Assembly (NCBI RefSeq): GCF_013408925.1
Contig: NZ_JACCAB010000001.1
Coordinates: 2,294,001-2,358,000, forward strand
From: Pedococcus badiiscoriae
GTDB taxonomy: Bacteria; Actinomycetota; Actinomycetes; Actinomycetales; Dermatophilaceae
DNA: 64,000 nucleotides
Direction: 5' to 3'
The position numbers and the translations under genes were made by a program. The number at the start of each line of letters is the position of its first letter. The first letter of the stretch is position 1. Below the pieces are notes generated by a model. It saw only the letters and a list, made by a program, of their open reading frames with translations, searched no databases and was not told the origin of the DNA. Below, in pieces: positions 1-64,000 of the stretch.

Positions 1-163
1 CCAGATACTGCGATTTCAACGGATTGCTGATCGGCCGAAAGGACGAGATTGTGTCGATGTTCGTACGGATCAGGCCGACCTCCCTTCTGCCCGGCGCGGC
101 CCGTTGTCAGACTCGCCGACACAAGTAGTGCGGACCGATGAGACTGGGCAGGGGGTTTGACCG
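1..163. other. window-edge leader before the TadE operon
   Basis: No complete gene is visible here. A plus-strand frame is open from the window edge to a TAG at 126-128 with moderately GC-rich third positions, so it could be the tail of an upstream gene, but it is too short to identify. A purine-rich AGGGGG at 150-155 lies 8 nt before the ATG at 164 and is a good ribosome binding site for the first TadE gene. Confidence 0.3.
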
Positions 164-733
164 ATGCTTCGCTGGCGCGTGGGCAGGCGCGGTTCGAAAG
201 CCCGCGAAAGGGGGGCAGTGGCCGTAGAGACCGCCTTTGTCTCCATGCTGCTGCTCACCATCCTCTACTCGATCGTCGAGACCTCGTTCCTCATGCGTGA
301 CGGCATCGTCGTCTCCGCAGCGTCCCGGGCCGGGGCCCGCATGGCATCGTCGCTGCCGCGGGACCCCAGCTTCTCCAGCTCTGCCAAGGACCAGGTCGCG
401 AACGCCCTCTCCGGCATGGTCATGTCCCGGGTCACCAAGGTGTGGATCTTCAAGGCCGATGCCACCACCGCCCTCCCGGACAGCGGCAACTACACCAGCT
501 GCACGACGTGCAACAAGTACGTGTGGGACGTGCCCACCAGCAAGTTCGTTGCCAGCTACACCGGCTGGGCCGCGCTCAACCAGAACGCCTGTCAGGGCAG
601 CCAGGACCAGCTCGGCGTGCTCGTCGAGTACAGCTACCCGTCGCGCCTCGGGTTCCTCTGGAACAACAAGGTCCTGCGGGAGGCCACTGTCATGCGCCTC
701 GAGCCCTATACCGGAATCGGGGTGTGCAAATGA
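164..733 (+). CDS. TadE-like pseudopilin, first of a tandem pair
   Basis: This is a 189-residue minor pilin-like protein of the Tad/Flp secretion apparatus. A short basic cytoplasmic N-terminus ends in the TadE-type signature RGAVAVETAF, followed by one membrane segment (about residues 22-45) and an exported C-terminal domain. TadE proteins are processed by a prepilin-type peptidase and join the pilus or its base. The C-terminal domain carries a CTTC motif, a further Cys in NAC and a terminal CK, all matched in the next gene, so the two are paralogs and probably disulfide-bonded outside the cell. The stop overlaps the next start (ATGA), which indicates translational coupling. The start has a good ribosome binding site. 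Confidence 0.85.
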   Translation: MLRWRVGRRGSKARERGAVAVETAFVSMLLLTILYSIVETSFLMRDGIVVSAASRAGARMASSLPRDPSFSSSAKDQVANALSGMVMSRVTKVWIFKADATTALPDSGNYTSCTTCNKYVWDVPTSKFVASYTGWAALNQNACQGSQDQLGVLVEYSYPSRLGFLWNNKVLREATVMRLEPYTGIGVCK

Positions 734-1296
734 TGAGAGGTGGGCGCCTGCGTGGCGAACGCGGTGCGTCAGCCGTCGAGGCCGCGATCGTGACCCCGGT
801 GTTCGTGGCCATGCTGTTTGGCATCATCGAGTTCGGCATGCTCTTCAAGGACTATCTCGGCAGCCAGGCGATGATCCGGGCCGGCGTACGTCTGGCCTCC
901 GCGGAGCCGCGGACGGCAACCTTCGCCCAGGACGCCGCCAACCAGATGCGCCAGACCGGCACGGTCATCCAACCTGGCGATATCCAGGCGCTCTGGGTCT
1001 ACAAGGCCAACGCCACCGATGACTTCCCGATCACCTACAGCAACTTTTCCGACTGCACAGTCTGCGTGAAGTTCCAGTGGGACTCCAGCCTGAACAAGTT
1101 CACGCCCAGCTACACCAACTGGACGGCAAGCCAGCAGAATGCCTGCACTGCCGCCAGTGGCGGACCCCCTGACCGGATCGGCGTCTACGTCAGGGTCCGC
1201 CACAACTCCATCACGGGAATCATTGGCCCGGTGACGATCTCGGAGGCCTCTGCCATGTTCCTCGAGCCATTTCCTGCGCTGTCAGGGTGCAAGTGA
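730..1296 (+). CDS. TadE-like pseudopilin, second of a tandem pair
   Basis: This 188-residue protein has the TadE N-terminal signature GASAVEAAIV near residue 12, one membrane helix to about residue 38, and an exported domain. The start is ATG at 730 (a second ATG follows at 733) because it overlaps the stop of the previous gene; a longer upstream reading frame is only a shadow of that gene. The exported domain repeats the layout of its neighbour: CTVC, then a tryptophan-rich stretch, then NAC, and a C-terminal Cys-Lys. Its stop overlaps the start of the TadG-like gene, so the three genes form one coupled operon. Confidence 0.85.
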   Translation: MMRGGRLRGERGASAVEAAIVTPVFVAMLFGIIEFGMLFKDYLGSQAMIRAGVRLASAEPRTATFAQDAANQMRQTGTVIQPGDIQALWVYKANATDDFPITYSNFSDCTVCVKFQWDSSLNKFTPSYTNWTASQQNACTAASGGPPDRIGVYVRVRHNSITGIIGPVTISEASAMFLEPFPALSGCK

Positions 1297-2963
1297 TGTC
1301 CGCCCGTTCCCGGCAGGGCGGGCTCATGGCCCTGCTCTCCGCTCGCATACGTGGTCGCCTGGCCCGGGGTGAGGAGGGTTACGTCGCCGTCACCGTCGCC
1401 ATCATGCTCACCGTCCTGCTCGGCTTCTGTGCCTTCGCGGTTGACGTGGGGAACTGGTACTTCACGGGTCAGCGGGCCCAGCGGGCCGCCGATGCGGCGG
1501 CCCTGGCAGGGGTCCCCTTCCTGCCCAACGACCCCACGAGCGCGTTTGCATTCGCCCAGAGCCAGGCAACCAAGAACGACTTCTCCAATGGCGGCGCCAA
1601 CACGGTGACGCCAAGCATCGACGGGCGGCCGACGCGGTTGCGGGTCACGATCAACACCACGGTCACCAACCAGTTCGGCTGGCTGATGGGCGTCCCCACG
1701 ACGACTGTGTCCCGCACCGCGGTGGCCGACTATGCCGGCCCTGTGCCGATGGGCAGCCCCTGCAACGAGTACGGCCAAGACCCGGACGCGGGCAGCAACA
1801 AGAGCGCCAACTGCAACAACACTGCCGCCTTCTGGGCCAACGTGGGTAGCAAGAACGCCACCAAGGGAAGCGGCGACGCGTTCCAGAACGGCGTGTGCGC
1901 CGCGGGAAATGACGGATGTGTCAGCGGCGTCAACGCCGACTACGACCCGAACGGCTACGTCTATCTGGTGAACATCACCGCCCCCGTGACCAACCTGCAG
2001 ATTGAGGCGTTCGACCCCGCACAGGTGGTCGTGGGCGACCACTGCGATGCCGGCAACCTCAGCGCAGCGAAGAACCTCGGCGCCAACGCCCCGCCCGGCA
2101 TCACGGACGCCAGCACGCGGTATGCCCCGAACGATGGCCCCTGGTGCACCGGAGATGCCATCATCAACGGTGGCAACGGACTGGTGAAGACGCAGTTCAC
2201 CGTGTACTCGCCAGGGGCCAACACCTGGGACCCACTCAGCTGGCCGGTGGCTTGCAACAAGCAGTTCCTGCCTTTCAACGGCGACCTGAGCAAAGCACTG
2301 GACAAGCGGCAGCCGAACGGGACCGTGTTCAACTACAACGGCGTGGCGGACAACTTCCGCCGCTGGGTCAACCTGTGCAGCATCCCCGGCACGGTGCCAG
2401 CAGGGACATACGCCGTCCAGGTCAAGACGAACGGACTGGGAGCCGATGGCGAAGGTGGCCACAACCGGTTCGGTCTTCGCGCCTACGGCTCAGGGTCCAG
2501 CGACAAGGACAACATCTCCGTCGCTGGCTTCAACAAGATGGCGATGTACGGCAACACCCCCAACGGCCGGACGAAGTTCTTCCTCGCCCGGGTCCCCAGC
2601 GGAGCGCACGGGCAGCTCTTCAACGTCAGGCTCTTCGACATCGGTGACGGTGCCGTGAGCGGTAGTACGATCCAGGTGCTGCCGCCCAGCGAGACCGGTG
2701 GCACTTTCCCGGGGTGTGTCGGGACTGGTCCGTCGATTGGTACAGGGAATCTCACCGACTGCACGATCAGTGTGGACAGCAGCTACAACGGCAAGTGGGA
2801 GAAGATCTCGGTCCCGATCCCGCAGACGTACTCGTGCACCGACTCGAGCCCCACCGGGTGCTGGGTACGGCTCGAGTTCTACTACGGCTCGGGGTCCACA
2901 CCGAACGACACCACGTCGTGGACGGCCAACATCGAGGGCGACCCGGTCCGCCTGGTCCAGTAG
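1296..2963 (+). CDS. TadG-like Flp pilus assembly protein
   Basis: This roughly 555-residue protein has a TadG-type N-terminus: a basic stretch, GEEGYVAVTVAIML, one membrane helix, then VDVGNWYFTGQRAQRAADAA, which is typical of the TadG N-terminal domain. The rest is a long exported region rich in Gly, Asn, Ser and Thr with several Cys residues. TadG proteins are thought to anchor or stabilise the pilus at the envelope. ATG 1296 is chosen because it overlaps the previous stop (TGATG); in-frame GTG codons at 1287 and 1293 are alternatives. It is the last gene of the TadE operon and lies about 8 kb from the pilin and motor genes. Confidence 0.8.
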   Translation: MSARSRQGGLMALLSARIRGRLARGEEGYVAVTVAIMLTVLLGFCAFAVDVGNWYFTGQRAQRAADAAALAGVPFLPNDPTSAFAFAQSQATKNDFSNGGANTVTPSIDGRPTRLRVTINTTVTNQFGWLMGVPTTTVSRTAVADYAGPVPMGSPCNEYGQDPDAGSNKSANCNNTAAFWANVGSKNATKGSGDAFQNGVCAAGNDGCVSGVNADYDPNGYVYLVNITAPVTNLQIEAFDPAQVVVGDHCDAGNLSAAKNLGANAPPGITDASTRYAPNDGPWCTGDAIINGGNGLVKTQFTVYSPGANTWDPLSWPVACNKQFLPFNGDLSKALDKRQPNGTVFNYNGVADNFRRWVNLCSIPGTVPAGTYAVQVKTNGLGADGEGGHNRFGLRAYGSGSSDKDNISVAGFNKMAMYGNTPNGRTKFFLARVPSGAHGQLFNVRLFDIGDGAVSGSTIQVLPPSETGGTFPGCVGTGPSIGTGNLTDCTISVDSSYNGKWEKISVPIPQTYSCTDSSPTGCWVRLEFYYGSGSTPNDTTSWTANIEGDPVRLVQ

Positions 2964-3124
2964 GCCACAGCCCGTCACCCGTCCGGCCGCACGCGAACCA
3001 CCGTGGCCGGACGGTCGGCCGTGGTTGCTGCCCTCGCTTGTCATCGGCAAGGTGCGCACCACCGGGACGCCCGTGTGTGATGATTCGGGGGGAATCCAAC
3101 TCACAGCTGGGAGGCTTGACGCAG

Positions 3125-3802
3125 GTGAAGGGTCGCGTGCTCATCGTCGACGACGATCTGGCGCTGGCGGAGATGCTGGGCATCGTCCTGCGCAACGAGG
3201 GGCTCGAGGTGTTCCACGTCGCCGACGGGGCCGGAGCCGTGGGCGCCTTCCGTGACAGTCGACCCGACCTGGTCCTGCTGGACGTGATGCTGCCGGGCCT
3301 GGACGGCATGGAGGTCTGTCGTCGCATCCGCGCCGAGTCAGGGGTCCCGATCGTCATGCTCACGGCTCGCACCGACACCGTCGACGTGGTCGTCGGACTG
3401 GAGTCGGGCGCCGACGACTACGTGGTCAAGCCCTTCAAGCCGCAGGAGCTCATCGCGCGCATCCGCGCCCGGCTGCGTCGTGGTGACGAGCCGGAGCCCG
3501 AGCGCCTCGAGATCGGCGACCTGGTCATCGACGTGGCGGGCCACTCGGTCAAGCGAGACGCCAACGCGCTGTCGCTGACACCGCTCGAGTTCGACCTGCT
3601 CGTCGCCCTGGCGCGCAAGCCGTGGCAGGTCTTCACCCGCGAGGTCCTGCTCGAGCAGGTGTGGGGATACCGCCACGCGGGTGACACGAGACTGGTCAAC
3701 GTCCACGTCCAGCGACTGCGCTCCAAGATCGAGCACGACCCCGAGCACCCCGAGATCGTCGTGACGGTGCGTGGCGTCGGCTACAAGGCCGGCCCGAGCT
3801 AG
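3125..3802 (+). CDS. mtrA: MtrA, OmpR-family response regulator
   Basis: MtrA is the essential actinobacterial response regulator linking cell division, wall remodelling and replication. The 225-residue product has a receiver domain (residues 1 to about 118) with the acidic pocket VDDD at 8-11, phospho-acceptor Asp53 in LLDVMLPG and the switch region VVKPF, then an OmpR/PhoB winged-helix DNA-binding domain with LTPLEFDLL and the conserved RLVNVHVQRLR recognition helix. GTG 3125 is chosen because GGGAGG at 3109-3114 lies 10 nt upstream; a TTG at 3116 is too close to that site. The gene is followed two bases later by mtrB, the usual arrangement. Confidence 0.95.
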   Translation: MKGRVLIVDDDLALAEMLGIVLRNEGLEVFHVADGAGAVGAFRDSRPDLVLLDVMLPGLDGMEVCRRIRAESGVPIVMLTARTDTVDVVVGLESGADDYVVKPFKPQELIARIRARLRRGDEPEPERLEIGDLVIDVAGHSVKRDANALSLTPLEFDLLVALARKPWQVFTREVLLEQVWGYRHAGDTRLVNVHVQRLRSKIEHDPEHPEIVVTVRGVGYKAGPS

Positions 3803-3804
3803 TC

Positions 3805-5595
3805 ATGTCCGAGTCGGCTCGTCCGAGGCCTGGTCGGACGCCGGCACCGCGGTTCTCCGACCACCGCGCCCAGGCGATGCGCGCCCTGCGCGTCTTGGCG
3901 GGCCGGTCCCGGCGACGGCTCGTGCGCTGGATGCGGACGGTGGTTCACCTGTGGCGGGTCTCCCTGCAGTTCCGCGTGGTGACCTCGACGATGCTGCTCG
4001 GCCTCGCGGTCGTCGCGCTGCTCGGCTCCTACCTCTTCTCCTCGATCTCCGACGGCCTGGAGCAGGACCGCATCGAGTCGGCGAAGCTGGAGGCGTCCAG
4101 GCTGACGGCCGAGGTGCAGGGCAGCTTCGACAACAGCGACCGCACGAGCAGCGAGGCTGACCTCAACCTGCTGGCGCGGCAGGCCGTCCAGAGTGCCGCC
4201 TCGCCGGGCGGCGACAACGAGCGCTACCTCGTGCTGACGCGCAGCCTGGCCAACACGTCGAACACGTCGGTGCAGACGATCTCCAGTGGGCGGGTCGGGC
4301 TCCCGGTGGTCCCGATGGCGCTGCGGGAGGCGGTGAGGGCCGACTCCCGCCGGCAACAGGTGATGCTCGTCGGCATCACGGACCCGCAGAGCGGCGGCAG
4401 GGTCCCGGCCGTCATCGTGGGCTCCCAGGTCGTGGTGCCCCTCGCGGGGAGCTATGACCTCTATGCCGTGTTCCCGATGCAGCGCGAACAGGCAACCCTC
4501 GACCTCATCACCCGCACGTTCCTCATCGGCGGGCTCGCCCTGGTCTTCCTCGTCGGGGCGATCGCCTGGGTCGTGACGCGGCAGGTCGTCAGTCCGGTCC
4601 GTCGCGCCGCGGTGGTCGCCGAGCGGCTGTCGTCGGGGCGGCTCAACGAGCGCATGCGGGCGCGGGGCGAGGACGACCTGGCGCGGCTCGCGAAGTCGTT
4701 CAACGAGATGGCCGACAGCCTGCAGACCCAGATCCGCCAGCTGGAGGGCCTGTCCCGGGTGCAGCAACGCTTCGTCTCCGACGTCTCCCACGAGCTGCGC
4801 ACACCGCTGACGACCATCCGGATGGCCGCAGACCTGATCCACGACTCGCGCACCGGATTCGACCCCGCGGTCTCGCGGTCGGCCGAGCTGCTGCACAACG
4901 AGCTCGACCGCTTCGAGGAGCTCCTCGCGGACCTGCTCGAGATCAGCCGCTTCGACGCCGGGGCGGCGGCGCTCGACGCCGAGGTCACCGACCTGCGGAC
5001 GACCGTCGAACGGGCCGTGCACTCAGCACAGCCGATCGCAGACCGGTGGGGCAGTGCCGTCACCGTGACGGCCGACGGGCCGTGCGAGGCAGAGGTCGAC
5101 GTGCGGCGCGTCGAACGCATCCTGCGCAACCTCGTGGTCAACGCCCTCGAGCACGGCGAGGGCCGGCCGGTGGACATCGCGGTCGCGGTCAACGAGACCG
5201 CGGCGGCCATCACCGTGCGCGACCACGGGGTCGGGTTGCGCCCCGGTGAAGGCGCCCTGGTCTTCAACCGCTTCTGGCGTGCCGACCCGGCCCGCGCCCG
5301 CACCACCGGCGGCACCGGCCTGGGCCTGGCCATCTCGCTGGAGGACGCTCGGCTGCACGACGGCTGGCTCCAGGCGTGGGGCGAACCGGGGGAAGGGTCC
5401 TGCTTCCGGCTCACCCTGCCGCGTCAGGCGGGAACGCCGATCGTCGAGGCGCCGTTGCCCCTGCGGCCGGATGACGTCCCGGAGCCGCCGTCGGCGGCCG
5501 TGCGGACGTCGCCCGGCCCCCTCGGGCAGTCGAGCGTGCTGCCGCACGTGGTGACCACGCGGCATACCCCCACGGCGCCGGGGACCCCGCGATGA
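3805..5595 (+). CDS. mtrB: MtrB, sensor histidine kinase
   Basis: MtrB is the membrane sensor kinase of the MtrAB system. The 596-residue protein has two membrane helices (about 55-80 and 235-256) flanking an extracellular domain, then a HAMP linker, a HisKA domain with the phosphorylated His329 in SDVSHELRTPLTTIR, and an ATPase domain with the N box (RNLVVNALEHGEG), the D box DHGVGL and the G box GGTGLGLAIS. All catalytic boxes look intact. A proline-rich tail of roughly 55 residues follows. It overlaps the lpqB start by four bases (ATGA), as in other actinobacteria where LpqB modulates MtrB. Confidence 0.95.
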   Translation: MSESARPRPGRTPAPRFSDHRAQAMRALRVLAGRSRRRLVRWMRTVVHLWRVSLQFRVVTSTMLLGLAVVALLGSYLFSSISDGLEQDRIESAKLEASRLTAEVQGSFDNSDRTSSEADLNLLARQAVQSAASPGGDNERYLVLTRSLANTSNTSVQTISSGRVGLPVVPMALREAVRADSRRQQVMLVGITDPQSGGRVPAVIVGSQVVVPLAGSYDLYAVFPMQREQATLDLITRTFLIGGLALVFLVGAIAWVVTRQVVSPVRRAAVVAERLSSGRLNERMRARGEDDLARLAKSFNEMADSLQTQIRQLEGLSRVQQRFVSDVSHELRTPLTTIRMAADLIHDSRTGFDPAVSRSAELLHNELDRFEELLADLLEISRFDAGAAALDAEVTDLRTTVERAVHSAQPIADRWGSAVTVTADGPCEAEVDVRRVERILRNLVVNALEHGEGRPVDIAVAVNETAAAITVRDHGVGLRPGEGALVFNRFWRADPARARTTGGTGLGLAISLEDARLHDGWLQAWGEPGEGSCFRLTLPRQAGTPIVEAPLPLRPDDVPEPPSAAVRTSPGPLGQSSVLPHVVTTRHTPTAPGTPR

Positions 5596-7361
5596 GGCGC
5601 CGGTATGCCGCGATCCTGGCCGGCTGCGCTGTGTTCGCCGTGGGCGCGTGTGGGGGACTGTCCACCAGCTCCGCCATCCAGCCAGGGCTCGAGGTCGGGT
5701 CGGTGCAGGACAACGCGGTGCGGGTGGAGGTCAACCCGGTGGCGCCCGGATCGTCTCCGCAACAGGTCGTGCAGGGGTTCATCAGGGCAGCGGCGGCCAG
5801 TGACGACGGGTACCAGGCGGCGCGGTCCTTCCTCGGGGCCGGACCGCAAGGCACCTGGCGGCCCGACTCCTCGGTCGTCGTCTTCGGCTCCGAGTCCGAC
5901 CTGACCTACAAGTCGTCCTCGGCCAACACGGTCACTGCGGTTGCCAACGCCGTCGCGCGGATCGACGGCTCGGGGCGCTATGAGGAGCTCCCACCCGCCA
6001 CGCGGGTGCAGGTCACCTTCGGCCTTGCCCGCACCGGTGGGGAATGGCGAATCAGCGCGATGCCCGACAGCTTCGGCACCTGGCTGAGCCAGGCCGACCT
6101 CGACCGGCTGTACGACCCCTTCCGGATCTACTACGTCTCAGCGGGGGACCACCGTCTCGTCCCCGACATCCGCTGGCTGCCACTCGGCACCGGACTGGCG
6201 ACCCGGTTGGCCAGGTCCCTGCTCACCGGCGTGCCGCCGTACCTGCGGGGAGCGGTGCGGACCGACATCCCGTCGGGCACGCAGCTGGCCGTCGACGCCG
6301 TCACCATCGACGCGGGGACGGCCAAGGTCGACCTCGCCGCCACGCCACTGGGCAACGACCCCGGACAGCGCCAGAACCTCGGCGCCCAGTTCCTGGCGAC
6401 GGTGACCCAGGCGCCCGGGGTCGAACGTGTCGCGCTGCGGCTCGAGGGCGCAGCACTGCAGATGCCCAATGGCGCGAGCACGGTGGACTCGCTGTCGGTG
6501 CTGGGCTTCGCCACCCCGTCCGACCCCGTCGTCAAACCCGTCCTGAGGGTGGGCACCACCTTGGTGCCGGTGGATCCCAATGACGTCGGCGACACCGTGC
6601 AGCAGCGGACCCCACTGCCGAACTCGTCCACGTTGCCGACGGTGCAACCCGGCTGGGCCTACCTCGCCCTGTCACGCAACGGCCAGGAGGTGGCAGCCGT
6701 CGGGGGGGATCGTGCGCAGCTGGCACGGTGGCGCGGTACGACCCAGGTGCAGCTCATCTCGCCGGGCACCCAGCTGACCCGGCCCACCTACGACCGCGAG
6801 GACGTGCTCTGGGTGGCCGGTCGCGGCACCGGGGGAGCCACCATCTGGGCCATCAACTCCGCGGCCGATCCGGGGGACACCACCAAGTCCTCGCCGCAGG
6901 CTGTCGCGGTCGACTGGCTGGCGGGCAGGTCGGTGGTGAGCCTGCGGCTCGCGCCCGATGGTCAGCGGATCGCGGTCGTCTCGACCAAGGTGGACGGGAC
7001 GGACCCCCACGTCGACGTGGCCGGGGTCGTCCGGCAGCCGAACGGCCTCCCGGCGTCACTGGCCGAGCCGCTGCGACTGGCGCCCACGCTGACCTTGGCC
7101 CGCGACCTCGTCTGGGTGGACGACGCCACCCTGGCGGTGCTGGGCCGGCTGAACCCCTCACAGGTGATCCGGCCGTGGCTGGTCCCGCTGGGTGGGGCGA
7201 TCGCCGCGGGACCGGATATCGCTGGGGCACAGTCGATCACGACCGTCAACGGGGAGCGTGGCCTGGTCGTGACGACCGACAAGCACCAGGTGCTCATCCG
7301 AGCCGGCAGCCGGTGGCAACGGGTCGGCGAGGGCGCGGACCTGATGGTCGCCGCGCGCTGA
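5592..7361 (+). CDS. lpqB: LpqB, MtrAB-associated lipoprotein
   Basis: This 589-residue lipoprotein starts with a basic signal peptide and a lipobox (AVGAC near residue 20), so it should be anchored on the outer face of the membrane. The middle (about 200-310) fits a GerMN/sporulation-type domain, and the C-terminal half has the repeating WD-like beta-propeller texture seen in LpqB. The family is known to interact with MtrB and tune MtrA phosphorylation. The gene is translationally coupled to mtrB. It converges with a minus-strand membrane operon only 23 bp downstream, with a hairpin between them. Confidence 0.93.
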   Translation: MRRRYAAILAGCAVFAVGACGGLSTSSAIQPGLEVGSVQDNAVRVEVNPVAPGSSPQQVVQGFIRAAAASDDGYQAARSFLGAGPQGTWRPDSSVVVFGSESDLTYKSSSANTVTAVANAVARIDGSGRYEELPPATRVQVTFGLARTGGEWRISAMPDSFGTWLSQADLDRLYDPFRIYYVSAGDHRLVPDIRWLPLGTGLATRLARSLLTGVPPYLRGAVRTDIPSGTQLAVDAVTIDAGTAKVDLAATPLGNDPGQRQNLGAQFLATVTQAPGVERVALRLEGAALQMPNGASTVDSLSVLGFATPSDPVVKPVLRVGTTLVPVDPNDVGDTVQQRTPLPNSSTLPTVQPGWAYLALSRNGQEVAAVGGDRAQLARWRGTTQVQLISPGTQLTRPTYDREDVLWVAGRGTGGATIWAINSAADPGDTTKSSPQAVAVDWLAGRSVVSLRLAPDGQRIAVVSTKVDGTDPHVDVAGVVRQPNGLPASLAEPLRLAPTLTLARDLVWVDDATLAVLGRLNPSQVIRPWLVPLGGAIAAGPDIAGAQSITTVNGERGLVVTTDKHQVLIRAGSRWQRVGEGADLMVAAR

Positions 7362-7363
7362 GG

Positions 7364-7382
7364 CTCAGCGAAAAACGCTGAG
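7364..7382. terminator. hairpin between convergent lpqB and membrane operon
   Basis: CTCAGCG, a five-A loop and CGCTGAG form a perfect 7-bp stem in the 23-bp gap between two convergent genes. It is also part of a 13-bp direct repeat (CGCTGAGGCTCAG) at about 7357-7369 and 7376-7388. There is no T tract, so termination function is inferred from position and symmetry. Confidence 0.55.
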
Positions 7383-7384
7383 GC

Positions 7385-8590
7385 TCAGGGAAACCCGAGT
7401 CCGCCCCGCGGGCCGGCGAAGACCAGCAGCTCGCTGACCCAGAGCCACTGGGTGCCCAGACCGACGAGGCAAGCCAGTGCCACGGCGCCGTGCTGCATCC
7501 GCTGAGTGGCCTGGTCCGCCGTGCCGGGCATGAGCACCAGACCCAGGGGAAACGCCAGCAGGAGGTACCGAGGCAGGCTGGTCGACGCGCTGGTCGTCAG
7601 GACGAGGAAGCCGATGCTCGCTGCGGTCCAGGCCCAGAGCTCGGGCCCCCAACGCCGCACCGGGCCAGACCGCAGGAGGCCGATGAGCACGGCGAGGAGC
7701 ACCAGGGCCATCAGCCAGGCCGTGGCCCCCGCATCGCTGAGCGCAGCGGCCCACGGTGGCCGGAAGGCCGAGCCCGTGAAGCCGGGCCACGCCTTGACCG
7801 TGGTCAGGTACGCGTCCGGACGTCCCGCGATGAGTCCGGCCACCGCCGGCCACTCGAGCGTGGCGACGAGGGTGCCCAGCGTGAGGACGGCCAGCGAGCC
7901 GTGCGGCACCCGATCCGGCTCGTCCGCGTCGGTGCGTTGCCTGGTCCGGACGATCCAGTGGGTGACCACGACGGGCAGCAGTGCCAGGGCGATGTTGCGG
8001 GTGAAACCCAGCAGCAGCACCGAAACCAGCGCCCAGAGGTACTTGCGGCGAGAGAGCAGGAGGAGGGTCGCGGCGACGAGCAGCAGAGCCAGGCTCTCGG
8101 TGTACGCGGCCTGCAGGATGGGGGCCGACACGAAGCAGCACAGGAGGGCGACACACCCGAGCGCCCTGCGCCGGTCCAGGCGCTCCTCGACCAGGCGGAA
8201 GACGACGAGCACCGCCGCAGCCCCGAGCAGGAGGCTGAGGGTAGGAGCCACGACCTCGAATCCGAGACCGGTGACGGCCATGACGCCCTTGACGAGCAGG
8301 GGGTACAGCGGGAAGTACGCCAGTGACGTCTGCACCGGGACACCCGCCGCGTCGACCGCCGAGTGGGGATAGCCGTGGGCGACGATGTCCCAGTACCACT
8401 GCCCGTCCCACGACGTCATCACGGTCGAGTAGTCGGCCGGGAGCCGGGCCCGGACGGTCGAGTGGTAGCCGGGGATGTTCTCCATGCGGACCAACCGGCC
8501 GGGCTCCGCGAGGACGACGAAGACGGCCGACAGGGCGCGGGTGAGGGCGTAGATGGCCAGTGGGGCAGCGAACCGGCGGACGGAGCTCAC
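7385..8590 (-). CDS. mannosyltransferase-family polytopic membrane protein
   Basis: This 401-residue integral membrane protein resembles the GT-C type PIG-V/PIG-M mannosyltransferase family: an N-terminal helix, then a short external loop with the motif SWDGQWYWDIVAHGYP near residue 65, whose acidic residue is typical of polyprenyl-phosphate-sugar acceptor sites, followed by about nine more hydrophobic helices. Such enzymes add mannose from a lipid-linked donor to glycolipids or proteins outside the membrane. GTG 8590 is the start because it overlaps the stop of the upstream gene (GTGA); the frame runs further upstream but only as a shadow. It is the third gene of a coupled operon. The substrate cannot be read from sequence. 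Confidence 0.7.
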   Translation of the reverse strand: MSSVRRFAAPLAIYALTRALSAVFVVLAEPGRLVRMENIPGYHSTVRARLPADYSTVMTSWDGQWYWDIVAHGYPHSAVDAAGVPVQTSLAYFPLYPLLVKGVMAVTGLGFEVVAPTLSLLLGAAAVLVVFRLVEERLDRRRALGCVALLCCFVSAPILQAAYTESLALLLVAATLLLLSRRKYLWALVSVLLLGFTRNIALALLPVVVTHWIVRTRQRTDADEPDRVPHGSLAVLTLGTLVATLEWPAVAGLIAGRPDAYLTTVKAWPGFTGSAFRPPWAAALSDAGATAWLMALVLLAVLIGLLRSGPVRRWGPELWAWTAASIGFLVLTTSASTSLPRYLLLAFPLGLVLMPGTADQATQRMQHGAVALACLVGLGTQWLWVSELLVFAGPRGGLGFP

Positions 8591-10035
8591 GGGCGCCCCG
8601 GCGCCAGCAGCACGAAGTCGTGGGTGGTCGCGACCTCGTGCCAGCCGAGGCGATGCACCAGGGCGTCCGCAAGGGCGGAGTCCCGGGCCAGCAGAGCGAC
8701 GTCGGGATGCAGGCGCGAGACGAAGTCCTGCCAGCCCGGTTTCACGGTGAGGGTGGCGGCATACGAGGTGATGAACGCGTGGTCGTAGATCTCGCCCCGC
8801 AGGTCTGCGACGGGCGTGAGCCCGGGGTGGGCCCACAGCAGCCACCCGGAGATGCCGAAGTCGTCGAGGACCACGCTGTGGGGCGGCAGCGCGCCGAGGG
8901 CACGATCGATCCGTGCCAGGCCCGAGGGGTATGCCGCCGCGTGGCCGCCCAGCGCCGCGCTCGCCAGCGCGCCCACCGCCAGCAGTCCGGCCGTGACCGC
9001 CGCCAGGGCTCGGCGTTCGACGCGGGACCAGCCCTCGCGTCGAGCAGTGATTCCGCCCTGGAGGGCGGCAGCGACCAGCGGTGCCGCCGCGATGCTGCCG
9101 AGCGGGACGAGCCGCCACATCCACAGCGTGCAGAAGCCGGCGAACGCGAGCAGGGCGAGCTCCCACACCTCTCGGCGGCGCCCACCGCGGGCCCACGCGA
9201 CCACGCACACCAGCAGCTGGATGAGGGCCGCCCAGGCGAACACGTTGTTCAGTGGGGTGGCGCGCCACTCGTCCGCGATCGTGCTCGCGTTGCCCGCGAC
9301 CTGGAAGGGCGTCAGGAGCAGTGCCGGCCCGATCGGCGTGGCGGCGACAGCGACCAGGCACGCCCCCCACAGCGCTGCGAGGCGCAGGACCTGGGACCGG
9401 GTGGGCCTCGTGGTGGGGTCCACGAGGGTCGCCACCAGCATCAGCCCACCGAGGGCGAGACCGAAGGTCCACAGGCCGTGGCAGCAGGCCCAGACCCAGA
9501 AGACGGGGACCAGCCACCAGCGCGGCCTGCGGTCGCGCACCATGCCCAGGCAGGCGTGCAGGGTGAGCGCGAACAGGACGAAGCTCACCAGCTGGGGGCG
9601 GGGGTTGAGACCACCCCCGGCGCCCACGAGGGTCAGCCCTGCCGACACCGCGGCGGGGAGGCGACCGGCGAACCGGCGGCACACGGCATACACCAGGGCC
9701 ACGAGCAGCACGACCGCGACGGCCCGCAGCCAGAGGACCGCGCCCATGCCGCCCAGCCCGTAGGCCACCGAGGCGACGATCTCGGGAAGCCACTGGGTGG
9801 CGGTGTAGGCGTGGGCGGCGAAGCCGGCCGAGGGGTCCGGGGCGGTGAGGTCGAAGGACTGGCGCAGCCGGTCCCCGGTGCGCAGGTGCCACCAGACGTC
9901 GGGCTCGGCAAAGGTCGACAGGCCCTTCACGAGGGCGATCGACAGGACCAGCCCCACCGCGGTGCGGCTGATCAGGGCGGGTGTGGTCCGCGTGACCACC
10001 AGGGGGGCAGTCGTCTCGGTCGTCGTCGGCCTCAT
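8587..10035 (-). CDS. polytopic membrane protein, paralog of upstream gene
   Basis: This 482-residue protein has about ten hydrophobic helices and the N-terminal motif EPDVWWHLRTGD, followed by TATQWLPEIV and later WWLVPVFWVWA. The same landmarks occur in the upstream neighbour (WLHLKVGS, VPTQWLPSV, RPRWWLVPLTWL), so the two arose by duplication. The C-terminal 90 residues look soluble and may lie outside the membrane. The layout (short loop with acidic and Trp/His residues after helix 1, soluble tail) suits a GT-C glycosyltransferase or oligosaccharide-handling protein, but no family is firmly recognised. ATG 10035 overlaps the previous stop by four bases. Confidence 0.6.
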   Translation of the reverse strand: MRPTTTETTAPLVVTRTTPALISRTAVGLVLSIALVKGLSTFAEPDVWWHLRTGDRLRQSFDLTAPDPSAGFAAHAYTATQWLPEIVASVAYGLGGMGAVLWLRAVAVVLLVALVYAVCRRFAGRLPAAVSAGLTLVGAGGGLNPRPQLVSFVLFALTLHACLGMVRDRRPRWWLVPVFWVWACCHGLWTFGLALGGLMLVATLVDPTTRPTRSQVLRLAALWGACLVAVAATPIGPALLLTPFQVAGNASTIADEWRATPLNNVFAWAALIQLLVCVVAWARGGRRREVWELALLAFAGFCTLWMWRLVPLGSIAAAPLVAAALQGGITARREGWSRVERRALAAVTAGLLAVGALASAALGGHAAAYPSGLARIDRALGALPPHSVVLDDFGISGWLLWAHPGLTPVADLRGEIYDHAFITSYAATLTVKPGWQDFVSRLHPDVALLARDSALADALVHRLGWHEVATTHDFVLLAPGRP

Positions 10036-11471
10036 CGGGGAGCCTTCAGCAGGACCAGCCCACTGTCGCGGCCTGCTTCGGACCAGTGGTCCTGCTCGGT
10101 CAGCGCCGCCCGCACCGGGGAGTCGGTGCGCACCAGGGCGACGGTCACCCCGTTGTCCTGCACGTACCGGCTCCAGCCCGGGTCGGCGGACATCGCCCCG
10201 ATGAACTGCTCGACCTGCCTGGGGGAGTAGGACTCCACGCGCAGGTCGTAGACCAGTCGCAGCTGCGGCGCCGTGAACATCACCCAGCCACTGGTGTCGC
10301 CGTCGACGAGGACCCGGGTGTCGCGGGGGAGGGCCTCGAGCTGGGAGGCGAGGGCGGTGGGCACTCTGGTCGCGGTGTCTGCACGGTGCGCGGCGACGGG
10401 GACCGCGAGGACCAGCCCGACGAGGGCGGCGGCGGCCCACAGCCACCTGGTGTGCCCTGTCGCCGGAAGCTCAGTGGCGGCGACCGTCAGGGACCCGGCC
10501 TGCTCGCGAGCCCGCAGCGCCGTCTCGACGCCCGTCGCAGCCAGGGGGACCGCGACCAGAGCCGCGATCGCCACGGTGCGCTCCATCGTCAGCGCCAGGG
10601 CGCACGCCACGACGACGAGGACGACCTGCCAGCCGGGCATCCGCCGACCTCGTCCGACCCAGCACAGCCAGGCGACCGCGAGCAGTCCGAGCGCGACCAG
10701 GACGTGCGGGGACCGCACCGATGACGGCATCCACTCCTGGACGAACTGGCGACCCTGGCCGCTGATGGCGAAGGGCGTGAGCAGCAGCCGTGGACCGATG
10801 GGCGTGCACGCGGCGGCTGCCGCGCACGCGGCCAGCAGGCCCAGCAGCCGCAGGGCCGCCCGCCGCGGGACGGCTCCGGACGCGATCACGCTCAGCGCGA
10901 TGACGCCGCCGATCGCCGCCCCGGTGGCCCAGACGCCGTGCACTGAGGCCGCCAGCCAGGTGAGGGGCACCAACCACCAGCGGGGCCGATGGTCCGTGGC
11001 GGTCCGCCACCAGGCCGCGAGGACCGGCACGAGGAGCAGGAAGCCGGCGAGCTGGGGCCGCTCCGTCAGCGAGGGCCACGCCGCGAAGAGCGCGCCGACG
11101 GTGACCGCTACGGCGACCCAGACCCGGGCGACGGTGGACGCCCAGACCAGCAGGGCCAGCGCGAGGAGCGCGATGCCGGCCGTGCGCTCCCAGGCGATGA
11201 GGGCGGTGCCGAGGTGCGGGTAGAGCTCTGCCGTGGCGACCGAGGGCAGCCACTGGGTGGGCACGTAGGCGTGGGTCGCTTGCGGGCTCCACGGGTCGGG
11301 GAGGCCGAACGTGCCGCCCCCCGCGAGGAAGCTGCCGACCTTGAGGTGGAGCCAGGGGCTCGGGTCGCCGATGGGGCGGACGGCCAGCACGGGCAGCAGC
11401 GCGAGCGCGACCGGGACCCCCACTCCGAGGGCCCAGGCGCGCGGGTGCGCACGGGACGTCTCGGGCGGCAT
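10032..11471 (-). CDS. polytopic membrane protein, first gene of operon
   Basis: This 479-residue membrane protein has about ten predicted helices and a C-terminal soluble domain. It is a paralog of the next gene: both have a Trp-His-Leu motif after the first helix, a TQWLP motif and an RPRWWLVP motif. It starts with ATG at 11471 and ends in a four-base overlap with the downstream gene, so all three genes from 11471 to 7385 should be made from one transcript. That transcript diverges from the Flp pilin operon at 11671, with a shared upstream region of about 200 bp. A role in cell-surface glycan or pilus glycosylation is possible but only from context. Confidence 0.6.
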   Translation of the reverse strand: MPPETSRAHPRAWALGVGVPVALALLPVLAVRPIGDPSPWLHLKVGSFLAGGGTFGLPDPWSPQATHAYVPTQWLPSVATAELYPHLGTALIAWERTAGIALLALALLVWASTVARVWVAVAVTVGALFAAWPSLTERPQLAGFLLLVPVLAAWWRTATDHRPRWWLVPLTWLAASVHGVWATGAAIGGVIALSVIASGAVPRRAALRLLGLLAACAAAAACTPIGPRLLLTPFAISGQGRQFVQEWMPSSVRSPHVLVALGLLAVAWLCWVGRGRRMPGWQVVLVVVACALALTMERTVAIAALVAVPLAATGVETALRAREQAGSLTVAATELPATGHTRWLWAAAALVGLVLAVPVAAHRADTATRVPTALASQLEALPRDTRVLVDGDTSGWVMFTAPQLRLVYDLRVESYSPRQVEQFIGAMSADPGWSRYVQDNGVTVALVRTDSPVRAALTEQDHWSEAGRDSGLVLLKAPR

Positions 11472-11670
11472 ACCGCAAGTCTCTCCTGCATGGCAGGACG
11501 CAGGTCAGCTGGCACGCCGCAATGGGCCGTTCGGAGGACCCCACGGGTACGAAGGTCCCAGAGGGTCGTGACGGGATGGCCGATTCGCGACAGGGGTGCC
11601 AACTGACAACCTTTTCGGTGCCGGGGCAGTCCGCCCTTGCAGCCCGTTGGTCTTGAAAGGACACACCCTA

Positions 11671-11838
11671 ATGAGCAAGTACATCGCCAAGTTCCAGACC
11701 AAGATGTCCGAGCGCGGCGCCACCGCCGTCGAGTACGGCCTCATGGTCGCCCTCATCGCCATCGTCATCATCGTCGCCGTGGCCCTCCTCGGTGGCAACC
11801 TGTCCAGCCTGTTCAACAAGGTGGCCGGCAGCGTCTGA
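11671..11838 (+). CDS. flp: Flp-type major pilin (Flp1)
   Basis: This is a 55-residue type IVb pilin. A short leader ends at SERG, and cleavage would expose ATAVEYGLMVALIAI with the Glu-Tyr pair at mature positions 5-6 that defines Flp pilins. One hydrophobic helix of about 22 residues is followed by a short tail (SSLFNKVAGSV). The start ATG has GAAAGGA at 11655-11661 about 9 nt upstream. A longer upstream reading frame is not needed. It opens the motor and assembly operon. No prepilin peptidase (TadV/CpaA) gene is in the window, so processing must come from elsewhere. Confidence 0.93.
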   Translation: MSKYIAKFQTKMSERGATAVEYGLMVALIAIVIIVAVALLGGNLSSLFNKVAGSV

Positions 11839-11885
11839 TCCGCAAAAGAACGACGGGCCTCCAGCCCGCCGATCGAGGAGGCACA

Positions 11886-12134
11886 GTGAATGCTCGGATT
11901 GCCATGAGGATGACGTCCCCCCGACGTCGCAAGCGACTGGCACGTGCGTCTGCAGCGGCCTCTTTCAGCGAGCTGACCCGTGGTCGTCCTGGCACCCGCC
12001 GGGGCGACCACGGGGCCACCGCGGTGGAGTACGCGCTGATGGTGGGCATGATCGCGCTGGTCATCGTGGCGGCCGTCACCCTGTTCGGCCGTAACGTCTC
12101 CACCTTGTTCCTCGTGCCCGCCAGCGTCTTCTAA
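11886..12134 (+). CDS. second Flp-type pilin with extended N-terminus
   Basis: This 82-residue protein carries a Flp core, GATAVEYALMVGMIALVIV, with the conserved Glu-Tyr pair and one membrane helix. It is preceded by an unusually long basic leader of about 40 residues rich in Arg and Ser. GTG 11886 is supported by GAGGAGG at 11875-11881; an ATG at 11904 would give a shorter leader but has no good site. The pairing of a short and a long-leader pilin suggests a major pilin and a minor or regulatory variant. Both are in the same operon as CpaB. Confidence 0.82.
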   Translation: MNARIAMRMTSPRRRKRLARASAAASFSELTRGRPGTRRGDHGATAVEYALMVGMIALVIVAAVTLFGRNVSTLFLVPASVF

Positions 12135-12185
12135 CCAGCAGCGTCTTCTCACCCGTAGCCCGCACACACCAAGGACTGAACACTC

Positions 12186-12959
12186 ATGGGACGCAGACTC
12201 GTCGCCATCTTCGCCGCCGCCCTCGTCGCCCTGCTGGGCGTGTCGGCGGTGTTGCTGTATGCGAAGGGTGCGGACAACCGCGCCATTGCGGCCCAGAGCC
12301 CGACCAGCGTCTATGTGGTGCAGACCGTTGTGCCGGCAGGCACGACGCTCAAGGACGCCGTCCAGAACGGTCTCATCGTCAAGACGTCGGTCCCGGCCAA
12401 GGCAAAGCCGGCTGGTGCGCTCGAAGGCGTCGACAGCTCCAATGGCGGCCTCTTCGCCCTGTCGGACATCCAGCCCGGGGAGTACGTCCTCTCGGCACGC
12501 TTCGGCGTCAAGCCGGTCGGAACCAAGGCGATCGACGTCCCCGCCGGCCAGGTCGCGGTATCCGTCACACTCTCGGACCCCGCCCGCGTGGGCACGTTCC
12601 TCACGCCCGGCTCACACGTGGTCCTCTTCGACTCGTTCGATCCCGTGGCAGGCTCGTCCTCGAGCTCGTCGAGCGCGGCGGCAACCGGAACACAGACTCG
12701 CGTCCTGCTCGACGACGTGCTGGTCATCGCCATGGGCGAGGCCTCCCTCACCCCCGCAGCGACGACCACGGCCAACGGCGAGGCGGCGCCGCCCCCGGTT
12801 GCCGGCGCCCTGCTCACGGTGTCCGTCTCGCCGGCCGACGCTCTTCGCCTGGTCCACGGGATCCAGACCGGCCGGCTGTACGCTGCGCTGCGGGGCACAG
12901 ACGCGAAGATCGACCTCGGCAAGGTCGTGTCCCAGGCCTCGCTCTTCACCACCAAGTAG
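12186..12959 (+). CDS. cpaB: CpaB/RcpC-like SAF-domain pilus assembly protein
   Basis: This 257-residue protein has one N-terminal membrane helix (about 5-26) and an exported SAF domain (about 42-105, starting VYVVQTVVPAGTTL), then a second beta-rich domain with a serine-rich insertion near residue 155. CpaB/RcpC proteins form or gate the outer ring or channel through which Flp pili pass. It is in order after the pilins and before CpaE. A second SAF protein, less like this one, lies at 32265. Confidence 0.85.
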   Translation: MGRRLVAIFAAALVALLGVSAVLLYAKGADNRAIAAQSPTSVYVVQTVVPAGTTLKDAVQNGLIVKTSVPAKAKPAGALEGVDSSNGGLFALSDIQPGEYVLSARFGVKPVGTKAIDVPAGQVAVSVTLSDPARVGTFLTPGSHVVLFDSFDPVAGSSSSSSSAAATGTQTRVLLDDVLVIAMGEASLTPAATTTANGEAAPPPVAGALLTVSVSPADALRLVHGIQTGRLYAALRGTDAKIDLGKVVSQASLFTTK

Positions 12960-12968
12960 GAGCCGGAC

Positions 12969-14168
12969 ATGACCCTCTTGTGGGACGCTGATCCTTCTGC
13001 CTCGGAACGCTACGACTTCGCGGTTGGCGCGATCACCCGGGTCGACACACAGCCGGCTGCGGTGCGTGTCCTGGAGGACGCTCCGGGCGAGGCGCTCGTG
13101 CTCATCGGCCCTGACGTCGACATGGACTCCGCCTGCCAGTTCAGCGAGTACTGCCGCGTGGAGCGGCCCGAGCTCGGCGTGCTCCTCCTGCGTCGTCGGC
13201 TCGATGTGGCCGTGCTGGGCCAGGCCCTCAGGGCGGGCGTGCGGGAGGTCGTGACCGCGGACGACCTCACGGGGCTGGCCGACGCGGCTCGCCGCAGCCG
13301 CGAGCTCAGCCAGCGCGTGGCCGGCCACGTCGGTGAGGTGGCGGGTGGGCGCACCGCGAGAGTCGTCACGATCTTCTCCGCCAAGGGCGGGGTCGGAAAG
13401 ACGACCTTCGCCACCAACATCGGGGCCTACCTCGCCTCGACCGGCTCCAAGGTCCTGCTCGTGGACCTGGACCTGGCCTTCGGCGACGTCGGCATCAGCC
13501 TGCAGATGTTGCCGCAGAACTCGATCATCGACCTGGTGAGCATGGCCGGGAACATCGACGAGCAGGCCATCAAGTCCGTGGTGACCAAGCACGACAGTGG
13601 CCTCGAGGCCATCAGCGCACCCGCAGAGCCGAGCGACGCCGACCGCGTGCCCGGGTCCACCGTGGGAGAGCTCATCCGGGTGGCCAAGCGGCACTACGAC
13701 TTCGTCGTCCTCGACACGCCGCCGGCCTTCACCTCACACGTCCTGGCCGCGTTCGACGACAGCGACGTGCTGGTCCTCATCGCCACGCTCGACATCCCGG
13801 CCGTCAAGAACCTGCGCCTCACTCTCGACACGCTCGACCTGTTGGGCAACGCCAAGGACTCGCGGGTCATCGTCCTGAACCGATCCGACGCCAAGGTCGG
13901 CCTGCGGGCAGAGGACGTCGTCGCCGCGCTGAAGCAGGACATCGCCGTCATGGTCCCGAACAGCACCGCGGTGCCAGCATCGGTGAACAGGGGAGTGCCG
14001 ATCGTCCTCGACGAGCCCAAGCACCCGGTGAGCGCCGCCCTGCGCGACCTCGCCGACAACTTCATCCGCACCGCCGAACCGGGCTCCTCTGGCGGGGCGG
14101 CCAAACCGGCCAACGCCGCGCCCACCCGTTCCAGTCGCTGGTCACTATCACGAGGGGGCAACAGATGA
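12969..14168 (+). CDS. cpaE: CpaE/TadZ-like pilus localisation ATPase
   Basis: CpaE/TadZ positions the Tad secretion complex in the cell. The 399-residue protein has an N-terminal receiver-like domain (about 1-125) without an obvious phospho-acceptor, then a MinD/ParA-type ATPase domain with an intact deviant Walker A, FSAKGGVGKTTF, near residue 137, a VDLDLAFGD motif and the VVLDTPPAF Walker B. The C-terminal 30 residues are Ala/Ser/Pro rich. ATG 12969 starts 9 bp after cpaB, and its stop overlaps the start of the CpaF gene (ATGA). Confidence 0.87.
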   Translation: MTLLWDADPSASERYDFAVGAITRVDTQPAAVRVLEDAPGEALVLIGPDVDMDSACQFSEYCRVERPELGVLLLRRRLDVAVLGQALRAGVREVVTADDLTGLADAARRSRELSQRVAGHVGEVAGGRTARVVTIFSAKGGVGKTTFATNIGAYLASTGSKVLLVDLDLAFGDVGISLQMLPQNSIIDLVSMAGNIDEQAIKSVVTKHDSGLEAISAPAEPSDADRVPGSTVGELIRVAKRHYDFVVLDTPPAFTSHVLAAFDDSDVLVLIATLDIPAVKNLRLTLDTLDLLGNAKDSRVIVLNRSDAKVGLRAEDVVAALKQDIAVMVPNSTAVPASVNRGVPIVLDEPKHPVSAALRDLADNFIRTAEPGSSGGAAKPANAAPTRSSRWSLSRGGNR

Positions 14169-15541
14169 GTCTCGCCGAGCGTCTCGAGAGTGTCCGCAGG
14201 AGCCAGCAGGCGGCCGAGGCGAACGCCGGGTCCCAGACTCCCGCGGCCGCCCACGAGCGGCAGCGCGTCGCTGACCCGTTCGGCGTCGTCAAGGCCAGCG
14301 TCCACCAGGCGCTGCTCGACTCGCTCGGTCCGCAGCTCTACGACCCCCACCTCGACCAGGCCGAGCTCGAGTCGAAGGTGAGGCACACGCTCCAGGAGGT
14401 CATCGACCACGAGGAGACCCCGCTCTCCCTGGCTGACCGCACGCGTATCTCCCAAGAGGTCGCCGACGAGATCCTGGGTCACGGGCCGCTCGAGCCGCTC
14501 CTGCGCGACAGCGAGATCACTGAGATCATGGTCAACGGTCCGGACCAGATCTACGTCGAGCGTGCCGGCAAGCTCTACCCCGTCGAGACGCACTTCAGCT
14601 CCGACGCCCACCTGCGCCGCACGATCGACAAGATCGTTGGGCGCGTCGGTCGTCGCGTCGACGAGGCCAGCCCGCTGGTGGACGCCCGCCTGCCCGACGG
14701 CTCCCGCGTCAACGCGGTCATCCCCCCGATCGCCCTCGACGGCTCGCTCCTCACCATCCGTAAGTTCGCCACCGACCCCTTCACGGACAAGGACCTCATC
14801 GCCTTCGGTACGTTCACGCCGCAGGTGCGTGACTTCCTGAGCGCCTGCGTGAGGGGGCGCCGCAACATCGTCATCTCCGGTGGTACCGGCTCGGGCAAGA
14901 CCACCTTGCTCAACGTCGTGTCCTCGTTCATCCCCGACGACGAGCGCATCGTCACCATCGAGGACGCGGCGGAGCTCCAGCTCAAGCAGGACCACGTGCT
15001 GCGCCTCGAGTCGCGTCCGTCCAACATCGAGGGCCGCGGCAGGATCGACATCCGTGAGCTCGTCAAGAACGCGCTGCGTATGCGTCCCGACCGGATCGTC
15101 GTCGGTGAGTGTCGAGACGGGGCCGCCCTGGACATGCTCCAGGCCATGAACACCGGTCACGACGGCTCATTGACGACCGTGCACGCCAACAGCCCGCGCG
15201 ACAGCCTCGCCCGTCTCGAGACCATGGTGCTCATGGCTGGCGTCGACCTGCCCGTGCGTGCCATCCGCGAGCAGGTCGCCGGAGCCGTCGACATGGTGAT
15301 CCAGCAGGCCCGTATGAAGGACGGCTCGCGTCGCGTCACCGCGATCAGCGAGGTCATCGGCATGGAGGGCGAGATCATCACGATGCAGGACCTGTTCGCC
15401 TTCGACTACGCCGCCGGTCGCGACGAGCAGGGCCGTTTTCGAGGCACCCTCAAGAGCACCGGACTGCGACCGAAGTTCGCCACCGAGCTGCACGACCAGG
15501 GGATCGAGCTGGCGCCCGACATCTTCGTCCGGGGGCTTTGA
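14165..15541 (+). CDS. cpaF: CpaF/TadA secretion ATPase
   Basis: This is the 458-residue hexameric ATPase that powers Flp pilus assembly. The N-terminal half carries the GSPII_E-type region with EITEIMVNGPDQIYVERAG; the motor domain has Walker A GGTGSGKTTLL near residue 238, an Asp box with IEDAAELQL, and Walker B RPDRIIVGECRDGAALDML, followed by the His box HDGSLTTVHANSPRD. All key motifs are present. The length is normal for the family. It is coupled by overlaps to cpaE before it and the vWA-TadB gene after it. A second, truncated CpaF of a different subfamily occurs at 58818. Confidence 0.93.
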   Translation: MSLAERLESVRRSQQAAEANAGSQTPAAAHERQRVADPFGVVKASVHQALLDSLGPQLYDPHLDQAELESKVRHTLQEVIDHEETPLSLADRTRISQEVADEILGHGPLEPLLRDSEITEIMVNGPDQIYVERAGKLYPVETHFSSDAHLRRTIDKIVGRVGRRVDEASPLVDARLPDGSRVNAVIPPIALDGSLLTIRKFATDPFTDKDLIAFGTFTPQVRDFLSACVRGRRNIVISGGTGSGKTTLLNVVSSFIPDDERIVTIEDAAELQLKQDHVLRLESRPSNIEGRGRIDIRELVKNALRMRPDRIVVGECRDGAALDMLQAMNTGHDGSLTTVHANSPRDSLARLETMVLMAGVDLPVRAIREQVAGAVDMVIQQARMKDGSRRVTAISEVIGMEGEIITMQDLFAFDYAAGRDEQGRFRGTLKSTGLRPKFATELHDQGIELAPDIFVRGL

Positions 15542-17526
15542 TGCTCCTTCGTGTGCCGCGCAAGGTCGGCGCCGCCGTGGCGCTGGCCCTCGCAGCTTTC
15601 CTCGTGGGCACCGCCTCCGCGAACGCGGCCGGGGACCCGGTCGTCAACATCACGGGCATCGAGGCCAAGAACGGCAACCTCATCGGGCTGATCTCGGCCA
15701 GTGGTGGGGCGTCGATCGACCCGAGCCTCACTGTGACGGTGTCGGGCAAGGACTACCCGGTGGACGCCATCACCTCCGGCCAGGGCACCCCGGTGGCACG
15801 CACCGCGCTGCTCGTGGTCGACACCAGCGGATCGATGGGCGCTGCGGGCATGGCCACTGCCCGCGCCGCTGCGGCGGCGTTCCTCAAGAGCGTTCCGGAC
15901 GACGTCCGCGTGGGAGTCGTGTCGTTCTCCGGCAAGGCCGTGGTCGACCTCGCGCCGACGGGGGACCACGGCAAGGTGCAGACCGCCGTCGACAACCTCA
16001 AGTCGTCCGGCGAGACTGCCTTGTACGACGGTGTCGCGCTCGCCGTTCAGACGCTGGGCAGCAAGGGGGAGCGCAGCATCCTGCTCCTCAGTGACGGTGG
16101 CGACACGACCAGCAAGACGACCCAGGCCCAGGCCAACGACGCTCTCAAGAGCGGCGGGGTCCGCGCCGAGGCCGTCTCGTTCAAGTCCACGGAGAGCAAT
16201 GTCTCCGTCCTCAAGGGGTTCGCCTCCGCCGGGGGCGGATCCGTGGTCTCCGCCGCGAGCGCCGGAGCGGTCGCCAGCGCCTTCACCACTGCGGCCAAGA
16301 CCCTCGCGTCTCAGCTCACCTTCTCCATGCCGCTGCCGCCGGGGGTCATCGCGGTGCAGAACATCAAGGTCTCCGGCCTCGCTGGCGGCAAGGGCTTCAC
16401 GACGACAGCACTCGTGGACTTCGGTGAGGGCGTTCCACTCCCCACCAAGTCGGGCCCCGCGTCCGTCACCCCGGTGGTCGGTCCGACCGAAGACGTCGTG
16501 AAGCCCTCTACCGGCGCGACGCTGCTTCCCGTGCTCGGCGTGTCGCCCATGGTGGGGATCGGGATGGCCGCGGTCTTCCTCGGGTTGGTGGCCATCGGCG
16601 TCGCCCTCTCGGCCCCATCGTTCAAGTCCGGTCGACAGACGCGTGTCGACAGCATCGACCGCTACGTGACGCCGGGCGCCCCCCTGAAGGCCAAGGCGCA
16701 GAACCGTCAGACCGCGGTGTCAGAGAGCCTGGTGTTCCTCGGCGAACGCATGATGGAGGGGCGGGAGTCGACCAGCAAGACCATGGCGCTCATCGAGCGC
16801 GCCGACCTGCCGCTGCGGGCTGGTGAGTGGTGGGTGCTACGTATCGTCGGCGTTGTCGCGGGGATCGCGACCTCGATGTCCTTGCTCCGCGGCGGTCAGA
16901 TCATGACCCTCGTCGCGGCGCTGCTGGGCGTGGTCCTGGGACTGTTCGCACCAGCCTTCATCCTGCGTTTCCTCGCGAAGCGTCGAGCCAAGAAGTTCGA
17001 CCACCAGCTGCCGGACGTGCTCACCCTCGTGGCCAGCAGCCTGTCGACGGGCTTCTCGCTCCCGCAGGCTCTCGACGCCATCGCGAAGGACGCCGCGGAA
17101 CCCTCGGCCAAGGAGTTCTCCCGGGCCCTCGCCGAGACCCGCATCGGTGCCGACATCGCCGACTCCCTCGAGCGCATGTCCGAGCGGATGGACAGCGCCA
17201 ACATGCGCTGGACGGCGATGGCGATCCGCATCCAGCGCGAGGTCGGTGGAAACCTGGCCGAGACCCTCCGCACGACCGCCAAGACCCTCCGCGAGCGTGA
17301 GGAGCTCCAGCGCCACGTCCGGGCGCTCTCTGCCGAGGGCAGGCTCTCGGCATACATCCTCATCGGACTCCCGATCGGCATCTTCCTCTACACGATGCAG
17401 ACGAACCCGGCGTACGTCGAGCTGCTCTGGACCCGACCCCTGGGGCTGGTGATGCTGGCAGGTGGCATCGTCTCGCTGGGAATCGGCTGGGCCTGGATGC
17501 GCAAGACCGTGGAAGTGAAGGTCTGA
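15541..17526 (+). CDS. von Willebrand A domain fused to TadB (T2SS F domain)
   Basis: This 661-residue protein joins two usually separate functions. It begins with a signal peptide ending near ASANA, then an exported beta domain, a von Willebrand factor A domain with an intact metal-ion site DTSGSMG near residue 93 and a second loop LLLSDGGDTT, one membrane helix near 338-358, a cytosolic linker, and a TadB-type GspF/T2SSF domain (about 430-640) with flanking helices. TadB proteins form the inner-membrane platform driven by CpaF. ATG 15541 overlaps the cpaF stop (TGATG). The fused vWA domain would sit outside the membrane, tethered to the pilus platform. Confidence 0.88.
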   Translation: MLLRVPRKVGAAVALALAAFLVGTASANAAGDPVVNITGIEAKNGNLIGLISASGGASIDPSLTVTVSGKDYPVDAITSGQGTPVARTALLVVDTSGSMGAAGMATARAAAAAFLKSVPDDVRVGVVSFSGKAVVDLAPTGDHGKVQTAVDNLKSSGETALYDGVALAVQTLGSKGERSILLLSDGGDTTSKTTQAQANDALKSGGVRAEAVSFKSTESNVSVLKGFASAGGGSVVSAASAGAVASAFTTAAKTLASQLTFSMPLPPGVIAVQNIKVSGLAGGKGFTTTALVDFGEGVPLPTKSGPASVTPVVGPTEDVVKPSTGATLLPVLGVSPMVGIGMAAVFLGLVAIGVALSAPSFKSGRQTRVDSIDRYVTPGAPLKAKAQNRQTAVSESLVFLGERMMEGRESTSKTMALIERADLPLRAGEWWVLRIVGVVAGIATSMSLLRGGQIMTLVAALLGVVLGLFAPAFILRFLAKRRAKKFDHQLPDVLTLVASSLSTGFSLPQALDAIAKDAAEPSAKEFSRALAETRIGADIADSLERMSERMDSANMRWTAMAIRIQREVGGNLAETLRTTAKTLREREELQRHVRALSAEGRLSAYILIGLPIGIFLYTMQTNPAYVELLWTRPLGLVMLAGGIVSLGIGWAWMRKTVEVKV

Positions 17527-17527
17527 C

Positions 17528-18451
17528 ATGGGATCCATGCTGCTGATCGTCGGGCTCATCGCGGTAGCGGGCGCCCTCGCGACGATCGTCCTCGCGCTGT
17601 CCGTCGGAGCGGGAGCCACCAGGGGTGTGGCCAAGTCACTCGAGCTCATCGAGAAGACCGTGAACGCCCGCGAGGTCACCAAGTCCGACCTGCCCGTGAT
17701 GGAACGCATCGTGGCACCTCTCCTGGCCAAGACCCGTTCGCTGGCCAACAGGCTCTCGCCGACCGGCACGCAGGAAGGGCTCACCCGTCGCCTCGACCTC
17801 GCAGGCAACCCCGGCACGTGGACTGCGGAGCGGATCATGGGCGGCAAGGGTGCGGGCCTGCTCATCGGAGCGGTCCTCGGCCTGCTCTTCGGTGGCTTCA
17901 GCCTCAAGGGTGTGCTGATCACGGTGGCTGCCGCCGCCGTCGGCTTCTACCTGCCGGACCTGCTGCTCATGAACGTCGGCCAGAAGCGTCAGGAAGAGCT
18001 GCGTCGTGGCCTCGCGGACGCCCTCGACATGCTGACGGTCTGTGTCGAGGCCGGGCAGGGGTTCGACGCGGCACTGATGCAAGTGGCCAAGTCAGCTTCA
18101 GGGCCGATCTCCGGTGAGTTCGCCCGCGTGCTCTCGGAGATCCAGATCGGCAAGACCCGTGGTGCGGCGTTCAGCTCGCTGGCGGCCCGGACCACGGTCC
18201 CCGAGGCGAAGACCTTCGTCAGCGCGCTGGTCCAGGCCGACCGCCTGGGGCTGCCCATCGGAAACGTCCTGCGCGAGCAGTCGAACCAGATGCGCCTCGT
18301 CCGTCGTCAGCGCGCCGAGGAGAAGGCGCAGAAGGTGCCGGTGAAGATCCTGTTCCCGATGCTGCTGTTCATCTTCCCGGCCCTGTTCATCGTGATCATC
18401 GGACCCGGTGCCATCAAGATGGTGGACACCTTCAGCCACGGCGGGCTCTGA
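17528..18451 (+). CDS. TadC-like type II secretion F-domain protein
   Basis: This 307-residue inner-membrane protein is the second GspF-family platform protein of the Tad system. It has an N-terminal helix, a cytosolic stretch, two helices around residues 112-150, a conserved T2SSF domain (LADALDMLTVCVEAGQGFDA, then FARVLSEIQIGKTRGAAF) and a C-terminal helix. It starts one base after the vWA-TadB stop and is the last gene of the pilus operon. It meets a minus-strand two-component pair 44 bp downstream. Confidence 0.88.
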   Translation: MGSMLLIVGLIAVAGALATIVLALSVGAGATRGVAKSLELIEKTVNAREVTKSDLPVMERIVAPLLAKTRSLANRLSPTGTQEGLTRRLDLAGNPGTWTAERIMGGKGAGLLIGAVLGLLFGGFSLKGVLITVAAAAVGFYLPDLLLMNVGQKRQEELRRGLADALDMLTVCVEAGQGFDAALMQVAKSASGPISGEFARVLSEIQIGKTRGAAFSSLAARTTVPEAKTFVSALVQADRLGLPIGNVLREQSNQMRLVRRQRAEEKAQKVPVKILFPMLLFIFPALFIVIIGPGAIKMVDTFSHGGL

Positions 18452-18495
18452 CGGCTGAGCTCTGACAGCTGCGCTCGGTCAGCGAAGGAGCTGGG

Positions 18496-19143
18496 TCAGC
18501 GGCTGCGGCCGATCGACTCGGACTTGACCAGTCCCAGGCGCAGGGCCGACATCACGGCGGACGCTCGGTTGTGGGCGCCCAGCTTCTCGTAGACCTTCGA
18601 GACGTGCGTCTTGACGGTCGACTCGCTCATGTAGAGCTTCTTCGCGACCGCGGCGATGGAGTCGCCCGCGACGAGCCGGTCCAGCACCTCTGCCTCGCGG
18701 GGCGTCAGGCGCGGCTTGTCGCTCGAGTCGCGACGGCGCAGTGCTTCGGCCAGACCGGTCGCCATGAAGGCGTCAGGCGCCACGGCCGCGCGACGGACTG
18801 CCGCGATGACCTCGTCGGACGGGGCGGACTTGAGCACGAGCGCCGACGCGCCGAGGTCGAGCGCCTCAAGCAAGGTCTCGTCGTCGTTGTGCATCGTCAG
18901 GACGACGATGCCCAGGCGCGGGGACGCCTCGCGGGCCGCTCTGGCCATCACCAGGCCGGAGCCGTCGGGCATGGAAACGTCCACGACGAGGACGTGGATC
19001 AGGCTCTGCGCCAGGACGGTGCGGCCTTCGGCGATGCCGCCGGCCTGCCCGACCACGGAGAGATCCGGCTCGCTGTCGATCATCCGGCAGACGGCTTCGC
19101 GCACCAGGGTGTGGTCGTCGATCACCACGACATTGATGGTCAT
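18496..19143 (-). CDS. NarL/LuxR-family response regulator beside Tad locus
   Basis: This 215-residue regulator has a receiver domain with the acidic pair at 9-10, phospho-acceptor Asp55 in LVVDVSMPDG and a conserved Thr-Lys pair, then a LuxR-type helix-turn-helix (about 145-205) with LTPREAEVLDRLVAGDSI and MSESTVKTHVSKVYEKLG. It should bind DNA when phosphorylated by the kinase encoded just upstream, whose stop overlaps its start (ATGA). Location directly after the pilus operon, in a tail-to-tail arrangement, suggests control of pilus genes; this is context only. Confidence 0.9.
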   Translation of the reverse strand: MTINVVVIDDHTLVREAVCRMIDSEPDLSVVGQAGGIAEGRTVLAQSLIHVLVVDVSMPDGSGLVMARAAREASPRLGIVVLTMHNDDETLLEALDLGASALVLKSAPSDEVIAAVRRAAVAPDAFMATGLAEALRRRDSSDKPRLTPREAEVLDRLVAGDSIAAVAKKLYMSESTVKTHVSKVYEKLGAHNRASAVMSALRLGLVKSESIGRSR

Positions 19144-20753
19144 GAGGGCTGGGGGATCCTTTCATTGGACAGCGTGGCGGAGGGGGCGGCCCCGCGAGCC
19201 CGCATGCGCATGCGGAGCGCGACCCCGTCTCCGGCGTAGGGCTCGATGGAGATCTCTCCTCCGAGGCTGTTCAGTGGGTGGTCGGCGAAGTCGCGTTCAG
19301 ACAGTGAGGTCGTGCCGTCGTGGGACATCCAGAGCTCCACCCGGGGGGCGGCGACGTTGAGGCGCACCTCCACGGCCTGGGCGTTGAGGGAGTGCCGGGC
19401 GTCCGCCAGCAGCCGCAGGAAGAGGCGGTAGATGAGCACCTCGGTGTGGGCTGGGAGGCGGAAGCCGGTCTCACTCAGGTGCATCCGCGTCGTCACCCCG
19501 GACGACGAGCCGAAGTTCTGCAGGCGGGCGCCGATCATCGCGCCGAGGCCCGTGTCGGGGCGCACCGCGATCCGCAGGTCGCCGATGTGCAGCCGGAGGT
19601 CGGCCAGCACGCGCGACACGTCCACGCGCAGGGCGTCGAGGTCATCGGCCAGGGGTGATCCCTGCCCGCGGGCGCTGCGACGGACAGCGTCGATGCCGAA
19701 GCCCAGTGCCACCATCTCCTGGGCGATCCCGTCATGCATCTCGCGCGCCAGGCGTTCGCGCTCCTCCAGGCCGGCCCGTTCACGCAGTCCGGCGAACAGC
19801 ACCGAGAGGTCGATGTTGGCCGCATGCCGGGCGGCGACAGCTCCCGCGGCGGCGAGGTCGTCCTCGGTGAAGGGGGTCACGAGCGGTCGGTCGGCCACCA
19901 TCAGCCCCAGCCGGTTGCCGTCGCCGTCATTGAGGGGGACGACGATCACCGAGCGGGCGACGAGGTCGTCGTCCCACTGCGCGAGGGTGGGCACGCCCTG
20001 TCGCCAGGACTGCGCGAGGACCGACCCCGGCTCCATCGGGTCCGGCCAGGGGGTGCGGTCGGCACCACGGATCGCCAGCGGCACGGCAGGGTCGTCGCCG
20101 TACCCCACGAGGATCGCGCTGCGCGCCGCCCGCATCTGGTTGCTGAGGTCCTGCAAGGCCATCTCGGCCGAGCCGGGGGCGTCGAACCCGGTGTCGAGGG
20201 TGTCGGCCAGCTCGTGCAGGCGCCGCAGCAGCAGGCTGGCCTCGGCCGCGACGTTCGGGTCGACGGGTAGGGGAGTGCCCTCCATGCGGTGCGACCAGGC
20301 GCCGAGCAGGCCGAACACCAGCGCGACCAGGGCGGCGAGCAGGATGCGCTGCCCCTCGGTCACCTCGAGGCGGCCCAACCACGATGCGGTGGCGAGGCCG
20401 GAGGCCAGACCGCAGCCCGAGACCACGATGGCCCCACGCCGACCCAGCCGCAGGCCGGCATGGAACGCGGGGATGAGGATGAGGATCTTCGACCACGGGT
20501 GGGTGTAACCCATCGCGAGGCCGGCCACGATGGCACCGGCGACCAGCAGCCCGGTCAGCTGGACGCGCCGGGTCGCGGTGTCCTTGGGGCTCAGGACGAT
20601 GAGGGCTGACCCCGCGAGGTCGAGCGTGACCGTCAGCAGGATCCACGGGAGGCCTGCGAGGGTGTCGTTGTTGAGCGAGGCGAACATTGCTGCCAGCAGG
20701 GCGATCCCGAGCCGGAGCCGGGTGGAGACGGCGAGATGGGGCAGCCACCGCAT
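19140..20753 (-). CDS. sensor kinase of NarX/DegS type with degraded ATPase domain
   Basis: This 537-residue membrane protein has six or so N-terminal helices (about 1-170), a GAF-like domain (about 200-350) and a HisKA_3 dimerisation region with the phosphorylation motif LAREMHDGIAQEMVALG. The C-terminal ATPase domain is eroded: the N box reads LLADARHSLNAQ where NarX-type kinases have an Asn, the D box is HDGTTS without the following Gly, and no clear G box remains. ATG 20753 is chosen over a longer frame because GGGAGG precedes it. It is the partner of the downstream regulator; whether it phosphorylates it by itself is uncertain. Confidence 0.8.
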   Translation of the reverse strand: MRWLPHLAVSTRLRLGIALLAAMFASLNNDTLAGLPWILLTVTLDLAGSALIVLSPKDTATRRVQLTGLLVAGAIVAGLAMGYTHPWSKILILIPAFHAGLRLGRRGAIVVSGCGLASGLATASWLGRLEVTEGQRILLAALVALVFGLLGAWSHRMEGTPLPVDPNVAAEASLLLRRLHELADTLDTGFDAPGSAEMALQDLSNQMRAARSAILVGYGDDPAVPLAIRGADRTPWPDPMEPGSVLAQSWRQGVPTLAQWDDDLVARSVIVVPLNDGDGNRLGLMVADRPLVTPFTEDDLAAAGAVAARHAANIDLSVLFAGLRERAGLEERERLAREMHDGIAQEMVALGFGIDAVRRSARGQGSPLADDLDALRVDVSRVLADLRLHIGDLRIAVRPDTGLGAMIGARLQNFGSSSGVTTRMHLSETGFRLPAHTEVLIYRLFLRLLADARHSLNAQAVEVRLNVAAPRVELWMSHDGTTSLSERDFADHPLNSLGGEISIEPYAGDGVALRMRMRARGAAPSATLSNERIPQPS

Positions 20754-20870
20754 ACCCGCCTCCCGTCTCGCGTCCCCGGCACCCAGCAGTTGTCCACAGG
20801 CCACTGCCCAGACTAGTCGTGTCCACAGGCTTCTGCCTGCGAATCGAGGCCAACACACCGGGCCGGGACG

Positions 20871-21659
20871 ATGGGTGACGTGTCGCTGACCAGGGCTGAG
20901 TCAGGGCCGCTCGCGGCCCTGCGGGCCGTGGCCGACCTGGCCCTGCCGGTCTGCTGTGTGGGGTGTGGGCAGCCTGACACCCAGGTATGCGGCGCGTGCC
21001 TGGACGAGATCGGCCGGTGCCTCTGGGCCGGCGGGCCTCGACAGGCACGACCCGACCCGTGTCCCGCGGGGTTGCCCACGGTCCTCGCAACCGGCCCGTA
21101 CCTCGGGCCGCTCGCCACCATGGTCGGCGCCTACAAGGACGACGGACGACGGGACTGCGCACCGCTGCTGGGCGAGCTGCTGGCCCGCTCCGTGGACGCT
21201 GCCATCGGCGTCTGCCCGGCCGCCGTCGACCTCCTGGGCCACCACAACGGTCCTGTCCTGCTCGTGCCCGTCCCCTCCTCGCGGGCGTCGGTCCGCGCTC
21301 GCGGGGACGCGCCCCTGGTGGAGCTCGCCGCCCGCGCCGTCAAGGGCTTCGCGGCGGACGAGGCAGTCGTCGCCCCGGTGCTGCGCCCCCGACGGCGGGT
21401 CGCCGACCAGGCCGGGCTCGGAGCCCGCGAGCGCGCGGTCAACCTCGAGCACTCGATGACCGTGCAGCCTCGCTGGGCCCAGCCGGTCGAGGGTGCCGTG
21501 TGCGTCGTGCTCGACGACGTCCTGACCACCGGGGCCACCGTGGTCGAGGCCGCCCGGGCGCTTCGTTCGGGGGGCGCCCAGACGGTCGTGGCCGCGACGA
21601 TCTGCGCCACCCAGCGGCGCGGACGGGCGTCCGGTCGGCACCCGGCATACTCCGGGTAA
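20871..21659 (+). CDS. comF: ComF-family phosphoribosyltransferase-like protein
   Basis: This 262-residue protein has an N-terminal four-cysteine zinc-finger region (CCVGCG then VCGAC, near residues 24-40) and a C-terminal PRTase-type fold with LLVPVPSSRASVRARG and the PRPP-binding loop VVLDDVLTTGATV. ComF proteins are linked to DNA uptake in competent bacteria, but in actinobacteria their role is unclear. It lies between lpqB and hpf as in mycobacteria, except that the pilus block intervenes. The ATG at 20871 is the only sensible start; the divergent kinase gene starts at 20753. Confidence 0.85.
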   Translation: MGDVSLTRAESGPLAALRAVADLALPVCCVGCGQPDTQVCGACLDEIGRCLWAGGPRQARPDPCPAGLPTVLATGPYLGPLATMVGAYKDDGRRDCAPLLGELLARSVDAAIGVCPAAVDLLGHHNGPVLLVPVPSSRASVRARGDAPLVELAARAVKGFAADEAVVAPVLRPRRRVADQAGLGARERAVNLEHSMTVQPRWAQPVEGAVCVVLDDVLTTGATVVEAARALRSGGAQTVVAATICATQRRGRASGRHPAYSG

Positions 21660-21681
21660 AGGCGCAGTCAATCCCTGTGTC

Positions 21682-21706
21682 GGAATCGGCTGGGGTGGTC
21701 TAAGTT
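21682..21706 (+). promoter_or_regulatory. candidate SigH/SigR-type promoter for hpf
   Basis: GGAATC at 21682-21687 and GTT at 21704-21706 are separated by 16 nt, close to the GGAAT...GTT pattern read by SigH (mycobacteria) and SigR (streptomycetes) under disulfide or heat stress. It lies about 240 bp before the hpf start in the 286-bp gap after comF, where no gene is seen. Confidence 0.4.
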
Positions 21707-21945
21707 CGTCGTATGGCCTCCCTGGCCCCCGTGCACGGCACGCAAACAGGGCGCCTCGGACGCGGTCCGGCGGGCGTCCTCTCGCAGGGAGCGGAGCCGC
21801 CCCCGCCGACCACCGAGTCGGCGACCTGTGCGACCACGCGGTCGCTTCCACCCCGGAGCGTCACGCCGGAGGGTGGGTGGTGCCGCGGTTGAACCCGGGT
21901 CACGCCGCCCGACTCGCACATCCGCCGAACACACTGGAGGACACC

Positions 21946-22593
21946 GTGGAGATTGTCGTCACCGGACGCCACATGCAGGTCTCAGACCGATTCCGTGCCC
22001 ACCTCGACGAAAAGCTGGCCAAGATCCCCCAGCTCGCGCCGCGCGTGCAGCGCGTCGACGTCATCGTGAGCCATGAGTCGAACAAGCGTCAGGCCAAGGC
22101 CTGCGAACGGGTCGAGATCACCTGTCACGTGAAGGGCCCGATCGTGCGGGCCGAGGCATGTCTTGACGACAAGTACGCGGCGCTCGACGTGGCGCTGGAC
22201 AAGCTGATGGAGCGGTTGAGGCGGGCCCAGGACCGCAAGCGCGTGCACCGCGGCAGGCACGCGCCCGAGTCGGTGGCCGCCGCCACGGCGCGCATCCAGG
22301 AGCCGGTGGAGGGCGGGGGTGAGGACCACGTCCACGAGGGCACCGGCGACGGCGATCCCTTCGGCGCCCAGGGCGCCTCGCCGGTCGAGATCCGCGAGAA
22401 GATCCACGCGACCGTCCCGATGGCACTCGACCAGGCGGTCCGCGAGATGGAGCTCGTCGGGCACGACTTCTACCTCTACCACGACGAGGACACCGACCAG
22501 CCGAGCGTGGTGTACCGGCGCAGGGGTTGGTCCTATGGCGTCATCCACCTGGACGTCACCGCCGACGAGGGAGCCACCCGGAAGGTCTCCTGA
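21946..22593 (+). CDS. hpf: long-form ribosome hibernation promoting factor
   Basis: This 215-residue protein is a long HPF/RaiA, which dimerises 70S ribosomes into inactive 100S particles under stress. It has the N-terminal ribosome-binding domain (about 1-100, EIVVTGRHMQVSDRFRAHL to LMERLRRAQDRKR), a variable linker, and the C-terminal dimerisation domain (about 155-212) with EMELVGHDFYLYHDEDTDQP and VVYRRRGWSYG. GTG 21946 is chosen because GGAGG at 21936-21940 lies 5 nt upstream and the product then begins at the usual family start; an upstream in-frame ATG at 21877 would add an unrelated stretch. Confidence 0.93.
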   Translation: MEIVVTGRHMQVSDRFRAHLDEKLAKIPQLAPRVQRVDVIVSHESNKRQAKACERVEITCHVKGPIVRAEACLDDKYAALDVALDKLMERLRRAQDRKRVHRGRHAPESVAAATARIQEPVEGGGEDHVHEGTGDGDPFGAQGASPVEIREKIHATVPMALDQAVREMELVGHDFYLYHDEDTDQPSVVYRRRGWSYGVIHLDVTADEGATRKVS

Positions 22594-22660
22594 CACCTGC
22601 GCAGCACGACGCCGGGCCGTCCCACGTGGACTTTCGCCCGGCGTCGTGGCCGCGCCATGA

Positions 22661-22666
22661 CAGTAT
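22661..22666 (+). promoter_or_regulatory. candidate -10 box for leaderless regulator gene
   Basis: CAGTAT fits the loose actinobacterial -10 pattern (A at position 2, T at 6) and ends 7 nt before GTG 22674. With no ribosome binding site nearby, this favours a leaderless transcript beginning at that GTG. Confidence 0.4.
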
Positions 22667-22673
22667 GTGGCTC

Positions 22674-23375
22674 GTGACGAACGGGGATGGTGGTCTGAGC
22701 AGCGGTGCCGACCCGATCAGGGTCGTCATCGCCGATGACCACGTCCTCTACCGCCGTGGCTTGCAGATGGTCGTCTCGCAGGACCACGACATCGAGATCG
22801 TGGGCGAGGCCGGCGACGGCAAGGAGGCGGTGGACCGCACCGTCGAGCTGCTGCCCGATGTCGTCCTGATGGACGTGCGGATGCCGCACACGTCGGGCAT
22901 CCAGGCTTGCCAGACCATCAAGGCGCTCGTGCCGTCCACCAAGATCATCATGCTGACGATGTCCGACGAGGAGTCCGACCTCTACGAAGCGGTCAAGGCG
23001 GGTGCCAACGGCTACCTCCTCAAGGACGTCCCCGGCGAGGAGATCGCCGACGGCGTGCGCGCCGTCCACAACGGTGACTCGCTCATCTCACCCTCGATGG
23101 CCTCCAAGCTGCTGGCCGAGTTCGCCCAGATGAGCAAGCGCCAGGGGGACCGGCCCAGTGGGGTCGGGGCGCCGCGGCTCACCGACCGCGAGCTCGAGGT
23201 GCTGCGGCTGGTGGCGAGGGGCATGGCCAACAAGGAGATCGCGCACCAGCTGTTCATCTCGGAGAACACCGTGAAGAACCACGTCCGCAACATCCTCGAG
23301 AAGCTGCAGCTCCACTCGCGGATGGAGGCGGCCATGTACGCCGTCCGCGAGAACCTCCTCGAACCCGGCGAGTGA
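22674..23375 (+). CDS. LuxR-family response regulator (LiaR/DegU type)
   Basis: This 233-residue regulator has a receiver domain with Asp21-Asp22, phospho-acceptor Asp67 in VLMDVRMPHTSG and the switch residues Thr and Lys, and a C-terminal LuxR helix-turn-helix with LTDRELEVLRLVARGMANKE and ISENTVKNHVRNIL. No kinase is adjacent. GTG 22674 is preferred over ATG 22665 because of the -10-like box upstream. Its stop overlaps the start of the YcaQ-family gene (GTGA), so the two are coupled. The target genes are unknown. Confidence 0.87.
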   Translation: MTNGDGGLSSGADPIRVVIADDHVLYRRGLQMVVSQDHDIEIVGEAGDGKEAVDRTVELLPDVVLMDVRMPHTSGIQACQTIKALVPSTKIIMLTMSDEESDLYEAVKAGANGYLLKDVPGEEIADGVRAVHNGDSLISPSMASKLLAEFAQMSKRQGDRPSGVGAPRLTDRELEVLRLVARGMANKEIAHQLFISENTVKNHVRNILEKLQLHSRMEAAMYAVRENLLEPGE

Positions 23376-24589
23376 CCAGCGGCGCACCAGCGGTGATGAC
23401 ACCCTCGCCCGTGCAGCTGACGCGCGCCCAGGCGCGCCGCATCGCGCTCGCCGCGCAGGGCTTCGCCGAGCCGCGGCCGGCTCCGGGGACCGCGACGATG
23501 CGTCACCTGCAGCGCGTCATCGACCGGGTGCAGATCGTCCAGATCGACAGCGTCAACGTCCTCACCCGCAGTCAGTACCTCCCGTTCTTCTCCCGGCTGG
23601 GTCCCTACGACACGGCGCTGCTGGACCGGGCGCGCGACCGGGCACCGCGACGACTGGTCGAGTACTGGGCCCACGAGGCGAGCCTGATCCCTCCCGCGAC
23701 CTGGCCGCTGCTCGACTTCCGGATGCAGCGTGCGCTGCACGACTCCTGGGGCGGCATGCAGCGCGTGGCCCGGGACCACCCGGAGCTGGTCGCGGCGGTC
23801 CTGGCGGAGGTCACGGCTCGCGGCCCGCTCACCTCGCGCCAGCTCGAGGCGGCCCTCGAGCACGACCTGCCGCGCCAGCGCGACGACTGGGGGTGGAACT
23901 GGTCGCTGGTCAAGAGCGCCCTCGAACACCTCTTCTGGGCGGGGAAGGTGAGCTCCGCGGGTCGGACCAGCCAGTTCGAGCGACGGTATGCCGTGCCGGA
24001 GCGCGTGCTGCCCGGTCACCTCGCCGCGATGGCCATAGACCCGGCCGCTCGCCCCTCGCCCGAGGTCGCCTTCACCGAGCTGATGCTGATCGCCGCTCGT
24101 GCCCACGGCGTCGGCACCGAGCAGTGCCTTCGGGACTACTTCCGGCTCAAGCCGCACCAGTCGCGTCCGGCACTGGATGCCCTCGTCGCGCAGGGCGCGC
24201 TCGTCCCGGCGACGATCGAGGGGTGGAGGCGTCCCGCCTACCTGCATCCGCAGGCCCGCCGCCCCCGCACGGTGACCGCCCAGGCCCTGCTCAGCCCGTT
24301 CGACTCACTCATCTGGCAGCGCGACCGCACCGCGGCGATCTTCGGGATGGACTTCCGCCTCGAGATCTACGTGCCTGCGCCGCTTCGGGTCCACGGCTAC
24401 TACGTGCTGCCGTTCCTGTTCGGGGACGAGCTGGTCGCGCGCTGCGACCTCAAGGCCGACCGCGCTGCCGGCGTGCTGCGGGTGCAGGCGGTCCACTGGG
24501 AGCCCGACGCGCCCCAGGCTGCCCGCGCCGCGCTCGACCAGGAGCTCGCTCTGATGGCCTGGTGGCTCGGGCTGAGCTCGGTCGGCTGA
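23372..24589 (+). CDS. YcaQ/AlkZ-family winged-helix DNA glycosylase-like protein
   Basis: This 405-residue protein belongs to the HTH_42 (AlkZ/YcaQ) family, members of which remove crosslinked or alkylated bases from DNA. It shows the landmark IVQIDSVNVLTRSQY near residue 48, containing the Q-hydrophobic-D active-site motif of the YcaQ branch rather than the QxQ of AlkZ, then YWAHEASLIP and a series of winged-helix repeats. The C-terminal part contains LLSPFDSLIWQRDR, also typical. The length is standard. It is translationally coupled to the response regulator upstream. Confidence 0.85.
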   Translation: MTSGAPAVMTPSPVQLTRAQARRIALAAQGFAEPRPAPGTATMRHLQRVIDRVQIVQIDSVNVLTRSQYLPFFSRLGPYDTALLDRARDRAPRRLVEYWAHEASLIPPATWPLLDFRMQRALHDSWGGMQRVARDHPELVAAVLAEVTARGPLTSRQLEAALEHDLPRQRDDWGWNWSLVKSALEHLFWAGKVSSAGRTSQFERRYAVPERVLPGHLAAMAIDPAARPSPEVAFTELMLIAARAHGVGTEQCLRDYFRLKPHQSRPALDALVAQGALVPATIEGWRRPAYLHPQARRPRTVTAQALLSPFDSLIWQRDRTAAIFGMDFRLEIYVPAPLRVHGYYVLPFLFGDELVARCDLKADRAAGVLRVQAVHWEPDAPQAARAALDQELALMAWWLGLSSVG

Positions 24590-24702
24590 CCCGGCCTGCG
24601 CTGACCGTCGTGCTCTCGTCGGCCTGGGTTGACCGCCCGCTGCTGGCGGGATCTGGACGGCGGTTGTCCGGAAAGCACCCAGCGTGGACTCTGACTGGCA
24701 GA

Positions 24703-24708
24703 TAGCCT
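24703..24708 (+). promoter_or_regulatory. -10 box of leaderless MFS gene
   Basis: TAGCCT lies 6 nt before the GTG start at 24715, the spacing expected when transcription begins at the start codon. No Shine-Dalgarno sequence is seen between them. Confidence 0.55.
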
Positions 24709-24714
24709 GCGACA

Positions 24715-26067
24715 GTGACGATTCCTGCCGCTGCCGTCGAGACGCAGGCGACCCGTCGGCCGCGCGTGCACCGGGCCTGGTGGGTGGCTGCAGTCATCCT
24801 CGGAGCCCTCGTGGCGGCGGCCGGGTTCCGCTCTTCGACCGGGGCCCTCCTCGAACCGCTCGAGACCGAGTTCGGCTGGTCGCGAGCCACCACGTCGGGA
24901 GCCGTCACCGCGAACCTGGTGATCTACGGCCTCACCGCACCGTTCGCCGCCGCCCTGATGGAGCGGTTCGGCCTGCGGCGCGTCGTCAGCGTGGCGCTGG
25001 TCCTGGTGGCGGTCGGCAGCGGACTGACCACCGTGATGACCGCACCATGGCAGCTCTGGCTCCTCTGGGGCGTGTTCGTCGGGGTCGGTGCGGGTGCGAT
25101 GGCGCTGGTCCTCGGCGCCATCGTGGCCAACCGGTGGTTCGTGGAGTCGCGGCGAGGACTCGTCACCGGGGTCTTCTCCGCCGCCGGAGCCGCGGGCCAG
25201 CTCGTGTTCCTGCCGGGCATCGCCGCGCTCGCTGCCGGCCCCGGCTGGAGGTATGCCGCCTTGGTGGTGACCGGCGCGGCCCTCCTGCTCGTGCCCCTGG
25301 TGCTGTTCGTCGTGCGCGACAGGCCGGCGGACCTCGGCCTGCGGCCGCTCGGCGCGCAGCCCGGGGAGCCCCTCGACGAGCCGGCAACGCGGCATACCGG
25401 GTCGCAGGTGGGGCCCGCGGCCCTGGCCGTCCGCACGCTGCGGGAGAGCGCCCGGTCGCGGACCTTCTGGATCCTGTTCGGCACCTTCTGGATCTGTGGC
25501 TGGTCGACCAACGGGCTGATCGGCACCCACTTCATCCCCGCAGCCCACGACCACGGCATGCCGCAGACCACCGCTGCGAGCCTGCTTGCGCTCGTCGGCG
25601 TGTTCGACCTCGTCGGGACGATCGCGTCGGGTTGGCTGACCGACAAGGTGGACCCGCGGCTGTTGCTATGCGCCTACTACGGGTTCCGCGGGCTGGCCCT
25701 GCTGTTCGTCCCTGCGCTCCTGGGACCCGACATCCACCCCAACCTGTTCATCTTCATCGTCTTCTACGGCCTCGACTGGGTCGCCACGGTGCCGCCCACG
25801 ATCGCCCTGTGTCGCAGGCACTTCGGGGTGGCGCGCTCCGGCGTCGTGTTCGGTTGGGTGTTCGCCGCCCACATGGTGGGGGCAGGCGTCGCGGCCAGCT
25901 ATGCCGGCTGGGTGCGGCAGAGCACGGGTGACTACTTCACGGCGTGGCTGACTGCCGGCGGCCTCTGCCTGTTCGCCGCGCTGGCCTGTCTCGCGATCAC
26001 GAAGTCACCCGACCGCGGCTCGTGGAGCACCGAGGGCGAGGAGTCCGAGGTCGGCGCGGTCGCCTGA
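24715..26067 (+). CDS. MFS transporter, monocarboxylate/oxalate-formate antiporter type
   Basis: This 450-residue protein has 12 predicted membrane helices. The first loop reads LETEFGWSRATTSGAVTANL, typical of the MCT/OFA branch of the major facilitator superfamily, and the loop between helices 2 and 3 carries the family A-motif variant MERFGLRRV. The central cytosolic loop is about 45 residues. The likely substrates are small organic acids, but this cannot be fixed from sequence. It has its own leaderless promoter and no obvious partner genes. Confidence 0.82.
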   Translation: MTIPAAAVETQATRRPRVHRAWWVAAVILGALVAAAGFRSSTGALLEPLETEFGWSRATTSGAVTANLVIYGLTAPFAAALMERFGLRRVVSVALVLVAVGSGLTTVMTAPWQLWLLWGVFVGVGAGAMALVLGAIVANRWFVESRRGLVTGVFSAAGAAGQLVFLPGIAALAAGPGWRYAALVVTGAALLLVPLVLFVVRDRPADLGLRPLGAQPGEPLDEPATRHTGSQVGPAALAVRTLRESARSRTFWILFGTFWICGWSTNGLIGTHFIPAAHDHGMPQTTAASLLALVGVFDLVGTIASGWLTDKVDPRLLLCAYYGFRGLALLFVPALLGPDIHPNLFIFIVFYGLDWVATVPPTIALCRRHFGVARSGVVFGWVFAAHMVGAGVAASYAGWVRQSTGDYFTAWLTAGGLCLFAALACLAITKSPDRGSWSTEGEESEVGAVA

Positions 26068-26133
26068 CGGCCGCGAGCTCCGGCGAGTTCGGGGGAGGCG
26101 GGCAGGCTTGACGCCCGTGCTTGGCTGGAGCCC

Positions 26134-26421
26134 ATGACGGACGTCGTGGTCACGGACAACCCCGGGCAGATGCGCTACGAGGCGCACGTGGACGGGAAGC
26201 TCGCGGGCTTCGCCGCCTACCGGGTCAAGGGGTCCCACCTGGTCTTCACCCACACCGAGGTGGACGACGCCTACGAAGGACAGGGGGTGGGGGGTGCGCT
26301 CGCGAAGGGAGCGCTCGACGACGTCCGGGCCGGGGGCGAGCACGACGTCGTGGCGCTGTGCCCGTTCATCTCGGCGTGGATCGCCCGGCACCCCGACTAC
26401 CAGGACCTGCTGGCCTCGTAG
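26134..26421 (+). CDS. small GNAT-family acetyltransferase-like protein (YidJ type)
   Basis: This 95-residue protein matches the compact GNAT subfamily seen in YidJ and human NATD1. It has the acetyl-CoA pyrophosphate loop EGQGVGGALAKGAL near residue 49 and the C-terminal VVALCPFISAWIARHPDY that is diagnostic for the family. The substrate is unknown. A GGAG about 5 nt before the ATG supports the start. It is alone between an MFS gene and secA. Confidence 0.85.
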   Translation: MTDVVVTDNPGQMRYEAHVDGKLAGFAAYRVKGSHLVFTHTEVDDAYEGQGVGGALAKGALDDVRAGGEHDVVALCPFISAWIARHPDYQDLLAS

Positions 26422-26602
26422 GCCCGGGGCCGGTGCCCCCGGCGCTCGTAGGGACTCAGGAACCGCTGGCGCGCCCGGCACGTTCGGCCCCAGGGGAGCG
26501 TTCCCCCGCCGGCGCGTCCGCGTGCGTGGCCCGTCTCGACTAGCCTAGGTCGGGCCGTTGTCACCCGGATGCCCACGGCTGCGAACCCTCAGGAGATATT
26601 GC

Positions 26603-29542
<2,940 letters not shown>

Positions 29543-29561
29543 CCCCGACTCGATCCCGGGT

Positions 29562-30047
29562 TCAGCCGACCTGAAGGGCCTCCACCCGCCACCGGCCGTC
29601 GAGGCCGACCAACCGGAACGCCAGCGCACGCACCCTTCCCCCGTCCACCACGACGGCGCTCGCCTCGGCAACCCCGTCGGCAGGCTCGCAGACCCGCACC
29701 CCACGCACGATGGTGCGGCGGGTCGGCAGTGCCCCGCGCCGAGCCGAGACGGCGGCGCGGCGGGCCACCGCGGCATACACCTCCGGGGTGGTCCATCGGA
29801 GCACCTGCGGTGCGGGGCGCGCTCCGGCCATCACCTCCACCAGCCCCTGGGCGATGTGCCCGGCCCAGACACGCGGATCGGGCAGGTCGTCGCGGCGGGT
29901 GGGGCGCTCGCCGAAGAGCTGGTCGTCGCTCCACAGGTCGAAGTCGATGGCGAGCGCGTCCTGGACGTACCGGGTCGAGCCGACGTCGCCAGGAGACCAG
30001 GACTCGGTCTCGGTCAGCACCGGCGGGCGGGTACGAGGGGCCGGCAT
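29562..30047 (-). CDS. Rv3235-family protein
   Basis: This 161-residue protein of unknown function is recognised by place and pattern: it lies beside secA, as Rv3235 does near secA1, and has the family texture WAGHIAQGLVEVMAGARPAPQVLRW followed by a compact C-terminal domain ending FRLVGLDGRWRVEALQVG. The last part looks like a small alpha-beta fold. ATG 30047 is the most likely start, although no clear ribosome binding site is seen and the frame runs on upstream. It is convergent with secA, with only 19 bp between. Confidence 0.7.
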   Translation of the reverse strand: MPAPRTRPPVLTETESWSPGDVGSTRYVQDALAIDFDLWSDDQLFGERPTRRDDLPDPRVWAGHIAQGLVEVMAGARPAPQVLRWTTPEVYAAVARRAAVSARRGALPTRRTIVRGVRVCEPADGVAEASAVVVDGGRVRALAFRLVGLDGRWRVEALQVG

Positions 30048-30118
30048 GATGCGCAGCGGGGTGAGCCGCGAGGGCGACTCCGCCGTCCGGGGGAGCGTCG
30101 ACCGGCGCGCCGAGCCGC

Positions 30119-30943
30119 TCACCGCCGCGCTCCGAACGGCTCGCCGGAGGCCGACGGCGCGGCGGGCGGGGATGATGGGTTCGGTGGTCGCAGGACCTGA
30201 CCGGGCAGGAGCAGGTCGGGATCGTCGCCGATGACCGCGCGGTTGGCTCGGTACCAGGCCGGCCACGCGTCGGCGACCTCGGCGGCGGAGGCGTCCGGCC
30301 CCAGCTGGCGGCGGACGAGGTCCCACAACGTGTCGCCCCGGTGGACGACGATCTCGGGTGTCGGACGGGACGTGCGGCCGCCGGTGACCAGGCGCGACTC
30401 GGGCTGAGGTCGCTGCACGGGACGTGACGGGGTCCACCCCGGGACGGGGTCGTGAGCCAGCGCCGGAGCCAGCACGGGAGCCAGCACCGGAGCGGGCGCT
30501 GCATCTGGCGCGCTCACCTGGCTTCGCACGGTGACGGTGAACGCGGGGGTCAGAGCTGACGCCGACGGCGCAGGCCCGCGCTGGCCGTCGGCAAGGGCGG
30601 TCCCCGGCGTGAGGGACGCGCCGAGGGCTGCTCCGACCATGACGGCCGCGACGCGACGGCAGAGGGCTGGTGCCCACGCCCGAGCACATCGGTCCGCTGC
30701 GTCGCCGACCCGGCCGGGCAGGTGCGCCAGCAGCGCGGCAACCGTGCTGGCGGCCAGCCAGGCGCCCAGGGCCGCACTGACGGCCAAGGCGAGGAGGGTC
30801 ACCAGCTCCGGCAGGCTCTCGGGGCCCGGCGCGAGCACGATCTGCCACTGTTCCAGAACAGCCCGGACGAGGAAGACTTCGAGGACTCCCAGGACGAGCA
30901 GCGCAGAGGTGGCGCAGATCCCCAGACGAACGATGCGGTTCAT
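30119..30943 (-). CDS. LysM-domain membrane protein
   Basis: This 274-residue protein has two or three N-terminal membrane helices (about 8-28, 45-68 and 95-115), an Ala/Pro-rich stretch with repeated PVLAP units, and a C-terminal LysM domain (about 200-255) beginning VVHRGDTLWDLVRRQLG and ending DLLLPGQVLRPP. LysM domains bind peptidoglycan, so it probably links membrane and wall. GGGGGGA directly upstream supports ATG 30943. It is followed 71 bp later by the Rv3235-family gene, and the two may be cotranscribed. Confidence 0.8.
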   Translation of the reverse strand: MNRIVRLGICATSALLVLGVLEVFLVRAVLEQWQIVLAPGPESLPELVTLLALAVSAALGAWLAASTVAALLAHLPGRVGDAADRCARAWAPALCRRVAAVMVGAALGASLTPGTALADGQRGPAPSASALTPAFTVTVRSQVSAPDAAPAPVLAPVLAPALAHDPVPGWTPSRPVQRPQPESRLVTGGRTSRPTPEIVVHRGDTLWDLVRRQLGPDASAAEVADAWPAWYRANRAVIGDDPDLLLPGQVLRPPNPSSPPAAPSASGEPFGARR

Positions 30944-31141
30944 GATTCCCCCCGGAACCTCGTTTTGCATGTGTTTGCGTTTGATAGACCCTAGTAGCCA
31001 GCACCTGCCGATGGCAAGACTGGTCGGCGCTAGAGTCGCGCAGGCCCAGCCTTGTTCGTCCGGGATCACGGCTTGGCGGCGCGGGGGCGGGGGCCGACCG
31101 TGGGAAAGCCGGAGGAACGCCGGCGGAAAGGGGGGCACGGG

Positions 31142-31708
31142 ATGCGCTGGGACGCCCTGTTCGAGGACCTCGCCGGCCAGTGGAATGCGGAGTCGAGGCG
31201 GGAGCTCGACGCCGAGGTGGCCGATCGGACCCGGCGCGAGCGCGCCTCGGTCGGCTTGTACGAGCGGCTGTCGGCGGCCGGGACCGATCTGCTGACGGTC
31301 ACGCTGCGCAGCGGCGACGTAGTCAGGGGGCGGGTCGCCGACGTCGGCGACGGATGGCTGTTGCTCGCCAGCCATCCGGGCGCGCCACCGGCAGGCGCAT
31401 CTTCCGGCGCTGCCCTGGTCCCGTTCGCGGCCGTGACCGCCCTGACAGGGCTCTCGTCCCGCGCTGGGGGCACCACCCTGGGGCGCCGGTTCGGGCTCGG
31501 CTACGCCCTGCGTGGGTTGAGCCGGGATCGTGCGACCGTGCTCCTGACGGACCTCACGGGCGCCGTCGTGACCGGCACGATCGATGCGGTCGGTCGTGAC
31601 GTCCTGGAGCTGAGCCAACACGCGGCGGACCTGCCGAGGCGTCCCGAGAACGTCACCGGGCGCCGCCTGGTGCCCTTCGCCGCAGTGGTCCTGCTGCGCC
31701 CCGCGTGA
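31142..31708 (+). CDS. conserved actinobacterial protein with two Sm-like barrel repeats
   Basis: The function of this 188-residue protein is not known. After an N-terminal helical segment (about 1-40, FEDLAGQWNAESRRELDAEV) it contains two similar beta-rich units: DLLTVTLRSGDVVRGRVADV ending LVPFAAVTAL, and RATVLLTDLTGAVVTGTIDA ending LVPFAAVVLL. The repeated strand-turn pattern with a G-x-V-x-G turn suggests tandem SH3- or Sm-like barrels from an internal duplication. ATG 31142 has a strong purine-rich site just upstream. It stands alone between divergent and convergent minus-strand genes. Confidence 0.7.
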   Translation: MRWDALFEDLAGQWNAESRRELDAEVADRTRRERASVGLYERLSAAGTDLLTVTLRSGDVVRGRVADVGDGWLLLASHPGAPPAGASSGAALVPFAAVTALTGLSSRAGGTTLGRRFGLGYALRGLSRDRATVLLTDLTGAVVTGTIDAVGRDVLELSQHAADLPRRPENVTGRRLVPFAAVVLLRPA

Positions 31709-31779
31709 TCCTGGCTCTCACGGGGACCCCAACCCGGAGACGGCCGGCGCGGGGGCGCAGCAGGAGGTCTGTCAGTCAG

Positions 31780-32004
31780 TCACTCCTGACCCTGCCCGAA
31801 TGGGTGCGCCGCCACGAAGGTCTTCGTCTCGCTGTACATCCGCTGGATGTACCCCTCGAGCTCGGCGACCTCGACACGCCACTGACCGCGGCCGCCGACC
31901 TTGATGGCCGGCAGCTCCCCGGACCGGACCAGGGCGTAGGCCTGGGCGGATGAGATGTCGAGCACTTCCGAGACCTCAGCCAGCTGAATGAAGCGCTTAG
32001 CCAC
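31780..32004 (-). CDS. small excisionase/BldC-type helix-turn-helix protein
   Basis: This 74-residue DNA-binding protein is of the MerR-like HTH_17 (excisionase) fold. It has the helix-turn-helix FIQLAEVSEVLDISSAQAY followed by the wing ALVRSGELPAIKVGGRGQWR and a third helix VAELEGYIQRM. Related small proteins include BldC and phage excisionases; this one is a stand-alone chromosomal gene in actinobacteria. GTG 32004 is preferred over GTG 32025 because GAGGGG lies just upstream of it. It is divergent from the SAF/CpaE-like pair and could regulate it. Confidence 0.75.
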   Translation of the reverse strand: MAKRFIQLAEVSEVLDISSAQAYALVRSGELPAIKVGGRGQWRVEVAELEGYIQRMYSETKTFVAAHPFGQGQE

Positions 32005-32264
32005 GTCAATCCCCTCTTCCCTCACCAGTCGACTTGACTGGATACATACGTTCTCTTGACCGAATTTTTACCATGTTCTTGTGGCTGCGTCTGGTCGTTG
32101 CGCAGATTCTGACATCTATAGCTGTTTGGGGGAGTTGGCCTGCCGACCTTGTGGATGACCCGCGGACCTGTGGATTGAACAGACGGTGGACCGTACCGGT
32201 GCGCCATGATGGCTCGGCCGGTGGGGACGAAAAGGTCGGCAACCATGATGAAGGGGACATCACC
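32005..32264. promoter_or_regulatory. AT-rich divergent promoter region
   Basis: This 260-bp gap between the excisionase-like gene and the SAF gene contains a stretch of much lower GC than its surroundings (about 32040-32130), with two TTGAC elements at 32034-32038 and 32056-32060 and a run of T at 32065-32069. These suit -35 elements and DNA melting, but I could not fix matching -10 boxes on either strand. AAGGGG at 32251-32256 is the ribosome binding site for the gene at 32265. Confidence 0.45.
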
Positions 32265-32939
32265 ATGACGGATCTTTCCGTGCCCAGGGCCACGAGGCTG
32301 CAAACGCCGGGGTGGCGGGACGCCAGGCTCGTCGTGGGGGTGATGCTGGTGGTCACCTCGGCGGGCCTCGGCTCGTTCGTGGTTGCCCACGCCGACGACA
32401 GGACGCCTGTGTATGCCGCGCGGGGACCGCTCGTGCCCGGCCAGCGGCTCGGGGACGACAACCTCGTCCGGGTCGACGTCCAGCTGGGATCCGACCTGTC
32501 CCGCTACCTCGGCGCGGCGGCGGAACTCGGCCCCGACCGGTACGTGCTGCGCGAGGTCGGGGCCGGAGAGCTCGTCCCCGCGGCAGCGGTGGGCGGCAAG
32601 GACCAGGTCGGCGTGCAGCCGCTGACCCTGTCCATCGGCGCAGGCTCCGCGGCGGCGCTGCGCGTCGGCTCCCGCGTCGACGTCTACGTCAACCCCGCCG
32701 ACCGTGGGGCGGCCGCTGCAGGCAAGGGCTTCACCGGCCCCGAGCTCGCCCTCGCCGGCGTGTCGGTCTCGAGCCTGCCGAGGACCAGCGGCGGCCTGGG
32801 GGGCGGCGCAGCGGGCGACCGTCCCATCCAGGTGATGGCTCCGACCCACCAGATCAAGGAGATCATCGGGATGGTGGACCTCGGCGCGCGGGTCACGGTG
32901 GTGCCCGTCGCAGGGACATCCCTGCGGGTCGACCAGTGA
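32265..32939 (+). CDS. second SAF-domain (CpaB-like) membrane protein
   Basis: This 224-residue protein has one N-terminal membrane helix (about 25-45), then a SAF domain (about 50-110, TPVYAARGPLVPGQRL) and a second exported beta domain with a glycine-rich insert. It is a distant relative of CpaB at 12186 and of flagellar FlgA. It is coupled to the CpaE-like gene by a GTGA overlap. The pair looks like part of a second, dispersed Tad-like system whose CpaF may be the truncated gene at 58818. Confidence 0.8.
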   Translation: MTDLSVPRATRLQTPGWRDARLVVGVMLVVTSAGLGSFVVAHADDRTPVYAARGPLVPGQRLGDDNLVRVDVQLGSDLSRYLGAAAELGPDRYVLREVGAGELVPAAAVGGKDQVGVQPLTLSIGAGSAAALRVGSRVDVYVNPADRGAAAAGKGFTGPELALAGVSVSSLPRTSGGLGGGAAGDRPIQVMAPTHQIKEIIGMVDLGARVTVVPVAGTSLRVDQ

Positions 32940-34222
32940 CGCGTTCGGTCATCGCCGCGCTCAACGGCCCCTGGGAGTCCGAGCTGGTGTCGGCCGTCGA
33001 GGCCACGGCGGGCTACACGGTGGCGCGACGGTGTGCCGACCTGTCTGACCTGATGGCCGCGGCAGCCGCAGGTTTCGGGCAGGTCGCCCTCGTGTCGGCC
33101 GACCTGCGCGCCCTCGACCGGCCGGCGTTGCACGAGCTCTCCGCCCATGGGGTCGAGGTCGCAGGCGTGGTGGCGCCGGGTGACGACCTCGGGGAGCGCC
33201 GGCTGCGCCAGCTGGGGCTGACCGTCGTGCTGCGAGCCGACCTGGCCAGCCACGAGATCGACGATGCGCTGGGCTTCCTCGACGTCCAGGGCGCGCGGAC
33301 TGCGGGCGTGGAGGTGTTCGCGGGCGCGGGGGTGTCGGAGGCGTCGGCGCTGGCGGTCGGGTTCGCGGAGGACTTCGGAGAGCCGGCCGCACCGACTGTG
33401 GCTTCCAAGGTCATCGCCGTCTGGGGACCGACGGGGGCGCCCGGACGCAGCACGGTGGCCCTCAACCTCGCGGCGGAGCTGGCCCGCAGCGGCTCCACGC
33501 TGCTCGTCGACTGCGACACCTACGGCTCCTCGGTGGCGCAGTCCCTCGGCCTGCTCGACGAAGCCCCCGGGGTGTCCGCTGCGGCCCGGGCCGCGGACCA
33601 GGGGACGCTCGACCTCGCCGCGCTCGCTCGGCTCGCACCCCAGGTGTGCCCCGGCCTGCGGGTGCTGACCGGCATCCCGCGTGCGCAGCGGTGGACCGAG
33701 CTGCGCGCGCCGTCCGTGGCCCACCTGCTGACCATCGCTCGGCAGCTGAGCCAGTTCGTGGTGATCGACTGCGGCTTCGCGATCGAGGACGACGAGGAGC
33801 TGTCCTACGACACGCTCGCCCCACGACGCAACGCCGCCACGCTCACCACCCTCGAGTCCGCCGATGAGCTCCTCGTGGTCGGCACGGCCGATCCGGTCGG
33901 CCTGCAACGACTGGTCCGGGCCGTGCAGGACCTGGCAGCGGTCCCCTCGCCCACGCCGCGCGTCGTCGTCAACAGGGTGCGTCCTTCCGCCGTCGGCGCC
34001 AAGCCGGAGCGGCGCATCGCCGACGCCCTCGGGCGGTTCGCCGGCATGGAGGACATCACCTACCTCCCTTGGGACCAGGAGAGTCTCGACGGTGCGATGT
34101 TGGCCGGGACGACACTGGCCGAGCATGCGCCGCACTGCGAGCTGCGGCAGGCGATCGCGTCGCTGACGACCCTGTATGTCGGGCGGGCACCCGAGCACGG
34201 TCGGCGACGCCGGCGCCGTTGA
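32936..34222 (+). CDS. CpaE/ParA-like protein with altered Walker A
   Basis: This 428-residue protein has a receiver-like N-terminal domain (about 1-120) and a MinD/ParA-type fold starting near residue 158. Its P-loop reads GPTGAPGRST, so both lysines of the deviant Walker A (KGGxGKT) are missing, while the LLVDCDTYGSS and FVVIDCGFAIEDDE segments are kept. It may bind nucleotide weakly or serve as a structural scaffold. The C-terminus ends in a run of basic residues, GRRRRRR, that could touch membrane or nucleic acid. GTG 32936 overlaps the stop of the SAF gene. Confidence 0.8.
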   Translation: MTRSVIAALNGPWESELVSAVEATAGYTVARRCADLSDLMAAAAAGFGQVALVSADLRALDRPALHELSAHGVEVAGVVAPGDDLGERRLRQLGLTVVLRADLASHEIDDALGFLDVQGARTAGVEVFAGAGVSEASALAVGFAEDFGEPAAPTVASKVIAVWGPTGAPGRSTVALNLAAELARSGSTLLVDCDTYGSSVAQSLGLLDEAPGVSAAARAADQGTLDLAALARLAPQVCPGLRVLTGIPRAQRWTELRAPSVAHLLTIARQLSQFVVIDCGFAIEDDEELSYDTLAPRRNAATLTTLESADELLVVGTADPVGLQRLVRAVQDLAAVPSPTPRVVVNRVRPSAVGAKPERRIADALGRFAGMEDITYLPWDQESLDGAMLAGTTLAEHAPHCELRQAIASLTTLYVGRAPEHGRRRRRR

Positions 34223-34269
34223 GGACGCCCCGCCGCTGAGGACGCCGCCGTCGCTGAGGACTCAGCAGG

Positions 34270-35586
34270 TCAGGAGCTGAACAGGAGGGTGAGACCGCCG
34301 ACGGTGTAACCCACCATCAGCACCAGCAGTGGCACCTGGCCGAGCACCGCGGCGCGACGTGGGAACAGGGTGATGGCCCGCTCGTGTGCGGCGACGACAC
34401 CCAGCACGTGGCCGGTGATGATGGCGACGACCTGGATCGTCGCGACCAGGCCCGGGGCGATCAGCGATGCGGACGGGGTCACGCCGCCCGTGCCGAGCCA
34501 GTTCGCACCGGTGCCGAGCGGGTCCGACATCTTCGCCAGCCCGTGTGTGCCCTCCCACACCCACAGCGACCAGTAGTGCGCGACGAGGTAGCCGGCGGCG
34601 ATCGGGATGAGCGTGGGGGCGAAGGAGGTCGCGACCCCCCGCACGCTGACTCCCGCGAGCCGGGCGGAGACCACCGCCGCGGCATACAGGGAGGCGGCGA
34701 CGACGACGCTGAAGGTGACCAGCGCGCCGGTCTCCCAGAGCCTCGCCGGGATGCTCGAGGACTGGACGAAGGTGTACCACCGGGTCTCGCCCGAGAAGCC
34801 GTCGTAGGCGGTCGTCCCCAGCATGACCGACGTGACCGCCAGCAGGCCCGGGGCGGCCGCGAGCTCGAGGGGCCCGTGCAACGGGGTGCGCAACGCCCAG
34901 CGACCGTCGGCGCGGCGCCCGAGGGGGCTGAGGGTGCCGTAGAGGGAGGACCAGGCGGTGAACGGGTCGCCCCGCCGCAGGTAGGGCTGGCCGAACGCCA
35001 TCGCGAGCAGCAGGCTGAGCAGCAGGTACCCCAGGATCGCGATCCGCAGCACGGCCAGGGTCGCATTGTTCGGTGCGATCAGCTCGAGCCACGCGAAGGC
35101 CAGCAGCCCCAGTGCCGCGGGCCAGTAGCCGAGCCGGTACTCGGCCAGCGCGAAGTCCTCCTCGATCCGCAGCAGCGCGAGGATGCCGCGGTGCAGCCAG
35201 CGCACCGGGCTCACCAGGCGCCAGATGCCGCCGAACACCATCGAGATGAAGGCCAGTCCCACCCACAGCCAGACGTAGACCACCGAGGGGACGGGGTTGT
35301 TCGCGTTGTCCTGGCCCAGGAACAGCGCCAGCAGAGTCCAGCCAGTGGTGGCCAGGGACGCGATGACGAACAGGCCCCGCACCGGCGCGCTGTCGAGCGC
35401 CAGGGCGATCGGCATCGGCAGCAGCCGCCCGTCGTCGGGCCGCAACCGGGGCTGCTTCCACAGCGCACCCAATGCCACGAAGGACACGACGAGCGCGAGC
35501 CCCGCACCGATGAGCAGGAAGTGGAAGGGCAGGGGCAGGTCCGCGCGGGACCCGACACCGTGCGCCGGCACCGCGGCGAGGCTCAC
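34270..35586 (-). CDS. polytopic membrane protein (often labelled fenitrothion hydrolase)
   Basis: This 438-residue protein has about ten membrane helices and no recognisable catalytic motif. Homologs in actinobacteria are often labelled fenitrothion hydrolase, a name that I would not trust for function. Its start overlaps the stop of the lipoprotein gene upstream (ATGA), so the two are translationally coupled and likely act together. Given the cupredoxin-like partner, a role in metal handling or electron transfer in the membrane is conceivable, but the sequence does not prove it. Confidence 0.65.
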   Translation of the reverse strand: MSLAAVPAHGVGSRADLPLPFHFLLIGAGLALVVSFVALGALWKQPRLRPDDGRLLPMPIALALDSAPVRGLFVIASLATTGWTLLALFLGQDNANNPVPSVVYVWLWVGLAFISMVFGGIWRLVSPVRWLHRGILALLRIEEDFALAEYRLGYWPAALGLLAFAWLELIAPNNATLAVLRIAILGYLLLSLLLAMAFGQPYLRRGDPFTAWSSLYGTLSPLGRRADGRWALRTPLHGPLELAAAPGLLAVTSVMLGTTAYDGFSGETRWYTFVQSSSIPARLWETGALVTFSVVVAASLYAAAVVSARLAGVSVRGVATSFAPTLIPIAAGYLVAHYWSLWVWEGTHGLAKMSDPLGTGANWLGTGGVTPSASLIAPGLVATIQVVAIITGHVLGVVAAHERAITLFPRRAAVLGQVPLLVLMVGYTVGGLTLLFSS

Positions 35587-36032
35587 TGGACGGCGATCTT
35601 CAGCAGGCGCAGCTCGGGGTGGTGGGTCTCGACGTCGTAGACCCCCGGCTGGGCCCCCGTGACCGTCACGGACAGCGGCTTCCCGGCGACGAGGTCCTTC
35701 TCGATCTCGAACCCGTGCAGGTGCAGCTGGTCGGCGTGGTCGCTCGTCACGGTCAGGGTCAGGGACTCACCCACCCGCAGGCTGACCGTGGTCGGGGTCG
35801 GGGACACCTTGTTGCCGGTGACGGTGATCGCGATGGTGCGGCCCGTTGAGCTGGAGGACGGTGTGCTGGAGGACGGTGAGCTGGCGGACGAGCCCGAGGA
35901 GGACGAGCTCGACACCGTCGCGCTCGCGGTCCCGCCCGCCGTGCCGCCAGACCCGCCGCAAGCGGTGAGGGACGCGGCCAGGGCCAGTCCGGCGGCCCAC
36001 GACAGGGGCTTGCCCAGAGTCATCTTCGTCAC
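35583..36032 (-). CDS. cupredoxin-like lipoprotein
   Basis: This 149-residue protein has a signal peptide with lipobox SLTAC near residue 25, a long serine-rich linker (about 30-68), and a C-terminal beta-sandwich (about 70-149) of cupredoxin type: ITVTGNKVSPTPTTVSLRVG, DQLHLHGFEIEKDL and a final VETHHPELRLLKIAV. The His residues in LHLHG and THHPE could bind copper, although the usual Cys ligand of blue copper proteins is absent. It should sit on the outer membrane face. It is coupled to the membrane protein that follows. Confidence 0.75.
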   Translation of the reverse strand: MTKMTLGKPLSWAAGLALAASLTACGGSGGTAGGTASATVSSSSSSGSSASSPSSSTPSSSSTGRTIAITVTGNKVSPTPTTVSLRVGESLTLTVTSDHADQLHLHGFEIEKDLVAGKPLSVTVTGAQPGVYDVETHHPELRLLKIAVQ

Positions 36033-36072
36033 GAACCCGAGTCTAGGCAGCCCTTTCTGACACGATGAACGC

Positions 36073-37497
36073 GTGCCGGACCGACTGAGCTCCCTCGACG
36101 CGTCGTTCCTCTACCTCGAGGAGACGACCACGCCGATGCACGTGGGTTCGGTGATGGTGTTCGACCCGCCGAGCGAGGGGTTCGACTACGACCGGCTCGT
36201 GCAGCTCATCGCCACGCGGATCGCCTTCGTGCCGCGCTACCGCCAGCGGATCCGGCAGATCCCCGGTCGGCTCGCCAACCCGGTGTGGGTCGACGACGAG
36301 AACTTCGACGTGACCTACCACGTGCGACGCTCGGCGCTCCCCAAGCCGGGCACCGACGAGCAGCTCCAGGAGTTCGTCGCCCGCATCCAGCCGCGGGCAC
36401 TCGACCGCACCAGGCCGCTCTGGGAGGTCTACCTCGTCGAAGGCCTGGAGGAGGGGCGGTTCGCCATCGTCACCAAGTCGCACCAGGCCCTCGTCGACGG
36501 CATCAATGCGGTGGACATCGCCCACGTCATCGTCGACGGCGACCCGGGCGCCGAGGGACTGGTCACCGACACCTGGCGTCCGTCGCGCGAGCCCAGCGAC
36601 ATCGAGCTACTCACCGGCGCGCTCGTCGATGCGGTCCGTCGCCCGAGCGAGGTCGTGGACAACATCCGCGGCGGGATCGTCGACGTCAAGGCCGTGGGCA
36701 CCCGCGCCCTCACTGCCGCAGGCGATGTCGTCTCGACGCTGGCTCGCACCGCAGCCCGCCCGGCGCCGCACTCGCCGCTCAACGCCCCGGTCGGCGAGGC
36801 CCGCCGCTACGTCATGATCGGCACCGACCTCGAGGACTACCGCAAGGTCCGGAGTCGCCTCGCCCGCGGCAACTACGCCGACGACGTCTCCATCAACGAC
36901 GTCGTGCTCGCCACCATCTCGGGCGCCCTCCGCTCCTGGTTGCTGACCCGTGGCGAGTCCGTCAACTCGGGCACCACGGTCCGGGCGATGGTGCCGGTCA
37001 GTGTCTACGACGCGGACGCCAGGCACCTCGGCAGCCGCCTCACCGCCTGCTTCGTCGACCTCCCCGTCGGTGAGCCGGGCCCCTCCATGCGCCTGCACCA
37101 GATCGCGTTCGCCATGCGTCAGCAGATGGAGGGCGGCCAGGCAGTGGGGGCCGAATCGCTTGCAGGACTGGCAGGATTCGCACCGCCGACCTTGCACTCC
37201 CTCGGGGCGCGCCTCGGCTCCGCCGTGTCGCGACGTCTGTTCAACGTCGTCATCACCAACGTCCCCGGCCCTCAGCACACCCTGTATGCCGGTGACGCGC
37301 GGATGCTGTCCACCTACCCCGTCATGCCCTTGGCCAAGGGCCAGGCGCTGAGCATCGGGCTGACCTCCTACGACGGCGGGGTCTACTACGGACTCAACGC
37401 CGACCGGGACTCGATGCCCGACATCGACGTCCTCGGGCAGAGCATCGTCGACTCCCTCGGTGAGCTGCTGGACAGCCACCGGTCCAAGGCGCGATGA
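36073..37497 (+). CDS. WS/DGAT-family O-acyltransferase with HQxxxDG motif
   Basis: This 474-residue protein matches wax ester synthase/diacylglycerol acyltransferases, which make storage lipids from acyl-CoA. It starts DRLSSLDASFLYLEETTTPMH and contains the PLWEVYLVEGL region and C-terminal NVPGPQHTLYAG. The active-site motif is normally HHxxxDG; here it is H137-Q138-ALVDG, so the second His, thought to be the catalytic base, is Gln. The codons are CAC CAG, one base from CAC CAC. Activity is therefore doubtful or altered. A CACGAT 6 nt before GTG 36073 suggests a leaderless start. The stop overlaps the patatin gene. Confidence 0.85.
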   Translation: MPDRLSSLDASFLYLEETTTPMHVGSVMVFDPPSEGFDYDRLVQLIATRIAFVPRYRQRIRQIPGRLANPVWVDDENFDVTYHVRRSALPKPGTDEQLQEFVARIQPRALDRTRPLWEVYLVEGLEEGRFAIVTKSHQALVDGINAVDIAHVIVDGDPGAEGLVTDTWRPSREPSDIELLTGALVDAVRRPSEVVDNIRGGIVDVKAVGTRALTAAGDVVSTLARTAARPAPHSPLNAPVGEARRYVMIGTDLEDYRKVRSRLARGNYADDVSINDVVLATISGALRSWLLTRGESVNSGTTVRAMVPVSVYDADARHLGSRLTACFVDLPVGEPGPSMRLHQIAFAMRQQMEGGQAVGAESLAGLAGFAPPTLHSLGARLGSAVSRRLFNVVITNVPGPQHTLYAGDARMLSTYPVMPLAKGQALSIGLTSYDGGVYYGLNADRDSMPDIDVLGQSIVDSLGELLDSHRSKAR

Positions 37498-38516
37498 CGG
37501 CCACGTCGCGCTCCGGGGCCGCGCGTCCGCGCCCGAGCGGCCCGCGCCGCGGCCTGGTGCTCGGGGGCGGCGGGGTGCTCGGCGCCGCGTGGATGGTGGG
37601 CGCCCTCAAGGCTCTCGAGGACGAGCTGGGGGTCGACGCCCGCGACTTCGACGAGCTCGTCGGGACCTCGGCCGGATCCGTGCTCGCCGGGCTGCTGGCG
37701 TCGGGCGTCTCGGTCTCGGACCTGCTCGCCCACCAGCTGGACGGCGCCATCGACGTGGGACCGCTCGCGGGGTACTCCTGGAACTACGAGAAGGACACCG
37801 GTGGCGACCGGCCGGGCCTGCCCAAGGTCGGCCTCGGGTCACGAGAGCTGTTGCGTCGCAACGCCCGCAACCTGCGCCACCTGCCCCCCACCGCGCTGCT
37901 GTCGGCCATCCTGCCCGAGGGGCGGGGGAGCATCGAGGCGGTCGGGGCACTCGTGGGACACATCGTGCCGCACGGTTGGCCGCAACGGTCCGGGCTGACG
38001 GTGGTGGCCCTCGACTACGACACCGGTGAGCGGGTGGCCTTCGGGCGTGCCGACGCCCCGGTGGTGGACCTCACCGCGGCCGTGATGGCGTCGTGCGCGA
38101 TCCCCGGGTGGTACCAGCCGGTGCGGATCGGCGAGCACCGCTACATCGACGGCGGCGCCTGGTCGTCCACCAACCTGGACCTCATGAGTGGCCTGGGGCT
38201 CGACGAGGTCTACGTCCTGGCACCCCAGGTCAGCTTCGTCCGGGACGCTCCGACCCACTGGCGCACCCGGGTGGAGCGGCAGTGGCGCAACCGCGTGACG
38301 CTGCGGGTCCTGCGTGAGCTGACCACGGTCCACCAGGACGGCGCCGAGGTGACGGTGCTCGGGCCCGGCGAGGAGGACCTCGAGGCGTTCGGTGCCAACC
38401 TGATGGACGTGAGCCGTCGCCCCGCCGTGATCGCCACCTCGCTGCGCACCTCAGCCGTGGCGCTGCGCGACCCCGCACCGCTGCCCGACCGCTCCGTGTT
38501 CGAAGATGTCGGATGA
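37494..38516 (+). CDS. patatin-like phospholipase
   Basis: This 340-residue protein is a patatin-family lipid acyl hydrolase. It has the oxyanion-hole motif LVLGGGGVLGAAW near residues 21-33, the nucleophile elbow GTSAGS with Ser59, and the second catalytic residue in the DGG motif (YIDGGAWSSTN, near residue 218). It overlaps the stop of the acyltransferase gene (ATGA), so lipid synthesis and breakdown functions are made together. There is no signal peptide; action at the inner membrane or on lipid bodies is plausible. Confidence 0.87.
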   Translation: MTATSRSGAARPRPSGPRRGLVLGGGGVLGAAWMVGALKALEDELGVDARDFDELVGTSAGSVLAGLLASGVSVSDLLAHQLDGAIDVGPLAGYSWNYEKDTGGDRPGLPKVGLGSRELLRRNARNLRHLPPTALLSAILPEGRGSIEAVGALVGHIVPHGWPQRSGLTVVALDYDTGERVAFGRADAPVVDLTAAVMASCAIPGWYQPVRIGEHRYIDGGAWSSTNLDLMSGLGLDEVYVLAPQVSFVRDAPTHWRTRVERQWRNRVTLRVLRELTTVHQDGAEVTVLGPGEEDLEAFGANLMDVSRRPAVIATSLRTSAVALRDPAPLPDRSVFEDVG

Positions 38517-38559
38517 CTCAGCGAGGACGTGGGATGAGAACGACGATGGTGGGACGAGC

Positions 38560-38982
38560 ATGACCCAGACGCGGATCTACGTGCCGCTGCTCCCCGACGC
38601 CGTGCGCCGGCTTGCCGCCGACGGGCAGGTCGGGCCTGCGCCGGTCGAGGCATTCGGCGTCACCGAACGCATCGAGCGCGCGGACCCGACCGGCCTGGAG
38701 GAGGAGTGGGAGTATGCCGCGCTGTGCGAAGCCGTCGACGCCGCCGCCGGGCTCCAGGGCACAACAGTCGTCAAGCGCGTGGTGGCCGCCGCAGACGTCG
38801 ACCCCGGGTCCGTGACCCCCGACGGGAGCCGGGAGGGTCTGGCTGCGCTGACCGTGTCGACCCCCGTGCCGCTGTCGCGCATCGTGTCGTTCCACGTCGA
38901 CGAGACCGCGGGGGACCAGGGCATGGAGGACCTCCTCTGGTACGACGCGACCGAGCTCGACGAGGTGCTGCGCCTGCTCTGA
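38560..38982 (+). CDS. DUF6912 family protein
   Basis: This 140-residue conserved actinobacterial protein is of unknown function. It begins MTQTRIYVPLLPDAVRRLAADGQV and has EEEWEYAALCEAVDAAA near the middle, which match the DUF6912 pattern as I remember it. ATG 38560 is preferred over an in-frame start at 38506 that overlaps the patatin gene. It is predicted cytosolic, with an alpha-beta character. Confidence 0.7.
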   Translation: MTQTRIYVPLLPDAVRRLAADGQVGPAPVEAFGVTERIERADPTGLEEEWEYAALCEAVDAAAGLQGTTVVKRVVAAADVDPGSVTPDGSREGLAALTVSTPVPLSRIVSFHVDETAGDQGMEDLLWYDATELDEVLRLL

Positions 38983-38991
38983 CCGGCAGGG

Positions 38992-39807
38992 TCAGAACTG
39001 GTCGGCGAGCCAGGGGTCGACGAGGGCATGGAAGGCGTCGGGCACGTCACGGCGCACACAGTGGTCCGCCGCCAGCAGCTCGATCCGCACGTGCGGGTTG
39101 TCGATCGCCTTGGCGCGCAGTCGGATCGGCTCGGGCAACAGCGTCGAGCGCTCGCCGACGACCACGAGGGTGGGCACCTCGATCGCGCCGACGAGCTCCT
39201 CCCACGGACGGGCGAAGGACGCGACCCCGAGGGCCAGGAAGTCGAGGTCGACCTCGGTCTTGGCCTGCGCCCACGGGGCGAACTCCGACTCGGGCCAGGT
39301 GGGGTTGTCCGCGCGACCCTGAGCGAGCTGTCCCTCGAGGTCCTCGGAGAAGGCCCGACAGTCCGCGATGCGCTCGGCGACCACCGTCGGGCTCTGCACC
39401 CGGAGCTCGGGGTCTCGCCACGCGGGCTCCTCGAGCACCGCCGCGCGCACGAGGTCGGGGTGGCGCGCGGTCAGGGCCGTCGCGATGCCACCGCCCATCG
39501 AGTGGGCGACGAGCGCGACCGGACCGCCGACGGCGGCGACCTGCTCAACCGTCGCCAGCGCCGCGGCATACATGTGCTCCATGGGGTCGGGCGACGCCCG
39601 CTGCTCCGGGGTGAACCGGGGCGAGCGGCCGTGCCCGAGCAGGTCCACCCCGACGACGCGGTAGTCGGGCGACCAGCGTCGGACCGCGTCGGGCCAGCAG
39701 TCGCCGGAGTCGCCCAGCCCGTGCAGCAGCACGATCGTCGGGCTGCCCGGGTCGGCGGGCCCCGACCAGCGGTAGGCGAGGTCGGCGGCGTCGAGGGCGG
39801 TCGGCAT
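38992..39807 (-). CDS. alpha/beta hydrolase
   Basis: This 271-residue enzyme has the oxyanion motif VLLHGLGDSGDCW, a nucleophile elbow AHSMGGG with a serine, the acid region VVVGERSTLLPEP and the catalytic His in AADHCVRRD. The substrate is unknown. Start candidates are ATG 39807 and ATG 39819; neither has a strong ribosome binding site. It is divergent from pruA and converges with the DUF6912 gene 9 bp away. Confidence 0.83.
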   Translation of the reverse strand: MPTALDAADLAYRWSGPADPGSPTIVLLHGLGDSGDCWPDAVRRWSPDYRVVGVDLLGHGRSPRFTPEQRASPDPMEHMYAAALATVEQVAAVGGPVALVAHSMGGGIATALTARHPDLVRAAVLEEPAWRDPELRVQSPTVVAERIADCRAFSEDLEGQLAQGRADNPTWPESEFAPWAQAKTEVDLDFLALGVASFARPWEELVGAIEVPTLVVVGERSTLLPEPIRLRAKAIDNPHVRIELLAADHCVRRDVPDAFHALVDPWLADQF

Positions 39808-39885
39808 ACGTGACACCATAGGTGCGCGCTGCGCTGACCACTGCCGCGCCCGAGCCACCGAAGCGACCCCGAGGAGCCTGCCCAC

Positions 39886-41514
39886 ATGGATGCCGTCACC
39901 CAGGTGCCCGTCCCCGTCAACGAGACCGTCCTCGACTACGCGCCGGGCAGTCCCGAGCGTGCCTCGCTCGAGGTCGCGCTCGCCGAGCTGGGCAGCGCCA
40001 GCATCGACCTGCCGCACACCATCGCCGGCAAGCGGGTCATGGGCACGGGCAAGAAGATCGAGGTGCGTCAGCCGCACGCCCGTCGCAAGGTGCTCGGCAC
40101 CATGCGGAACGCGACGGTCGGCGACGCCCAGGCGGCGGTCGACGCGGCCAAGGCGGCAGCCCCCGGGTGGCGCGCGCTGTCCTTCGACGACCGCGCGGCG
40201 ATCCTGCTCAAGGCGGCCGAGCTGCTCTCGGGGCCGTGGCGCGCCCACCTCAACGCCGCGACGATGCTCGGGCAGTCCAAGACGGCCTACCAGGCGGAGA
40301 TCGACGCCGCCTGCGAGCTCATCGACTTCTGGCGGATCAACGTGCACTTCGCGCGGCAGATCCTCGCCGAGCAGCCGCCGCTCAACTCCAAGGGCATCTG
40401 GAACCGCACCGACCACCGGCCGCTCGAGGGCTTCGTCTACGCGATCACGCCGTTCAACTTCACCGCCATCGCGGGCAACCTGCCCACCGCGCCGGCCCTG
40501 ATGGGCAACACCGTCGTGTGGAAGCCGAGTCCGACCCAGCAGTTCGCCGCCAACCTGACGATGGCGTTGCTCGAGGCCGCGGGTATGCCGCCGGGCGTCA
40601 TCAACATGGTCACCGGCGACGGCCTCAACGTCTCGAAGGTGGCGCTGGCCGACCCCGACCTCGCGGGCATCCACTTCACCGGGTCCACGCCGACGTTCCA
40701 GCACCTGTGGCAGGAGGTGGGCGCGAACCTGCCCAGGTACCGCAGCTACCCGCGCCTCGTCGGCGAGACCGGTGGCAAGGACTTCATCCTCGCCCACCCC
40801 TCCGCCGACCCGGATGTGTTGCGGACAGCCATGATCCGCGGTGCCTTCGAGTACCAGGGACAGAAGTGCTCGGCGGCTTCCCGTGCCTACGTGCCGCGGT
40901 CCCTGTGGAAGAAGATCAAGGCCGACCTGGTGTCGATCACCAACGGGCTGAGCCAGGGCGACGTCACCGACCTGTCCAACTTCATGGGCGCGGTCATCGA
41001 CGAGCGGGCCTTCGCCAAGCACAGCGCGGCGATCGACCGGGCCCACGCGACGCCCGGGGTGGACGTGGTCGCCGGCGGCACCTACGACGACAGCGAGGGC
41101 TGGTTCGTCCGCCCGACGGTGCTGGAGATCGACGACCCCACCGACGAGTCGTTCCGGACCGAGTACTTCGGCCCGATCCTGTCGGTCCACGTCTACCCGG
41201 ACCGCCAGTACGACAAGGTGCTCGACCAGATGGAGAGCTTCGCGCCGTTCGGCCTGACCGGCTCGATCATCGCCCAGGACCGCATGGTCATCGCCGACGC
41301 CACCGAGCGGTTGCGCTTCGCGGCAGGCAACTTCTACGTCAACGACAAGCCGACCGGCGCCGTGGTCGGGCAGCAGCCGTTCGGTGGGGGACGGGCTTCC
41401 GGCACCAACGACAAGGCGGGCGCCGCGCAGAACCTGATGCGGTGGACCAGCGCGCGCTCGATCAAGGAGACGTTCAACCCGCCGACCGAGCACAGCTACC
41501 CGCACATGGGGTGA
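39886..41514 (+). CDS. pruA: 1-pyrroline-5-carboxylate (glutamate semialdehyde) dehydrogenase
   Basis: This 542-residue enzyme oxidises glutamate gamma-semialdehyde to glutamate with NAD, the second step of proline catabolism. It has the aldehyde dehydrogenase fold with catalytic Glu294 in GETGGKDFILAHPSAD and catalytic Cys328 in YQGQKCSAASRAYVP, both characteristic of the PruA family. The N-terminus VPVPVNETVLDYAPGSPER is also family-typical. No proline dehydrogenase gene is adjacent, so putA function is elsewhere. Confidence 0.93.
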   Translation: MDAVTQVPVPVNETVLDYAPGSPERASLEVALAELGSASIDLPHTIAGKRVMGTGKKIEVRQPHARRKVLGTMRNATVGDAQAAVDAAKAAAPGWRALSFDDRAAILLKAAELLSGPWRAHLNAATMLGQSKTAYQAEIDAACELIDFWRINVHFARQILAEQPPLNSKGIWNRTDHRPLEGFVYAITPFNFTAIAGNLPTAPALMGNTVVWKPSPTQQFAANLTMALLEAAGMPPGVINMVTGDGLNVSKVALADPDLAGIHFTGSTPTFQHLWQEVGANLPRYRSYPRLVGETGGKDFILAHPSADPDVLRTAMIRGAFEYQGQKCSAASRAYVPRSLWKKIKADLVSITNGLSQGDVTDLSNFMGAVIDERAFAKHSAAIDRAHATPGVDVVAGGTYDDSEGWFVRPTVLEIDDPTDESFRTEYFGPILSVHVYPDRQYDKVLDQMESFAPFGLTGSIIAQDRMVIADATERLRFAAGNFYVNDKPTGAVVGQQPFGGGRASGTNDKAGAAQNLMRWTSARSIKETFNPPTEHSYPHMG

Positions 41515-41546
41515 GGGGCGCGCGGCCGGCGGGCTGAGCGGGCCTC

Positions 41547-41579
41547 GGGCGGCTAGCGGGCGGCTGCCGGGCGGCTATC
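41547..41579. repeat. three tandem 11-bp repeats
   Basis: GGGCGGCTAGC, GGGCGGCTGCC and GGGCGGCTATC stand head to tail, with a partial fourth copy to 41587. They straddle the stop of the DUF2505 gene and the 60-bp space after pruA. Function unknown. Confidence 0.6.
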
Positions 41580-42066
41580 GGGCGAGCCACTCCTGGGCGG
41601 TCGTCGCCTCGATGTCGATGGCTTCCTCGATCGGCGGCGCGGCGGCCTTCTCGATCTTGCCCCCGATGAGGGGGACCCGGGCCTTGAGCTCGGCGTCGAG
41701 CTGTTCGACGGTGCCCGAGCCGCCCGGCGCGAGCGAGAGCGTGCCCTGGAGCGCGATCGGAGCGCCGGCCACGGCCATCTCGACGGTGCCGCGCCGGCTG
41801 CCGTCGGAGGACGCCGGGCCCCAGTCCTGCGTCTCGGTGACTTTGAGGGTCTCGCCCACCATCGACTTGGCGAAGTCGGGCAGCCCGTCGCTGGGCAGGA
41901 TCCGCTCGGTGGTGATGACGGTGTGGTCCCCGGAGCTCTCGACCTTCGCGGTGTGCTTGATCGCTGCCGTGGCGGCACACTTCGCCTCTTGGAACTTCAC
42001 GTCCGACAGGACCGTGAAGACCTCCTGCGGGGTGGCGGCGTACTCGATCGACTTGGCGATCTTCAT
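41575..42066 (-). CDS. DUF2505 domain-containing protein
   Basis: This 163-residue protein belongs to DUF2505, actinobacterial proteins with a START/SRPBCC-like lipid-binding fold. It starts MKIAKSIEYAATPQEVFTVL and has alternating strands through VEMAVAGAPIALQGTLSL and a C-terminal helix ending AQEWLAR. There are no catalytic residues to point at. It might bind a hydrophobic ligand. Its stop lies within 11-bp tandem repeats. It converges with pruA. Confidence 0.82.
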   Translation of the reverse strand: MKIAKSIEYAATPQEVFTVLSDVKFQEAKCAATAAIKHTAKVESSGDHTVITTERILPSDGLPDFAKSMVGETLKVTETQDWGPASSDGSRRGTVEMAVAGAPIALQGTLSLAPGGSGTVEQLDAELKARVPLIGGKIEKAAAPPIEEAIDIEATTAQEWLAR

Positions 42067-42135
42067 GCGGCTTCTCCTGTCACGGCATCGGGGTGTCCAC
42101 GGTGCGGTGGACGTCGAGTCGTCAGCGTAGCCACG

Positions 42136-43035
42136 TCACCGTCCGGGCGGGGACGACGCCTGCCGCAGCCGCACGAGCTGGCCCGGCACCAGCTGGGCGG
42201 CCCTGTCGCAGGAGGCGGGCGTGAGGACCCCGACGACGGGGTAGCCGCCAGTCACCGGGTGGTCGGCCAGGAAGAGCACGGGCCGTCCGTCAGCCGGCAG
42301 CTGCACGGCACCCCGGACGATGCCCTCGCTGGGCAGCTCCCGGCCGTCGAACCCGGGCGCGCGGGTCAGGGCAGGGCCGTCGAGGCGCACTCCGACACGG
42401 TCGCTCGCGCCGTCGACGCGCCAGGCGGGTTCGGTCAGCGCGAGCAGGTCGCCGAGCCACTCGTGGCGCGGACCCGGGGCCACGTCCAGGGTTGCTGCCC
42501 CCGCGGCAGGTGGGACGACGGGAGCGACGTCGACGAGGAGCTCGCCCTCGGGAGCCCCCACGGACAGCATGTCGCCGAGGCGCAGCGGGGCTGGTCCGAG
42601 CCCGGAAAGTGTGTCGTACGAACGGGATCCGAGTACCGTTGGCACGGCGATGCCACCGCGGACGCTGACATAGGTGCGCACTCCGGCCGCGGGGCTGCCC
42701 ACCACCAGCACCGATCCGTCGCGGACGAGGAACGGCGCGGCATACCCGACCGGGGTCCCGTCGACGGTGGCTGGTCCGCGTGCACCGGTCAGCACCATCG
42801 TGACGCTGCCGCGCGCGCGCAGGGTGAGCCCGCCGTGGTGGCACTCGAGGGCCGCGAGGTCCGTGGTCTGGCCCAGCAGGCGCGCCCCGAGGGCGAACGC
42901 GCCGATGTCGGCCGCGCCGGAGGGGCCGACGCCGAGCGAGGCCAGCCCCGGTCGGCCCAGGTCCTCGACGAGCGTCAGCGGACCCGCAGCCATCACGTCC
43001 AGCCGGGCGTATGCCGCTGGCTCGCCTCCGGTCAC
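42136..43035 (-). CDS. pxpC: 5-oxoprolinase subunit PxpC
   Basis: This 299-residue protein is the carboxyltransferase-like subunit (AHS2 fold) of the bacterial ATP-dependent 5-oxoprolinase, which opens 5-oxoproline to glutamate. It has VMAAGPLTLVEDLGRPGLASLGV and DHPVTGGYPVVGVLT, both typical of PxpC. The start is GTG 43035 from its four-base overlap with pxpB (GTGA), although a longer open frame exists. The three pxp genes form the usual operon in the order A-B-C. Confidence 0.9.
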   Translation of the reverse strand: MTGGEPAAYARLDVMAAGPLTLVEDLGRPGLASLGVGPSGAADIGAFALGARLLGQTTDLAALECHHGGLTLRARGSVTMVLTGARGPATVDGTPVGYAAPFLVRDGSVLVVGSPAAGVRTYVSVRGGIAVPTVLGSRSYDTLSGLGPAPLRLGDMLSVGAPEGELLVDVAPVVPPAAGAATLDVAPGPRHEWLGDLLALTEPAWRVDGASDRVGVRLDGPALTRAPGFDGRELPSEGIVRGAVQLPADGRPVLFLADHPVTGGYPVVGVLTPASCDRAAQLVPGQLVRLRQASSPPGR

Positions 43036-43694
43036 CGGTCGCCTCCCGCGTCGACGAACCTGACCCGCAGTCCTGGCCGCAGCAGGGCCGGGGGATCGCG
43101 GTCCAGGTCCCACAGGACCACGTCGGTGTGGCCGATGAGCCGCCACCCGCCCGGGGAGGACCGGGGGTAGACCCCGCTGAACTCGCCCGCCAGCCCCACC
43201 GCGCCGGCGGGCACCCGGGACCGCGGGGTCGCCAGGCGCGGCACGGCCAGACGCGGGTCGCCGTCGACGAGGTAGGCGAACCCGGGGGCGAACCCGGCGA
43301 AGCCCACGCGCCACGACCGACCGGTGTGCGCGCCCACCACCTCGTCCGGCGACAGGCCGGTCAGAGCCGCCACGTCGTCCAGGTCGGGCCCGTCGTAGTG
43401 GACCGGGATCTCCACGGTCTCCATGGTCTCCACGGCCTCGAGGTCATCGCCGGACGCCGTCGACATCGGCTCCGGGGTCCGGGCCACGAGGCGGGCGGCC
43501 TCGGCACGGACTCCGGCCAGGTCCCGGGCGGAGGCCGCCACGAGCAGGAGCGTGCGTGCCCCGACGACCGCGTCGAGCAGACCGGGCGGGCGCTCGCGCA
43601 CCCAGAGCCGGTGGTGCAGCGCCAGCACCTCGTCGAGCGAGTCGACCTCGACGAGGACCGCGTGCTCGCCGCTCGGCAGCACTCGCCCGGTCAC
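43032..43694 (-). CDS. pxpB: 5-oxoprolinase subunit PxpB
   Basis: This 220-residue protein is the AHS1/KipI-type subunit of 5-oxoprolinase. It shows the family landmarks LPSGEHAVLVEVDSL, IPVHYDGPDLDDVAALTGLS and FAPGFAYLVDGDPRLAVPR. It works with PxpA and PxpC in a single complex. It starts six bases after the pxpA stop and overlaps pxpC. In related genomes B and C are sometimes fused; here they remain separate. Confidence 0.92.
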   Translation of the reverse strand: MTGRVLPSGEHAVLVEVDSLDEVLALHHRLWVRERPPGLLDAVVGARTLLLVAASARDLAGVRAEAARLVARTPEPMSTASGDDLEAVETMETVEIPVHYDGPDLDDVAALTGLSPDEVVGAHTGRSWRVGFAGFAPGFAYLVDGDPRLAVPRLATPRSRVPAGAVGLAGEFSGVYPRSSPGGWRLIGHTDVVLWDLDRDPPALLRPGLRVRFVDAGGDR

Positions 43695-43700
43695 GGCGCC

Positions 43701-44471
43701 CTAGCCGGGGACCGCGACGAACGGGGCAAGGGTGATGCCGGCGGCTTCGAGGCGGGCCCGGACCGCGGTGGCCATGGACACGGCCCCCGGGCTGTCGCCG
43801 TGGACGCACAGGGACGCCGCGTGGATGCGCAGCAGGACCGCGTCGACCGTCTCGACCTCTCCGGTGACGACCATCCGCATCGCCCGCGCCGCGACGGCTG
43901 CGGGATCGTGCAGCACAGCTCCGTCGCGACCTCGCGGCACGAGGGTGCCGTCCGCCAGGTAGCCGCGGTCGACGAAGGCCTCCGTGACGGTGGCGAGCCC
44001 GGCATCCTGCGCCAGGTCGAGCAGCAGCGACCCGGGCAGCCCGAGGACGGGCAGCGATGCGTCGACCCTGCGGACCGCCTCGACCACCGCGGCGGCCTGG
44101 GCCCGGTGGTGGACAACGGCGTTGTAGAGGGCCCCGTGGGGTTTGACATAGCGGACTGCCGTCCCGGCTGCCGCGCAGAGGCCCTGCAGGGCACCGATCT
44201 GGTAGACCACGTCGGCCACCAGGTCCGCGGGGTCGAGGTCGATGAACCGCCGACCGAACCCGGCGAGGTCGCGGTAGCCCACCTGTGCCCCGATGACCAC
44301 CGAGCGTCGGGCGGCCAGCTCGCACACCCGCAGCAGCCCTCGCGGGTCGCCCGCGTGGAAGCCGCAGGCGACGTTGGCGCTGGTGACCACGTCGAGCATC
44401 GCCTCGTCGTCGCCCAGGGTCCACCGCCCGAACGACTCGCCGAGGTCGGCGTTGAGGTCGATCGTCGTCAT
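43701..44471 (-). CDS. pxpA: 5-oxoprolinase subunit PxpA (LamB/YcsF family)
   Basis: This 256-residue protein is the LamB/YcsF-type subunit of 5-oxoprolinase. It begins [19 protein letters not shown] and keeps the metal-site texture [21 protein letters not shown] and [15 protein letters not shown]. Its ATG at 44471 overlaps the stop of an unrelated small coiled-coil gene (ATGA), so translation is coupled to that gene, which is unexpected for a metabolic enzyme. Confidence 0.92.
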
Positions 44472-45028
44472 CGGCGCAGTGCCCCGGCATGCGTGGCGAG
44501 CACGGCCTGGGACTGGCGCAGGGTGGCGGCCAGCCGATGGCGGCGCTGGCCGACCAGCGCGGCGACGGCGTCGAGGCGGGCCTGCAGCTGCTCGCGCGCG
44601 GCGTCCCGCTGGGCCGTCGCGGTGCCGTCGGCGACACCGCTGACGCCCCACACCGCGACGAGCTCACCGTCCACGACGCGCAGACCCGCAGCCTGCGCCT
44701 GCTGGGCGAGCGCCCGGCTCTCGGCGACGGCCTCGGCGAGGTCGCTGGCGTGGGCCTGGAGGGCGGCGCCGACGCGGTCGACCTCTCGTGCGGCGGCAGC
44801 GGCCCCGGCGTCGAGCACGTCCACCCGGCGCCTGGCTTGCATCAGGACGGGGGCGGCACGCGAACCCGCGCCGCCAAGGTCGGAGGGCCTGTCGGAGGGC
44901 CTGTCGAAGGAGCCGTCGAAGGCGTCGTGGGCCGCTCGTCCGCTGGTGCGGAGCCGGGTGGCCAGCTGCCGCAGCGTGCCGCCGAGCTGGGAGCACGAGG
45001 CGGGGTCGCCGTGGACGGTGCCGCTCAC
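44468..45028 (-). CDS. coiled-coil protein, possibly WXG100/ESX-like
   Basis: This 186-residue mostly helical protein is of unknown function. Two helical regions (about 10-40 and 75-180) flank a linker with duplicated PSDRPSD units, and an internal [14 protein letters not shown] segment interrupts the second helix. The heptad-like Ala/Leu/Arg pattern and lack of catalytic motifs recall actinobacterial WXG100 or LXG-type secreted proteins, but I cannot assign a family. It starts with GTG 45028 overlapping the previous gene and its stop overlaps pxpA. Confidence 0.6.
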
Positions 45029-45411
45029 CGGTACGCCTCGCCCGAGCCGCGGTGCGCCCACCGCGTGGCGGACTGCCCGTCCGACCACTGCCCGTCTGAC
45101 CACTGCGCCTCGGGCCGCTGGTCGGGGGAAGGCGGGCTCCCCGCGGTCACCCCGGCGTTCGTGCCGGCGCTCAACGCCGCGATCCGCAGGCGGTCGGCGA
45201 GGTCCGAGGCGGCCGCGTCGATCTCACGCAACAGGTCGGCGGCCTGCTCGACCCAGCCGTCGAGGGCTGCCTGGGTCTCCCGGTCGCCCACCTCCGGGAA
45301 CTGCGCCAGGACCTCGGTGGCGCCCTGCCCTGCGCACTCGCGCAACGGCCCGAGAGCCGCTCCCAGGGAGCGCAGGCGGTCGGGATCGGCCGGAGCAGGC
45401 GGCATACCCAT
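45025..45411 (-). CDS. small helical protein upstream of the pxp operon
   Basis: This 128-residue protein has two long helices (about 8-40 and 48-85) followed by a low-complexity tail with the duplicated unit QWSDG. The helical hairpin with a Trp (DGWVEQAADLLREIDAA) is compatible with an ESX/WXG100-like secreted protein, although the Trp-X-Gly motif itself is not at the turn. Function unknown. ATG 45411 (or 45405) is the likely start. It opens an operon of five coupled genes ending with pxpC. Confidence 0.55.
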   Translation of the reverse strand: MGMPPAPADPDRLRSLGAALGPLRECAGQGATEVLAQFPEVGDRETQAALDGWVEQAADLLREIDAAASDLADRLRIAALSAGTNAGVTAGSPPSPDQRPEAQWSDGQWSDGQSATRWAHRGSGEAYR

Positions 45412-45433
45412 CACTGTAGTGAGGTGACGGCAA

Positions 45434-45473
45434 CGGCCCCCGGAGATACCCACATGGGGCACTCCGGGGGCCG
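45434..45473 (-). terminator. strong hairpin after small membrane gene
   Basis: CGGCCCCCGGAG at 45434-45445 and CTCCGGGGGCCG at 45462-45473 form a perfect 12-bp stem with a 16-nt loop. It follows the stop of the minus-strand gene at 45495 and precedes the start at 45411, so it likely ends the first transcript. Confidence 0.65.
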
Positions 45474-45494
45474 CTCTTCACGAACCAGGTCCGA

Positions 45495-45653
45495 TCAGTA
45501 CCAGTGCTTCCGGCCGCCGATGGCGCGGCCGGTGCCTCCCAGGATGGCCAGGACGAGCCCGACCACGATCAGGATGGCTCCGATGGTCACGAGAATCTTG
45601 AGGCTGGCGACCAAGAGGCCAAGAATCAGCAGGACGATGCCGAGGACGATCAC
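45495..45653 (-). CDS. small two-helix membrane protein
   Basis: This 52-residue protein is almost entirely two membrane helices (VIVLGIVLLILGLLVA and LVTIGAILIVVGLVLAILG) followed by a short basic tail, GGRKHWY. Such small DUF6131-like proteins are common in actinobacteria and of unknown role. GTG 45653 is chosen because AAGGAG lies 6 nt upstream; an ATG further upstream gives a longer, hydrophilic N-terminus. A strong hairpin follows. Confidence 0.75.
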   Translation of the reverse strand: MIVLGIVLLILGLLVASLKILVTIGAILIVVGLVLAILGGTGRAIGGRKHWY

Positions 45654-45824
45654 GTGGAACTCCTTCTGTTCGTGTTGTGCAAACACCTCACTTCACCACA
45701 GATTCCGCGAAATCACACGTTGACCTGCGCAAACACGCGGGTGATTGGCCGCCAGAGGCAGGGTGTGCCGGGCGCGAGCGGCGAGCGATAGTCTCGGCTG
45801 CGGCGCACATCGTGGTGCACCCAC

Positions 45825-45875
45825 GTGCATGACGATCCACTGTGCATGACGAACCACCGAGCATGACGATCCACG
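45825..45875 (+). repeat. three tandem 17-bp repeats before gdh
   Basis: Three near-identical 17-bp units (consensus GTGCATGACGATCCACT) run from 45825 to 45875, differing at only a few positions. They end 20 bp before the start of the NAD-glutamate dehydrogenase gene. Each contains an ATG-bearing GCATGACGA. They could be operator sites in the leader or decoy starts. Confidence 0.7.
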
Positions 45876-45895
45876 TGAGGATGAAGTCGACAGCC

Positions 45896-48800
45896 ATGTC
45901 TGCGTCGCTGGAGCAGTCCCGTCAGCAACTCCTGCACACCGCCGCGGAACGCGCGGACCATGGGGGTGGTGAGGCGGTCGAGCAGTTCCTGCGGACCTAC
46001 TACCGGCACGTGGCCACGGAGGACCTCCTGGCGCGGGCGTCCGAGGACCTGCTCGGGGCCGCGATGGCGCACCGCGAGCTGGCCCAGGACCGACCCGTCG
46101 GCACCGCCAAGGTCGAGGTCTTCAACCCGGAGGTCGAGGAGCAGGGCTGGACCAGCGGCCACACGGTCGTGCAGGTCGTCACTGACGACATGCCGTTCCT
46201 CGTCGACTCGGTGAGTGCCGAGCTCCAGCGCATGGAGCGCTCGGTGCACCTGGTGGTTCACCCGACGATGCGGGTCCGCCGCAAGGCCACCGGTGAGCTC
46301 GAGGAGCTCGTCCTGGGCGACGCCGACGGGCCCCCAGGGTCGGGCTCCGACGGCTCGAGCGACGGAGGTTTCGGGCTGGTCCGCGAGTCGTGGATGCACC
46401 TGGAGATCGACCGGGACAGCGATCCCGCCCAGCGCGCCGAGGTCGCCGAGGGGTTGCGCCGGGTGCTCGGCAACGTCCGCGAGGCGGTCGAGGACTGGCC
46501 CAAGATGAAGGCGACCTGCTCGCAGGTGGCGCAGGACCTCGTGGACTCGCCGCCCGCCGGCATACCGGCCGAGGAGGTCGAGCAGGCGCACGGTCTGCTC
46601 GACTGGCTGGCCGACAACCACTTCACCTTCCTGGGCTACCGCCAGTACGCCCTCGACCGTGCCGCCGACGGTGATCGGCTCGAGGCCGTCCAGGGCACGG
46701 GGCTGGGGCTGCTGCGCTACGACCGCCCCGGCGACGGGGTGCTGCTCAGCGAGCAGGCCAGTGCCGTGGCGCGGGCGCGCGAGCTGCTGATCATCACCAA
46801 GGCGAACTCGCGGGCGACGGTGCACCGCAACACCTACCTGGACTACGTGAGCGTCAAGCAGTTCGACGACGCCGGCGAGGTGACGGGGGAGAAGCGCTTC
46901 CTCGGCCTGTTCACCTCCAGCGCGTACACCGAGTCGGTGACCCGCGTGCCGGTGCTGCGCGACAAGGTCGCCAAGATCTTCGAGCGCACCGGGTTCCTTC
47001 CCGACTCGCACTCCGGCAAGGACCTGCTCGAGGTCCTCGAGAACTACCCGCGCGACGAGCTGTTCCAGGCCGGGGAGGAGGAGCTCTACGAGAACGCGAC
47101 CGCGGTCCTCTACCTCCAGGAGCGCCGCAAGACCAAGCTCTTCCTGCGCCGCGACCGGTTCGGCCGGTTCGTGTCCTGCCTCGTCTACATCCCGCGCGAC
47201 CGCTACAACACCGCCGTGCGGCTCAAGATGGAATCCATTCTGCGGCAAGCCTTTCCGGGTGCCACGGTGGACTTCACGACGAGGGTCTCGGAGTCGGTGC
47301 TGGCCCGCCTGCACTTCGTCGTGCGGGTGCCGGCGGGGGAGTCGATCCCGTCCATCGACGAGTCGGTGCTCGAGCGCCAGCTGATCGACGCGACGCGCAC
47401 CTGGGACGAGGACCTCAGCGAGGCGGCCCGCACCGAGCACGGTGAGGAGGCGGCCGCGCGCCTGTCCGGGCTCTACGGACGCGCCTTCCCCGAGGCGTAC
47501 AAGGAGGACTTCACCCCGCGTATCGGGGTGGCCGACATCCGCCACATGGATGCCCTGGAGCATGACGACTCGACCGGGCTCAACATGTACCAGGAGCCCG
47601 GCGCCCCGGCCAACGAGCGCCGCTTCAAGCTCTACCGTCGCAGCCCCCTGTCGCTGACGCAGGTCCTGCCGATGTTCACCCACATGGGGGTCGAGGTCGT
47701 CGACGAGCGGCCCTACGAGATCTCCCGCGGTGACGGTGTCAACCTGTGGGTCTACGACTTCGGCCTGCGGGTGCGCAACGACAAGGTCTGGTCCGGAGAC
47801 GGCGGGCGCGACCGGTTGCGGGAGCTGTTCCAGGACGCCGTCGGCGCGGTGTGGCGCGGCGAGGCCGAGTCCGACGGGTTCAACGCCCTCGTCCTCGGGG
47901 CCGGGCTGACCTGGCGCCAAGTGGTCATCCTGCGCACCGTCGCCAAGTACCTGCGCCAGACCGGCTCGACGTTCTCGCAGGACTACGTCGAGTCCGCGCT
48001 CGCGTCCAACCTCAAGCTCGCCGGCACGCTGGTGGCCCTGTTCGAGACCCGCTTCGACCCCAGCCGGTATGCCGGTGCGGCCGGTCCGGAGCGCGAGGCC
48101 GCGCAGAGCGCGTTGTGCGAGCAGGTGACCAAGGACCTCGATGACGTCAAGAGCCTCGACCACGACCGGATCATCCGCGCCTTCCTCGGCGTGATCACCG
48201 CGACGCTGCGGACGAACTTCTACCAGGCCGACGCGTCGGGGGCTGACAAGTCCTACGTCTCGATCAAGCTCAATCCCAAGAAGGTGCCCGACCTGCCCGC
48301 CCCGCGGCCGCAGTTCGAGATCTTCGTCTACTCACCGCGGGTCGAGGGGGTCCACCTGCGGTTCGGGCCGGTCGCCCGCGGCGGTCTGCGCTGGTCGGAC
48401 CGGCGCGAGGACTTCCGCACCGAGGTGCTCGGGCTGGTCAAGGCGCAGATGGTCAAGAACGCCGTCATCGTGCCGACCGGCTCGAAGGGTGGGTTCTACG
48501 CCAAGCAGCTGCCCGACCCGACTGTCGACCGAGACGCCTGGCTGGCCGAAGGCATCGCGTCCTACAAGGTGTTCATCTCAGGCCTGCTCGACCTCACCGA
48601 CAACCGGGACGGGTCGCAGATCGTGCCGCCGCCCTCGGTGGTGCGCCACGACCCCGACGACTCCTACCTCGTGGTCGCGGCCGACAAGGGGACGGCGACG
48701 TTCTCGGACATCGCCAACGGCGTGGCCCAGTCCTACGGGTTCTGGCTCGATGACGGCTTCGCGTCCGGTGGGTCGGCCGGCTACGACCACAAGGCGATGG

Positions 48801-50797
48801 GCATCACGGCCCGTGGCGCGTGGGAGTCGGTCAAGCGGCACTTCCGCGAGATGGGTCACGACACCCAGACCCAGGACTTCACCGCCGTCGGGATCGGCGA
48901 CATGTCCGGAGACGTCTTCGGCAACGGCATGCTGCTCTCGGAGCACATCAGGCTGGTCGCTGCCTTCGACCACCGGCACATCTTCGTCGACCCCAATCCC
49001 GTTGCTGCCACGAGCTTCCCGGAGCGCCAGCGGCTGTTCGACCTGCCCCGCTCGTCGTGGGCCGACTACGACACCTCGCTCATCTCCGCGGGCGGTGGGG
49101 TGTTCGACCGGTCGCTGAAGTCGATCGCCATCACCCCCGAGATGACCGAGGCGCTGGGCCTGCCCAAGGGCAGCACGTCGATGACTCCCGCCGCACTGAT
49201 GAAGGCGATCCTGCAGGCGCCGGTGGACCTGTTGTGGAACGGCGGGATCGGCACCTACGTCAAGGCGGCCAGCGAGGGCAGCGCCGACATCGGTGACCGC
49301 GCCAACGACGCCATCCGCGTCGACGGCGCCCAGCTGCGCTGCAAGGTCGTCGGCGAGGGCGGCAACCTCGGCCTCAGCCAGCTCGGCCGCATCGAGGCAG
49401 CCCTGCACGGCGTGCGGGTCAACACCGACGCCATCGACAACTCGGCGGGGGTCGACACCTCCGACCACGAGGTCAACATCAAGATCCTGCTGACCGCGCT
49501 GGTCAAGGCCGGCGACATGACGCTCAAGCAGCGCAACACCCTGCTCGCGTCGATGACCGACGACGTCGCCCACCAGGTGCTGCGCGACAACTACGAGCAG
49601 AACGTGCTCCTCGGCAACGCCCGCGCCCAGGAGCACCCGATGCTCCCTGTCCACCAGCGGCTGATCCACTGGCTGGAGGAGCGGGGCGACCTCGACCGCG
49701 CCCTGGAGTTCCTGCCGACCGACACCGAGATCGACCGCCGGTTCGCGGCCGGCCTGGGCCTGAAGTCGCCGGAGTTCTCGGTGCTCGTGGCATACGCCAA
49801 GCTGGCGCTCAAGGAGGACCTGCTGCCCTCCGAGCTGCCCGACGACCCGTGGTTCCAGGCCACCCTCACCGAGTACTTCCCGGCCGCGCTGCGCGAGCAG
49901 TTCGCCGGCGAGCTCGCCGAGCACCCTCTGCGCCGCGAGATCATCACCAACTCGGTGGTCAACTCGATGGTCAACCGAGGCGGCATCACGTTCGCCTTCC
50001 GGGCCATGGAGGAGACCGGTGCGACCCCGGAGCAGATCGCCCGGGCGTTCGTGGTCTGCCGCGAGATCTTCGACCTGCCGACCTTCGTGCACGAGGTCGA
50101 GGCGCTCGACAACGTCGTGTCCACCGAGGTGCAGAGCCAGCTGTACCTGGAGTTCCGGAGGCTGATCGACCGGTCGATGCGGTGGTTCCTCACCTCGCGG
50201 CCCTCCCGCCTCGACGTCGCCAACGAGGTGGCCCGGTTCGGTGCGGTGGTCGGAGAGTTCGCACCCCAGATCCCCCAGCTGCTCAAGGGTGCCGAGCTCA
50301 AGCGCCTCCAGCGCAACGCCGCGGGCCTCGAGAAGCTGGGCGTCCCCGAAGCCCTGGCACTGAAGTCCGCCAGCCTGCTCGACCAGTTCTCGCTGCTCGA
50401 CATCGTCGACATCGCGACCGACACGGGTGAGGCGCCCGCCGACGTGGCACCGCTCTACTTCGTGCTGTCCGAGCGGTTCGGCATCGACGCGATGCTCACG
50501 AGGGTCACGAACCTGCCGCGGGACGACCGCTGGGACGCCCTGGCGCGTGGTGCGCTGCGCGACGACCTGTATGCCGTGCTGGAGAGCCTGGTGCGGTCCG
50601 TGATCGACGCGTCCACTCCCGGGGTCAGCCCGGTGGAGCGCTTCGAGCAGTGGGCCAAGGCCAACGCGGAGAGCCTGACCCGGGCCAGGACGGCGCTGTC
50701 CGGCATCGAGCGGCTCGACAAGCCGAACATCGCGGCCCTGTCTGTCGCCCTGCGCACCCTGCGTTCGGTGATCCGCTCCGGGGCCGCGAGCTCCTAG
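45896..50797 (+). CDS. gdh: large NAD-dependent glutamate dehydrogenase
   Basis: This 1633-residue enzyme deaminates glutamate to 2-oxoglutarate and is of the large GDH class (about 1600 residues, as in mycobacteria and streptomycetes). The N-terminal half carries ACT-like regulatory regions; the catalytic core has LRWSDRREDFRTEVLGLVKAQ and KGGFYAKQLPDP with the active-site Lys, then GDMSGDVFGNGMLL from the nucleotide-binding region. ATG 45896 is chosen over in-frame ATGs at 45866 and 45881. In relatives such as that of mycobacteria, the enzyme is inhibited by the FHA protein GarA. A MOSC gene follows 2 bp after its stop. Confidence 0.94.
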   Translation: MSASLEQSRQQLLHTAAERADHGGGEAVEQFLRTYYRHVATEDLLARASEDLLGAAMAHRELAQDRPVGTAKVEVFNPEVEEQGWTSGHTVVQVVTDDMPFLVDSVSAELQRMERSVHLVVHPTMRVRRKATGELEELVLGDADGPPGSGSDGSSDGGFGLVRESWMHLEIDRDSDPAQRAEVAEGLRRVLGNVREAVEDWPKMKATCSQVAQDLVDSPPAGIPAEEVEQAHGLLDWLADNHFTFLGYRQYALDRAADGDRLEAVQGTGLGLLRYDRPGDGVLLSEQASAVARARELLIITKANSRATVHRNTYLDYVSVKQFDDAGEVTGEKRFLGLFTSSAYTESVTRVPVLRDKVAKIFERTGFLPDSHSGKDLLEVLENYPRDELFQAGEEELYENATAVLYLQERRKTKLFLRRDRFGRFVSCLVYIPRDRYNTAVRLKMESILRQAFPGATVDFTTRVSESVLARLHFVVRVPAGESIPSIDESVLERQLIDATRTWDEDLSEAARTEHGEEAAARLSGLYGRAFPEAYKEDFTPRIGVADIRHMDALEHDDSTGLNMYQEPGAPANERRFKLYRRSPLSLTQVLPMFTHMGVEVVDERPYEISRGDGVNLWVYDFGLRVRNDKVWSGDGGRDRLRELFQDAVGAVWRGEAESDGFNALVLGAGLTWRQVVILRTVAKYLRQTGSTFSQDYVESALASNLKLAGTLVALFETRFDPSRYAGAAGPEREAAQSALCEQVTKDLDDVKSLDHDRIIRAFLGVITATLRTNFYQADASGADKSYVSIKLNPKKVPDLPAPRPQFEIFVYSPRVEGVHLRFGPVARGGLRWSDRREDFRTEVLGLVKAQMVKNAVIVPTGSKGGFYAKQLPDPTVDRDAWLAEGIASYKVFISGLLDLTDNRDGSQIVPPPSVVRHDPDDSYLVVAADKGTATFSDIANGVAQSYGFWLDDGFASGGSAGYDHKAMGITARGAWESVKRHFREMGHDTQTQDFTAVGIGDMSGDVFGNGMLLSEHIRLVAAFDHRHIFVDPNPVAATSFPERQRLFDLPRSSWADYDTSLISAGGGVFDRSLKSIAITPEMTEALGLPKGSTSMTPAALMKAILQAPVDLLWNGGIGTYVKAASEGSADIGDRANDAIRVDGAQLRCKVVGEGGNLGLSQLGRIEAALHGVRVNTDAIDNSAGVDTSDHEVNIKILLTALVKAGDMTLKQRNTLLASMTDDVAHQVLRDNYEQNVLLGNARAQEHPMLPVHQRLIHWLEERGDLDRALEFLPTDTEIDRRFAAGLGLKSPEFSVLVAYAKLALKEDLLPSELPDDPWFQATLTEYFPAALREQFAGELAEHPLRREIITNSVVNSMVNRGGITFAFRAMEETGATPEQIARAFVVCREIFDLPTFVHEVEALDNVVSTEVQSQLYLEFRRLIDRSMRWFLTSRPSRLDVANEVARFGAVVGEFAPQIPQLLKGAELKRLQRNAAGLEKLGVPEALALKSASLLDQFSLLDIVDIATDTGEAPADVAPLYFVLSERFGIDAMLTRVTNLPRDDRWDALARGALRDDLYAVLESLVRSVIDASTPGVSPVERFEQWAKANAESLTRARTALSGIERLDKPNIAALSVALRTLRSVIRSGAASS

Positions 50798-50799
50798 GC

Positions 50800-51519
50800 A
50801 TGGCGATGACGAGCAGCCAGTCGACGGACACCCAGGTGCTCCTGGTGACCCGCTACCCGGTGAAGTCCATGGGCGGGGAGTCCCTGTCGACGGTGGAGGT
50901 CGGGCCCACCGGGCTGCGCGGCGACCGGGAGTACGCGGTCTACGGCGCCGACGGCAAGCTCGCCAGCGGGAAGAACAGCCGCCGCTTCCGCCGGATGGAC
51001 CCGGTCTTCGACCTCGTCGCAGCCACGCGTGAAGGGGACACCGTGGTGACCCTCGCGGACGGCACGGAGGTCGTGGTCGGCCACGACGGCTCGGACGCGA
51101 TCCTGACCGAGCACTTCGGGGAGCCGGTCACGCTGCGCCCCGAGACCGACGTCATGCACCAGGACGCGGGGCAGCTGTCCATCGTCGGCAGCGCCACCCT
51201 CGTCGAGCTCGGTCGCCACGAGGGGGACGGTCGCCCGCTCGACCCGCGGCACCTGCGGGCCAACGTGGTGGTCCGGACGACGCAGCCCTATGCCGAGGAG
51301 GACTGGATCGGCCACGTGGTGAGCATCGGTGCGGTGCAGGTGAACGTCGCGGAGCCGATCGAGCGGTGCCGGATGGTCAGCGTGGCGCAGGTCGGACTCG
51401 AGGCCCGCCCGGACATGCTGAAGGCGATCAGCGACCACCACGACCTGAATGCCGGGTTGTACGCGTCGATCGTCCGGCCTGGGACGATCTCGGTGGGAGA
51501 CCCCGTCACCATCGACTGA
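50800..51519 (+). CDS. MOSC-domain protein
   Basis: This 239-residue protein has an N-terminal beta barrel (about 10-100, YPVKSMGGESL and GLRGDREYAVYG) and a MOSC domain (about 120-235) with the family ending EPIERCRMVS and RPGTISVGDPV. MOSC proteins bind molybdenum cofactor and can reduce N-hydroxylated compounds; the conserved Cys is in IERCRM. It begins two bases after the glutamate dehydrogenase stop and is probably cotranscribed with it. Confidence 0.87.
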   Translation: MAMTSSQSTDTQVLLVTRYPVKSMGGESLSTVEVGPTGLRGDREYAVYGADGKLASGKNSRRFRRMDPVFDLVAATREGDTVVTLADGTEVVVGHDGSDAILTEHFGEPVTLRPETDVMHQDAGQLSIVGSATLVELGRHEGDGRPLDPRHLRANVVVRTTQPYAEEDWIGHVVSIGAVQVNVAEPIERCRMVSVAQVGLEARPDMLKAISDHHDLNAGLYASIVRPGTISVGDPVTID

Positions 51520-51593
51520 TCCGCGACTTACCCGGCCGCCGGCGACTGGCGGCCCGGCCTGAGCCGGTGGCCCGGGCGCTCGGGCTCGCCGAT

Positions 51594-51599
51594 TAGGCT
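51594..51599 (+). promoter_or_regulatory. -10 box of leaderless pdtaS
   Basis: TAGGCT lies 6 nt before GTG 51606. There is no ribosome binding site between them, so a leaderless transcript is likely. Confidence 0.55.
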
Positions 51600-51605
51600 T
51601 CCCGC

Positions 51606-53099
51606 GTGCCCACCCTCAACGAGGTGCTCCAGTCCGCGACCGACCTCGCGCCCGCAGAGGTCGAGTGGCTGCAGCTGCTGGTCGGTGACTGGCAGCTCAT
51701 CTCCGACCTGTCGTTCGCCGACCTCGTGCTGTGGGTGCCGGGGGGCATCGAGGGCTGGCTCGCCGTCGCGCACGTGCGACCGACGACGGGGCAGATGGTC
51801 TTCTTCGAGGACGTCGTGGGCCGTCGCACGCACCGCGGCCGGCAGTCACTGCTCGACCAGTCTTACCTCGACCAGCGGATCGTGCGGGAGAAGGACCCGA
51901 TCTTCCGCGACGACATGCCGGTCCGCGAGGAGGCCATCCCGGTCGTGCGGGGCGGCCGCGCACTGGCCGTGATCACGCGGCATACCAACCTGGCGGCGAT
52001 GCGGACGCCGAGCCGGCTGGAGCTGACCTACCAGGCGCTCGCGGACGCGCTGGCGCGGATGATCGCCGCGGGGGAGTTCCCGAACACGGCCGCACCCACG
52101 GGGCAGCGACGCGGCGCGCCCCGGGTGGGTGACGGCGTGATCCGCCTCGACGTCAACGGGATCGTGTCGTACGCGAGCCCCAACGCCCTCTCCGCAGTCC
52201 ACCGCCTCGGGCACGTCGGCGACGTCATCGGTGAGCTGCTGGCGAAGGTGGTGGCCGACCTGCTGCGTGACGAGTCGCCCGTCGACGAGTCGCTGGCGCT
52301 CGTCGTGACGGGACGGGCGCCGTGGCGCACCGAGGTGACCTCGCGCGGTGCGAGCGTGTCGATGCGGGCGATCCCGCTCACCGAGGGCGGCCACCGGGTA
52401 GGCGCCCTGCTGCTCCTGCGTGACGTGTCCGAGCTGCGGCGGCGCGAGCTCGAGCTGCTCACCAAGGACGCCACGATCCGCGAGATCCACCACCGCGTGA
52501 AGAACAACCTGCAGACGGTCGCGGCGCTGCTGCGGCTCCAGGCGCGGCGGCTGCCCGAAGGAGAGGCGGGACGGGCGGCGCTCGAGGAGGCGGTTCGTCG
52601 CGTCGGGGTCATCGCGCTCGTGCACGAGACGCTGAGCCAGGGTTTCGACGAGACGGTGGACTTCGACGACATCGCGGTGCGCGGGCTCCAGGCGATCACC
52701 GAGGTGGCCAAGGTCGAGCACCCGATCACGTCACGGGTGCAGGGCTCGTTCGGGACGCTGCGGGCCGAGGACGCGACTGCGCTCGCGATGGTGCTGTCCG
52801 AGCTGGTGCAGAACGCCGTGGAGCATGGCCTCGCCGAGACCGGCGGTGGCACCGTCGAGGTCGAGGCGAGCCGCTCCACCGACGAGCACGGCGACGAGCT
52901 GCTCACCGTCACGATCACCGACGACGGGGCGGGCCTGCCGAGCGACTTCAAGCCGGGTGGGTCGGGCCTGGGCACCCAGATCGTGCAGTCGCTCATCCAG
53001 GACCTGCGGGGGCGGATCACCTGGGAAGCAGCAAAGCCGCACGGGACGCGGGTGCGTTTCGTCGCGCGGCTTCGGCCACTGGGCCGGGACTTCTCCTGA
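51606..53099 (+). CDS. pdtaS: PdtaS-type sensor histidine kinase
   Basis: This 497-residue cytosolic kinase is the partner of an ANTAR-type RNA-binding regulator (PdtaR), which is not in the window. It has an N-terminal GAF-like domain (about 10-150, DLSFADLVLWVPGG), a PAS domain (about 170-285), a HisKA_2 region with the phospho-acceptor in EIHHRVKNNLQTV (His295 or His296) and an ATPase domain with VLSELVQNAVEHG and DDGAGLP. All boxes are intact. It converges with whiB1, as in mycobacteria (Rv3220c and Rv3219). Confidence 0.92.
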   Translation: MPTLNEVLQSATDLAPAEVEWLQLLVGDWQLISDLSFADLVLWVPGGIEGWLAVAHVRPTTGQMVFFEDVVGRRTHRGRQSLLDQSYLDQRIVREKDPIFRDDMPVREEAIPVVRGGRALAVITRHTNLAAMRTPSRLELTYQALADALARMIAAGEFPNTAAPTGQRRGAPRVGDGVIRLDVNGIVSYASPNALSAVHRLGHVGDVIGELLAKVVADLLRDESPVDESLALVVTGRAPWRTEVTSRGASVSMRAIPLTEGGHRVGALLLLRDVSELRRRELELLTKDATIREIHHRVKNNLQTVAALLRLQARRLPEGEAGRAALEEAVRRVGVIALVHETLSQGFDETVDFDDIAVRGLQAITEVAKVEHPITSRVQGSFGTLRAEDATALAMVLSELVQNAVEHGLAETGGGTVEVEASRSTDEHGDELLTVTITDDGAGLPSDFKPGGSGLGTQIVQSLIQDLRGRITWEAAKPHGTRVRFVARLRPLGRDFS

Positions 53100-53125
53100 G
53101 GGCCTGCTTCTCCGGAGAGGGTGGG

Positions 53126-53374
53126 TCAGCCGGCGCGGCGGGCGCGGGCGTTGCGACGCTTGAGGGCCCGGCGCTCGTCCTCGGACATGCCGCCCCAGAC
53201 GCCGGCGTCCTGGCCGGACTCGATGGCCCACTTGAGGCACACGTCGACAACCGGGCAGCGTCGGCACACAACTTTCGCCTCCTCGATCTGGAGGATGGCC
53301 GGGCCGGTGTTCCCAATCGGGAAGAACAGCTCAGGGTCCTCGTCGAGGCAGGCAGCGCGGTCGCGCCAGTCCAT
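53126..53374 (-). CDS. whiB1: WhiB1, iron-sulfur transcription regulator
   Basis: This 82-residue Wbl protein binds a 4Fe-4S cluster through Cys9, Cys37, Cys40 and Cys46 and acts with the housekeeping sigma factor. It carries the GVWGG turn (GQDAGVWGGMSEDERRAL) and the basic C-terminal KRRNARARR that contacts DNA. The sequence is very close to mycobacterial WhiB1, an essential nitric-oxide-sensitive regulator. It is transcribed from a long upstream region of about 460 bp. Confidence 0.97.
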   Translation of the reverse strand: MDWRDRAACLDEDPELFFPIGNTGPAILQIEEAKVVCRRCPVVDVCLKWAIESGQDAGVWGGMSEDERRALKRRNARARRAG

Positions 53375-53657
53375 GAAGATCGTGCTCCTTGCGGTGACAG
53401 GGGTCGCGTCCGTGTGGTGGGCCCTGGGTTGCGGACCTCACGGCACGGACGCGTCATTGCGGGGTGTGCGGGGGTCGAGCACCTGAGAGTCAGGGCCGAC
53501 CGGCAAGCCTAGCCGACCCATTTCGACACAGGGAGAAACACGTGCGCACCCATTTTGAGGGGGCGCACGCACTTCTGCCAACGGGTTGGGGGGTGTTTCT
53601 GTTCCAGGCTCCCAGATCCGGCTCAGAATCGCCGCGCTGAGCACAAGATGTCGGCTG

Positions 53658-53681
53658 TGTGACAGTGAGGTATTGGTCACA
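53658..53681. promoter_or_regulatory. inverted repeat TGTGAC-N12-GTCACA upstream of whiB1
   Basis: Two perfect 6-bp half sites face each other 12 bp apart. The half site is that of CRP/GlxR (TGTGA), but the usual spacing is 6 bp, so the match is not canonical. The internal GTGA at 53666-53669 with TCAC at 53677-53680 gives an alternative pair 7 bp apart, also off by one. Confidence 0.4.
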
Positions 53682-53821
53682 TGTCGGACGGAGCAACTGT
53701 CCGGGGGCCGATCCTACGCCCGGATAAAGGTCAACCGGGACCGGCGCGGCGAGAGTCCCGGGTCGTCGGCGCGTTCCGGACGTCGTCGGTATGCCGCGTG
53801 CGCGCCGTCCGCGCCCGGGCC

Positions 53822-53827
53822 TAGCCT
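53822..53827 (+). promoter_or_regulatory. -10 box of leaderless gene at 53835
   Basis: TAGCCT is followed after 7 nt by GTG 53835, with no Shine-Dalgarno sequence, as in the other leaderless genes of this window. Confidence 0.55.
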
Positions 53828-53834
53828 GAGTCCT

Positions 53835-54248
53835 GTGACCAGCCCCGCTCCTGTCCCGTCCCGCCCGCGTGACGGCTTCCGTGCCGTGGCAGGCATGGTG
53901 TGCGCAGCGCAGGCCGTGACGCTGCTGGGGTTCGTCGTGTTCTACCTCTGGGAGCTGACCCAGGGCTCGGGCGGGGACGTCGCCCGGGTGGTCATGTCGG
54001 CCCTGCTGATCGCCGTGTTCGCCGTCGGCATCGCCGCGATGGCCCGGGGCTGGCTGCGGGGTGACAACTGGCCGAATACTCCGACGGTCGTCTGGAACCT
54101 CCTGCTGCTCCCGGTGGGCTGGAGCCTGGTGCAGGGTGGCCACGGGCTGTTGGGTGCCCTCGTCATCCTGGTGGCACTCGTCGGCATCGTGGCGGCGATC
54201 CGCGCCGACACCCGGGACCGCGAGGACACCGAGGTCTCGGCGGACTGA
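53835..54248 (+). CDS. small four-helix membrane protein
   Basis: This 137-residue integral membrane protein has four predicted helices (about 18-40, 52-70, 85-103 and 105-122) and short charged ends. The helix 3 region begins NWPNTPTVVWNLLLLPVGW. It resembles a widespread group of actinobacterial hypothetical membrane proteins, with no known function. GTG 53835 is supported by the -10 box just upstream; the longer open frame is a shadow. It converges with the FHA-FtsK gene 19 bp away. Confidence 0.75.
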   Translation: MTSPAPVPSRPRDGFRAVAGMVCAAQAVTLLGFVVFYLWELTQGSGGDVARVVMSALLIAVFAVGIAAMARGWLRGDNWPNTPTVVWNLLLLPVGWSLVQGGHGLLGALVILVALVGIVAAIRADTRDREDTEVSAD

Positions 54249-54267
54249 GCGCGAGGGACGTCGCCGC

Positions 54268-57200
54268 TCACGCGTTGAGGGGCCTGTCGGGGGTCGCCAC
54301 GGCCACCTGCAGCGGCGTGGCCACCGCACCGCGCACGAGGTAGCCGCGACCAGGGATGGCACCCGGGTCGAGTGGCACCCGCACGCCGAACACCTCCGCC
54401 TCGACGGAGCTCGCCGGCCCCAGCAGGACCCCCGTGCGGTGGCGGGCGAGCTCGACGGCGAGGCCTCGGTACTGCGCCGACAAGGCACCCGCGTCGGCGC
54501 CGGCCACGACCAGGCCGCCGTCGCGATCGACCATCGCGGACACGTGCGCCACCGTGGCCTCGACGGCGGAGTCGAGCAGCTCGTCGGCATCGTCGACGAG
54601 GACGGCCAGGTCCGGAACCGCCCGACGCGTCGCCACCAGCGCATCGGGCTTTGTCGGGTCGTCGCACCACAGGACCCGCGCATCGTGTCGCAGGGCGATC
54701 CACGGGCCCGGTCGGGCAGCCACGACGGCAAGCTGCCGGTCCTGCGCCAGCAGCTGTGCGGCGATCACCACCAGGGTGCTTGACACACCAGATCCGTTGC
54801 TGCCGGCCACGATCCAGCGTCGACCATCGCGAGGGGCCGACAAGCCCAGCACTCCGAGCTCGTCGCCGCCCAGCCCGAGTGACACCAGGTCCTCGTCGCC
54901 GGAGGACGTCGGCAGGGACCGTGCCTCCACCCGGCTCGGGAGCGCGTCGACTCGCCAGGGTCGCCTGTCGGGAGGTGTGCCATCGTCCGACTCCGCCGCC
55001 GATTCTCTCCGCGACTGAGGGGCCGGATGGTGGGTGATCCGTCGCGGCGGCAGGGCCAGCTGGACCTCTGTCCCGTCCGCCAGGACGCCCCGGCCAGGCG
55101 GCTGGGTGGCGGGGACGGCCTTCACCGGGAGGCCGGCGAGAAGCAGATCGGTCCGGTCGGCGAGCCTCAGGAGGACGCGATGGCTCAGTGTCGAGGCAGC
55201 CCGCCCGACCAGCAGGGCCCGATCTCCCGCCAGCACGGCGGTGAGCCCCACCCCGACACCCTCGCGAAGAAGCCGCAGCAGCCTCTCCACCAGGGCCCCA
55301 TGGGTCGCTTCGTCGGCGCGCCCGGCCAGGGCATCCCAGTCGTCGACGACGACCAGGAGCCGAGGAGGCGCCACGTCGTCGGACGCCCGCCACCAGTCCG
55401 CCATCGTGGGGTGCGGGCTCGCGGCGAGTCGCCGCCTGCGGGCGGCCACCTCAGTCGCGAGCCTCTGGACCAGGCGCTCGAGTCTGGGCAGGTCGTCCCA
55501 CCCGACGTGCGCGCCGCAGTGGGGCAGCGCCTCGAGGTCCGCCAGGGAGCCCCCGCTCACGGCATACACGTGGAGCCGGATGGCGTCGAGCGCGGCGACT
55601 GCGCCGAGGACCACGGTGCGCAGGGCGCTGCTGCGCCCGCTTCCCACGGCGCCGACGAAGGCCCAGTGCCCCGACCCGGCGAGGTCGACCTCGAGCGGAC
55701 GCTGGCGCTGGGCCTGGGGTTCGTCGGTCAGCCCGATCGGGATGCGGCCGGCGGAGGGGGCGGGCAACGACTTCCCGTCGACCCGCGTCGGCAAGGGCGG
55801 CAGCCACGGGCTCGGAGCCTGGCGGGTGTCCAGCAGGTCAGCAGCCGCCGCGACGACCTCGACGACCTCGACGAGGTCCGACACCGCCGCGGGATGCATG
55901 CCCGGTGCTTCCGGCCATGGCGTCGGAGGCTGGTCCCAGGCGGCCATCCTGACGCGTATGCCGGGTCGTTCCCGAGGGTGTGACGTCCCGCTCGCGTGGG
56001 CGCCCTGGAAGGACACCAGCGGGCCACCCCCGGTCCTCGCATAGCCACGCCCCGGGACACCGCGGTCCAGACCTGCGGCGTCGGGCGCGTCGATGACGTC
56101 CTCGGAGTCAGTCCGGTCCCGGACCCGCAGGGCGATGCGGAGGTTGACGTTGGCCTTGATGTCGGCCGTCACGACACCCGCCGGCCGCTGCGTCGCCAGG
56201 ACGAGGTTCACGCCGAGCGACCTGCCCAGGGCCGCGACCCGGACCATCCCGTCGATGAACTGGGGGAGCTCCTCGGTCAAGGCCCGGAACTCGTCCACGA
56301 CGATGACCAGTCTCGCCAGGGGAGCGGCCCTGCAGGTCGACGAGGACTGGTACGCAACGAAATCCGGGACACCTGCGTCGGCGAACGACCGCTCACGTCG
56401 TTTCAGCTCGGCCATCAGCGACACGAGCGCGCGGTCAGCCAGGTGCTCGTCGAGGTCGGTGACCACGCCGGCCACGTGGGGCAGGCCGGCGCACTCCCGG
56501 AGCGCGGCTCCGCCCTTATAGTCGATGAGCACGAGTGCGAGGTGCTCCGGCCGGTTGTGGAGCGCCAGGGAGGCCACCAGGCTTCGCAGGAGCTCGGACT
56601 TGCCGGCGCCGGTCGTGCCCGCCACGAGGACGTGCGGCCCGTCCGCGGCGAGGTCCACGACGAAGGGGCCGTCAGGGGTCACGCCGACAGGCACCGCGGT
56701 GCAGTGCGGAGTCCGCTCCCAGGTTCGAACCACCGCGGCGGCGTCGAGTGACTGGCCTTCGGTGCTGGCCCGATCGCCCGGCCCGCGGCCCCACAGCTCG
56801 GTCAGGCAGACGGTGGTCGGCAACGAGCTCTCCTGGCTCCCCGGCGTGGCGTCGCGCAACGGTGCGAGCGCGCGACTGAGCCGGTCCGCCCACCACCCCG
56901 CGACCCCGTCCACCGCCAGGTCGGTGGTGACGCGACCCGGGGCGTGGAACGACGGGTGCGCGGGCCTGGTGAGGTCGAGGATCGCGGCCACCTCGGAGGG
57001 CAGGCCGGCTCGATCCGGGTCGAGGGCGAGGACGCAGATCCCGACCGACGGACCGTGCTCGAGCACCTCAGCCAGATCAGGCAGGCGACGCAGGGCGCAG
57101 GCCCCGTCGAGGACGACCACGGTCTGGGGTCCTCGCCACGGGGCCGCGGCGGAGCTGGACGCCGCGCGACGCGCACGCACCCGGTGGGCGAGGTCGACGA

Positions 57201-58650
57201 CCGCGGGCGCCGCCGGGGTGTCGCCGTCCAGGCTCGTGACCCACTGGTGGCGGGGGTGGCCATCCGGACGTCGGACGTGCGGGAGTCGGGCCAGCCAGGC
57301 CCAGCTCGGGTCGGCGTGAGTGCTCCCCGTGACGAGGACGAGCTCGAGGTCGAGGGGTGAGTGCAGGGCGGCGAGCTGACCGAGGACGGAACGAGCCACC
57401 CCCAGGGCTGCTCGACGCTCACCACAGACCCCCAGGACACCTATGTCAGCCCACGCCACCGCACACGGAACCCGTTCCAGCGCAGGACGTTCCACGTCAT
57501 CGCCCGGGTCTTGGCCCGCGGCGGCGTCGGCCGATGGCCGCACGACGCGGACGGTCGCGGGCCTCGTGCACCGGCCGATGCTCACCATGAGGGAGTCGGG
57601 GTCACCTCGTCGGCGCTCCCACAGCCGCGCGCTCGGTAGCGTCGTGATCGCCAGGATCTCGCAGGGGTCGGGCAGGGACCGCCGCAGTGAGCGGGACTCC
57701 TCCTCGCAGGCTGCCGCGACCCGCTCGCGTGCCGCCCCAAGGTGACCTTCGTATGCCGCGTGCTCGGCGGCATACCTGCGCTTGCTCCCCACCCGGTCGC
57801 CGAGGGCCGTCCCGGCCAGGACGAGGGGGCTCATCACAGCGAACGCCAGCATCATCGGGCCGAAGAACACCGCCAGGGCGGCGGCGAACGGAACGGGCAG
57901 CAGCATGGCGATCCACGGCGGCCTCGAGCGGCCCGGCTGGACGGGTGGGGATGGCAGCACGATGGTCACCGGGATGGGCGGCGAGAGCAGCCGGGGTCGC
58001 CGGTTGACGGTGGTGGTTCCGTCCGGCCGGGGGCTGAGCGCGGCGGGCACTTCACCCGCTTGGCGGATGGCCAGCATCGTGTCGCCGGCCTGGACGGTGG
58101 AGCCGACGCGCAGCGACTGGGGGTCGGCGCCGACCCGGGCCCCATCGAGCCGGGTGCCGTTGGTCGACCCGAGGTCGGCGAGGGTGAGGCCCTCACCTGT
58201 CACGGTGATCCGGGCGTGAATTCGTGACATGCGCTCGTCGTCGAGACTGACGGTGGCCTCGTCGGATCGCCCCAGGGTGTAGACCCCTGGTGGCAGGTCG
58301 ATCGTCCGGCCGGCGTCAGGACCGTGGGCGACCGCCAGCGTCAGTGGCGTGCGCGGGTGGCTGGGGGATGGCGGGGGCCTGACCTGATGCCTTGTGGCGA
58401 GGGTGAGCGCCGCCCCGTCGACGAGCGGGTGCCGCCCCACGGGCGCATCGTCGGCGACCGCGGCCCCGCCGACGGCGAGCACGGGGTCCCGCAGCTCGTG
58501 GTGGCCACCGCGGACCACGAGATCCGCCAGGGCGCGGGCGAGCTCGCGGGAGGTGGAGCCGGCAGGAGCCTCGACCTCGATCTCGAGTGGACAGGGTCCC
58601 GACCGGGCCGGCGCGGAGGAAAGCTGCACGACCGTGAGCTGAAGTCGCAT
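54268..58650 (-). CDS. FHA-FtsK/EccC-like multi-domain ATPase
   Basis: This 1460-residue membrane ATPase resembles the EccC/FtsK-SpoIIIE motors of type VII (ESX) secretion. An N-terminal ubiquitin-like region is followed by an FHA domain (about 120-200) with LGRSDEATVSLDDERMSRIH and LADLGSTNGTRLDG, which should bind phosphothreonine. Two membrane helices lie near 245-290. Three FtsK-type ATPase domains follow: the first has intact Walker A GTTGAGKSE near 680 and VIVVDEFRALTEE; the second (GAVGSGRSS, near 1000) and third (GSNGSGVSS, near 1285) lack the Walker lysine. No eccB, eccD, mycosin or obvious WXG100 pair is adjacent. It diverges from the truncated CpaF gene. Confidence 0.88.
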   Translation of the reverse strand: MRLQLTVVQLSSAPARSGPCPLEIEVEAPAGSTSRELARALADLVVRGGHHELRDPVLAVGGAAVADDAPVGRHPLVDGAALTLATRHQVRPPPSPSHPRTPLTLAVAHGPDAGRTIDLPPGVYTLGRSDEATVSLDDERMSRIHARITVTGEGLTLADLGSTNGTRLDGARVGADPQSLRVGSTVQAGDTMLAIRQAGEVPAALSPRPDGTTTVNRRPRLLSPPIPVTIVLPSPPVQPGRSRPPWIAMLLPVPFAAALAVFFGPMMLAFAVMSPLVLAGTALGDRVGSKRRYAAEHAAYEGHLGAARERVAAACEEESRSLRRSLPDPCEILAITTLPSARLWERRRGDPDSLMVSIGRCTRPATVRVVRPSADAAAGQDPGDDVERPALERVPCAVAWADIGVLGVCGERRAALGVARSVLGQLAALHSPLDLELVLVTGSTHADPSWAWLARLPHVRRPDGHPRHQWVTSLDGDTPAAPAVVDLAHRVRARRAASSSAAAPWRGPQTVVVLDGACALRRLPDLAEVLEHGPSVGICVLALDPDRAGLPSEVAAILDLTRPAHPSFHAPGRVTTDLAVDGVAGWWADRLSRALAPLRDATPGSQESSLPTTVCLTELWGRGPGDRASTEGQSLDAAAVVRTWERTPHCTAVPVGVTPDGPFVVDLAADGPHVLVAGTTGAGKSELLRSLVASLALHNRPEHLALVLIDYKGGAALRECAGLPHVAGVVTDLDEHLADRALVSLMAELKRRERSFADAGVPDFVAYQSSSTCRAAPLARLVIVVDEFRALTEELPQFIDGMVRVAALGRSLGVNLVLATQRPAGVVTADIKANVNLRIALRVRDRTDSEDVIDAPDAAGLDRGVPGRGYARTGGGPLVSFQGAHASGTSHPRERPGIRVRMAAWDQPPTPWPEAPGMHPAAVSDLVEVVEVVAAAADLLDTRQAPSPWLPPLPTRVDGKSLPAPSAGRIPIGLTDEPQAQRQRPLEVDLAGSGHWAFVGAVGSGRSSALRTVVLGAVAALDAIRLHVYAVSGGSLADLEALPHCGAHVGWDDLPRLERLVQRLATEVAARRRRLAASPHPTMADWWRASDDVAPPRLLVVVDDWDALAGRADEATHGALVERLLRLLREGVGVGLTAVLAGDRALLVGRAASTLSHRVLLRLADRTDLLLAGLPVKAVPATQPPGRGVLADGTEVQLALPPRRITHHPAPQSRRESAAESDDGTPPDRRPWRVDALPSRVEARSLPTSSGDEDLVSLGLGGDELGVLGLSAPRDGRRWIVAGSNGSGVSSTLVVIAAQLLAQDRQLAVVAARPGPWIALRHDARVLWCDDPTKPDALVATRRAVPDLAVLVDDADELLDSAVEATVAHVSAMVDRDGGLVVAGADAGALSAQYRGLAVELARHRTGVLLGPASSVEAEVFGVRVPLDPGAIPGRGYLVRGAVATPLQVAVATPDRPLNA

Positions 58651-58817
58651 CGGTCGACCGTAGGCGCGCTACGCCCTGGCCCCAGCCGGCTGTACACAGC
58701 TGTGGACGAGCGCAAGCGTCCGGCCTCGTGTGGCCTTAGTATGACGACGACGTCCGCAACCGGAAGCAAACGGGAGTTTGCCGACCAAGGTGGTTGGGAC
58801 GTCAGGGGGAGGGTGAG

Positions 58818-59531
58818 TTGGACGCTGTCATGACTGTCGAGTCCGAGGTCCGGGAGCTGATCAGGCGGTCGGGGGTCGACCCTGCCCGGGACGTGGGCGA
58901 GCTGGACCGACTCGTCCGTGACGCCGTGGCTGACTACGACGAGCGGTCCCTTCACGGGAGTCTTCCCGCGCTGGCCGATCTGGAGGCCGCGGTGAAGGAG
59001 GTCAAGGACGCGGTGGCTGGTTTCGGACCGCTCCAGCCGTACTTCGACGACCCCGAGGTCGAGGAGATCTGGATCAACGAGCCCACCAAGGTGTTCGTAG
59101 CCCGGGCAGGGGTCGCCGAGCTCACCACCACGATGCTGACGGCCGACGCGGTGCGCGACCTCGTCGAGCGGATGCTCAAGACGAGTGGGCGCCGGGTCGA
59201 CCTGTCGAGCCCGTTCGTCGACGCCGTCCTGCCTGACGGGTCGCGCCTGCACGTGGTGATCCCTGACATCACCAGGACGCACTGGTCGGTCAACATCCGC
59301 AAGTTCGTGGTGCGCGCTGCCCACCTGGACGACCTGGTCGCACTCGGCACCCTCACCCCGCACGCGGCGCGGTTCCTGGGGGCGGCCGTCGCGTCCGGGC
59401 TCAACATCCTGGTCGCCGGGGGCACCCAGGCCGGCAAGACGACGTTGCTCAACTGCCTGAGCGCCGCCATCCCAGCACGCGAACGGGTGGTGACCTGCGA
59501 GGAGGTTTTCGAGCTAGCAAAAGCTAAATAA
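58818..59531 (+). pseudogene. truncated CpaF-like secretion ATPase, interrupted by island
   Basis: This gene encodes the N-terminal 237 residues of a CpaF/VirB11-type ATPase of a subfamily distinct from the one at 14165. It has FGPLQPYFDDPEVEEIWINE, LPDGSRLHVVIPDI and a Walker A of GGTQAGKTTLLN, then reads ERVVTCEEVFEL and stops after AKAK at TAA 59529. Relatives continue for another 150 residues or more with the Walker B and His boxes, so the ATPase core is lost. GC falls abruptly after 59515. TTG 58818 has a GGGGGAGGG site just upstream; ATG 58830 is the alternative. It is probably not functional. Confidence 0.85.
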
Positions 59532-59924
59532 GTAGAGACCTCTGATCGAGCGTCCGCGCGTCAGGCGCAGGACCAGACAGCCTTCGGCCACAGCCGAGTG
59601 GTTCCTTCGAAGGTCGTGGTACATCTCGAATTGGTCCCGCACGGTTGATCATCGCTGGTTCACGTTGGCCCAAGGCGCTGACCTGCGCAAACGCGACTTG
59701 TCCCCGTTGGTCGACGGTGGTGATCCGTGAACATCTTGCGGACTTTCTGCGGACTGCCGGCAGGCGCTTATCAGGCCTTGCCCCTGGCTGACAGGGCGAT
59801 CAAGCGGGGAAGGCCGGATCGTAGGTCGAACGAGGCGCGGAATCGAAGGTCCAAACATGTCGCCTCCGCAGGGCCACCGTCATGGGCCCAATGAAGCCGG
59901 CATCCTCGGGCCGCTTCTTCTTCG
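59532..59924. other. junction-proximal intergenic DNA of the island
   Basis: No convincing gene is found in these 393 bp: the open frames are short and lack codon bias. The junction sequence around 59504-59525 is quasi-palindromic (TTTTCGAGCTAGCAAAA) and includes AGCT repeated on both sides of AGCAAA, which might be the core of a recombination site. No tRNA-like sequence is present. Confidence 0.5.
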
Positions 59925-60174
59925 TTAACCTCCGACGACGCCGACGCTGTCTATTGTAGGCGCATCACTAGGTGATGAAGACCCACCCTGCATCAGGGAC
60001 CGCACCTCGTCTAGAGCGCACATGAAGGCGCGAGCGAGGCTCGAGACACACTCCCTGGTCGTCCTCGTACTGGAGTGGGACGTGGTCGAGGAAGGGGATC
60101 TTGGCTGCCCATCCGGATGGGTGTGCATTCTTCGTGGCAATGGGGTGGGACGAGCCGACGACACGCCGCGTCAT
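59925..60174 (-). pseudogene. small island gene with one-base frameshift
   Basis: An ATG at 60174 overlaps the stop of the 726-residue gene (ATGA), as expected for the next gene of the operon. The frame reads MTRRVVGSSHPIATKN and HVPLQYEDDQ, then drifts into basic low-quality sequence. In the +1 frame the text continues sensibly (ECVSSLARAFMCALDEVRSL) to a TAA at 59925. Removing one G from the GGG near 60048 would give one protein of about 82 residues. Either the gene is broken or the base is a sequencing error. Function unknown. Confidence 0.55.
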
Positions 60175-62351
60175 CCTTCGGCTAGTTCGCGGAGAATCGC
60201 CGACGAGCCGCGAGAGTTCACCTGAATGATCGGCAAGCCGCCGCGGTGATCCTTGATGAAGTTAGTGGCCGCGTGTTTCGCAGAAGCCGCGACCATCACG
60301 AAGACGTCGGCGTTAGCGCTGAGGGCTGCCAGTTGCTGGCTCCCGTCGTATTCGGACGTGGTGCGCACATCGATGCCTGGGACCAAACGGCGCAGAATCT
60401 GCGCTGTGCGGGTAATCGAAGGCTCCGTGAGTGAGTAAAGGACGACAACGGCGTCCCTCAGGTGCCGGTAGGGAGCAGCCGGGTCGACATCTGAGTTCTC
60501 GACCTGGAAGTCATCCGGCAGGCTGGTCGCCAACTCCTCTGCCACCAGGCTGAGCCCCTCGATGTCGGCGAGACTGAGACTGGATTTCACTGGGCGCAAC
60601 ACGTCGAGTGCGCGGTAGAAGAGGCGACTCTTGGCAGCTAAGGCGAGGGCGGGCGGACTCGTAGTGGCCGCCTGCAGGACGTCGACCGTCCAACTGGCGG
60701 TCACAGCCGAGGTGGCGGCATCGATAATTACTTCCGTCCACTCGAGTGCGGAGGTCAAGATGGCGGAACCCGGGCCCGACGCTGCCAAGCACTCTAGGAG
60801 TGCGATCGTCTGCACTCGAAGACCGACGGAATTCTTCTCGCTGACGGCGAACGCCGCGAGCACTCGTTCGCACAACTCAGCGCCGTCCGCTCCCGAGAAC
60901 AGCGCCGAGTGCGCCGCCATGAAAGCACCTCCGTGGTCTCCCAACCGGGCCAACGCTTCGTCGTCCAGGGAGGCCAGACGGTTGGCGACGGTGGATCGGT
61001 CCAGGGTCGCCCACTCGGAGGTGAGGCTAAAGTCGGTTGCTCCGTCGCTGAGGATGTCCGCTTGTAGGGCGTCGAACCAGCCGAGCCATCCCAGGCTCCG
61101 TTGCGGATTGAGGAACCCCTCCAGCCAGCCGAGGTCAGCGCGGACGATGACATCGTTCTCGGGCGGTGCCTCCCGGAGCCCCGATGCGTCGACGAAAGCG
61201 GCCACGTCGGCAGCGATTTGTGCGTCTTCCAACTCCCGTACACACGCGAGGAGGAGGGCGGCGCGCCCTGGTGTCGGTGTGTCCGCAAGACCCACGTTGA
61301 TTGCGGCGGCGAACTCGCCCTCTTCGACAAGTCGGTGGATCTCGGCGTCCGGTTCGGGACGTGTCGCCGGCGCGGCAATCGGCGCCTCTGCTGGGGCTAG
61401 CGGTTGCGGTTCCTGAGCGTTCGTAGGCGCGAAGAGGAGTCGAAGGGAGTCGGCCAAACTGGGCGACAAGGCCTCGGCTTGGCCGGCCAACCGCTCGAGC
61501 GACGTAGTCGAGGCGTTCCGCAGCAGTGAAAGCATGAACTCGACGACCACAGAAGGCCGCGTCGTGGCGGGGCGGCTCGTCGTGAGTGCACGGAGGTTCG
61601 TGGGGATGTGCCCTGCAGCGGCTAGAAGGGCGGATGCGTCGTCGGAGTTGTCCGCCGACGCAAGGTAACGGTCGTAGACCGCGGTCTGGAGCTGGCGTGT
61701 GATTCCGATAGGTCGCCGCAGTTGTAGGACGTGCTCCAGGTCCTGGTCGGCGAAGATTGCAGCTGTGTCCCCCAGCCCGGCGTATACCCGGATGCGAAGG
61801 AATGCCAGATTCGCCTGGTCGAGATCGGCGGACGCCTCGAGTTCACGGAGACACGCGAGCGCAATTCGGCGATCCCCGGCACCAAGCGCGTGGCCGAGGT
61901 CGTCGAGAACCTCGATAGTGGTGCGTGGTGCATCGAACTCTGAGCGCGGGCGCATCCAAACCAGTTTGGATAGAACCAGCAGTGTTTGGCGCACCTCGTC
62001 GCGGGACGCGCCACTTCCGCGCGGAAGCACCTCGAACCGCAACGGGGGCACGCGTTCGGATGCCAACGCAGCGTCAAAAGGATCTTGCGGATACAGGCGT
62101 CCCCTCCTCCCGGGGAGGTCGCTGAAGGTCGGACCAACCCAGGCGTCGAGGAGTGTGAGTAGTTCCTTCTGTTCCCGCATCGTGGGCGCGAAGGCGTACC
62201 AATACAACCTTCCCGCCGCTACCCTCGGGAGGAACGCAACCTGCTTCCGCTTGATGGCCTCGAGCCAATTGTCTATCGATGTCTCATGCTCAGGATGCAG
62301 ACGGGAGGGGTCGATCTCGTTGCCCTCGCCGAAGAACTCCTCAGCGACCAT
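60171..62351 (-). CDS. large island protein, DpdD-like
   Basis: This 726-residue protein has no catalytic motif I can name. The N-terminus (about 20-110, WLEAIKRKQVAFLPRVAAG) is globular, the middle is helical and TPR-like (about 140-600), and the C-terminal 90 residues look like a Rossmann-type sensor domain similar to DUF2325: VVVLYSLTEPSI, TTSEYDGSQQLAALSANADV, VAASAKHAATNFI and VNSRGSSAILREL. The overall size, C-terminus and place after a DpdK-like gene suggest DpdD of the 7-deazapurine DNA system. ATG 62351 has GAGAG 8 nt upstream; GTG 62360 is the alternative. It overlaps the PLD gene. Confidence 0.6.
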   Translation of the reverse strand: MVAEEFFGEGNEIDPSRLHPEHETSIDNWLEAIKRKQVAFLPRVAAGRLYWYAFAPTMREQKELLTLLDAWVGPTFSDLPGRRGRLYPQDPFDAALASERVPPLRFEVLPRGSGASRDEVRQTLLVLSKLVWMRPRSEFDAPRTTIEVLDDLGHALGAGDRRIALACLRELEASADLDQANLAFLRIRVYAGLGDTAAIFADQDLEHVLQLRRPIGITRQLQTAVYDRYLASADNSDDASALLAAAGHIPTNLRALTTSRPATTRPSVVVEFMLSLLRNASTTSLERLAGQAEALSPSLADSLRLLFAPTNAQEPQPLAPAEAPIAAPATRPEPDAEIHRLVEEGEFAAAINVGLADTPTPGRAALLLACVRELEDAQIAADVAAFVDASGLREAPPENDVIVRADLGWLEGFLNPQRSLGWLGWFDALQADILSDGATDFSLTSEWATLDRSTVANRLASLDDEALARLGDHGGAFMAAHSALFSGADGAELCERVLAAFAVSEKNSVGLRVQTIALLECLAASGPGSAILTSALEWTEVIIDAATSAVTASWTVDVLQAATTSPPALALAAKSRLFYRALDVLRPVKSSLSLADIEGLSLVAEELATSLPDDFQVENSDVDPAAPYRHLRDAVVVLYSLTEPSITRTAQILRRLVPGIDVRTTSEYDGSQQLAALSANADVFVMVAASAKHAATNFIKDHRGGLPIIQVNSRGSSAILRELAEG

Positions 62352-62865
62352 GGTGGACACTCTCGTACAGGGCGTTGTAGGCGATGTGGGCTTCGGCGAT
62401 GTCGTGGGGGTCGCGGGTCAGTGTGACGCCTTCGGCGTTGACCGCTTGGCCAAAGAAGGTGAAGTTCATCGAGCCCTGAAGGTGGAATCGGTCGCCCAAG
62501 ATGCCCTTGTCATGTAGGTGCGGATGGACTCTCACAGTGGGTCGCGAGCCGGAACCGCCGACGTTCTCGAGCCGTTGCAGCGCGACGACATTGCTTTCGG
62601 CATCGCGCGTTAGGACGCGGACGTCGCAGCCTCTTCGGGCCAGTTCGATCAGCACCTCGGTGAAGCGGATCTTGCGGGATGGGAGGCCGGGCAGGACGGT
62701 CTTGAACTGGCCGGCGGTGTTGTCAATGACGTCGATGTCGGAGATCCACGGTGACAGCACCCAGAGCTGCCGGGACGGCACCAGGAGCTCGGTGGCGAGG
62801 AGGTTTTGCATAAGATCGTTGAGCACACGGGTGTGGCCGCGCCCCGAGGTCGTGATCCGCCTCAT
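62341..62865 (-). CDS. phospholipase-D-like protein, DpdK-like
   Basis: This 174-residue protein has a single PLD-type catalytic half site: HLHDKGILG followed by LQGSMNFTFFG, the HxK...GSxN pattern of phosphodiesterases and nucleases of this superfamily; two copies usually dimerise to make one active site. The N-terminal part reads LWVLSPWISDIDVIDNTAGQF. This combination matches DpdK, the PLD protein of the Dpd DNA modification/restriction cluster, as I recall it. DrmC of DISARM is also a PLD protein, but is larger. The gene is coupled by four-base overlap to the gene before it. Confidence 0.72.
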   Translation of the reverse strand: MRRITTSGRGHTRVLNDLMQNLLATELLVPSRQLWVLSPWISDIDVIDNTAGQFKTVLPGLPSRKIRFTEVLIELARRGCDVRVLTRDAESNVVALQRLENVGGSGSRPTVRVHPHLHDKGILGDRFHLQGSMNFTFFGQAVNAEGVTLTRDPHDIAEAHIAYNALYESVHHGR

Positions 62866-64000
62866 GCTGATACCTCAGCGAGTTCCAGGGTGACAACCAC
62901 GTCGCCGTTTGCGCGGTGGTCGACTTCCACCACGCCGGGGTACACGTTGAGGTACTCGGTCACTATCGGTTCCGTACTCAGGCTAACGAGCAGGTTCGCC
63001 AAGTCATGTGCCTGTTCCGGTGTCGCGAGCACCTGCGCCGAGCCCCTCTCGGCCAGAAGCTTCCGGGCTCGGGCTTCAAAACCGTCGGTTAGCGGAAGTG
63101 GCGGTTCACCTTGCGACGCGATCGAGCGCAACACCTCGGGAGCGGGCGGCAGATTCTCGGCGAAGGGATTCCATGCGCTCAGTTGTTCGGCTCGGAGTTG
63201 CCAGCCTCGCGGCCAGAGCAGACTTTGCACGGCATCCATGCGCTGGCGGGAGGTCCCTCCACCAGCAAGCACCAGGCCCGCATCGAGTTCGGATCGCTCA
63301 CGCACGAGATAGGCCCAGGTACGCGGAGGGATCTCAACGCCGAGCCGGCGCTCCTCTGCCTTCCACTCGGTTGTCACGGTCGCCACGCACGCATCGGTAG
63401 CAGGCGTCGAGCCTGGCCGAAGTACCCGGCTGGAGAGCGACGACACGACCGCCTGTTCGGCGCCATATATCCCAGATTCTCGAAGGGCACTTCGAATACT
63501 TCCCAGCATGTCGACGCGCGTTTGCTGGTCGGGGGCCGAGCGAAAATCGTTGACCAAGCCGGCCCAGGTCGCGTCCGTCGTTGTCAGATCAATTACGCGC
63601 TGAAGATGGCTGTCGACGAGTTCGTAACTGCTGGGTTGGGTGGCGCGCATGATGAGCCGAAGCAATCGCCGCGGGTCAGGGCGAACTCGAGCCGCGAGGG
63701 CTTCTATGAAGCCGCCGCCGCCGATCGATGATTCGGTCAGCCAGATCTCGCCAGTCCTCGGCCGGTTCTCGGAGTCATAACCTGGCTCGATGTCGACGAT
63801 GACGCTCTCTGGGTCGTGCTCGGGGCAGATCTGTCGAGCCGCGGCGAGAGCCGCGTGACCAATCGTGGACAGCGTGCGCGCCCGAACCCACTGGTTGAAG
63901 GCTGTCGGCTCGGGCGCCCAGTACTGCGGCGCCAACGCATCGAGGCGAGCCACTATCGCTGGGTTCTTCAGCGCCTCCTTGAGCCGGGCCCCCAGGTTCG
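62862..64000 (-). CDS. C-terminal part of a large island protein, DpdJ-like, partial
   Basis: The frame is open from the stop at 62862 to the window edge (about 379 residues), so this is the tail of a longer protein whose start lies beyond position 64000; an in-frame GTG at 63953 is not the true start. The visible part has VIVDIEPGYD followed by EIWLTESSIGGGGFIEALAA, then a helical region. The GGGG loop recalls the C-terminal domain found next to DEAD-box helicases such as DrmB/DUF1998 and DpdJ. Its place just before a DpdK-like gene favours DpdJ. Only the helicase part outside the window could settle it. Confidence 0.55.
   Translation of the reverse strand, partial: NLGARLKEALKNPAIVARLDALAPQYWAPEPTAFNQWVRARTLSTIGHAALAAARQICPEHDPESVIVDIEPGYDSENRPRTGEIWLTESSIGGGGFIEALAARVRPDPRRLLRLIMRATQPSSYELVDSHLQRVIDLTTTDATWAGLVNDFRSAPDQQTRVDMLGSIRSALRESGIYGAEQAVVSSLSSRVLRPGSTPATDACVATVTTEWKAEERRLGVEIPPRTWAYLVRERSELDAGLVLAGGGTSRQRMDAVQSLLWPRGWQLRAEQLSAWNPFAENLPPAPEVLRSIASQGEPPLPLTDGFEARARKLLAERGSAQVLATPEQAHDLANLLVSLSTEPIVTEYLNVYPGVVEVDHRANGDVVVTLELAEVSA

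Follow-up and report, generated by a model that had tools for sequence, protein, structure and literature searches.

A predicted complete Dpd modification–restriction system on a mobile element of an actinobacterium, with synthesis and restriction cassettes that seem to be inherited separately

The DNA analysed here, called the window, comprises bases 2,294,001-2,358,000 (64,000 nucleotides) of the single-contig genome of Pedococcus badiiscoriae (3,386,878 bases). Its right end raises the question of which system the last operon belongs to, and whether the parts of that system share one history. Three coupled minus-strand ORFs lie there, with overlaps of a few bases between neighbours, and a sequence-only reading had found their motifs to fit dpdJ-dpdK-dpdD of the Dpd 7-deazapurine system. 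The motifs it cited (VDIEPG, GGGGFIEAL, HDKGILG and GSMNFT) and the coupling by short overlaps were found in the ORFs where it had placed them. The 3' part of the helicase-like dpdJ occupies 62862..64000 of the minus strand (open-ended ORF 62862-63998), contains VDIEPG and GGGGFIEAL, and scored 346.2 bits against NCBIfam NF041067. The whole gene (62862-67427, minus strand, likely ATG at 67355) scored 1809.3 bits against a cut-off of 800. The next gene, dpdK (62341..62865, minus strand), encodes a phospholipase D-like protein of 174 aa that matched NCBIfam NF041068 (190.6 bits, cut-off 100) and Pfam PLDc_2 (32.2 bits, cut-off 27). Its sequence holds HDKGILGD...GSMNFT, which we take to be the HxKx4D...GSxN pattern of PLD nucleases. 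For dpdD (60171..62360, minus strand) we obtained 595.4 bits against NCBIfam NF041061 (cut-off 300) and 177.9 bits against the PADLOC DpdD profile. The dpdD ORF encodes 729 aa from a GTG, or 726 aa from an ATG three codons later, which is the length the sequence-only reading had given. That reading had also described a DUF2325-like end of this protein, and here the likeness was confined to a Pfam match below threshold (14.4 bits against a cut-off of 33.6). PADLOC profiles concurred with NCBIfam. Judged by their NCBIfam equivalog scores, the dpdJ, dpdK and dpdD frames are well past chance, and the motif-based assignment holds.

Past 64000 the genes are given in window-frame coordinates. The minus-strand operon extends there through dpdI (67352-68062), dpdH (68059-71115; NCBIfam 675.4 bits, cut-off 450), dpdG (71112-72035; 146 bits, cut-off 80), dpdF (72032-74629; 648.4 bits, cut-off 550) and dpdE (74633-78061; 1135.6 bits, cut-off 500). 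A gap of 89 bases separates dpdE from dpdB copy 1 (78151-79254; 513.4 bits, cut-off 300), which is followed, also on the minus strand, by the TGT-like dpdA (79247-80476; NF041059, 597.7 bits, cut-off 200), dpdB copy 2 (80473-81657, likely ATG at 81609; 401.2 bits, cut-off 300) and dpdC (81606-82475). The two dpdB genes, which are DGQHR/ParB-like, thereby flank dpdA. DpdA, both DpdB proteins and DpdD, E, F, G, H, J and K all scored above their NCBIfam cut-offs, and the reading frames of the cluster are intact. A source of preQ0 adjoins the dpd genes in the form of queC (82499-83281; 212.2 bits, cut-off 150.3), queE (83278-83913; 334.9 bits, cut-off 240), queD (83910-84278; 113.3 bits, cut-off 89.25) and folE2 (84283-85062; 215.5 bits, cut-off 215), all above cut-off, on the plus strand and divergent from the dpd operon. 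The sequence-only reading had expected dpdA, dpdB, dpdC, dpdE-H and preQ0 genes on this side, as against DISARM or another system, and these are the genes that lie there, with dpdB present twice. Among 297 genomes sampled from the order, DpdA exceeded the model cut-off in two, one of which is this genome. From this gene content we conclude that the cluster is very probably a complete Dpd modification-restriction system, with 7-deazapurine in DNA, carried on a mobile element (see below).

The assignment of dpdC rests on PADLOC, in which the product of this intact 289-aa gene matched PDLC02817 at 325.6 bits over residues 4-288. The product had no Pfam match, and DUF6884, given as the DpdC family in a published account, had no Pfam match anywhere in the genome. 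A "dpdC-less variant", suggested by the empty DUF6884 search and by an ORF list whose base-composition filter had hidden the gene, was dropped in view of the dpdC homologue in the same slot of relatives, the intact frame and the PADLOC match. The name dpdI rests on position between dpdH and dpdJ. Its product fell far under the model cut-off (17.7 vs 150 bits), and each of the 21 DpdJ loci examined has an ORF in the DpdI slot, 229-424 codons long when counted between stops.

A fourth small gene had been proposed as an accessory member. It exists as an ORF only, of 68 aa at 59968..60174 of the minus strand, joined to dpdD by an ATGA overlap. It gave no NCBIfam or PADLOC match, no relative among the fetched loci except copies of its own locus, and no candidate relative in a protein database search. 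Its codon score of 0.10 is just below the 5th percentile of in-frame Dpd stretches (0.107), yet within the wrong-frame range (95th percentile 0.251). DNA similarity to Nocardioides caeni stops at 60169 and to Cellulomonas sp. KH9 at 60171, the dpdD stop, and in KH9 the dpdD match ends only about 113 bases from the end of the dpdB1 match. The accessory role was therefore dropped on family, relative and spacing evidence; the ORF lies outside the conserved cassette, its membership of the Dpd system is not supported, and we do not count it.

As described in PMC12839542, PMC11888242 and PMC12707154, DpdA with DpdB inserts preQ0 into DNA, DpdC yields dADG, and the remaining genes lower uptake of unmarked DNA. 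By analogy with the family, preQ0 would here be made by FolE2, QueD, QueE and QueC, and DpdA with DpdB would swap guanine in DNA for preQ0, which DpdC would hydrolyse to the amide (dADG). DNA without the mark would be attacked by DpdE-K and DpdD, which comprise helicases, ATPases and the PLD-type DpdK, the candidate nuclease of the system. The DNA of this cell would accordingly be predicted to carry a modified base at some guanines, and unmarked DNA to be restricted.

We considered whether the operon could be DISARM, BREX or another helicase-nuclease defence that merely resembles Dpd, and whether DpdA and the que genes could form a tRNA 7-deazaguanine pathway next to an unrelated helicase operon. 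The former is extremely unlikely. DpdE does match DISARM DrmD models (124 bits in NCBIfam, 105.2 in PADLOC), and DpdK weakly matches DrmC (18.4 bits), but the corresponding Dpd scores are far higher (1135.6 and 190.6 bits) and 124 bits compares with a DrmD cut-off of 610. In addition, dpdA, dpdB, dpdC and the preQ0 genes adjoin the operon, and no DrmB is among the PADLOC matches listed. The DISARM set of DrmA, DrmB, DrmC and a methyltransferase was represented just by these helicase and PLD cross-matches, well under the Dpd scores, and a DISARM-type identity is refuted by gene content. The tRNA pathway, though it would suit a TGT-like DpdA with weak matches to tgt models, is very improbable as well. 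DpdA scored 597.7 bits against the DpdA equivalog and 20.6-21.1 against tRNA TGT models, and relatives likewise have these synthesis genes beside restriction genes. The tRNA Tgt model matched nothing in this genome, as against matches in 14 of 14 control genomes, which would in principle leave DpdA as its sole Tgt. The missing tRNA Tgt match bears equally on the preQ0 genes, which therefore probably serve DNA. The host seems to be an actinobacterium without queuosine in tRNA, and preQ0 in it can therefore be read as a DNA precursor.

Among known systems, the cluster is like those of Salmonella Montevideo (gene content as given in PMC11888242 and PMC12707154) and of plasmid pPOL9A (Enterobacter cloacae) in having dpdA, dpdB, dpdE-H, dpdJ, dpdK and dpdD, with the restriction genes in the order E-F-G-H-I-J-K-D. 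In pPOL9A an unnamed gene fills the dpdI slot, and another before dpdA was taken as dpdC. The cluster differs from these systems in its two dpdB genes, in its in-cluster preQ0 genes, and in a restriction operon that is co-directional with the synthesis operon (convergent in pPOL9A); its DpdA is 46.6% identical to that of pPOL9A. The system type and these added features are already known: PMC11888242 counts 801 extra dpdB copies and 146 compositions of variable dpd gene content, and places preQ0 genes in about 27% of Dpd islands.

The sequence-only reading had called the operon island-borne with a left edge at 59516, and both statements were borne out. The cluster lies on an element that splits a tadA/cpaF-like secretion ATPase gene. 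The 5' part of that gene (58794..59515, plus strand) covers TIGR03819 profile positions 34-220, its alignment with genes of the same genus extending to 59515, and the 3' part, covering profile positions 221-339, begins at G000:C1:2424113, about 70.6 kb rightward. Each flank was aligned separately to five same-genus genomes with intact tadA. The left alignment stops at 59515 in all five, making 59516 the first base past it, and the right one begins at 130100 in three of the five; in the other two it starts six bases to the left of this, over a stretch with some mismatches. A GCT is common to both flanks, as the attL crossover at 59513..59515 and at attR in 130100-130102, and defines an element of 70,587 bp (59513-130099). 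At its right end is a large serine integrase (minus-strand ORF 128610-130145, likely start near 130070 inside the element), with Pfam Resolvase (108.3 bits) and Recombinase (47.8 bits) matches above cut-off and a Zn_ribbon_recom match (23.8 bits) below it; an enzyme of this type is in keeping with the very short crossover. Of ten further genomes from the genus, nine have their best tadA match within an open frame of 418 codons or more. In the remaining one (G323) the gene is broken at another point, into a 240-codon frame (594883-595536 of contig C11) and a 32-residue piece (600134-600229) 4.6 kb on, and the gene may therefore be a recurrent insertion target. A second, stop-free tadA-like ATPase match lies in the window at 14381-15349 on the plus strand (TIGR03819, 343 bits, under the cut-off of 373).

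Other cargo of the element includes a DUF4192 protein (99211-100245), an IS110-type transposase (107398-108681) and a Prim-Pol domain protein (125617-127647). A third protein of the DGQHR type (520 aa, minus strand, 85999-87561; L003:8099-9661) is encoded beyond folE2 and contains VVDGQHR; it matched TIGR03187 at 50 bits, below the cut-off of 58.85, and had no Pfam match. An apparent tandem duplication lies between 111487 and 116601, where ORFs recur 2717 bases apart (111487/114204 and 113216/115933).

A reference genome scan with one actinobacterial query returned 22 loci with a DpdA relative. All 22 carried a dpdC-like gene (truncated in L054, where the contig ends) and a dpdA with a dpdB gene on each side, and the restriction genes lay downstream and convergent in 16, downstream and co-oriented in four, and upstream in two. 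The MAG that contains locus L058 (G312) has two full-length DpdJ-like genes, on contigs C253 and C133. We refer to dpdC-B-A-B plus queCED-folE2 as the synthesis cassette, and to dpdE-F-G-H-I-J-K-D as the restriction cassette.

The closest relatives of the two cassettes were found in different hosts, Nocardioides for synthesis and Cellulomonas sp. KH9 for restriction. In four Nocardioides, DpdA is 83-87% and DpdB1 89-91% identical to the proteins of this cluster, with DpdJ only 34-36%. In KH9 both DpdA and DpdB1 are 63% identical, but DpdJ is 85% and DpdK 90%; identity there is 72-90% over all eight restriction genes and 40-70% for DpdC, DpdB2, DpdA and DpdB1, and the restriction cassette is inverted relative to KH9's own synthesis genes. 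N. caeni DSM 23134, whose cluster has the same order and orientation over 60169-85041, is near this cluster in both cassettes (restriction proteins 72-85%, DpdA 78%), with DpdA and DpdB1 less like the ones here than those of the four other Nocardioides (where DpdJ is about 35%). Agreement over all eight restriction genes was observed for N. caeni and KH9 only. At the DNA level, KH9 matches 60171-78043 at 78.6% with synthesis pieces only at 67-71%, Nocardioides jensenii is similar over 78158-85040 (77.9%) and in a single further piece of 234 bases in dpdJ, and N. caeni matches 60169-85041 at 75.8%. The extents of these matches thus put one break at the stop of dpdD and another in the gap between dpdB and dpdE.

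Phylogenetic tests covered 21 rows, in which DpdJ and DpdK represented the restriction set. L054 (short contig) and L061 (no DpdJ) were left out throughout, L062 (Planctomycetes) was also left out of the AU, label and Mantel tests, G048 was added, and pPOL9A was present in the first trees (23 rows) and omitted from the tests. Grouping the window with N. caeni and KH9 on the synthesis tree costs 222 log-likelihood units (p-AU 1.2e-41), and grouping it with five Nocardioides on the DpdJ tree costs 2792 (p-AU 5e-8); the trees were quick ones and the groups were picked after the identity table was known. Congruence of the synthesis and DpdJ trees is rejected. Mantel tests over 21 genomes gave r of 0.25-0.82 for the 15 gene pairs within the synthesis set (all p <= 0.02) and 0.65 for DpdJ-DpdK (p 0.0005). 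Between the sets, r ranged from 0.01 to 0.22 over 12 pairs, with p < 0.05 in one (DpdC-DpdK, r 0.22, p 0.02). Host-group labels were placed on 18 of the 21 rows, leaving the window, G048 and one Actinomycetes MAG unlabelled. The synthesis tree needed seven label changes, the least possible for eight labels, and 0 of 500 shuffles were as low, while the DpdJ tree needed 11 and 230 of 500 shuffles were as low. We conclude that, among the 18 labelled relatives, host lineage is reflected in the synthesis tree but not in the DpdJ tree.

These comparisons suggest that the synthesis and restriction cassettes of this cluster were inherited separately. A broader reading, for which we see about as much reason to accept as to doubt, is that Dpd comprises two exchangeable cassettes, a marking one that descends with the host lineage and an attacking one that moves from lineage to lineage, whatever its orientation and whichever side it sits on. 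Uneven rates or paralogy of DpdJ, rather than transfer of restriction cassettes as wholes, could also underlie the tree conflict. In favour are the long branches of DpdJ, flags on some of the joins between long branches, and a second DpdJ on another contig in one MAG, but the contrast between restriction and synthesis genes in KH9 extends to all eight restriction genes, and the KH9 DNA match stops at the edges of a cassette that is inverted there. The DpdJ used was, moreover, on the same contig as dpdA wherever coordinates were compared, and we regard rate or paralogy effects as unlikely.

Exchange of cassettes would bear on how restriction recognises its target. That attacking cassettes change partners suggests that they read the mark and not the partner enzymes, and the attacking half probably does so independently of contacts with its own marking enzymes. 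A restriction part is likewise separable in phosphorothioate (Dnd) systems, where the modification set occurs with or without the restriction set (PMC8569181); chemistry and genes differ, and the comparison is one of kind, not descent. Our literature search, which covered neither the founding paper nor a review from 2024, found no account of cassette exchange in Dpd, and we make no claim of absence from print.

The cluster gives the family a predicted complete Dpd system from an actinobacterium, on an island whose insertion site is solved. Natural swaps between closely similar partners would show which contacts are dispensable, and they offer ready-made pairs for asking whether restriction reads the mark alone. 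If the two-cassette reading is true, any attacking cassette would work with any marking cassette, because it would read the 7-deazapurine mark itself, and phage counter-defence would drive turnover of the attacking half.
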